Below are positions 1 to 32,321 of a stretch of DNA of 32,321 nucleotides, piece by piece. The notes below the pieces were generated by a model. The model was not told the origin of the DNA. It searched no databases and worked only from the letters and a program-made list of their open reading frames with translations. A program made the position numbers and the translations under genes. Within the stretch, counting starts at the first letter, position 1, and every line of letters begins with the position of its first letter. Source of the DNA: a virus; IMG/VR virus record IMGVR_UViG_3300042091_002609, positions 1 to 32,321 of that record. One strand, given 5' to 3'.

Positions 1-157
1 GCCGGCCAGCGGAGCGTTCGGGCAAGCCCCTGCCAGTGCGCATATAGTTGCCCAGACTCATCCCGGCTTGGCGCGCGAGTTTCCTCAGCTTGAGAGCTTC
101 TGTGTGGCTGGCTTGGAAGGTGATCGTCTCCCGCGCCAGGGCCCGTGGTAGCGGCAT
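1..157 (-). CDS. Ribbon-helix-helix-like protein, truncated by window edge
   Basis: Reading the - strand from an ATG at 157 gives 52 residues open to the window edge. The pattern fits a CopG/Arc-type ribbon-helix-helix fold: a strand ETITFQAS (residues 10-17), a first helix over TEALKLRKLARQAG, a turn at MSLGN and a second helix starting YMRTGRGLPER. Such proteins are small dimeric DNA binders (antitoxins, relaxosome accessory proteins, phage repressors). A G-rich stretch (GGGGGC) directly before the ATG could serve as ribosome binding site. The gene diverges from terS, so it may not belong to the packaging operon. The fold call is from pattern only; which RHH subfamily it is cannot be seen because the C-terminus is missing. 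Confidence 0.5.
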   Translation of the reverse strand, partial: MPLPRALARETITFQASHTEALKLRKLARQAGMSLGNYMRTGRGLPERSAGR

Positions 158-240
158 GCCCCCATCGTCGCATACGCCGTGGCGCAGCCATGGGCACTGC
201 GGGAGGGTATGATGCTGCCGCGCCGACTTTGCGGGACCTG

Positions 241-263
241 ACCCGCGACCGAAAACCGCGGGT
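241..263. repeat. Inverted repeat in terS leader (possible cosN region)
   Basis: ACCCGCG at 241-247 and CGCGGGT at 257-263 form a perfect 7-bp inverted repeat around a 9-base centre. It lies about 170 bp before terS, in non-coding DNA. Lambda-like phages with a GpA-type large terminase usually carry their cos site just upstream of terS, with a partly dyadic cutting site followed by TerS-binding repeats. The position fits, but there is no direct evidence of cleavage. Confidence 0.35.
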
Positions 264-305
264 AGGAAAGCTGCGCTATTTGCGCACCGTCAGGCCCCAA
301 AAACT

Positions 306-332
306 GGTTAACTGCTGGTTAACCCGGTTAAC
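306..332. repeat. Triple GGTTAAC repeat (candidate TerS/cosB or operator sites)
   Basis: GGTTAAC occurs three times, at 306-312, 317-323 and 326-332, with 11- and 9-base periods, i.e. close to one helical turn. The core GTTAAC is palindromic and the third copy extends to CGGTTAACCG. The array lies between the 241-263 inverted repeat and terS. By analogy with the R sites of lambda cosB it may be bound by the small terminase; a repressor or activator operator is an equal alternative. Confidence 0.45.
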
Positions 333-353
333 CGCCGATTGCCGACCACCTGA

Positions 354-408
354 TCCAAGCCCCTGATTCCAAGCTAGATCGAGTTCTTGTGGCCGCGACG
401 TGAGATCG
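354..408 (+). promoter_or_regulatory. Composite element copy 1, upstream of terS
   Basis: The block holds TCCAAG followed by CCCCTGATTCCAAGC (ending at 374), then 25 unrelated bases, then GTGAGATCG (400-408). The same two blocks with the same 25-base gap recur at 5252-5306. Read on the - strand the first block is a tandem TTGGA motif with a period of about 14. Copy 1 ends 21 bases before the chosen terS start, so a promoter or activator site for the packaging operon is a reasonable guess. No clear sigma-70 -35/-10 pair is visible. Confidence 0.4.
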
Positions 409-429
409 CATATCGTGGCCAGTAGAGAA

Positions 430-957
430 ATGGCCACCGAAACCACGCCGCGGCTGATGACGAAATCGGAATATGCGAAGCACCGGGGCGTCTCGAAGCC
501 GTACATTACGAAGCTGGCGAAGAACGGTGTCCTCGTTCTGCGCGGTGGCAAGGTCGACGTCCGCGCCTCCGACACTGTTCTCGACGACAAGCCGGTAGAG
601 GATGTGGACCCGCCCGCTCAATCCTCTCCTGCGGGGTCGCCGCCACGAGCGGTAGCTGAGCCGTTGGGCCAGGCGGGTGCCAGCTTCGGGCAGGCACGCA
701 CCATCGAGATGGTCTTTCGTGCAAAGCTTCGCCGGCTAGAGTTCGAAACGAAGCAGGGTCGCCTGATCGAGGCCGAGGCGGTTCGGAAAACGATTGCCGA
801 CTCGGTACGGAGTCTTCGCGACGGCGTCCTTGGGCTTCCCGATCGCCTGGCAACGGTCTTGGCGGCCGAAAGCGATTCGAAGAAAGTCCACGTCACGTTG
901 AAGACCGAACTATCGCGGGAGCTGGAGGCGTTAGCGAATGCCATCCGCGTCATCTGA
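430..957 (+). CDS. terS: Terminase small subunit (Nu1-like DNA-packaging protein)
   Basis: This 175-residue protein should recognise phage DNA ends and hand them to the large terminase. The N-terminus (about residues 8-45) is a winged-helix/HTH-like segment, TKSEYAKHRGVSKPYITKLAK followed by NGVLVLRGGKVD, which resembles the N-terminal DNA-binding domain of lambda gpNu1. A Pro/Ala-rich linker and a charged helical C-terminal part, likely for oligomerisation and TerL contact, follow. I place the start at ATG 430 because the HTH begins shortly after it; a GTG at 400 in the same frame would add ten residues. The stop lies 20 bases inside terL, so the two are translationally coupled. The call rests on the HTH and on position; the rest of the protein is poorly conserved. 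Confidence 0.8.
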   Translation: MATETTPRLMTKSEYAKHRGVSKPYITKLAKNGVLVLRGGKVDVRASDTVLDDKPVEDVDPPAQSSPAGSPPRAVAEPLGQAGASFGQARTIEMVFRAKLRRLEFETKQGRLIEAEAVRKTIADSVRSLRDGVLGLPDRLATVLAAESDSKKVHVTLKTELSRELEALANAIRVI

Positions 958-2884
958 GCTCGCAGCCACGCCGGAGATGATCCTTGCCGGCATCCGCGAC
1001 GCCTTCGCCAACGCGCTGCGGCCGGACCCCGAACTCACGATCGGCGAATGGAGCGATCAATACCGGGTCCTATCGCGCGTGTCGGCTGGCGAGCCTGGCC
1101 GGTGGCGCACAACGCGAACGCCGTTCCTACGCGAGATCATGGACTGCCTCAGCCCGTCGTCTCCGTACTCGCGCGTGGTCTACATGAAACCGGCGCAGAT
1201 CGGCGGCTCCGAAGTCCTGCTGAACATGCTGGGCTACATCATCCACTACGCGCCCGGCCCGACCATGTTGGTGGAGCCGACTGTTGAGCTTGCTAAGCGG
1301 TTCTCCCGCCAAAGGATTGCTTCGCTGATTGAGAATACGTCCGTACTGGCTGAGCGGGTGTCGGATCCGCGAGAGCGCGATTCCGGCAACACGATCCTGG
1401 CGAAGGAATTTCCGGGTGGCGTCCTGGTTGTCACGGGCGCCAATAGCTCCGTGGGCCTGCGGTCCATGCCGGCACGGTTCCTGCTGATGGACGAGGTGGA
1501 CGCGTACCCGCCCTCGGCATCGTCCGGCGCAGCGGGCACGGAGGAAGGCGATCCCGTTGATTTGGCGATCCGGCGCACTGCGACGTTCGCCAACCGCCAG
1601 ATCGCGATGGTGTCGACACCAACGATTGCGGAGGTGAGCCGCATCGAGCAGGCCTACCTGGAATCCGACCAGCGGAAGTATTACTTGCCATGCCCGCACT
1701 GCGGCACGTTCCAGATTTTGCGTTGGGCCCAAGTGAAGTGGCCAGACCGGAAGCCCGCTGAGGCGTGGTACGAGTGCGAGCGATGCCAAGGCCATATCGC
1801 GGACCACCGCAAGGCGGCGATGCTAGAACGCGGGCGGTGGCAGGCGGAAGCGCAGGGAGATGGCGAAACGGCTGGCTTCTGGCTTAACGGATTGTACTCG
1901 CCCTGGACGACTTGGTCGCAGCTCGCGAAGGACTTTCTGCGCGCCCGCAAGTCGCCGGAGCGGATGCAGACGTTTACGAACACGGTGCTGGCCGAGACGT
2001 TCCAGCAAGCGGGCACCACAAAGACCGACGCCGGCGAGTTGCTCGGGCGTCGGCAACCGTACCGCGCGGAGATCATGCTGCCAGCGAGCGTGGTGCTGAT
2101 TACGCTTGGCGCGGACTTACAAGCCGACCGCTTAGAGATTGAAATCGCGGGTTGGGGCCGGGACGAGGAAAGCTGGAGCCTCGCCTATATCGTCCTTCCA
2201 GGCGACCCTGCCCAACGCGATCTGTGGGACGGGTTCGACCAAGTGCTCTCGCTGACGTTCGAACATCCGTGCGGACAGGAAATGGAGATCGCGGCAGCCT
2301 GCGTGGACTCCGGGTTTCACCAGCCGATCGTCCAGCAGTTTTGTAGCGACCGAGCGCGCCGTAGAGCGATGCCGAAGATCTACCCGATCAAAGGGGCTGC
2401 CGGACAGCGTCCGATCTGGCCACGGATGCACAGCAAGGCGAAGGACAATCGCCCGCTATGGATCATTGGGGTGGACGCCGCCAAGGAAGCTCTCTACGCT
2501 CGCCTCAAGATCACGGAGCCTGGGCCAGGCTTCTGCCACTTTCCGATCAGTGATCAGTACGATCTGAGTTACTTCGAGCAACTCACGGCCGAGACTTGCC
2601 GTGTACGTTACACAAAGGGCTTCGCGACTCGGGAATGGACGAAGAAGGCAGGGGCAAGGAACGAGGCGCTCGATGCAAGGTGCTACGCCTATGCCGCGTT
2701 GCAATCGCTGATTACGGGCCGGTTCCGATTGAGCAAACAGGCGCAGCATATCGAAGCGTTGATGGCGGCGAAATCTGCGGGAGAGGAAGCGCACCAACAA
2801 CCTCCGCCGAAATCCGCCGGTCACCAGGAGCGGCGGCCGTGGATCGAGCGGCAAGATTGGTTTGACCGCCGGTCGGAATCTTGA
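938..2884 (+). CDS. terL: Terminase large subunit (GpA family)
   Basis: The motor and nuclease that cuts concatemeric DNA and pumps it through the portal. The 648 residues match the lambda gpA family length. Visible motifs: a variant Walker A, KPAQIGGSE (residues 84-92); Walker B LLMDEVD (182-188); a coupling motif STPT (226-229); a zinc-knuckle pair CPHC (252-255) and CERC (280-283). The nuclease half follows, with LGADLQADRLE (389-399) and the acidic ACVDSG (453-458), as expected for the RNase H-like GpA nuclease. It overlaps terS by 20 bases. GpA terminases are typical of cos-packaging phages. An ATG at 977 is an alternative start but 938 gives the coupled arrangement. Confidence 0.96.
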   Translation: MPSASSELAATPEMILAGIRDAFANALRPDPELTIGEWSDQYRVLSRVSAGEPGRWRTTRTPFLREIMDCLSPSSPYSRVVYMKPAQIGGSEVLLNMLGYIIHYAPGPTMLVEPTVELAKRFSRQRIASLIENTSVLAERVSDPRERDSGNTILAKEFPGGVLVVTGANSSVGLRSMPARFLLMDEVDAYPPSASSGAAGTEEGDPVDLAIRRTATFANRQIAMVSTPTIAEVSRIEQAYLESDQRKYYLPCPHCGTFQILRWAQVKWPDRKPAEAWYECERCQGHIADHRKAAMLERGRWQAEAQGDGETAGFWLNGLYSPWTTWSQLAKDFLRARKSPERMQTFTNTVLAETFQQAGTTKTDAGELLGRRQPYRAEIMLPASVVLITLGADLQADRLEIEIAGWGRDEESWSLAYIVLPGDPAQRDLWDGFDQVLSLTFEHPCGQEMEIAAACVDSGFHQPIVQQFCSDRARRRAMPKIYPIKGAAGQRPIWPRMHSKAKDNRPLWIIGVDAAKEALYARLKITEPGPGFCHFPISDQYDLSYFEQLTAETCRVRYTKGFATREWTKKAGARNEALDARCYAYAALQSLITGRFRLSKQAQHIEALMAAKSAGEEAHQQPPPKSAGHQERRPWIERQDWFDRRSES

Positions 2885-2887
2885 GCT

Positions 2888-3223
2888 ATGGAGCCGTGCA
2901 TCCAGTCCGCCAACGGCACCAGCCCCTGCCTGATTTGTGGAGGGCGGGCTGAGAAGATGCACCGGCCTATGTTCCATCGGGGAACCTTCTGCCCCCGATG
3001 TTGCGTGGTCTGCGCGCCGAAGACGGCACCATCCACCGGCATCGCCACGGCGTTGACTACGGCAGTAGCCACACAACTCCCGACCAGGATGTCTGCGCAA
3101 GGCGCTACTCAGTGGAAGGATGCCGGTTGGGGTCCGCGCCCGGCTGATCCGTTCTACCACGACCGCGATCGGCATGCGCCACACTCGCGATGGGTACCGC
3201 GCCGTTTGCGATGGTTCAGTTAG
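2888..3223 (+). CDS. Small cysteine-rich (zinc-ribbon-like) protein
   Basis: The ATG lies 3 bases after the terL stop. The 111-residue product has CLICGG (residues 15-20), then FHRGTFCPRCC ending near residue 39, and a further cysteine at VVCAP. These cysteine pairs look like a zinc ribbon. The middle is Ala/Thr-rich and the C-terminus is rich in Trp, Arg and His (WGPRPADPFYHDRDRH). I do not recognise a named family. Close spacing to terL suggests it is co-transcribed with the packaging genes. The last 34 bases overlap the longest reading frame of the following gene, but that upstream part of the next gene is probably not translated. Confidence 0.55.
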   Translation: MEPCIQSANGTSPCLICGGRAEKMHRPMFHRGTFCPRCCVVCAPKTAPSTGIATALTTAVATQLPTRMSAQGATQWKDAGWGPRPADPFYHDRDRHAPHSRWVPRRLRWFS

Positions 3224-5028
3224 AAAAACCCGGCGCCGGTCCCTCACGGGAGTACTGTCCCGGATCGCCGTTATGGCCCATGGCGAGTCAACCGTCGTCG
3301 TACATTGGTAAACGCTGCGCAAAAAAAGGGGAGGATCTAGAAAAAGCACCGTGTCGAGAGAACTCATGGCTGATTACTGGATGGAAGGGCTGTGATCGCC
3401 AGAGATGTCTACCAGGCCACCTAGAGGCGAATTCGCGGCCAGGATCGTCTCAGTTGGGCTTATTGGCGTTCTGCCGACAGCCGCGCGGACCTCGACGGGG
3501 GCTGGCACAGAAATCAAAGCGCCTTTCCGATAGACTGAAGCAAGGCTCACGGCCCAAGGAATTCCCAAAACTGCAACGCATTGCCATCGCGGGTGCTAGC
3601 GGATATATCGGCGGAAGACTAGTGCCGCAACTGCTCGCTTCCGGCTATGCGGTGCGATGCCTAGTGCGCTCTACTGCGAAGTTGGAAGGCCGCGCTTGGG
3701 CCTTAGACTCCCGCGTTGAGATCCGCAGGACCGATCTCGCCGACGCGCCATCGCTGACGCGTGAGTTGGAAACGTGTGGCGCGGCTTTTTATTTGGTGCA
3801 TTCGATGATGTCGGCCGGCGACGAGTATGCTCAACGCGACCGGCAACTCGCCCTAGCCTTCGGACGGGCAGCCCACGACGCACGAGTGGGGCGCGTAATT
3901 TACCTTGGCGGCCTGGGTGAAACCGGTTCGCATCTAAGCAAGCATCTGTCGTCGCGCCGTGACGTGGAGGGAGCGCTTGCCTCTGCGGGAGTGCCGGTCA
4001 CGGTGCTGCGCGCCGCGATGATCATCGGCTCCGGCTCGGCCTCTTTCGAGATTCTGCGGTACCTCGTCCACCGATTGCCAATCATGATCACACCGAAGTG
4101 GGTGAGCACTCCGTGCCAGCCAATCGCGGTCCAAAACGTGCTCACGTACCTGGTCGGCGTGCTAGCCGTCCCAGAAACCACCGGTGGTGTTTTCGACATC
4201 GGTGGGCCTGAAGCGCTGTGCTACAGCGACATCATTCGCATTATGGCGGAAGAGCTCGGTCTTTCCCGGCGCTGGCTCATACCGGTCCCGGTCCTGACGC
4301 CGCGCTTGAGTTCTTATTGGATTCATCTTGTGACTCCATTGAGCCACAAGATTGCAATACCGCTGGCCGAAGGACTAAAAAACCCAGTCGTGTGCCGTGA
4401 CGACCGGATCACTCATTTGGTCCCGCAGAAACTGTTGAACGTTCGCGAGGCTATCCGCGCCGCACTCAGCCAAGTTACGGCACATCAGGTGGAGACCAAC
4501 TGGTCGATGGCTGGCCCGATGCCCGGTGATCCGGATTGGTCTGGTGGCACAGTCTTTCGCGACACCCGCGAAGTTGCCATCGACGCGCCGGCCGGGGCAG
4601 TATTCCGCGCCGTATGTCGCTTAGGCGGGCAACGTGGCTGGCACGGCGCCAATTGGCTCTGGATCATCCGTGGCTGGCTGGATCGGCTGGCTGGAGGGCC
4701 TGGATTGCGCCGCGGCCGCCGTGATCCCGATGTCCTCAGCTACGGCGAGGCGCTCGACTTCTGGCGCGTCGTCGGCTTTGAGCCAGACCGTTGTGTCTCG
4801 TTACGTGCCGAAATGCGATTACCGGGTGAAGCGTTGCTCGACTTCCGAATAGAACCACGTAACAAAGGCCAATGCATCCTCCACCAGACAGCTTTGTTCC
4901 GCCCCCGCGGGCTGCTCGGTTTGATCTATTGGTACGCGGTGCTCCCGTTCCATCACGTTGTGTTCCGCGGGATGCTGGCTGGCATCCAGCGCGACGCCAT
5001 TCATGTCGCTCTGCTGCCTCAGACGTGA
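3190..5028 (+). CDS. NAD(P)-binding SDR-like protein with C-terminal DUF2867
   Basis: The recognisable protein starts near base 3571: KLQRIAIAGASGYIGG contains the GxxGxxG dinucleotide-binding loop (bases 3592-3612), followed by an atypical short-chain dehydrogenase/reductase domain of about 300 residues. The last 180 residues are a DUF2867 domain, with ANWLW, RGWLDRL, RRGRRDPD, LDFWRV and the aromatic/hydrophobic LIYWYAVLPFHH near the end. Such two-domain proteins are chromosomal proteins of unknown substrate. The first 127 residues of the open frame look unlike any SDR leader and are probably not natural; the nearest ATG to the domain is 3280 and TTG codons lie at 3454 and 3463, so the start is unresolved and the true N-terminus may be lost. 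It has no obvious virion role and looks like inserted cargo between terL and the joiner. Confidence 0.8.
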   Translation: MGTAPFAMVQLEKPGAGPSREYCPGSPLWPMASQPSSYIGKRCAKKGEDLEKAPCRENSWLITGWKGCDRQRCLPGHLEANSRPGSSQLGLLAFCRQPRGPRRGLAQKSKRLSDRLKQGSRPKEFPKLQRIAIAGASGYIGGRLVPQLLASGYAVRCLVRSTAKLEGRAWALDSRVEIRRTDLADAPSLTRELETCGAAFYLVHSMMSAGDEYAQRDRQLALAFGRAAHDARVGRVIYLGGLGETGSHLSKHLSSRRDVEGALASAGVPVTVLRAAMIIGSGSASFEILRYLVHRLPIMITPKWVSTPCQPIAVQNVLTYLVGVLAVPETTGGVFDIGGPEALCYSDIIRIMAEELGLSRRWLIPVPVLTPRLSSYWIHLVTPLSHKIAIPLAEGLKNPVVCRDDRITHLVPQKLLNVREAIRAALSQVTAHQVETNWSMAGPMPGDPDWSGGTVFRDTREVAIDAPAGAVFRAVCRLGGQRGWHGANWLWIIRGWLDRLAGGPGLRRGRRDPDVLSYGEALDFWRVVGFEPDRCVSLRAEMRLPGEALLDFRIEPRNKGQCILHQTALFRPRGLLGLIYWYAVLPFHHVVFRGMLAGIQRDAIHVALLPQT

Positions 5029-5393
5029 CCCTCGCCCAACACCGCTAACGGCGGACCCTGCACTTCTCTTGCGAGTTCCCCTTCGCACCACCAATCGCGC
5101 ATAGATCCTGCCTGACGGCGCAGCGTTTAGGAACGCAAGGTGACGGTTTGCCTACTCGCGGATCTGAATTCCATCAGCACGGGATCTACTCCTAGGCGGT
5201 TCGAAAACGCCAAAACATATTGGCCGAGGGTTGCTTTCGTCGCGGGCACATTCCAACCCCCTGATTCCAAGCCGAATATTGTCCTTCACGCGGTGGGGTG
5301 AGATCGAGTACCGTATGCCTGGAACGTGGCGACGCGTTCCGCAGTCCTTTGCGGGCATACCCGCAACTCCCAACGAGTTGACCTCCACCACCC
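5029..5393. other. Non-coding interval between SDR gene and next CDS
   Basis: I see no convincing gene on either strand in these 365 bases. It contains copy 2 of the composite element (5252-5306) and a short hairpin, GCGGG-CATA-CCCGC at 5351-5364, before the GTG start at 5394. The left part, directly after the SDR stop, has no clear terminator. Confidence 0.6.
5252..5306 (+). promoter_or_regulatory. Composite element copy 2, upstream of the 5394 gene
   Basis: TCCAAC plus CCCCTGATTCCAAGC ends at 5272, and GTGAGATCG begins at 5298, exactly the 25-base gap seen in copy 1. The two first blocks differ at one base in 21. The spacer sequences are not conserved, which argues for two protein-contact blocks with fixed spacing rather than a simple recent duplication. 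It lies about 90 bases before the next CDS, so it could drive the accessory genes. Confidence 0.4.
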
Positions 5394-5729
5394 GTGCGCA
5401 AAAACATCCGAATCGAAAATCCTTTGTCTGGTTGTGGCTTCACCTCCAGGAATCGCGCCAAGCGATTCGTGAAGCATGGATTGGCCCAATGGATTGAGTA
5501 CGGCGTTGCGATCCGCTTTATTCGCAATCCGCGTGACTATCGCGACCAGTCTGCGAGACAGAACGCGGAACTGGCGCCTTATTGGTACGAACGCGCCGCC
5601 CACGTAGGCATTGCAAATGCTGCAGAGTTGGCGAATACGCCGGTGAGTTCGCCTGCCATCTTGCTGGGCCTTGGCCGCCGCAAGGGCGCCAGCCGGCATA
5701 CGTTTCTGGCTGCGCAAGGCTTCTCGTGA
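5394..5729 (+). CDS. Small phage protein of unknown function
   Basis: Product of 111 residues from a GTG start; no earlier in-frame start exists and no good ribosome binding site is visible. The N-terminal half is basic and well ordered: TSRNRAKRFVKHGLAQWIEYGVAI followed by RFIRNPRDYR, a helix-strand pattern seen in short phage proteins. The C-terminal half is Ala-rich and basic. Base composition and codon use look like those of the neighbours. It is followed after 11 bases by another small CDS. I do not recognise a family and infer only that it is probably expressed with the methyltransferase genes downstream. Confidence 0.6.
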   Translation: MRKNIRIENPLSGCGFTSRNRAKRFVKHGLAQWIEYGVAIRFIRNPRDYRDQSARQNAELAPYWYERAAHVGIANAAELANTPVSSPAILLGLGRRKGASRHTFLAAQGFS

Positions 5730-5740
5730 AAAACAGAGTT

Positions 5741-6058
5741 ATGAGCACCACACCCCCCAATCCCACTCCCACTTTGAGCGATGCTATTACTGCCGCCGAG
5801 CAGGCTGGCACCGCATACCAAACCGCCGTCACGACCACGGCGAACGACCAAAGCGCGGCCGCCGCGATCCAAGCAAAACTGGACGCCGCGAACGCCACCG
5901 TCGCGACCGACCAACAGAACCAGACGGCCGCCGCGACCAGCTATAACACCACGCTGACCACGCTCATTGCGGCAGCCCAGGCCGCCATGATTCCGGTTAC
6001 CGATCCGTCCTCGGGCTCCGGCTCGACCTCGAGTTCGGATACCAGCTCGGGCTCCTAG
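5741..6058 (+). CDS. Ala/Thr/Gln-rich small protein
   Basis: Product of 105 residues from ATG 5741. It begins MSTTPPNPTPTLSDAITAAEQ and is built of heptad-like Ala/Thr/Gln segments (AAAAIQAKLDAANATVATDQQNQTAA read in two parts around residues 38-64), so it is probably one or two long helices or a coiled coil. The tail is a Ser/Gly/Asp low-complexity stretch ending SSDTSSGS. There is no signal peptide and no membrane segment. Function unknown; the composition resembles small structural or assembly proteins of phages. A strong hairpin at 6092-6126 separates it from the methyltransferase. Confidence 0.6.
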   Translation: MSTTPPNPTPTLSDAITAAEQAGTAYQTAVTTTANDQSAAAAIQAKLDAANATVATDQQNQTAAATSYNTTLTTLIAAAQAAMIPVTDPSSGSGSTSSSDTSSGS

Positions 6059-6091
6059 TCCTGTCGCATCTCCCTCAAAATTAGTCGACTC

Positions 6092-6126
6092 TGGGGCGGG
6101 GTAGCCGGCTTGCCGGCCCCGCCCCA
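6092..6126 (+). promoter_or_regulatory. Large GC hairpin just before the first methyltransferase
   Basis: TGGGGCGGGG (6092-6101) pairs perfectly with CCCCGCCCCA (6117-6126), and the enclosed CCGG-CTTG-CCGG adds an inner stem. It ends 8 bases before ATG 6135 and takes the place of a Shine-Dalgarno sequence, none of which is visible. It is followed by AAAA, not a T run, so it is not a standard intrinsic terminator on the + strand. It may limit read-through or translation of the methyltransferase. Confidence 0.6.
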
Positions 6127-6134
6127 AAAGCAGC

Positions 6135-7724
6135 ATGAGCACCCCGACAATCACTCCAGTAATTCCGGACCACATCGAGATCTGGCCGACCGAGCGGCTG
6201 GTGCCGTACTCGAAGAACGCGCGCACGCATTCGCCCGAGCAGGTGGCCCAGATCGCGGCTTCTATCATCGAGTTCGGGTTTGTCAATCCGATCCTGGTGG
6301 ATACGAATTCCGGGATTATTGCCGGCCACGGTCGGCTTTTGGCAGCCCGCAAACTGGGCATGCTGAAGGTTCCCGTAGTCGTCCTCGACCACCTAAACGA
6401 GACCCAGCGGCGCGCGTACATCCTCGCGGACAACAAAATCGCGGAAAACGCCGGATGGGACGAGGAACTGCTGGCCGAGGAGATCCGCGCGCTTCAAACG
6501 GAAGGCTTCGACGCCGCACTCACCGGATTTTCCAGCGAGGAGTTGGACTCATTGCTGGTGGCACCCGAGGAACCGGAATCCGCACCCGAGACTGAAGAGC
6601 AGGTTCCGGAAGCTCCGGCCCAGGCAGTCACGCGGCCCGGCGACGTCTGGGTGATTGGCAAGCATCGCCTGGTGTGCGGCGACTGCCGCGACCTGGCGGT
6701 GGTGACCAAATTGCTCGATCCGGAGAAGAAGGACGCCCGTCAGGTCAACCTCTGCATCACCTCGCCGCCCTACGCCTCGCAGAGGGAATACGACTCCTCA
6801 AGCGGCTTCCGGCCGATCCCGCCCGACCAGTATGCAGATTGGTATCGGGATGTGGCCGCCAATATCGCCACGATACTTGCAGACGACGGCTCCTACTTCC
6901 TGAACATCAAGGAGCATGCCGACAATGGCGAGCGCAGCCTCTATGTGAAGGATTTGGTTATCGCCCACCGCCGGGTGTGGGGCTGGCGCTTTGTTGACGA
7001 GTTCTGCTGGCGCAAAACCGATAATGGCGTTCCTGGCGGTTGGAACAACCGCTTCAAAAACGCATGGGAACCTGTGTTCCATTTTTGCCGCCAGCAGGAA
7101 ATCAAATTCCGGCCGAAGCGTGTCGGGCACGAGTCGGAGGACTGTTTCGCGTATTCTCCCAACAACCCCAAATCCACATCGGGCAGCGGGCTGCTGGGCA
7201 CGGGGCCGCGTGGTGCTGCTGCCGATCCTGGCAGGAACCAGAGCGCCTGGCAGAGATCGCATCGGAACCTGAGCGCCTCGACCAATCCAGAAGGCCGCTA
7301 CACCGGCGTCGCGCGACCGTCGAATGTCATTGAAGTGAAGTCCGAGTCCAGCCAGGGATCGCACAGCGCGCCGTTTCCGCGGGCGCTGGTGGAGTTCTTC
7401 TTGTTTGCGTTCAGCGATCCCGGCGATGTGGTTTATGACCCGTTCATGGGTTCTGGGACGACGATGGCCGCTGCGCACCTGCTGGATCGCAGCGCGTATG
7501 GCTGCGAGTTGTCGCCGGCCTACTGCGATGTGATCCTGCGGCGAATGATCAATCTGGCCGGCGAGACGCCGGTGCTCGCAGAGACCGGCCAATCGTTCAG
7601 CGCCGTTGCGGAGGCGCGTGGCGTCCCGGTGGACGTGGCGTTGAATCCAAAGGAACAGGACTCGCGCGCCATCAAACATCATGGCCCGAACCCGTGCTAT
7701 GGCCCGAAACGGAGGGCCTCGTAA
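6135..7724 (+). CDS. ParB-like domain fused to DNA methyltransferase (TSPPY, probably N4-cytosine)
   Basis: Protein of 529 residues. Residues about 14-140 form a ParB/Srx-type N-terminal domain (RLVPYSKNARTHSPEQVAQI, then IIAGHGRLLAARKLG at 61-75 and ILADNKIAENAGW). The methyltransferase follows: motif IV TSPPY (209-213) comes before the SAM-binding DPFMGSGTT (435-443), the beta-class order. TSPPY is most often seen in N4-cytosine enzymes, although some N6-adenine enzymes share it. No restriction endonuclease lies nearby, so it is probably an orphan modification enzyme that protects phage DNA or competes with host marks; the role of the ParB part in such fusions is not settled. The final 20 residues are basic and overlap the next short ORF. 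Confidence 0.93.
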   Translation: MSTPTITPVIPDHIEIWPTERLVPYSKNARTHSPEQVAQIAASIIEFGFVNPILVDTNSGIIAGHGRLLAARKLGMLKVPVVVLDHLNETQRRAYILADNKIAENAGWDEELLAEEIRALQTEGFDAALTGFSSEELDSLLVAPEEPESAPETEEQVPEAPAQAVTRPGDVWVIGKHRLVCGDCRDLAVVTKLLDPEKKDARQVNLCITSPPYASQREYDSSSGFRPIPPDQYADWYRDVAANIATILADDGSYFLNIKEHADNGERSLYVKDLVIAHRRVWGWRFVDEFCWRKTDNGVPGGWNNRFKNAWEPVFHFCRQQEIKFRPKRVGHESEDCFAYSPNNPKSTSGSGLLGTGPRGAAADPGRNQSAWQRSHRNLSASTNPEGRYTGVARPSNVIEVKSESSQGSHSAPFPRALVEFFLFAFSDPGDVVYDPFMGSGTTMAAAHLLDRSAYGCELSPAYCDVILRRMINLAGETPVLAETGQSFSAVAEARGVPVDVALNPKEQDSRAIKHHGPNPCYGPKRRAS

Positions 7725-7893
7725 GATCGTGGAACGCACCAGAATGCGTCCTATCGTCGTTACCTCTGGCGACGCATCAATCGTGGACGGTCACGCTCGG
7801 CTGTTGGCCGCGCAGGAACTTGGTTTCAACAACGCACCTGCTGTCATCGTGAACGAGCCGAATCTCCGGACACGCCAAAGGGAAAACTGCTGA
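7681..7893 (+). pseudogene. Short ParB-like fragment between two methyltransferases
   Basis: The frame encodes up to 70 residues and contains only the central part of a ParB-like domain: RPIVVTSGDASIVDGHARLLAAQELG, here read as two adjoining pieces, then APAVIVNEP. The IVDGHARLLAAQELG block matches IIAGHGRLLAARKLG of the upstream gene and IIAGHARLAAARKLG of the downstream gene. The helices that follow in a full domain are missing and the end (LRTRQRENC) is unrelated. The start could be 7681, 7702 or 7744. It may be a remnant of a third ParB-methyltransferase, or a small expressed ParB-like protein; intactness of the open frame leaves both open. Confidence 0.55.
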
Positions 7894-7894
7894 G

Positions 7895-9160
7895 ATGCTG
7901 GACATTATTGATCGCCTGCGCAATCTCCAGATCCAAATCTGGCCGGTGGACCGCCTGCTTCCGTACGTCCGGAACGCGAGGACCCATACCGATGAGCAGG
8001 TAGCCCAGGTCGCCGCGAGCATGCGGCAGTTTGGCTGGACCAATCCGATCCTCGTCGGCAGCGACAACATCATCATTGCGGGCCACGCCCGCCTGGCGGC
8101 TGCGCGAAAGCTCGGTCTTGCCGAGGTTCCGGTCATCGTTCTCGATCATCTTAGCGAGGCGGATCGGCGCGCACTCGTGCTGGCCGACAACAAGATTGCC
8201 ACCAATGCCGGCTGGGATGACGAGATGCTTCGCGTCGAATTGGAGTCGCTGAAGGCCGCCGACTACGACCTGGAACTGGTGGGATTCAGCCGCGAGGAAC
8301 TCGACGCGATCCTTGTCGATCCCGAACAAACAAACGCGGGCCAGAGCGAGGACGATGCGGCACCGGAGGCCCAGGAGACTGCGGTCACGGTTGCCGGCGA
8401 TGTGTGGGTGATGGGCGACCACCGCCTGCTCTGCGGTGATGCAACCATGCTCGCGGACGTGGAGAAGGTCATGGCCGGCGGGCTGGCAGACATGACCTTT
8501 ACCGACCCTCCATATGGGGTAGCGTACGAAGGGAAGACGGCAAGGAAGCTCAAGATCCAGAACGACAAGCTGGGCGGGAAGTTCTATGATTTCCTGCGCG
8601 ACGCGTCGACTAACATGCTGGCGGTCTGCAAGGGCGCCATCTACATCTGCATGTCCTCGTCGGAGTTGCACACGCTCTACCAGGCGTTCGCCGATGCCGG
8701 CGGGCATTGGTCGACGTTCGTGATCTGGGCCAAGCATCACTTCACTCTGGGACGGTCCGATTACCAGCGTCAGTACGAGCCCATCTTATATGGCTGGCGC
8801 GAGGGCACGGATCATTTCTGGTGTGGTGCCCGCGACCAGGGGGATGTCTGGTTCATCAAGCGTCCGGCCAGCAACCAGGAGCACCCAACGATGAAGCCGG
8901 TCGAGTTGGTCGAGCGTGCGATCCGCAACAGCAGTAAGACGCGCGACACAATCCTCGATCCCTTTGCCGGCAGCGGCACGACCGCGATCGCCTGCGAGAA
9001 GGCCGGACGTCAGGCGCGACTGATTGAGTTGGACCCGAAGTACTGCGACGTGATTTGCAGAAGGTTTACGGACTTCGCTGGCAAGCCAGCCATACTTGAG
9101 TCCACCGGCGAAACCTTCGATGCTGTCGCCGCATCGAGAGCGGTCGAGGTAACGGCGTGA
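7895..9160 (+). CDS. ParB-like domain fused to DNA methyltransferase (DPPY, probably N6-adenine)
   Basis: Protein of 421 residues with the same architecture as the 6135 gene but clearly diverged. ParB-like part: RLLPYVRNARTHTDEQVAQV (residues 20-39), IIAGHARLAAARKLG (60-74), VLADNKIATNAGW. Methyltransferase part: DPPY (204-207) before DPFAGSGTT (355-363), beta-class order; DPPY is the usual N6-adenine signature. A target-recognition region rich in aromatic residues lies between them. ATG 7895 follows the ParB fragment stop by one base, and the stop overlaps the next GTG, so the genes are read as one unit. Having a TSPPY and a DPPY enzyme side by side suggests two different base modifications on the phage DNA. 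Confidence 0.94.
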   Translation: MLDIIDRLRNLQIQIWPVDRLLPYVRNARTHTDEQVAQVAASMRQFGWTNPILVGSDNIIIAGHARLAAARKLGLAEVPVIVLDHLSEADRRALVLADNKIATNAGWDDEMLRVELESLKAADYDLELVGFSREELDAILVDPEQTNAGQSEDDAAPEAQETAVTVAGDVWVMGDHRLLCGDATMLADVEKVMAGGLADMTFTDPPYGVAYEGKTARKLKIQNDKLGGKFYDFLRDASTNMLAVCKGAIYICMSSSELHTLYQAFADAGGHWSTFVIWAKHHFTLGRSDYQRQYEPILYGWREGTDHFWCGARDQGDVWFIKRPASNQEHPTMKPVELVERAIRNSSKTRDTILDPFAGSGTTAIACEKAGRQARLIELDPKYCDVICRRFTDFAGKPAILESTGETFDAVAASRAVEVTA

Positions 9161-9702
9161 AGCGATGTTGCCTTTGCACCCAGGTTCTCCCGGCGATCAG
9201 CTTTTACCAAAAGAAATCCGGGCAGCTTTCGGCGCGGTGCAGGACTTGTCACGGTCTCGGTAATCGCACATGCATCGTGTGCGGCACGTCTTTTGTTGGA
9301 AGCACAAACGCGAAGCTCTGCTCTGACCAGTGCAGGACGGTTCATCGCCCGCAGACATTTCTGGAGTGTCGCCATTGTGGACGCACGTTTGGCCCGGTCG
9401 ATCATCTCTCGCGAGTATATTGTTCGCGGCTGTGCAAGCACGCGGCAATGGCCACCGGAAGGCGGGTAATGCATTGCGGGACGGTGTTGGCGCGACGTGC
9501 CCAGCGCCGGATCGCATATTTGTTGGCCGTGGGCAAGATGCAGCGGTTATCGAATTGCGCTGAGTGCGGCGCAACCGCCTACACCGAAGCAGCGCACTTC
9601 GATTACGAGCGGCCCGAGGAAGTGCGGTGGCTCTGTCGGTCCTGCCATAGGCGCTGGGATCAGGCCGATCCGAAAGGTGGCACAGAGCGCTTGGCGGCCT
9701 GA
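9157..9702 (+). CDS. Multi-zinc-finger / HNH-like protein
   Basis: Product of 181 residues from a GTG start overlapping the previous stop (GTGA). Cysteine pairs appear in order: CCLC (residues 4-7), CRTC (28-31), CIVC (39-42), CSDQC (55-59), CRHC (71-74), C-x3-C near 89-93, then a C-terminal unit CAECG, EAAHFDY, WLCRSCHRRWD. The last unit is like the HNH-type zinc-binding module found in many phage proteins, where an AHH or AH-x-DY motif sits between two cysteine pairs. Only one His is present where nuclease versions often have two, so catalysis is uncertain and DNA or RNA binding is as likely. It closes the methyltransferase operon. Confidence 0.75.
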   Translation: MKRCCLCTQVLPAISFYQKKSGQLSARCRTCHGLGNRTCIVCGTSFVGSTNAKLCSDQCRTVHRPQTFLECRHCGRTFGPVDHLSRVYCSRLCKHAAMATGRRVMHCGTVLARRAQRRIAYLLAVGKMQRLSNCAECGATAYTEAAHFDYERPEEVRWLCRSCHRRWDQADPKGGTERLAA

Positions 9703-9710
9703 AACGAGAA

Positions 9711-9734
9711 CCGCCGCCCGTTTCCAGGCGGCGG
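9711..9734. terminator. Hairpin between convergent genes
   Basis: CCGCCGCC (9711-9718) and GGCGGCGG (9727-9734) form a perfect 8-bp stem with an 8-base loop. It lies in the 55-base gap between the + strand zinc protein (stop 9702) and the - strand DUF3489 gene (stop 9758), the expected place for a bidirectional terminator. There is no T run on either side, so the mechanism is uncertain. Confidence 0.6.
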
Positions 9735-9757
9735 GGAACCTCGCGATTGGCATCGTC

Positions 9758-10393
9758 CTACTTCTTGATCGCGTAGCAGCGCGCACCGTCGGCGTTCTTG
9801 GTGCTCTCGACCGTCAGGCCCATCTTCTTGGTCAGTGTGCCGGACACGAGGCCCCGGACGGTGTGGTTCTGCCAGTTGGTGGCTTTGGCAATCTCCTCCA
9901 GGGTTGCGCCGCCCTTGCGGCGCAGCATGTCGATGACGATGGCCTTCTTCGAGAATTCGCGCGGTACGGGCGCGCTGTCGGCTTTCTTCGTGCCCTTCGC
10001 AGCCTTGCTCGCCTTGGTCGGCGTGGGCGCGCCCTTGGCGGCTTTCCGCGCACCCTTGGGCGTCTTGGCGGCGACTGCGGCTTTGGCGGGTGCCGTCGCT
10101 GCGGCGGGTTCGGTCGTGGCTTCGGCGGCGCCGTCCAGCTTTTGGATGGCCTTCCAGATTCGGGCGATCGCCGTCTTGCGGTTCGTGAACTTTTTCACCG
10201 GCTTGAGATCCGCGCCAAAACCGGCGACTCCGGCGAAGCTGTTCCAAACGCTGACCGGGCGATCCGCCGGCCAGTTGGTGGCGAGCGTGGCGAGTTCCTT
10301 TTCGCTGGTGAAACGTTCCTGGCCTTCCGGGATCTTTTCGGCGGCGGGGTATGTGGTGATGTTATTATCTGCGTCGATTGCAAAAAACGTCAT
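9758..10393 (-). CDS. DUF3489 domain protein
   Basis: Protein of 211 residues. Residues 1-85 form an ordered N-terminal part (FAIDADNNITTYPAAEKIPE, later VKKFTNRKTAIARIWKAIQKL). Residues about 90-145 are an Ala/Lys-rich linker (AAKTPKGARKAAKG, KASKAAKGTKKA) that looks like histone H1 or a nucleoid-binding tail. The C-terminus, from EFSKKAIVIDMLRRKGGATL to the end, has a winged-helix pattern (LEEIAKATNWQNHTVRGLVSG) typical of DUF3489. GGAG lies 10-13 bases before the ATG. A DNA-binding or regulatory role is likely but not proven. It runs against the structural genes and so probably has its own promoter in the 10593-10696 gap, shared with the 60-aa gene upstream. Confidence 0.85.
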   Translation of the reverse strand: MTFFAIDADNNITTYPAAEKIPEGQERFTSEKELATLATNWPADRPVSVWNSFAGVAGFGADLKPVKKFTNRKTAIARIWKAIQKLDGAAEATTEPAAATAPAKAAVAAKTPKGARKAAKGAPTPTKASKAAKGTKKADSAPVPREFSKKAIVIDMLRRKGGATLEEIAKATNWQNHTVRGLVSGTLTKKMGLTVESTKNADGARCYAIKK

Positions 10394-10409
10394 TGTAGTG
10401 GTCTCCTCT

Positions 10410-10592
10410 CTACTGCTCGTTCACGAGGCGGCGCAGCCGAGCCGCCGATCGGATGCGAATCTCGCGTCCGGTTGCCAGATTGGTTCCGCGCCAGCCGCCG
10501 TAGGGCGACTCGCCGGTGATGCGAACCTTGGCCAGCACACCGCTAACCTTGGCGATGTACGTCGATCCGACCTGTATGTCGGCCTTTTTCAT
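10410..10592 (-). CDS. Small basic protein, first gene of a - strand pair
   Basis: Product of 60 residues from ATG 10592, preceded by GAGGTG four bases upstream as ribosome binding site. Sequence pattern: KKADIQVGSTYIAKVSGVLAK, VRITGESPYGGWRGTNLATG, then a basic end REIRIRSAARLRRLVNEQ. The strand-rich layout suggests a small beta-barrel (SH3- or KOW-like), as in short phage and DUF3489-associated proteins. A longer reading frame reaching 10727 exists, but the internal ATG has the clear ribosome binding site and the right length. It precedes the DUF3489 gene by 16 bases and is probably cotranscribed with it. Confidence 0.75.
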   Translation of the reverse strand: MKKADIQVGSTYIAKVSGVLAKVRITGESPYGGWRGTNLATGREIRIRSAARLRRLVNEQ

Positions 10593-10606
10593 GGCACCTC
10601 GATTCA

Positions 10607-10623
10607 TCACTCTGTTCGAGTGA
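10607..10623. promoter_or_regulatory. Palindromic operator candidate in divergent gap
   Basis: TCACTC-TGTTC-GAGTGA is a perfect 6-bp inverted repeat with a 5-base centre. It sits 15 bases before the - strand start at 10592 and 74 bases before the + strand gpW start. A dimeric regulator controlling the accessory pair is the simplest reading. Confidence 0.4.
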
Positions 10624-10696
10624 AAGCTCAAGGGGAATGTGCGCACTCCGCGCCAAAAACTAATCGAGAACCCGATGGAAAGGCGAACCGGGCGGC

Positions 10697-10951
10697 ATGG
10701 CGCTGACGCTTCAGCAGTTGCAGGCAAACCTCGACGCCGTTAATCAGGCCATTGGTAGCCCCACGTTGAAAGCGCGGTTTCCCGATGGCCGGGAAGTGAC
10801 GTACCGCTCCGTCGACGAACTGCGCAAAGCGAAGGCCGAGATCGAAGAGGACATCCGCGAACTCAGTGGCCAGACCGGCAGCCGCGTGCGGTTCGCGCAG
10901 CATAAACGTGGCGACGGCCCCACAGGGCCGACTCTTTACGACAGGTGGTGA
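10697..10951 (+). CDS. Head-tail joining protein, gpW-like
   Basis: Product of 84 residues, close to the usual 65-90 of the family. It begins MALTLQQLQANLDAVNQAIG, then TLKARFPDGREVTYRSVDE and a second helix LRKAKAEIEEDIRELSG. This helix - beta hairpin - helix layout is that of lambda gpW, the joiner that binds the portal and makes the connector ready for the tail. It leads the head module, as W does in lambda (W, B, C...). The stop is followed by the next start within six bases. Confidence 0.85.
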   Translation: MALTLQQLQANLDAVNQAIGSPTLKARFPDGREVTYRSVDELRKAKAEIEEDIRELSGQTGSRVRFAQHKRGDGPTGPTLYDRW

Positions 10952-10956
10952 GGGAC

Positions 10957-11247
10957 ATGGTGCACTGCGAGCATTGCGAGAGCCTGGCAGTTGAGGTTCG
11001 TGAGACGCGGGCGTCCTTGGAGAAGCTGATCGTGGAAATCACGACGTCGCACACCATTTTGGAGGGCATGCAGAAGACGCTCCTCGGCAACGGCCAGCCG
11101 GGGAAGTGCGCACTCCACGGCGAACGCCTCGCGCGCCTGGAGCGGTGGCGGTCCTGGCTTGCTGGTGCGCTTGCCGTCATCGGCCTGCTGTGGGGCGGCA
11201 CTGTCACGGTGCTCGCTGCGGTGTTGGCCGAAAGGATGAAGAAATGA
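10957..11247 (+). CDS. Small coiled-coil membrane protein
   Basis: I take ATG 10957, which has GGTGAGGG in front of it, over the GTG at 10945; the product is 96 residues. It has an N-terminal CEHC pair, a helical region (VRETRASLEKLIVEITTSH), a basic segment (ERLARLERWRSWL) and one membrane segment, AGALAVIGLLWGGTVTVLAA, near the C-terminus, ending in AERMKK. The coiled coil plus single C-terminal TM layout resembles XhlA-like or Rz-like accessory membrane proteins, but in this position between gpW and the portal a role in lysis is only a guess. It overlaps the next gene by ATGA. Confidence 0.65.
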   Translation: MVHCEHCESLAVEVRETRASLEKLIVEITTSHTILEGMQKTLLGNGQPGKCALHGERLARLERWRSWLAGALAVIGLLWGGTVTVLAAVLAERMKK

Positions 11248-11402
11248 GTGTGGCGGAGATCGCGGAGACGCTTGAGCCGGTGTCGCGGAAGAGCGCAGCT
11301 GCCGACAATCCGGAAGGATCGTTTAGTGACACGGCTCTTTACAAGATGGCGCGTGAGTTGCGTTTGGCCGCGGGCGACAGGCCCGATGTGGAGTCGATGT
11401 GA
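11244..11402 (+). CDS. Very small protein, unknown
   Basis: Product of 52 residues. The ATG overlaps the stop of the previous gene (ATGA) and its own stop overlaps the next start (GTGA), so it is embedded in a translationally coupled run. Sequence: an acidic helix SVAEIAETLEPVSRK, a loop, then DTALYKMARELRLAAGDRP. No family recognised. The coupling on both sides is the main reason to accept it. Confidence 0.5.
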   Translation: MSVAEIAETLEPVSRKSAAADNPEGSFSDTALYKMARELRLAAGDRPDVESM

Positions 11403-11665
11403 AGATCGTCCGTCGGTCAGTCCGGTTAATGCGCTCCGTGTGGATCGGTGAAGGTCCAAAAAGCCTTCTGGATCTGGCGAAGGAGCCTCGGCCGAAGTCG
11501 ACGCTCCCAACCTCGAAGCTCTACGTTATCGAGACCGACTTTGAAGTATCTCCCGATACCTACAACAACATGCAGGCAATGCTCGATGGGGTGCGGGAAA
11601 AATACGATCTCGACTTCGTGATATTGGAGCCCGGCTTCAAGCTGAAGCGATTCGATGACTACTGA
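11399..11665 (+). CDS. Small protein upstream of portal, unknown
   Basis: Product of 88 residues from a GTG start overlapping the previous stop. It has a basic N-terminus (KIVRRSVRLMRSVW), a linker, then a strand-helix-strand unit KLYVIETDFEVSPDTYNNMQ ... VREKYDLDFVILEPGFK. Its last 11 bases overlap the portal start. The alpha/beta pattern is compact and looks real but I cannot place it in a family. Position suggests an accessory head function. Confidence 0.6.
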   Translation: MKIVRRSVRLMRSVWIGEGPKSLLDLAKEPRPKSTLPTSKLYVIETDFEVSPDTYNNMQAMLDGVREKYDLDFVILEPGFKLKRFDDY

Positions 11666-13364
11666 CTTGATCAGGCGTCCCGTCCCCTTGCTTCGCCGGG
11701 ACTGGAGCGCTCGATCGGCTTCCTCCGGCCGCTATGCCGTGCAACGCGCTGTTGGCGAGATCGTCGATGGCTATCGCCGTCGTCATGCTGAGCGGTTTCG
11801 TTACGAAGGCGCCACCGCCGGCCGACGCGCTTACGGCTGGTACGCCGCATCAACTGACGCCAACGTCGAATTGATGGGCGCACTGATCTGGCTGCGAAAC
11901 CGTAGCCGGGATCTGATCCGCAATAACCCCTATGCGGCGCACGCCGTCGAAGAACTGGCTGGCAACGTAGTGGGAACCGGCATCGTGCCGAAAGCCAAGA
12001 CCGGCGCCACCGCGATTGACCAGATCATCGATAACGAGTGGCCCTACTTTGCCGAGGCCTGCGACGAGCCGCAGCGTCTCGACTTCTATGGCATGCAGAC
12101 ACTGACTGTGCGGACGATGGCCGAAAGCGGCGAGGCGCTCGCACGATTCAGACCGCGCATGGTCGATTCCGGTTTGCGCATTCCGCTACAGCTGCAGATG
12201 CTCGAAGCCGACTTCCTGGACCAGGCCCGTACGATGGGCCTGGTGAACGGCCATGTGATGGAGGGCGTCCAGTTCGATGAGGACGGCCACCGGGTGGCGT
12301 ACTGGCTGTTCAGCTATCACCCGGGTGGCGTGCTGATTCTCAATCCGCGCGGCGGCATCGTGAGCCAGCCAGTGCCGGCGGACCAGATCCTGCACACTTA
12401 TCGGGTGCTGCGTCCGGGCCAGGTGCGCGGCGTGCCGTGGCTCGCGCCGGTGATGATGGCCATCCGCGATCTGGATGACTACTGCGACGCAGAACGGGTT
12501 CGCAAGAAGGTTGAGGCCTGTGTCACGGCATTCGTGACGCAACCGGAAGGCGTCGAGGGGGATCCCGTGGGAATCGCCGGGACGGACCCATCGAGCGGCC
12601 TGGCTGTGGAGACCTTCCAGCCCGGCCAAGTCGAGTACCTGAAGCCCGGACAGGAAATCAAGTTCAATAACCCGCCTCCGGCAGGCGGCTACCGCGAGTA
12701 CAAGATGACCGAGTTGCAGGGGATCATGGCCGGCATCGGCCTGCCCTATGAACTCGGCACTGGCGACATGTCGCAGGTGAACTATTCGTCCTGGCGCGGC
12801 GGCATGTTGGGTTTCCGGAACACGGTTGAAAACTACCGTTGGCTCACACTGATGCCATTATTCTGCATGCCGGTGTGGCGCCGGTTCATCGACGTTCTCA
12901 TCCTGCAGGGCAAGATTTCGCGGGCGGCGGTAAACGATCCGAAGGTCCACCTACGGAGTGTGCAGTGGACGGCGCCGCGGTTTGAGTCCGTGGATCCGGT
13001 CAAAGATGCCGAGGCCGTGTTGAAGGACGTCCGCATGGGCCGGAAGACGTGGTTTGAGGCTGTGTTGGAGAACGGGTACGACCCGACTACGCAGCTTCAG
13101 CAGATTGCGCTCTTCAATAAGCTGGTGGACAAGTTCGAGATCATCCTCGACGTCGATCCGCGTAACGTGACGCTGCGCGGTCAGGAGCAACCCGCGAATA
13201 CCGAGGAGCGCACGCCTTCCAGCAAACCTGTTGGCGGCACCTCCGGCAGCCAGGGCCTTACGTTGTCCGAGGAAGACCTGGCGATGGTGAAAGAACTCCT
13301 GGTAGCTGGCATCACGCGCGAGACAGCGAGTTGGCAGTCCACGACCCGGCTCTACCGGGGTTAA
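11655..13364 (+). CDS. Portal protein (lambda gpB family)
   Basis: Twelve copies of this 569-residue protein would form the ring through which DNA enters and leaves the capsid. Lambda-family landmarks: RSRDLIRNNPYAAHAVEELAG near residue 85, NVVGTGIVPK (about 107-116), LQLQMLEADFLDQ (about 178-190), the ILHTYRVLRPGQVRGVPW stretch, MMAIRDLDDYCDAE, and YSSWRGGMLGFR, which is typical of this family. The C-terminal 60 residues are a flexible Pro/Ser/Gly tail with an acidic end. Length is near the 530-570 usual for gpB. It follows terL and gpW as in lambda, except that 8 kb of accessory DNA has separated it from terL. Confidence 0.95.
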   Translation: MTTDLIRRPVPLLRRDWSARSASSGRYAVQRAVGEIVDGYRRRHAERFRYEGATAGRRAYGWYAASTDANVELMGALIWLRNRSRDLIRNNPYAAHAVEELAGNVVGTGIVPKAKTGATAIDQIIDNEWPYFAEACDEPQRLDFYGMQTLTVRTMAESGEALARFRPRMVDSGLRIPLQLQMLEADFLDQARTMGLVNGHVMEGVQFDEDGHRVAYWLFSYHPGGVLILNPRGGIVSQPVPADQILHTYRVLRPGQVRGVPWLAPVMMAIRDLDDYCDAERVRKKVEACVTAFVTQPEGVEGDPVGIAGTDPSSGLAVETFQPGQVEYLKPGQEIKFNNPPPAGGYREYKMTELQGIMAGIGLPYELGTGDMSQVNYSSWRGGMLGFRNTVENYRWLTLMPLFCMPVWRRFIDVLILQGKISRAAVNDPKVHLRSVQWTAPRFESVDPVKDAEAVLKDVRMGRKTWFEAVLENGYDPTTQLQQIALFNKLVDKFEIILDVDPRNVTLRGQEQPANTEERTPSSKPVGGTSGSQGLTLSEEDLAMVKELLVAGITRETASWQSTTRLYRG

Positions 13365-13392
13365 TTCCATTCCGAGAAAAGAGGGAGAACTC

Positions 13393-13881
13393 ATGAAGGG
13401 AAATCCGGAGGTATTGGCCGGTCTTCAGGAAGCGATCACCATCGAGGCAACCCTGATGCTTCAGTACCTGCTCGACCAGAGGGACCTGAAACGCCTGGGA
13501 GTCGATCTGGCCGATGGCTTCAAACGGCTGCACGAACAGTGTGAGGACCATATGAAGTGCCTCACGAGCCGGCTGTTGTTCCTCGAGGGGGCGCCGACGC
13601 TCAATCCGAAGCCGGCGGCGACGCATGACAGCATCGGCGACATGCTGAACGGCGCGTTTGATGCCGAGCAGGCTGCTGTTGCCCGCTTCGCCGATCTCTG
13701 TAAGCAGTGCTACGAGGCCGGCGACATGTCGAACTTCCACCTCTACCAGCACCTTTCGAAGTGGCACCGCGAGGGCGACGACAAGTTTAAAGGCCATATC
13801 TGTTGGCTCCAGAAACAGCTCTTCCAGTTTAAGAAGCTGGGCGAGAACGACTACATCGCCGTCAACGCGGTGAAGGAATAG
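13393..13881 (+). CDS. Bacterioferritin-like protein with degenerate diiron site
   Basis: A 162-residue four-helix protein that aligns by eye with E. coli bacterioferritin from the first residue (MKGNPEVL against MKGDTKVI), through QY in helix A, FLEG (residues 63-66) and GHICWL (134-139). Ligand positions: E18, H53, E92 and H135 match the terminal ligands E18, H54, E94 and H130 of Bfr. The two bridging carboxylates, E51 and E127, fall on C50 and F132, and the haem ligand M52 falls on E51. It therefore probably cannot run normal ferroxidase chemistry. A good ribosome binding site (GAGGGAG) precedes it, and it lies alone between portal and capsid genes, where lambda has no gene. It may be a capsid-associated or packaged protein; this is inference. 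Confidence 0.85.
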   Translation: MKGNPEVLAGLQEAITIEATLMLQYLLDQRDLKRLGVDLADGFKRLHEQCEDHMKCLTSRLLFLEGAPTLNPKPAATHDSIGDMLNGAFDAEQAAVARFADLCKQCYEAGDMSNFHLYQHLSKWHREGDDKFKGHICWLQKQLFQFKKLGENDYIAVNAVKE

Positions 13882-13886
13882 GGACT

Positions 13887-16121
13887 ATGCCGCTTCTCAA
13901 GACCGAATACTTGCACCGGGACACGGGCGCGCCGCCGCCTGCCGCTCCGAACTCGGAAGTGTTCGCTGCCGATGCGCAAGTGTTGCCGTCCACCGCAAAT
14001 GCCAAGGACGGCACCATCGACGTTGTGTGGTACAGCGGGGCGTTCGTGCCTCGAATCGATCGATCCACCGGCGAGCCGTACATGTTGAAGCTCTCCATGG
14101 ACGGCTGCCGGTTCGACCGGCTGAACAACGGTGCGCCGGTCTTCGATACCCACTTCACCGGCGACGATTTCAAGTCGCTGGTGGCCGGCAAGGTTGGCAC
14201 GCGCGCCCAGGTGGGCGTGGTGCGGCGGGCTTGGCCGAACGGCGACAAAGGGATGGCCACGCTGCAGTTCGACATGGGTGATCCGGACGCAACCGAGATG
14301 TTCCGGAAGGCCAGCACCGGCATCCTCCAGAACCTCAGCTTCGGCACCTTTATTTATAAGCGCGAGAAAACCGACATGCAGACCGAGGGCATGCCGGAGG
14401 GCAAGCCGCCGTACCTGAACAATCAGGAAATCGGCATGTTCACGGCCACTGATTGGGAGCCGTTTGAAATCTCCCCGTGCACGGTGCCGGCCGATTTCAA
14501 TACGTGCTTTCTGAGCGCCCAACCCACCGGGGAAATCGCAGTTTTCAGTACGCCGGACTCCGGCGTGTTGGATGCACTTCGGGCAATTAGCCCGCGAAAG
14601 GAGAAACCTGCAATGCCTGAAACAGCGCAGGAAGCGGGCGCGGATGCCCGTGTAGTGAACGAACAGGCTTTGGCCGCCGCGCGGGAAGAGGCGGTCCAGG
14701 CCGAACGCAAGCGCGTCGCCGATATCGAGGCGCTCGGCACCATCCAGGGCGTCGACAAGACCCTCATTAGCGAATTTGTCACCAAGGGTGTCTCGGCCGA
14801 TGTGGCGGGCAAAGAGATCCTTAACAAGCTCGCGAAGAAGGGCACGGAGACGCCGATTACCAGCCTCGGCGCGCCGACGAGCGGCCGCGGCGGCGACGCC
14901 CTGGAGAAGCGGCTCAGTTGCATGCAGATGTCGCTGCTGCTGAGGGCCGATAGCCGGTTCTTCCTGAATCGACATCCGCTGAACGGCCAATTCCTGGGCG
15001 GATGCGGAGAGAAACAACAAGCACAGGCCGAGGAGATGGGGCGGGAATACCGCAACTTCAAACTCATCGAGATGGCCAAGGAGTTTCTGCAACTCAAGGG
15101 CGTCGATCCCAGGGGGATGGACGCGCGGCTCATCGCGGAACTGGCGCTCCGCGGCCCGTCACGCGGCGTCGAATTCTTTGACGGCGCCGAGTCGACCTCC
15201 GACTTCCCCGCTATCCTCGCCAACGTCGCCAACAAGACCTTGCGCCAGGGCTACGAAGCCTATCCCCGCACCTTCCAGCCGTTCTGCAGGCAGATGACGG
15301 CGGCCGACTTCAAGCCTATCAATCGGGTGATGCTCGCCGATGCGCCGTCCCTGCAAAAGCTGAATGAAAAGGGCGAGTACCATCGCGCTCTGCTCACCGA
15401 CAACAACATCAGTTACGCGCTCGCCACCTACGGCGAGATCGTGGCGTTGACTCGCAAGGTCATCATCAACGACGACCTGCAGGCGTTCACGCGCGTCCCC
15501 GCCTTGCTGGGCGTGGCTGCGGCGCGGCTGGAGTCGGACACCGTTTGGGCCATCATCACCTCCAATCCGGCTGCGATTTATGCCGGTGACAAGATCGCCA
15601 CGGCGCTTTTCGCCGCTGCTCACAATAACCTGCTCAGCGGTAGCGCCAGCAGTATCGATCCCACCGTCAATGGCGGCATTCCGGCTGGTACGGGACCGCT
15701 CGTGGCGTTGGGCGAAGGTCGCAAATCGATGCGGCAGCAAAAAGGACCGCAGGGCACCCCGCTCAACCTGGTTCCGCGCTTCATCGCTGTGCCGACCGCA
15801 CTGGAAACTTACGCGCTCCAGCTCGTGTATCCCATCAACATCGCTTCCGCTACCTCGACGGCAGTAGTTCCGGAATGGGTGCGCAGCCTGGTGCCCATCG
15901 TCGAACCCCGCCTGGATGCGGCGAGCGCGACTGGTTGGTATCTGATCGCCGACCCCGCGCAGATCGACACGGTGGAGTACTGCTACCTCGAGGGGCAGCA
16001 GGGCGTGTACGTGGAAACCAAGCAGGGCTTCGAGATCGACGGTGTCGAGATCAAGGCGCGGATGGACTTCGGCGCGGCCGGAATCGACTATCGCGGAATG
16101 CAGCGAAACGCCGGCGAGTAG
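13887..16121 (+). CDS. Prohead protease / scaffold / major capsid fusion
   Basis: One 744-residue frame carries three parts. Residues 1-210: a prohead serine protease with H89 (VFDTHF), S151 (NLSFGTF) and an acidic partner in WEPFEIS (190-196). Residues about 240-345: a charged Ala/Glu-rich helical segment that fits a scaffold or delta domain. Residues about 400-744: an HK97-fold major capsid protein, ending in the typical YCYLEGQQGVYVETKQGFE region and IKARMDFGA. Such protease-capsid fusions are known in tailed phages. An internal start with a strong ribosome binding site at residue 243 (see separate entry) could make the scaffold-capsid part alone, which would solve the problem of equal protease and capsid amounts. 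It follows the ferritin-like gene by 5 bases. Confidence 0.93.
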   Translation: MPLLKTEYLHRDTGAPPPAAPNSEVFAADAQVLPSTANAKDGTIDVVWYSGAFVPRIDRSTGEPYMLKLSMDGCRFDRLNNGAPVFDTHFTGDDFKSLVAGKVGTRAQVGVVRRAWPNGDKGMATLQFDMGDPDATEMFRKASTGILQNLSFGTFIYKREKTDMQTEGMPEGKPPYLNNQEIGMFTATDWEPFEISPCTVPADFNTCFLSAQPTGEIAVFSTPDSGVLDALRAISPRKEKPAMPETAQEAGADARVVNEQALAAAREEAVQAERKRVADIEALGTIQGVDKTLISEFVTKGVSADVAGKEILNKLAKKGTETPITSLGAPTSGRGGDALEKRLSCMQMSLLLRADSRFFLNRHPLNGQFLGGCGEKQQAQAEEMGREYRNFKLIEMAKEFLQLKGVDPRGMDARLIAELALRGPSRGVEFFDGAESTSDFPAILANVANKTLRQGYEAYPRTFQPFCRQMTAADFKPINRVMLADAPSLQKLNEKGEYHRALLTDNNISYALATYGEIVALTRKVIINDDLQAFTRVPALLGVAAARLESDTVWAIITSNPAAIYAGDKIATALFAAAHNNLLSGSASSIDPTVNGGIPAGTGPLVALGEGRKSMRQQKGPQGTPLNLVPRFIAVPTALETYALQLVYPINIASATSTAVVPEWVRSLVPIVEPRLDAASATGWYLIADPAQIDTVEYCYLEGQQGVYVETKQGFEIDGVEIKARMDFGAAGIDYRGMQRNAGE
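14597..14615 (+). promoter_or_regulatory. Internal ribosome binding site and ATG in the capsid fusion
   Basis: AAAGGAGA at 14597-14604 lies 8 bases before an in-frame ATG at 14613 (residue 243 of the fusion). This is among the best Shine-Dalgarno matches in the window and falls at the border of protease and scaffold regions. A product starting here would have 502 residues: scaffold plus capsid. The layout recalls lambda, where the nested Nu3 scaffold gene starts inside C. Confidence 0.65.
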
Positions 16122-16154
16122 GGCGCCGCTGGTACAGGGCAGACCAAACGGGCG

Positions 16155-16172
16155 GGGCGGCGCACGCCGCCC
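16155..16172 (+). promoter_or_regulatory. Hairpin between capsid and cement protein genes
   Basis: GGGCGGC (16155-16161) and GCCGCCC (16166-16172) form a perfect 7-bp stem with a GCAC loop in the 78-base gap. No T run follows. It may protect the capsid mRNA 3' end or partly stop transcription. The next gene has its own AAGGGAG ribosome binding site after it. Confidence 0.5.
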
Positions 16173-16199
16173 TCCCTATCAACTCAAGGGAGATTCCAA

Positions 16200-16994
16200 A
16201 TGCAGAATTACGTTCAGAAAGGTAACACCCTTACCGTGACCGCGCCGTATGCTCTGCTTAGCGGCGGCGGCTGCCAGGTGGGCAACGTCTTCGGCGTCTC
16301 GGTCAACAACCAGAACCCCGGCGATTCCAGTGAACTGGTGGTCGAGGGCGTCTTCGACCTGGCGAAAGATGGCAGTACGTTTGTCTCGGGCGCCAAGGTC
16401 TACTGGGACAATAACCAGCAGTTGACCACAGCTAACACGCTAACGGCGACGGGTGGGTCCACCAAGGAAATCGGGTTCGCGGTGCTGGACCAGGCCAGCG
16501 GAACTGCTGCGCCTGGCGGGGCGACTACCGACTTTACCGTGCGCGTGCGTCTGGTCCCGACCGGATTCACCCCGGTGGGCTCGGCGGATCTCGATCCTTC
16601 CGTGCTTCAGAAGACGGTCGTCGCTCTCACGGCGGCCCAGATCATGGGCATGAATGCCGCGCCGGTGAACATCCTGCCAGCGCCGGCTTCCGGCCAAGCG
16701 CTCGTTATTGACCAGATTGCGGTCGAGGTCAAACCGGGCACCGTCCAGTTCGCGGGCGGCGGCGCGGTCAGCCTTCCGTATCAGAGTGGTGGAGTTACGC
16801 CGCACTCCTCCAATATTCCCGCCGCGACCGTCACTGCGGCGGCGCAGAGTCTCAACGTTCTGCCAGTTCCGGCCGCTGTCGTACAGCCGCCGGTCGCCAC
16901 CGGTTTGAACATCACCAACGGCACCGCGCCGTTCACCGCCGGCAACGGCATCATGGTCGTGACGGTGTTCTACTCCGTCGTGACGCTCCAGTAG
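16200..16994 (+). CDS. DUF2190 capsid cement/decoration protein with extra C-terminal domain
   Basis: Product of 264 residues. The first ~120 (MQNYVQKGNTLTVTAPYALL, GCQVGNVFGVSVNN, VVEGVFDLAKDG, AKVYWDNNQQ, IGFAVLDQASG, DFTVRVRLVPTG) are a DUF2190 domain, known as a cement or decoration protein on capsids. The remaining ~140 form a second beta-rich unit, from VVALTAAQIMGMNAAPVNIL to GIMVVTVFYSVV, similar to an independent phage structural domain found as a separate protein elsewhere; here it is fused. ATG 16200 has AAGGGAG in front. Its place directly after the capsid gene matches lambda gpD function by position. Confidence 0.85.
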   Translation: MQNYVQKGNTLTVTAPYALLSGGGCQVGNVFGVSVNNQNPGDSSELVVEGVFDLAKDGSTFVSGAKVYWDNNQQLTTANTLTATGGSTKEIGFAVLDQASGTAAPGGATTDFTVRVRLVPTGFTPVGSADLDPSVLQKTVVALTAAQIMGMNAAPVNILPAPASGQALVIDQIAVEVKPGTVQFAGGGAVSLPYQSGGVTPHSSNIPAATVTAAAQSLNVLPVPAAVVQPPVATGLNITNGTAPFTAGNGIMVVTVFYSVVTLQ

Positions 16995-17024
16995 TCTTCG
17001 TCGTTTGCTCCTTGTATCCGTCTT

Positions 17025-17054
17025 CGGGGCGGCTGCCATCCCGCCCCGGTTTTT
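17025..17054 (+). terminator. Intrinsic terminator-like hairpin after the capsid module
   Basis: CGGGGCGG (17025-17032) pairs with CCGCCCCG (17041-17048) over an 8-base loop and is followed by GTTTTT (17049-17054). This is the best intrinsic terminator in the window. It lies 31 bases after the DUF2190 stop and 14 bases before the next ATG, so it probably lowers transcription from highly expressed head genes into tail genes. Confidence 0.7.
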
Positions 17055-17067
17055 CTCCTCGAAGCCC

Positions 17068-17397
17068 ATGTCTGACTGGTTTGCGATCAGCGCGAATGTG
17101 AACAGTATCCTGCAGAACGCATTCGGCGAGCCGGTGGTATACCAGCCGATGAAGGCGGGTAAGCCGGTCGGCGCTCCGTTGACCATCACCGTGGTTCGTC
17201 GTCTCCGCGAGCGAATGGAAGCGGGCGCGGTGGCCAGCATGGAGGAGATCGAAATCAATCCGGCCGACCTTCCGAACACGCCACTCCGCGGTGATGTCGT
17301 TACCGCGTGGGGATCGCAATTTGTGGTGAGCACGGTCCGCCAGCCCGATCCGTATGGGATGGTCCATGTGACATTGACGTTCCAGCCACAGCAATGA
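17068..17397 (+). CDS. Head-tail connector, FII-like
   Basis: From ATG 17068 the product has 109 residues, near the 117 of lambda gpFII. The longer frame from 17005 would read through the terminator hairpin and adds unlikely residues. Pattern: DWFAISANVNSILQNAFGEP, VVYQPMKAGKPVG, LTITVVRRLRERME, a loop, VVTAWGSQFVVSTVRQPDP and MVHVTLTFQP, a small beta-barrel layout expected of FII-like stoppers that bridge head and tail. Its stop overlaps the next ATG. The family call leans on position and length. Confidence 0.65.
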   Translation: MSDWFAISANVNSILQNAFGEPVVYQPMKAGKPVGAPLTITVVRRLRERMEAGAVASMEEIEINPADLPNTPLRGDVVTAWGSQFVVSTVRQPDPYGMVHVTLTFQPQQ

Positions 17398-17891
17398 TCA
17401 ACCCCAAAACCATCCTGGCAGAGTGGGTGACCGCGCTTCAGGCGTTGCCCAATCTGATGGAAGCACTGGGCGGCAACGCCAGCTCGATTCAGTTCTACTC
17501 GGAGAACACCACCGTCTTCGGCCAGCCCACGCAGAACAACGTCCGATTGGCCATCCTTTCAATGCCGCCTGGATCGATCCTGATCGCGTGGCAGGGCACG
17601 GCATCGGGCAGACTCGGTAACGCTCTGGTGTTCGTTCACGACTTCGCGCTTTACCTTCGCGCGCCAGAGACCCCGAGCGTCGGCTACGAGGATCTTTTCA
17701 ATTGGATCGTGAACGACATTCCGGAAGGTGGCACGCTCAGGATGCTGCACACCCAGGTGGACTCAAACTGTGAGCCGATGGATTTCTACCTTCCGTCGGC
17801 CAGGCGCAACACCATCGTTATTAGCGCGGACGGCGCGACCTTCGAGTACTTCGAAGTGCCGGTACGACTGATCGAATCTTACAACCCATAA
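17394..17891 (+). CDS. Probable tail terminator (gpU-like position)
   Basis: Product of 165 residues from ATG 17394, overlapping the upstream stop (ATGA). It starts MINPKTILAEWVTALQALP, then has a mixed alpha/beta core: RLAILSMPPGSILIAWQG, ALVFVHDFALYLRAPE, YEDLFNWIVNDIPEGG and a final strand FEYFEVPVRLIESYNP. The alpha/beta fold and the slot between the FII-like gene and the tail tube fit a tail terminator protein, which caps the tube and joins it to the head. No sequence signature proves it. Confidence 0.55.
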   Translation: MINPKTILAEWVTALQALPNLMEALGGNASSIQFYSENTTVFGQPTQNNVRLAILSMPPGSILIAWQGTASGRLGNALVFVHDFALYLRAPETPSVGYEDLFNWIVNDIPEGGTLRMLHTQVDSNCEPMDFYLPSARRNTIVISADGATFEYFEVPVRLIESYNP

Positions 17892-17920
17892 GCCCGGTTG
17901 CGGCCGGATCGAGGACAAAG

Positions 17921-18082
17921 ATGAGTGTTCCCGTGGTGTATCTGGAGTCGCCGCAAGGTGACGAAATCAAGGAAGTCCCGGCGACCGCCGCCTCTCTCAC
18001 ACCCCTGATGGCCGCTGGCTGGCATCAAGTGCCGGCGCCGACGCCGCCGAGGTCTGCGGCCGCTCCCAAGGAGACGAAATAG
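17921..18082 (+). CDS. 53-residue protein before the tail tube
   Basis: A short ORF from ATG 17921 with GAGGAC in front. It reads SVPVVYLESPQGDEIKEVP, then a short helix LTPLMAAGWHQV and a Pro/Ala-rich basic tail ending KETK. Its stop is one base before the tail tube ATG. Similar very short genes sit before tail tube genes in other siphophages, but I recognise no named family. Coding is supported by its fit between two genes and by the ribosome binding site. Confidence 0.55.
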   Translation: MSVPVVYLESPQGDEIKEVPATAASLTPLMAAGWHQVPAPTPPRSAAAPKETK

Positions 18083-18083
18083 C

Positions 18084-19121
18084 ATGGCCAATATCAATGA
18101 ACTGATGGATGGCTGGAGCTATGGCCAGCAGAGTAACATCATTACGCCGAACACGACGGCCATCTGGCGGTACACGAACCTGAACACGAAACCTTGGGCC
18201 AAGGTCCCCGTCAACGAGGACGACCGGGCCGAGATCGGCAAGGGGCATGAGTTCCCGACGCAATTGTTCAAGTCGCACTACAACATGCCGACGTACGAGA
18301 TCTCGAAATACTGCTCGTCGGAGTTTCTGGCATGGGTGATGGCGTTTTCGCTGGGGAATGTGACCGTCGCCGGCAGCGCCGCGCCGTACAGCTATATCAT
18401 CGTGCCGGCGTTGGGCGCCACCAACCCCACCGGCCTGGAGTTGCCGTACTTCTCGTTCGTTCAGCAGATCCGCCCGGGCGGCTCGGCGGTGCTTGACGAA
18501 ATCCTGGTGGGCTGCGCCATCAAAGGATGGAAGCTGGCTATTAAGAATTCGCCCGGTCGCTCCAGCGCGACGTGCTCGTGCGAGTGCGTCGCTACCGGCC
18601 AGTACACCACGCCCAGTGGCGTGACGTTGCCGGCGGTGGCGACGCCCCATGAGTTCAACGCCAGCATGGTGAGCGCGTTGACGATCAACGGCATCAACTA
18701 TCTCACCGGCGGCAGCGGAAAGCAGTTTGTCTCCCTCGATGCTTCCTGGGAAAACAATTTCCGGCCTGGCTTTTTTCCGGGATCGGGAGCGCAGGACGGC
18801 TATCAAATCCAGGGACGCTTCGAGTGGGGCGACCGTTCGTTCGCGGTGCAATTCGTGGTGCGCGTCCAGTCCGGCTCGTTGGAATACGCCAACCTGATCA
18901 ATCAGACCACCGGCCCGGCCACGATCACGTTCACTCGCGACACAAACAATTCCTTCACGATGGACATCCAGTCGATGGGATTCAACGTCGTCGAACTGTC
19001 GAACACTGATGGCATCGCCACTATGCAGGTCACCGGCGTGCAGTTGTACGACCCCACCAACGGCTTGGTGACCATGTCGATCACCACGCCGCAGAACGGC
19101 ATCTGCCAGGCGGCGGCGTAG
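18084..19121 (+). CDS. Major tail tube protein
   Basis: Product of 345 residues. N-terminus MANINELMDGWSYGQQSNI, then an Ile/Val/Ser-rich beta core with many Gly-Asn-Thr turns; IKGWKLAIKNSPGRSSATCS and FVVRVQSGSLEYANLI are typical tube-forming beta-sandwich stretches, and the C-terminus has FTMDIQSMGFNVVEL and GVQLYDPTNGLVTM. Its place before two chaperone-slot genes and the tape measure is the expected one for gpV-like tube proteins. At 345 residues it is longer than many tube proteins, so an extra surface domain is possible. Confidence 0.8.
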   Translation: MANINELMDGWSYGQQSNIITPNTTAIWRYTNLNTKPWAKVPVNEDDRAEIGKGHEFPTQLFKSHYNMPTYEISKYCSSEFLAWVMAFSLGNVTVAGSAAPYSYIIVPALGATNPTGLELPYFSFVQQIRPGGSAVLDEILVGCAIKGWKLAIKNSPGRSSATCSCECVATGQYTTPSGVTLPAVATPHEFNASMVSALTINGINYLTGGSGKQFVSLDASWENNFRPGFFPGSGAQDGYQIQGRFEWGDRSFAVQFVVRVQSGSLEYANLINQTTGPATITFTRDTNNSFTMDIQSMGFNVVELSNTDGIATMQVTGVQLYDPTNGLVTMSITTPQNGICQAAA

Positions 19122-19155
19122 GTCCCGAGGTGAATTCCCCAATTTTGAAGGTCAT

Positions 19156-19764
19156 ATGGAACAGACGACAAAGGCGGTATTTGATGCGACGAAGCCCATC
19201 GTGGTGCCGATTCTGTCGGGCGGCGAGAAGCGCTGCGAGGTGCGATTCCCGACCGACGACGAGTGGTGTGCCTGGGCCCGCGCCCAGCGCACCGTTCGCC
19301 ACTTCCTGGGACGGGGGAAGTCGCAGAGCGAAGACCTCGATCTGCCCAAGATCAACGCGGAGTTGTTCGCCAAGGTTCGAACCGACAAGGACGGACCCGA
19401 GTTCGACGACGCCGAGGCTGGCTTGGTGATTGGCCGCGTCGAACGGTGCGCCGTGACCGGCATCGACCGTCAGGGAAACAATTACCGGATCGACATGAAG
19501 GTGCCGGGTGCGCGGGTGGCGCACGTGTTGCGCATGCCCACCGCCAAGGAGATGCAGGACCACGAACGGGCCTCCACCAGTGTCGTTGCGGCGCGGCGTT
19601 CCATCGAGACGCGAGCGTTTCTGGAGCCTAGCGGGTTGCTTTATGACAAGCTGCACGTGTCGCACGACGGCTATGCCGCCGCGGTGCCGATCGTCCACAA
19701 GTCCGCTGCCGTGTCCGAGGTTATAGCGCAACTGGCCATCGAGGGCGACGACGACCCGGAATAG
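19156..19764 (+). CDS. Protein in tail assembly chaperone position (gpG-like)
   Basis: Product of 202 residues. Starts EQTTKAVFDATKPIVVPI, then CEVRFPTDDEWCAWARAQRTV, a helical middle and an acidic C-terminus ending AIEGDDDPE. The slot after the tail tube and before the tape measure is that of chaperones such as lambda gpG, which keep the tape measure soluble. No slippery heptamer is obvious near the end, so a lambda-type G/GT frameshift is not supported. The next gene starts 30 bases later, inside a hairpin. Confidence 0.6.
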   Translation: MEQTTKAVFDATKPIVVPILSGGEKRCEVRFPTDDEWCAWARAQRTVRHFLGRGKSQSEDLDLPKINAELFAKVRTDKDGPEFDDAEAGLVIGRVERCAVTGIDRQGNNYRIDMKVPGARVAHVLRMPTAKEMQDHERASTSVVAARRSIETRAFLEPSGLLYDKLHVSHDGYAAAVPIVHKSAAVSEVIAQLAIEGDDDPE

Positions 19765-19767
19765 CCG

Positions 19768-19794
19768 CGCCCGACTCCCCGGAGGGGCCGGGCG
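19768..19794 (+). promoter_or_regulatory. Hairpin covering the ribosome binding site of the 19794 gene
   Basis: CGCCCG (19768-19773) pairs with CGGGCG (19789-19794), and CCCC (19777-19780) with GGGG (19784-19787). The structure sequesters the Shine-Dalgarno sequence GGAGGGG (19781-19787) and touches the GTG start at 19794. Ribosomes ending at 19764 would sit next to it, so translation of the second gene may depend on translation of the first. Confidence 0.5.
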
Positions 19795-20210
19795 TGCGGT
19801 TCCTGATTCGTTCGTCCATCCGTCAGGGCTCGCTCTGCGGGAAAGAGGAAGACTGTCCTGACCGCGTTTTCCGGTGCCGGCAATGCGGCTATTCCGCGAG
19901 CACCGAACTCGACGGCTGCCCGGCCTGCGGCGCCGGCTGGAAAGCCATAGATGTGAGTCATGGCCCGGCTTGCCCGAGGAACTTGCTCGACGAAGCGATG
20001 GATACGCCCAACGGGATTCTGGTTCGGCGTTCCTTCCGGCTGTTCAACGCCAAGGCGATTGGCCTCTCGATCACGCTCGACGATATCACCGAAGAAGAAT
20101 TCCGCGTGATTGAGCTGATCGATGTCGAACAGAAGGAACACCTGGCGGCTGAAGATCGCGATGCCAAGAGCTTCCAGGAGTTGCTGATCCGGAAGCTGTC
20201 GCGACGGTGA
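19794..20210 (+). CDS. Zinc-ribbon protein in the second tail-chaperone slot
   Basis: Product of 138 residues from GTG 19794. Four cysteines, CRQC near residue 28 and CPAC near residue 42, form a zinc ribbon; CGKEEDC before it adds two more. The C-terminal third is helical and acidic: LDDITEEEFRVIELIDVEQK and FQELLIRKLSRR. That end resembles chaperone or adaptor helices more than a nuclease. In lambda this slot is taken by the T part of gpGT, which binds the tube protein. I infer a tail-assembly adaptor but the zinc ribbon is unusual for such a protein. Confidence 0.6.
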   Translation: MRFLIRSSIRQGSLCGKEEDCPDRVFRCRQCGYSASTELDGCPACGAGWKAIDVSHGPACPRNLLDEAMDTPNGILVRRSFRLFNAKAIGLSITLDDITEEEFRVIELIDVEQKEHLAAEDRDAKSFQELLIRKLSRR

Positions 20211-20212
20211 TG

Positions 20213-20383
20213 CTATTTCTTCCGGGTTTTCTTTGGCGGTTTTGGCTCCCAGATCGCCTTCGCGGCGGCGTCTTCCTTCACAAACTCCGCCGCGCGCTCC
20301 AGAAATTCGAGCTTCTCTGCCTTCGAGAGACCTGATTCCTGCAATAGGTCCAGCAAACGGCGGTAAAACTGGAGGGAAGTCAT
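20213..20383 (-). CDS. 56-residue protein on the - strand
   Basis: Reading from ATG 20383 gives MTSLQFYRRLLDLLQESG, then LSKAEKLEFLERAAEFVKED and a basic tail AIWEPKPPKKTRKK. The amphipathic helical composition and the absence of stops look like real coding. The ATG follows a TGA by three bases (TGA-TTC-ATG), so translation could be coupled to the frameshifted ORF upstream. Unknown family. It lies in opposite orientation to all structural genes around it and may be a small accessory gene. Confidence 0.6.
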   Translation of the reverse strand: MTSLQFYRRLLDLLQESGLSKAEKLEFLERAAEFVKEDAAAKAIWEPKPPKKTRKK

Positions 20384-20386
20384 GAA

Positions 20387-20591
20387 TCAGCAGCCGTGCT
20401 CGGCGACGTGGCGCTTAACCGCGACACCCGCCGCCTCGGACTTGGCCTTGGCATCATCAGCAATGCCCCGCAATCGCATACTCTGCCCGGTTGACAGTTC
20501 GCCTCGCCCGGTTGAGTTCTCGGATGGCATGCGAGTATTCGAGGCTGAATCGATGGTGCTCCTCCACAAGCCTAGCTTTCTCTTCGCACAT
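20387..20591 (-). pseudogene. Frameshifted small ORF, N- and C-parts in different frames
   Basis: From ATG 20591 the - strand reads MCEEKARLVEEHHRFSLEYS, then HAIRELNRARRTVNRAEYAI and stops at TGA 20457. A second frame continues without a gap as LRGIADDAKAKSEAAG then VAVKRHVAEHGC and stops at 20387. Joined by a single-base shift around 20457-20475 the two make one helical protein of about 68 residues. I recall many short acidobacterial ORFs with an MCEE-like start and an EHGC end, and this joined product has that shape. A sequencing error or programmed frameshift cannot be ruled out. Confidence 0.6.
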
Positions 20592-20826
20592 CGCACAGTG
20601 CCTATCGCTGCTCGACAGCCCTCAAACCTGACAGGCAATCTATGTCGACCTGGACTAGGTCCGGATGCAGCAACCCAGTTCCAGGTCGTCGTCCATTTAT
20701 TCTTAAGTTCACAATTGTATCAAAGCAGTTCTCCCGGTCTGGAATGCGGTGAAGCCAGCGCGCGCACCACCGCCACGCGAGCCGGTTAAGCCGGTCTAGC
20801 GCGCCCTACCAAGGTTGCCCCTTTCT
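20592..20826. other. Gene-free interval with AT-rich island
   Basis: No convincing gene is seen on either strand. The stretch around 20695-20735 is much richer in A/T than its surroundings (TTTATTCTTAAGTTCACAAT, then TGTATCAAAG), and on the - strand it contains TTGATA, close to a -35 box; no good -10 box is evident. It is the likely promoter area of the - strand cassette. The + strand part leads into the gpG/gp10-like gene. Confidence 0.4.
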
Positions 20827-21354
20827 ATGCCCCGTTTCCAAACTGTCATCCGCCACGCCCGCTTTGTCTATTCGCCATACACCGCGGAAGAGATGCTGGG
20901 CTTCGGCGAACTGCTAGCCGATACGATCCGCGCCCGTATCCAGAGCGGCCAGAACATCTACGACCAAGCGGCGGCCCCGCTGAAGCCGGGACTCCCTGGC
21001 CGGCGGGGTTATCCGGACTTCAAAGCTGCTCGGGGACTCCAGCCCATTCGCGACTGGATCTGGAGTGGTCACACTCTGCGGTGCCTCACGGTGCTTACCG
21101 TAAACGAGAATCGCGCCGTCATCGGCTTCCTCGATGAGGCATTTCCCGGCCGGAGCCAAACGGCCTCGCAGATCGCCTTCTACAACAATCAGCGCGAGCA
21201 CCAGTGGGGCGTGTCGCCGCGCGATCGTGCCGTGGTCGTCGCGGCAATGATCAACTACAGGCCTCTCGTGGTTGTGGCCGGAGGCACGGAGTTGGCCGGC
21301 TATCGGCAGTATGGCGCCGCGGTGTATTTCTCGGGGCTCAGGCGGGCAGCGTGA
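20827..21354 (+). CDS. gpG/gp10-like virion morphogenesis protein
   Basis: From ATG 20827 the product has 175 residues; a TTG at 20815 would add four. The pattern VYSPYTAEEMLGFGELLADT, RARIQSGQNIYDQAAAPLKP, KAARGLQPIRDWIWSGHTLR, VGFLDEAF-like turns and HQWGVSPRDRAVVVAAM is similar to phage virion morphogenesis proteins (Mu gpG / HK97 gp10-like), where a 'G.nv....W.pLkp' motif and a C-terminal 'FGls..d' motif occur. Those proteins complete the tail or neck. In most siphophages this gene precedes the tail tube; here it sits directly before the tape measure. Confidence 0.65.
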   Translation: MPRFQTVIRHARFVYSPYTAEEMLGFGELLADTIRARIQSGQNIYDQAAAPLKPGLPGRRGYPDFKAARGLQPIRDWIWSGHTLRCLTVLTVNENRAVIGFLDEAFPGRSQTASQIAFYNNQREHQWGVSPRDRAVVVAAMINYRPLVVVAGGTELAGYRQYGAAVYFSGLRRAA

Positions 21355-21355
21355 C

Positions 21356-24300
21356 ATGGCCGATCAAGCAGAACGCGTAATTCTCGAGGCCGAGGACGAA
21401 GTCACTCCGGTAGTGAACAAGGCCAACGCTGGTCTTGATTCCTTCGAGAAGAAAGCGGAGTCATCCCACGGCAAGGTCATCCGGATCACCGACCAGACGC
21501 GATCATCGATCCAACGGCTGATCGCCTCGCTGGAAAAGCAGGCAGAGATTTATGGTAAGGGCGGTGTCGACCGGCTGATCGCGCAACGGGATAGCCTCCT
21601 CCAGAGGTACGCCAAGGAGCCGGCGGCCATCGACGCCATCACGCGTTCCTACGAGCGGATGATCGAAACTCAGAAAAGAGTCGATGCCGAGTCGGCGCTG
21701 GAGAAGCAGGCCCGGTCCGTCCAAACTTTCGGCGAGCGCGTCGCACAATCGATTGAGAATCCCGTTCAGGGAGCCGGTAGCGCAGTGGGGTCGTTACTTA
21801 CGAAGATTGGCCCTCTCGGGATAGGGCTGGCAGCCGGCGCCACCGCGATCGCCGGCTTCGCCGTCGCTACTTGGGATGCGGTGAAGAGCCTCGGCGAATA
21901 CGGCGTCCGAGTGAAGGATGCGGAACTCCGCACCGGCTTGACCGCGAAAGAGGTCGGGCAGTTCGGATTTGCCGCCCGCGCGGTGGGCGAGGATGTTTCC
22001 ATCTTCGAGCGCTTGATGCGTGGATTGACGGGCGCCGTTGAGGACAACGGAAAAGAAGGCGAGAAGGCCCGCCAGTGGCTTACGCGCTTTGGCGTGGACA
22101 TCCGTGCGGTGCGTACTGGCACGGAGCCCACCTCGCAGGTACTCCTTCAGGTGGCCAAGGGGCTGGAAGGACTGCCGCCCGGATTTGATCGGACTCGGGT
22201 CGCGATGGACCTCTTCAAACGCGCCGGCATCGAGGCCATCCCGGTGATGGATGGTTTGCGCGAACGCGTCGACCGAGCAAAGCAACTGGGATTTGGCATC
22301 ACCGAGGCCGATGTCAAGAAGTACGAAGAACTCAACCAGAAGGCTGTCGAGTTCGAAATGAAGTGGGAGTCCGCGGTTCGGTCCGTGAAAGCGATGCTAG
22401 TGGACCTGGCGAGCGCGTTTGGGTGGGTCCTGGATAAGATCTCGTCGCGACCGCCGGCGCCCACCAAGGCGTCTCAAGCCGAACAGCAGCAGCACGCCGC
22501 GCGCGTGTCCGCGCTCGAGGCCCAGGGCGTGCCCGCGCTTCAGGCGCAGATGGCCAGCCTACAAGCGCAGATGAACCAGTACAAGCCCGGCGTAACCGAT
22601 TGGCTGAAGGTGGGGGTGGCGGGGGTCGGAGCATATTTCGGGCTCAATCTTCCGTATGGGAAGTTGAGCTCCAATGCTCAGCAATACGGCCAAGCGGCGT
22701 CGCAGCTTGATTACGTGAAAGAGGCCCTCGATGCTCTCAACAACAAGCCACAGCCGCATCCGCCGCTGGGAGAACCGCCCACCAGCACCGGTGACAATGG
22801 CTTCGAGGCGGCCATGCGCCAAGCCCGGCGTGAACTGGCCGGGACTTCCGAGGATCGTTTTGCGGCAATTGCAGCAGAGCGGCAGGAAGCCATCAACGAA
22901 GCATTGGAGAAATTCAAAGGAAAGGCTGGTCCGCTAGTCGAATTACTCAAGCAGGTTTACGACGCAAAGTGGCTGAAGGAATACAACTCGGAGCAGGAGC
23001 GGACATCGAAAGAACTCGACCAGCAATCGCGGCGATGGGAGGAACTGAAGGACAAATCCGCGAAAGCGTCAGGCGCTGCGTTCCGCGAAGATATCGCCGA
23101 GGGCACCAAGAAGCTGGAAGAGCAGAGCAAAGCGGTGGCCAAGCTTGCCGCCGAATGGGTAAAGCTCCGAGATACCGGCGAGAGCCAAGCCATAGCACAC
23201 CAGAAGCGGATGATCTCGATCACCGGGGATGATCCGCTCGCGATCCTCAAAGCGCAGCAGGCGTTGGATCTTACGGAGATTCAGCAAAAGCGCCAGACGA
23301 GTTTGAGTAATCTGTCGAGCAACCCGCTCGAGGCCATCGAGGAGCGGGCAGTCGCAGAGAAGCAAGCGGCGAACTCTGTCGGCGAGCTCCGATACCAGTG
23401 GGAAGAGAAGGTCGCCGAGGTCCGGAAAAAAGCCGACCAAGAAGCGCAGCAGATGCTAGACCAGCAGGAGAAATCCATCGAGAAGGTCGCGGAGAAGCTC
23501 TACGACACGCTCTTTACGAAGCCTAAGGATTTCGGCAAAGATCTCGCGAAAACGATTCACCAGGAAGTACTCAAGCCAGTCGTTGAAGGTGTTAGCGGTA
23601 TTACCGCGAACGTCCTCCATCCAGTGATCTACGGCGACGACGGCAAGGGCGGCATCGCCGGCATTTTCAAGGGCCTGTTTGGCGGTGGCAAGGCGAGCGA
23701 TCCGGTAAAGGTATCGACGGACCAGAATACGGCCGCGACCATCCAGAACACGGCGCATATCGCGGCGATGACGGCCGTGCTGGCGGGCGCGATGGGCATG
23801 TCGGCGCCACCGATTCCCGCGGCCACCGGCATGCCTGGCGTCTCCCTGCCCAGCATCTCTGCGCCCGCTGTCTCGATCCCGACGCGGACCGGCGGTGGCG
23901 GTGGCGCGGGGAGCGTCACGGTGGCGGCTGGGCCTAGTTTCTCCGACCTTGCTAACCTGCCCCTGAACCACGACCGCCTCGCGCAGACGCTCGCTATGAG
24001 TGCGCCGATCAGCCAGACGGGACCGAACGGCTCGTTCGGTATGGCGGCGATGGCCAATCTGCCGATGAACCAGGACCGCCTGTCGCAGATGATTCAGATG
24101 GCGGCAGGGGGCAAGCTCCAGGGTCCTGGCGGCGGCTCGCAGATCCTCGCGAACCTCAAAAGCTCGGTCTGGAGCCAGAAGGAATTCACATCCCTTCAGG
24201 ACTCGGGCAGCAGCGACTTCGTGAGCGGGTTGGGTGCGGTGGCCAAGTCTCCGGCGGTCGGCGCCGCCGGGATGATGCTCGCCGAAAGCGGCCTGCTGGG

Positions 24301-24970
24301 TTCGCACCAGGGCACTTGGGGCGGCGTCGGCATGGGCGCTGCCGGAGGCGCGATGATCGGTTTTCAGATGGGCGGTCCGCTCGGCGCACTCATCGGCGGC
24401 GTGGCTGGCGCCGGCATCGGCATTGGCGAGAAACTCGCCGGTATCGAGTCCCCGCAGAAGAAAGCTCACGACGACATCAAGAGCATCTATGGCGTCGACA
24501 TCCCGCAAAACAGCGGGACCATCAAGCAGGTCGTGAGCATTGCGCAGTCCGAGTTCGGTAACGATATCGCCGTGGCTGTGCGGTCGCCCAAGATCCGACA
24601 ACTGGTGATGCTCTATTCGGAGGCCACCGGTCAGAAGATGCCGCTTTCGGCTTCGACACCATACGCCGGGAGCCTCGTGGAATCGGGCGGGAACCTCTAC
24701 CAGCAGGCCAGCTTCCAGAACAACGCCTGGCACAGTTACCAATCGGATCTTCCGGTGCTAGGCGGGCTTGGAGGCTCAGCGTATCCGACCACTCCGGGTC
24801 CGAATACTTCGAGCGGCACGGGCTCGACGTACCTGTCGCTCAATATCAACGGGCAGCCGATCACAGCGGACTTCGTCGCTGACAAATCGCTGGCTGCTCA
24901 AAATGCGAGCTACGGACGGACCCAGCAGGCGGCGAACCTGCAGGTGCCCGGCCTCATGGTTGCCGGCTAG
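21356..24970 (+). CDS. Tail tape measure protein
   Basis: From ATG 21356 (one base after the previous stop) the product has 1204 residues. N-terminus ADQAERVILEAEDEVTPVVN, then long coiled-coil runs (residues about 30-140 and 500-740, many QxxxQE and KxxEE repeats). A hydrophobic segment GIGLAAGATAIAGFAVATW follows residue 155. The C-terminal third is Gly/Ala/Met-rich, with GGVGMGAAGGAMIGFQMGGP and GALIGGVAGAGIGIGEKL, typical of the membrane-inserting part of tape measures. It sets tail length; with the common rule of about 0.15 nm per residue the tail would be near 180 nm. That value is an estimate. Confidence 0.93.
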   Translation: MADQAERVILEAEDEVTPVVNKANAGLDSFEKKAESSHGKVIRITDQTRSSIQRLIASLEKQAEIYGKGGVDRLIAQRDSLLQRYAKEPAAIDAITRSYERMIETQKRVDAESALEKQARSVQTFGERVAQSIENPVQGAGSAVGSLLTKIGPLGIGLAAGATAIAGFAVATWDAVKSLGEYGVRVKDAELRTGLTAKEVGQFGFAARAVGEDVSIFERLMRGLTGAVEDNGKEGEKARQWLTRFGVDIRAVRTGTEPTSQVLLQVAKGLEGLPPGFDRTRVAMDLFKRAGIEAIPVMDGLRERVDRAKQLGFGITEADVKKYEELNQKAVEFEMKWESAVRSVKAMLVDLASAFGWVLDKISSRPPAPTKASQAEQQQHAARVSALEAQGVPALQAQMASLQAQMNQYKPGVTDWLKVGVAGVGAYFGLNLPYGKLSSNAQQYGQAASQLDYVKEALDALNNKPQPHPPLGEPPTSTGDNGFEAAMRQARRELAGTSEDRFAAIAAERQEAINEALEKFKGKAGPLVELLKQVYDAKWLKEYNSEQERTSKELDQQSRRWEELKDKSAKASGAAFREDIAEGTKKLEEQSKAVAKLAAEWVKLRDTGESQAIAHQKRMISITGDDPLAILKAQQALDLTEIQQKRQTSLSNLSSNPLEAIEERAVAEKQAANSVGELRYQWEEKVAEVRKKADQEAQQMLDQQEKSIEKVAEKLYDTLFTKPKDFGKDLAKTIHQEVLKPVVEGVSGITANVLHPVIYGDDGKGGIAGIFKGLFGGGKASDPVKVSTDQNTAATIQNTAHIAAMTAVLAGAMGMSAPPIPAATGMPGVSLPSISAPAVSIPTRTGGGGGAGSVTVAAGPSFSDLANLPLNHDRLAQTLAMSAPISQTGPNGSFGMAAMANLPMNQDRLSQMIQMAAGGKLQGPGGGSQILANLKSSVWSQKEFTSLQDSGSSDFVSGLGAVAKSPAVGAAGMMLAESGLLGSHQGTWGGVGMGAAGGAMIGFQMGGPLGALIGGVAGAGIGIGEKLAGIESPQKKAHDDIKSIYGVDIPQNSGTIKQVVSIAQSEFGNDIAVAVRSPKIRQLVMLYSEATGQKMPLSASTPYAGSLVESGGNLYQQASFQNNAWHSYQSDLPVLGGLGGSAYPTTPGPNTSSGTGSTYLSLNINGQPITADFVADKSLAAQNASYGRTQQAANLQVPGLMVAG

Positions 24971-25020
24971 TGAACCCCTATTTCTTCACCGCCATCACGC
25001 GGCAGTAACGAAAAACTTCG

Positions 25021-25440
25021 ATGCCTGGAAATCTGCTCGCAGCCGTGCCGAACGGCGTCATGCCGTTCACGCTCTGCAACTCGTTCACCGAGGAGCGTGA
25101 ATATGCACAGCTCCAGAACCAGTATTCGGACGGCACGATTCAGCGATCGCAACTCGCGCAGACATCGCGCCGCACGTTTAAGCTCACTAAGCGCCTCAAC
25201 GCCACGCAGCTTTCCGCGCTCTACACCTTCCTCGCCGGCCAGAACTTCGGCGCGACGCCGTTCCTCTTCTACGATCCGTTCGACGTGCTCGCGGGGCAGG
25301 AGATTGGCAGCAACTTCGATCCCACCGGCAACAATCCGCAGGGCCGAGTCACGGTCCGTTTCCGCACTACGACCTGGGCCCAGATGACGGATATCTGCCG
25401 GACCAACATTTCGAACCTGCAATTAGTCGAGGTGGCCTGA
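25021..25440 (+). CDS. Minor tail protein (gpM-like position)
   Basis: Product of 139 residues. It reads FTLCNSFTEEREYAQLQNQY, SDGTIQRSQLAQTSRRTFKL, LSALYTFLAGQNFGATPFLF and YDPFDVLAGQE, a beta-rich pattern common to small tail-tip proteins that follow the tape measure, such as gpM or distal tail proteins. The stop overlaps the ATG of the giant tail-tip gene. The N-terminal region of the next gene (FYGGIGPRKFTFQRPNLGWT, LRSFWESMQGPWQAFTY) shares the same general pattern, so the two may be paralogues. Confidence 0.75.
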   Translation: MPGNLLAAVPNGVMPFTLCNSFTEEREYAQLQNQYSDGTIQRSQLAQTSRRTFKLTKRLNATQLSALYTFLAGQNFGATPFLFYDPFDVLAGQEIGSNFDPTGNNPQGRVTVRFRTTTWAQMTDICRTNISNLQLVEVA

Positions 25441-28400
25441 TGGCAGACCAAATCGGCCGAATCGTAATCCCGTCGACGACGCTCTCGACGGGCGGGACGG
25501 GGATCTCCGGAACGCAAGTCTTCCCTCTCACCACGCAGCCGCCTTTCGGCTTCTCCATCGACCGCCCTATCATCGTGCATCGCTTCGGGAGCATGGACGC
25601 CAAGCAGGAGCAGGTGTTCTACGGCGGCATCGGCCCGCGAAAGTTCACCTTCCAGCGGCCCAACCTCGGATGGACCGAGGCGCGCCAGCTTCGTTCCTTC
25701 TGGGAGTCGATGCAGGGGCCTTGGCAGGCCTTCACCTACACCGTTCCAAACGCTGGCGGCACGCAATCGCGAGTGCTGGTAACGTTCGAAGAGTCCCCGG
25801 TCTCGTTCGCTTACCTGCGCAGCGCGTGCCAAGTCGGCCTCAATCTCATCGAGGTGGTCGATCCGACGCAAGCGCCGAACTATCAGGTCTCGTCCAGCTG
25901 CCTGCGGTTCCCGTCCGGCGCCATGACAACAGCGCTGCTCTCCGAAGTCCAGGAGATGGTTCCGCTCATCCACATCCGAGTGCGTGAAACCGCCGTGCCG
26001 GATATCTGGCTCTCGGATCGCCGCGTTACCCTTACGGACGCGACCACCGGCGGCGCGGTCGCCGCGGCGATGGGCTGGGCGGGCAGCTCGCAGCTTTACT
26101 TGCCGCGCCTCATAGGGATCGGCGAGCGAGGCTCCGACACGCTGATTTCGCAGGACATCAAAGGGTCCTCCGACAACGTGCGCTTCGAGTTCGGCAATGC
26201 GGACCGCGCGATGACCGCGCTCGGGAACGATACCGACCTCAAATACGCCGCCATCGATTTCTGCGCTTACCACGTCAACTCGGGCACCATCATCCAAATC
26301 TGGAAGGGCGTTATCCAGAGCTTTGTCAGCGACGGAACCCCGACCTTCAGCCTGTCGTGCTCGGACGGGTTCTTCCAGATCATGAACCAGTACCCAGAGC
26401 GGCAAGCGAGCCGGATGTGCTGGAAGAACTACAACGACGGCGTGTGGTGCCCTTGGGCGACGCGGGGCGCGAGCGCGGCGGCTGTGGTGGCGGCGGGCGG
26501 CGATCCGACCAGCTGCGACTACTACCTCGAATCGGCGAACGGCTGTCAGGTCCACGGCATGACGGCTTACTTCGGCGGGCAGCAGGCCGATCCGCAGGGC
26601 GTCACGATCCTGGACGACTCTACCGGCTTTATCGGGTTCGGGCGCAACGTGGTCACCGCGACCTCGATCATCTCGGAGACGATCTGGGGCATGGCCCTGC
26701 CGGAAATCTGGTGCAACAGCGGCGGGAACCCGCTTTATGCGTTCATAGCGAACGCTCTGATGGTCTCGTACCGCGACGAATCGACGTATGCCGATTCGCT
26801 GGGCATCGTGGGAGCTGGGCCGATTGGCGGCTATACGCAGTCGTGCGTGGTGCAAAACGCCGATGGCTACCGCTATGTGGTGTCGCCGATGGTCGACGGA
26901 TACACATGGCAGGGCTTCAAGGTCAACGGAAACCTCAATATCACCAAGAACCAGCCCGGCATGGGCTTGCGGCAGGTCCTCGGCAACGACCCGGTGAACC
27001 CGACGACCGATTACTTCTCGCTCGGGCAGGGCACGCCGCAGGTTTGGGAGCCGAACAACTACGCGGCGGGGGTGGCGCTGTGCGAGTTGCGTATCACCAA
27101 GTCGAGCACCATCCAGCCGTCGACGCCGGATCAGCACAGCATGACCGTGCCCATCGATTACGGGCTCACGGGATACATCTGGGACGCGAACGGCAACCGC
27201 TCGTCGGTCATGGGCCTGATCAACCCGTTCTGGATTTGCGTCAACATGCTGCTACGAGCCACCGGCCTCTCGCACGGCGTCGCGCCACCGATCACCACGC
27301 AGTCCATCGTGGTCACCCTGCCGCCGAGCAGTTTCTTCAGCTTTGTGGGTTCCACGGTTGGCACGTGGGTTTCGCTTGGGCTGCTCATCTCCGGTTGGGT
27401 ATTGATGGACGGGATGATGCTGGTCGCAGGCCTTGTCGCCTTGATCGGTAGTGCGTTCGTCGGGAACGAATTCAGCGTCCCGATGAGCAACGCAGCGAAT
27501 CAGGCAGAGACACTGCTGCAGCAGAACCATTCCGCCTGGCAGGCGCTCGCGCCGATTTATCAGACGACCGCCAACCAGGTGACGTTCATCGCAAACTTCA
27601 ACACAGTCTGGAACGCGTACGTGCAGGCGTGCGTGGTGATCGCCGGCAATAATCCGACCGGCAACGCCGAGAAGGCGCTGGTCGCGTCAGTCGAGGACCG
27701 GATGCGGCCCGGTGCAACGCTGACGGTCGGCAGCATGACCTTTACGGGCGAAGGTAAATACGACTGGTTCGCTTACTACCTCGACCCGATCCAAAACAGC
27801 CCGCTGCCGGGCAACAGCATGCCCACACTCGACAATCCCACCGAGCAATTGAGTATGTTCGTGCTGTCATCGCTCACGAACAGCCAGGGTACGGGCGCTG
27901 CCGATATCGCCGCCACTCAAGTGCCAGCGATCCTCGGCACCGGCAACGAGACGCAGTTCCAATTCCAGGGCGTGATTTCGAGCCAGAAGCCTTTCCGCGA
28001 TTGGCTCACGGAGGTCTTGAACTGCTGCCTCGGCTTCTACGCGTGGGAGTTCGGCCAGCTCAAGCTCGGCATTCGCATCAACGCGAGCGCCGTCGACGCT
28101 TACACCATCGCGAACATTCTGTTCCAGTCTCTCCGGCTCACGCCGATCACCGCAGCCTTCGAGCACCTGGTCATCTCCTATGCGGACGTGGCCTATCAAT
28201 ATCAGGCCAACACCGCCGAGTACTCCGATAAGAGCCACGCGGCTTACTACGGCCGCTCAGGCTCGCCCCTGACCAGTCAAATGCACTCGGTCGGCATTTC
28301 GACGTTGAGCCAAGGGTTGCGGATCGCGGCTACGCGCACGCGCGAGGAGTGCGGCGGCGTCACGCCGATGGAGTGGCGGAACGCCCGCAATGCCGTGTGG

Positions 28401-30590
28401 CAGACGACGCTGCTCGGGCTCAACAACGAGATCGGGCAGGTGGTCTCGATGACTCACCCCGATATCCCCGGCGCCCGCGGCACGTGCAATGTGACCGGCG
28501 CGATCGCGACCTGGGTAAGCGGCGACCCTTGGACGTATGCAGGCACTGCCGACGGCGACACTGAACTGGTCGACAAAGAAATCCTGATCGGCGGCGAGCA
28601 GGTATTGATTACGGCGGTCGCCAGCGACGGCACCACCATCACGACGAATCCGCCGCCTCCAACCGGGACCGGCCTTGGCTTCCAGGTCATCACGATGTGC
28701 TTCCTCGTCCAGCGCTGGACGCTCAAGAAAGACTGGTCGGTCCAGATTGAAGGCCAGACTGTCACCAAGTCAATGTACGACCTCGATGTCGGCCCGAAGC
28801 CCACCGACGTCGCGCCCGCGCCACCGCCACCGATCTTCTACCCGATCCCGTTCGGCCCGGCGTGGGCCCCGTACCAAATCCAAGCGGCTGCCAACGACGC
28901 TCTGTTTCCCGGTGAGTGGACCTTCGACTCAGACCAGGAATACAACACCCTTTCGGACGGCAGCCAGCAGGCTGTGATGCTGATTACCGGCAAGCTCCCG
29001 GTAACGCAGTTCAGCCCCACCGGCGCGGGCGCACCGGCCATCGGATCTATTGCGCAGTCCTCGACGGGCGGATCGGTTCCGGCCTGCGCGACGCTTTACC
29101 TGTCGATCTGCGCGCTCGACGCCAACGGCCTGCCATCGGTGCCCTCGAACATCGCCGTTCTCGGCACCGGCATCCTCGGGACGGACAGCTTCACGTTAAA
29201 CAACATCACGTGGCCGGCGGTCACCGGCCTTGCCAGCTTCGTGCTTTTCATCGGCGTCGAGGACGATCTGATCTGCGAGCAAATCACGGGCACGCTCACG
29301 CCGACCGGCAGTGGCACGACGTACGGCCCGGCTTCCATCTCGTTCAGCGGCCTGGTGGCCCGGTCCACGTGGGCGATGCCGACGCCGTACGTGAGCCGGG
29401 TGCGAGTGAAGGCAAAGCTGCTGGTGCACTCCGGCGTGGCCGGAATTGGGGTGACCGGCTTGACGACTAACACGGTCATCTGCGCATGGATGGTGGATCC
29501 GGCCGGAACCTTTGATCCCACCGGCCGCATCCTCTCCGCGATAGGAGGGCCCAATGGAAAGACGCCGTTCGCGAGCTTCAACATCACTGCGTTTAATAAG
29601 ACGACCGGCGCCATGACGGTCGACCGGGACCCGACAGGCATCCTGCTCATTGGTGATGCGGTAGTTATCCGGTTCGTCGGCACATCCTTAACAGCGAACC
29701 CAACATTGGTCACCCAGGTAACCGATACCGGCTGTCTGAATATCACCAACGGCTACGGTGGCATGAAGCCGGGGGCCGAGGTTGGGAATCTGATTCGGAT
29801 TATCCGGGGCACCGGGCGCAACCAGCCGCCCTCCTCTATCACCGCGAACACGGCGACCCAGCTTACCTTCCAGCCTCCTCTGCTGATGGATATCACGACC
29901 GTCTGGATCGTCGAGGGGCCGAGTTGGGCCAATCAAGCCGATTCGAGCGCGGCGGGCAACGCCTCGCCGGCCACGCCCACTACACTTTCGCTCCCGACCC
30001 AGAATTTCATCCTGCAGCCCATGCTGATCGCGGGCTTCACCGTCGACGTGAACGGCAATGAATCTCCCGACGACGGAAGCGCCCCGGTCCGCGAGGACTG
30101 GATCTACGGCACGCTCGGGACGGTTACCGTTACCCAAAGCACGACGCAGCTGGCGAAACATTGCACCGTGCAGTTCGACACTTCGCAAGTCGCCGGCACC
30201 ACGAGCCAGCTGAATGCCGGTATCGCGGCGGGTGCGACAGCGATGGTCCTAAATTCCAACTACACGGAACCGAATGGCACCTACCTCACGATCGACAGCG
30301 AGTCGTTCCTGGTGACGGCGGGCACCGGCACCCCGAACCTTACCGTCATGCCCGGGCAGCTGGGCACCGCGCAAGCCCAGCACGCCGCGGATGCGACCAT
30401 CTCCATACCTGGGTGCCTCGTGTACACGCTCCAGCAGCCCGGGCAGGTGCCCAATCAAAACTTCTACGGCCACAAAAACTCACCCGATATCAATTATGTG
30501 AAGGTCATCAGCCCCTCCGGCGCGTGCTGGCTGCTCACCGATATGAGCCCGGCGCGCGGAACGCTCTACTTGAAAGCGCCCGCACAATGA
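25440..30590 (+). CDS. Giant tail-tip protein: gpM/gpL-like part plus gpJ-like hub
   Basis: A single 1716-residue frame, far longer than lambda gpJ (about 1130). Residues 1-140 look like a gpM/distal tail unit. Residues 160-380 look gpL-like and hold a four-cysteine set at C327, C337, C359 and C369; lambda gpL binds an iron-sulfur cluster through four cysteines in its C-terminal part. Around 410-460, IISETIWGMALPEIW and GIVGAGPIGGY look like the start of a hub domain. Residues 631-674 are two hydrophobic segments. Residues about 890-1130 (VISSQKPFRDWLTEVLN, GFYAWEFGQLKLGIRIN, VVSMTHPDIPGARG, MYDLDVGPKP) match gpJ-like hub sequences. The C-terminal 550 residues are Gly/Thr-rich beta repeats likely used for host contact. 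ATG overlaps the previous stop. Confidence 0.88.
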   Translation: MADQIGRIVIPSTTLSTGGTGISGTQVFPLTTQPPFGFSIDRPIIVHRFGSMDAKQEQVFYGGIGPRKFTFQRPNLGWTEARQLRSFWESMQGPWQAFTYTVPNAGGTQSRVLVTFEESPVSFAYLRSACQVGLNLIEVVDPTQAPNYQVSSSCLRFPSGAMTTALLSEVQEMVPLIHIRVRETAVPDIWLSDRRVTLTDATTGGAVAAAMGWAGSSQLYLPRLIGIGERGSDTLISQDIKGSSDNVRFEFGNADRAMTALGNDTDLKYAAIDFCAYHVNSGTIIQIWKGVIQSFVSDGTPTFSLSCSDGFFQIMNQYPERQASRMCWKNYNDGVWCPWATRGASAAAVVAAGGDPTSCDYYLESANGCQVHGMTAYFGGQQADPQGVTILDDSTGFIGFGRNVVTATSIISETIWGMALPEIWCNSGGNPLYAFIANALMVSYRDESTYADSLGIVGAGPIGGYTQSCVVQNADGYRYVVSPMVDGYTWQGFKVNGNLNITKNQPGMGLRQVLGNDPVNPTTDYFSLGQGTPQVWEPNNYAAGVALCELRITKSSTIQPSTPDQHSMTVPIDYGLTGYIWDANGNRSSVMGLINPFWICVNMLLRATGLSHGVAPPITTQSIVVTLPPSSFFSFVGSTVGTWVSLGLLISGWVLMDGMMLVAGLVALIGSAFVGNEFSVPMSNAANQAETLLQQNHSAWQALAPIYQTTANQVTFIANFNTVWNAYVQACVVIAGNNPTGNAEKALVASVEDRMRPGATLTVGSMTFTGEGKYDWFAYYLDPIQNSPLPGNSMPTLDNPTEQLSMFVLSSLTNSQGTGAADIAATQVPAILGTGNETQFQFQGVISSQKPFRDWLTEVLNCCLGFYAWEFGQLKLGIRINASAVDAYTIANILFQSLRLTPITAAFEHLVISYADVAYQYQANTAEYSDKSHAAYYGRSGSPLTSQMHSVGISTLSQGLRIAATRTREECGGVTPMEWRNARNAVWQTTLLGLNNEIGQVVSMTHPDIPGARGTCNVTGAIATWVSGDPWTYAGTADGDTELVDKEILIGGEQVLITAVASDGTTITTNPPPPTGTGLGFQVITMCFLVQRWTLKKDWSVQIEGQTVTKSMYDLDVGPKPTDVAPAPPPPIFYPIPFGPAWAPYQIQAAANDALFPGEWTFDSDQEYNTLSDGSQQAVMLITGKLPVTQFSPTGAGAPAIGSIAQSSTGGSVPACATLYLSICALDANGLPSVPSNIAVLGTGILGTDSFTLNNITWPAVTGLASFVLFIGVEDDLICEQITGTLTPTGSGTTYGPASISFSGLVARSTWAMPTPYVSRVRVKAKLLVHSGVAGIGVTGLTTNTVICAWMVDPAGTFDPTGRILSAIGGPNGKTPFASFNITAFNKTTGAMTVDRDPTGILLIGDAVVIRFVGTSLTANPTLVTQVTDTGCLNITNGYGGMKPGAEVGNLIRIIRGTGRNQPPSSITANTATQLTFQPPLLMDITTVWIVEGPSWANQADSSAAGNASPATPTTLSLPTQNFILQPMLIAGFTVDVNGNESPDDGSAPVREDWIYGTLGTVTVTQSTTQLAKHCTVQFDTSQVAGTTSQLNAGIAAGATAMVLNSNYTEPNGTYLTIDSESFLVTAGTGTPNLTVMPGQLGTAQAQHAADATISIPGCLVYTLQQPGQVPNQNFYGHKNSPDINYVKVISPSGACWLLTDMSPARGTLYLKAPAQ

Positions 30591-31432
30591 CACCGACACC
30601 ATCGGACTGGATTCAGATCAACGGTCCCGGCGCGACCTCGCTGGGAGGCGTGGGCGGCGCGATCGCCGCGAGCGATGCGCTCGGGAACAAGGCTACTTTT
30701 TTTTCGGGCTTCGGCAATCCGATCCTGCCAGGCGTCGACAAGGGCACGCGACACATCATCTCCCAGGCGGCGACGCCATCGGCCTTGTATGCGTTCCTGG
30801 CGCAGCCACCGGCGGCGGGCTCATTCACATTCGACATCCTGCTCAGCCAGGATGGCGGCAACACGTGGAACTCGATTTTAAATAACCCGATCAGCATGAC
30901 CGCCTCCGGGCCAACCACATCGAACGACTTCGCGCCCACCAGCGGCTTTGCGGTGACCAACCTGCTGCGCCTCGACATCCTCTCGACCGGCATAGGCCCG
31001 GGCTTCGCAAACGGCTTCCAGTGCGTGCTGGCCCTGGCGAGCGTGACGCCGCCCTCGTTTGACCGCGCCACCATGAACTTCGGCTTGATCTCAGCGCCGC
31101 CACCAGCGCGCGATTTTGGCGGCTACTATCTGGTGGTCCGCAAGAATCAGCCGAGCACGATTTATATCCAGGTCAAGCAGCCGCCCCTCGCGAACGTCAC
31201 GCTCGACATCCAGGTGTTGCGTCCCGGTGTCGCAACCTGGACGTCAATCTTCCCTGCGGGTGGGCAGCCGGTAATCGAGCCGACGATCAACGGCACGCTC
31301 GCGAGCCAAACGTTCGCGCCTAGCCTTTCATTTGAGCCGGGCGACCTGCTGCGGCCCTACATTCTCAGCGGTCCGTCGGCATCCGGCACCGGCACCGGCT
31401 ACAGCGTGGTTCTCGACATGGAGGTCCAATGA
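30587..31432 (+). CDS. Distal tail protein, unknown
   Basis: From ATG 30587, overlapping the previous stop (ATGA), the product has 281 residues. The longer frame from 30161 lies inside the giant gene and is not used. The sequence is beta-rich with few charges: FTFDILLSQDGGNTWNSILN, YYLVVRKNQPSTIYIQVKQP, VTLDIQVLRPGVATW and a C-terminal GYSVVLDMEVQ. SQDGG-x-TWNS resembles an Asp-box or BNR-like turn found in tail proteins. It probably decorates the tail tip. Its stop overlaps the next ATG. Confidence 0.6.
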   Translation: MTPTPSDWIQINGPGATSLGGVGGAIAASDALGNKATFFSGFGNPILPGVDKGTRHIISQAATPSALYAFLAQPPAAGSFTFDILLSQDGGNTWNSILNNPISMTASGPTTSNDFAPTSGFAVTNLLRLDILSTGIGPGFANGFQCVLALASVTPPSFDRATMNFGLISAPPPARDFGGYYLVVRKNQPSTIYIQVKQPPLANVTLDIQVLRPGVATWTSIFPAGGQPVIEPTINGTLASQTFAPSLSFEPGDLLRPYILSGPSASGTGTGYSVVLDMEVQ

Positions 31433-32310
31433 GCGTTATTTATTCCGGCCAGACGATTCTGAACACGACCATCGATGGCAGCACGCAGACGAACCTTAAC
31501 CAAGCGCTGGTGAACGCGCTGATCTCCGCCGGCTGGTCGCTCGTGCAGTCCGGCTCGTCGAACGGTATCTGGCGCGTGCGCAGCGCGGCCACTCCGCAGG
31601 GCCTGCAGGGCGACCTGTGGCTCTACAACGGCACCGCCACTTCAGGAACGGCCCCCGCTGTCCTGATGGCCGCGAGCATGCTCTCCACGACGAACGTCGG
31701 CACCTCCGGCTACCAGAACCAGTCGCCCGTGAACATCGCGTGCGGTGCGGGCTTCACCTACCAGCTGATCGCCACCGGCTTTTATTTCTACCTCGTTCGC
31801 ACGACAATCCCGTGTCCGTCGCAGAGCAGCTACTTCTGGTGCGTGCCGTACCTGCCGTCGAACCTCACCGGCCTAATCAGCTCGTTCCTCATCGCGTATG
31901 GCTCGACGGGCGGCAACGACACGCTGGGCAGCACCGGGCTCTTCGGTTCAGCTTCCGGGCTGTCATCGATGAGTGGCTCGTTCAGCTATCTGAACGGCGC
32001 GGGCCACACCGGGTCCAGCGCGTGGAACCTCTGGGGAATCGTCCAGTTTGCGAGCGGCAGTGGAGGCTACACCTCGATTGCCGCGATCTGGTTCGACGGG
32101 TCCGTCGAGTTCTACGAGCCGCGCGTGATGGCCTACCAGACCAGCTCCACCGGCGGACAGACCGGCAACCAGCGCGCGTGCGGTTACATGTGGGATGCGC
32201 TCGTCTTGAATCAGGCGCTGCCGCGCGGCACTACGATCTCGTATGACAGCGGAACGTGGCTCGCCATCTCGGAGAACACCACGCCCACTTTGCTGATCAA
32301 GATCGCATAG
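31429..32310 (+). CDS. Tail tip / receptor-region protein, unknown
   Basis: Product of 293 residues from ATG 31429 (ATGA overlap). Begins SVIYSGQTILNTTIDGSTQT, followed by LNQALVNALISAGWSLVQSG, a short helical unit seen at the start of many baseplate or fibre-associated phage proteins. The rest is Gly/Ser/Thr-rich beta sequence (STGLFGSASGLSSMSGSFSY). The charge is low and aromatic residues are frequent, as in surface-exposed tail proteins. Receptor binding is a guess from position at the end of the tail operon. Confidence 0.6.
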   Translation: MSVIYSGQTILNTTIDGSTQTNLNQALVNALISAGWSLVQSGSSNGIWRVRSAATPQGLQGDLWLYNGTATSGTAPAVLMAASMLSTTNVGTSGYQNQSPVNIACGAGFTYQLIATGFYFYLVRTTIPCPSQSSYFWCVPYLPSNLTGLISSFLIAYGSTGGNDTLGSTGLFGSASGLSSMSGSFSYLNGAGHTGSSAWNLWGIVQFASGSGGYTSIAAIWFDGSVEFYEPRVMAYQTSSTGGQTGNQRACGYMWDALVLNQALPRGTTISYDSGTWLAISENTTPTLLIKIA

Positions 32311-32312
32311 CC

Positions 32313-32321
32313 ATGCCCCAG
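32313..32321 (+). CDS. Possible next CDS, cut by window edge
   Basis: An ATG at 32313, two bases after the preceding stop, starts three codons (M-P-Q) before the window ends. The tight spacing fits the operon style, but nothing more can be read. Confidence 0.25.

Follow-up and report, generated by a model that had tools for sequence, protein, structure and literature searches.

A bacterioferritin-derived protein with a predicted loss of its di-iron site, encoded by an accessory gene in phage head operons

The 32,321-nt window analysed here (positions 1 to 32,321 of IMG/VR virus record IMGVR_UViG_3300042091_002609) encodes, between its portal and capsid genes, a protein, FTN, that is strongly supported as a phage descendant of bacterioferritin (Bfr) in which the subunit fold is kept. 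Sequence comparison strongly supports that FTN no longer has the ligands of the di-iron ferroxidase centre or of haem and that most acids of the iron path have gone. It is equally well supported that the gene, which lies inside the head operon, is accessory and that phages have deleted and exchanged it repeatedly. Taking the sequences together with a predicted structure, we consider it very probable that FTN is a repurposed protein descended from Bfr, made late as a dispensable accessory, and almost certainly not a ferroxidase; the whole explanation, in which this late accessory, non-ferroxidase Bfr descendant acts at the head or virion, is tentative and falls a little short of probable. The gene and its neighbours are as follows.

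11655..13364, plus strand: portal protein, lambda family, upstream neighbour of FTN (PF05136, 3e-102)
13383..13387, plus strand: Shine-Dalgarno sequence GGGAG, 5 nt ahead of the FTN ATG
13393..13881, plus strand: FTN gene, stop included, an intact ORF for a 162-aa bacterioferritin-fold protein
13887..16121, plus strand: protease-capsid fusion protein, downstream neighbour of FTN (PF25209, 5e-51; phrog_4523, 1.6e-164)

The position between portal and capsid and the gene's own ribosome binding site, both claimed in the original prediction, are thus borne out by the flanking PF05136 and PF25209 proteins and by GGGAG 5 nt before the ATG. Only 28 bp separate the portal stop from FTN and 5 bp separate FTN from the start of the capsid-protease gene, whose PHROG match is annotated as 'major head and protease protein'; the terminase of the window is of the GpA type by Pfam. 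A scan confined to sigma-70-type sites found no sigma-70-like promoter in 10500-17000, and PADLOC returned nothing convincing. Elsewhere in the window, two adjacent ParB_N plus N6_N4 methylase fusions (6135-7724 and 7895-9160) lie between the terminase and portal genes, and a protein with NmrA/NAD-binding and DUF2867 domains, of uncertain start codon, is encoded inside the late region (3190-5028). The terminase (938-2884) is about 45% identical to those of L013, L034 and other loci with portal and capsid at about 75-85%, which suggests that the terminase was exchanged separately.

An initial scan of IMG/VR gave 79 loci, and alignment- and homologue-based scans brought the FTN relatives in that database to about 100, down to about 40% identity. 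The portal-FTN-capsid order recurs in every close homologue whose flanks extend to portal or capsid, which answers the search in other phages proposed at the outset. The window protein had no match among the PHROG profiles at E<=0.1, and 41 family members gave weak, scattered matches only (best E 0.006). We found no genuine GenBank phage record carrying FTN, the matches that were opened sitting in bacterial-looking contigs: two 'phage' matches were rejected because their neighbourhoods look bacterial (H1, with smc, zipA and ligA, and H3), and H2 was set aside as the same organism with the same score as H1. The GenBank records MT835709.1 and CAKLQH020000007.1 are labelled phage but have bfr neighbourhoods that look bacterial. 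In a quick tree with long branches, the phage proteins form a single clade on a long stem, separate from cellular Bfr, and the open-access literature yielded no paper on the family. These observations support a new phage family that is conserved, not an isolated gene of the host, and the homologues do not appear to be active host Bfr.

That FTN is a bacterioferritin homologue nearly end to end, as first proposed, is upheld by alignment to Bfr over residues 1-160 in a comparison with PDB sequences and, separately, by hhalign (99.4%). The window protein matches Pfam Ferritin (PF00210) at 1.7e-10 and 41.4 bits, above the gathering cut-off of 24.5, as does the FTN of locus L190 (46.5 bits); the divergent L106 protein, at 24.0 bits, lies slightly under it. 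At 35.4 bits, the window protein does not reach the 125.55-bit cut-off of the Bfr equivalog TIGR00754. An AlphaFold model computed from 41 phage FTN sequences, with Bfr left out of the input, is confident (pLDDT 94.9, pTM 0.90), and its top PDB match in Foldseek is the Bfr 8sqr (TMq 0.91, rmsd 1.2), so the predicted-structure comparison first suggested as a check returns a Bfr fold. DSSP assigns helices at 5-35, 39-63, 81-108, 112-126, 135-149 and 151-158, i.e., the five-helix Bfr subunit, helix E included, with helix D interrupted. The interrupting loop is Gly-rich and longer in divergent homologues. In contrast, helix D is continuous at 114-144 in a control AlphaFold model of the host Bfr L192, the same span as in the solved structure of Mtb BfrA (PMC2777505). 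FTN numbering is consequently offset from that of Bfr by -2 through helix C and as far as the break in helix D, and by +5 beyond it. The features at the ferroxidase site are the following.

13540..13542, plus strand: Cys50 codon, replacing bridging Glu51 of Bfr (Cys in 38 and Ser in 3 of 41 homologues)
13765..13767, plus strand: His125 codon, structural equivalent of bridging Glu127 of Bfr by helix boundaries (His in 41/41)
13771..13794, plus strand: codons 127-134, loop breaking helix D at the ferroxidase site (DSSP on the model)
13795..13797, plus strand: His135 codon, equivalent of Bfr His130 (His in 41/41)

Both bridging carboxylates are thus predicted to be lost, in line with the original prediction: the two positions are C50 and H125, and an acid is found at them in none of the 41 homologues over which residues were counted. 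The replacement of E51 by C50 holds as proposed; the pairing of E127 with F132 does not, F132 being a variable loop residue (F in 32, N in 7, R in 2). Sequence-only alignments (MAFFT, hhalign) paired E127 with the loop residues KFK, an assignment we dropped in favour of the helix boundaries of the AlphaFold model compared with the unbroken host helix D, from which E127 corresponds to H125 and H130 to H135; the H125 assignment is therefore set by predicted helix boundaries rather than superposed coordinates. E18, H53, E92 and H135 are all retained in the window protein, as claimed. At the haem-ligand position M52, no homologue has Met; the acid described there is present in the window protein (Glu51) and varies in the family (E in 29, Q in 5, K in 2, others). 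E92, H125 and H135 are invariant and C50 nearly so, with Ser in 3/41, while H53 is Tyr or Asp in 9/41 and E18 is lost in 3/41.

The replacements extend beyond the catalytic site. Across the 41 members, the inner-surface D50 is Q49, and, with channel residues taken from PMC4319037, the B-type channel has R34 for N34, A/C/G for D132, Q140 for E135 and an aromatic for D139, and the 3-fold channel has F115 for R117 and H116 (one Tyr) for D118. The E66 position remains acidic. Over 18 iron-handling positions of our own choosing, FTN proteins carry 2-4 acids, whereas E. coli Bfr has 12 and the three host Bfrs compared have 9-10. Many replacements are mostly invariant (R34, Q49, C50, F115, H116, H120, H125, Q140), and the median dN/dS over 530 FTN pairs is 0.14, indicating purifying selection; together, these point to a new constrained function and not to decay.

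This constraint goes with frequent absence of the gene. In a portal-only search, FTN was missing from 13 of 79 scorable loci, about one in six sister phages, including phages whose portals are 83-88% identical. On a tree of 81 portals, FTN changes state 6 times, with at least 5 of the changes forced by well-supported branches. The portal tree leaves loss and gain undistinguished, and we examined the junctions for some of the changes. Comparison of L108 with L073 reveals a precise FTN deletion bounded by two nearly identical RBS-ATG stretches; the end of the portal gene upstream is the same in both. In FTN-less L098, L100, L101 and L128, FTN-like N-terminal codons open the capsid ORF. These junction scars favour loss in those lineages. 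In a wider set of FTN-less loci (L098, L100, L101, L102, L128 and L129), the capsid ORF begins MKGNPDVI... or MNPQV.AG..., which look like scars of in-frame deletions; for L098-L102 and L128/L129 we also weighed a conserved N-terminal signal common to FTN and capsid and rejected it, a deletion scar being simpler.

Where present, FTN is, as the sequence identities indicate, exchanged independently of portal and capsid. L105 and L106 are 92% identical in portal and 83% in capsid and share 51% in FTN; L105 and L175 share 73%, 53% and 84%, respectively. A protein tailored to a single capsid would hardly be expected to pass between phages with capsids only 53% identical.

The slot itself recurs in another kind of module. 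In L190, a PF04860 portal lies upstream of FTN (4-bp ORF overlap), a ClpP-like protease and then a PF05065 capsid lie downstream, and the terminase is PF03354; by these assignments L190 is an HK97-type head module, unrelated to that of the window, with FTN in the same portal-protease slot, which supports a link to the head. An identical FTN protein is encoded on another contig, L178. Extra reverse-strand ORFs separate portal and FTN at L078:5370-5971 and L047:4746-5465, and the slot may accordingly be a mere insertion hot spot. Neither of the two proteins tested from these ORFs had a Pfam match; by eye, one portal-FTN reverse-strand ORF resembles a PIN-type toxin with a small partner.

The phages that carry FTN come from soil, and the evidence points to a link with Acidobacteria. 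A 59-kb contig of an Acidobacteriota MAG (G002:C98) carries a broken FTN with pieces of neighbouring head genes among ORFs whose N-terminal sequences, inspected by eye, suggest chromosomal genes; these remnants indicate an Acidobacteriota host, with MAG binning as a caveat. The MAGs G001 and G002 also encode a canonical Bfr (six ligands plus Met52) alongside the phage FTN gene, and FTN is only about 28-29% identical to host Bfr. A search of 396 Acidobacteriota genomes gave just the G001 FTN copy and a canonical Bfr.

FTN resembles Bfr (TIGR00754; E. coli, Brucella, Acidobacteriota) in fold, length, MKG N-terminus and helices A-E, and most members have equivalents of E18, H54, E94 and H130; unlike Bfr, it has no bridging carboxylates, no haem Met, a broken helix D and residues of the B-type and 3-fold channels that are for the most part not acidic. 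The phage ferritin-superfamily genes in the literature consulted are of the Dps (Lactobacillus phages, PMC6669764) or Mn-catalase (Gratiaviridae, PMC8008677) types, which are taken as stress protectors and belong to different families; unlike FTN, the Dps genes of Bas86, 3H10_20 and Comrade are found in replication regions or elsewhere outside the head genes. Encapsulins with ferritin-like or Bfr cargo (PMC8346489) likewise have a Bfr-fold gene beside an HK97-fold shell gene. However, these cargo Bfrs bear targeting peptides (PMC8346489), whereas the neighbour of FTN is a phage capsid and no encapsulin targeting peptide was recognised at the FTN C-terminus in alignments read by eye. Three BFVD models from uncultured Caudovirales (A0A6J7XDU5, A0A6J7WIS1 and A0A6J7WPK9), Dps-like and deposited under the name 'Prohead protease', match FTN weakly (E 0.06-0.1, 10-11% identity); by name, they link a ferritin-like fold to the head protease.

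As a plausible role, FTN would be made late, together with portal and protease, and may form a Bfr-like oligomer; its putative C50/H53/E92/H125/H135 cluster may bind a non-haem metal without redox cycling iron, and the protein, dispensable but of benefit to fitness, would join the head at the stage when portal and protease assemble. That it acts at the head or virion is a tentative preference, slightly favoured over action on host Bfr. A description covering both sites, a Bfr fold without iron chemistry, rebuilt on Cys/His/Glu, which serves as a head or virion oligomer or as a subunit poisoning host Bfr cages, is put forward with similar caution.

Action on host Bfr, in which FTN would co-assemble into mixed shells as a decoy, lowering iron uptake or altering release during infection, strikes us as rather unlikely. 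The predicted end-to-end Bfr fold with helix E would suit it, as do the canonical Bfr in G001 and G002; exchange and loss of the gene also fit an intracellular target. Different Bfr subunit kinds can mix in one cage in vivo, and the hetero-Bfrs of Shewanella (SoBfr1/2) and Magnetospirillum (Bfr1/2) are built from Bfr-fold subunits with specialised roles, of which one kind carries no haem (PMC12120770). These systems are cellular, however, with one subunit supplying the ferroxidase and the other the haem (PMC12120770), and FTN appears to lack both. The low identity to host Bfr and the loop inserted in helix D speak against co-assembly, and expression from the head operon would come late for an effect on iron supply.

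An unlikely reading is a free-standing metal-binding protein in the infected cell or lysogen (e.g., for Zn, Cu or Fe(II)) with a rebuilt Cys/His/Glu site: the invariant E92, H125 and H135, the near-invariant C50 and the exchange independent of head genes agree with it, but the variation at C50, H53 and E18 means that the full set is not fixed. We regard an essential structural part of capsid, neck or scaffold as highly improbable. The constant slot beside portal and protease, HK97-type module included, would favour such a part, but FTN is missing from near relatives in which portal and capsid are intact, and one deletion is recent and clean. Of the reuse of a ferritin fold in the head operon originally envisaged, the Bfr fold, the lost di-iron site and the conserved family therefore stand, whereas an essential capsid-lining or neck role is weakened by the FTN-less sister phages and by exchange independent of portal and capsid. 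An ordinary active Bfr acquired from the host is hardly credible, despite the Pfam Ferritin match and the common MKG N-terminus, because the whole family lacks the haem Met, both bridging carboxylates and most acids of the B channel, the 35 bits of the window protein fall short of the 125-bit Bfr threshold, and the clade stands apart on a long stem.

A conserved phage family such as this, with the iron machinery of Bfr systematically replaced and the gene moving as a cassette next to portal and protease, would illustrate plainly how the fold of a storage cage can be given a different use. The family offers a small, testable system for phage reuse of host protein folds, in which natural presence/absence pairs such as L108 and L073 allow comparison.
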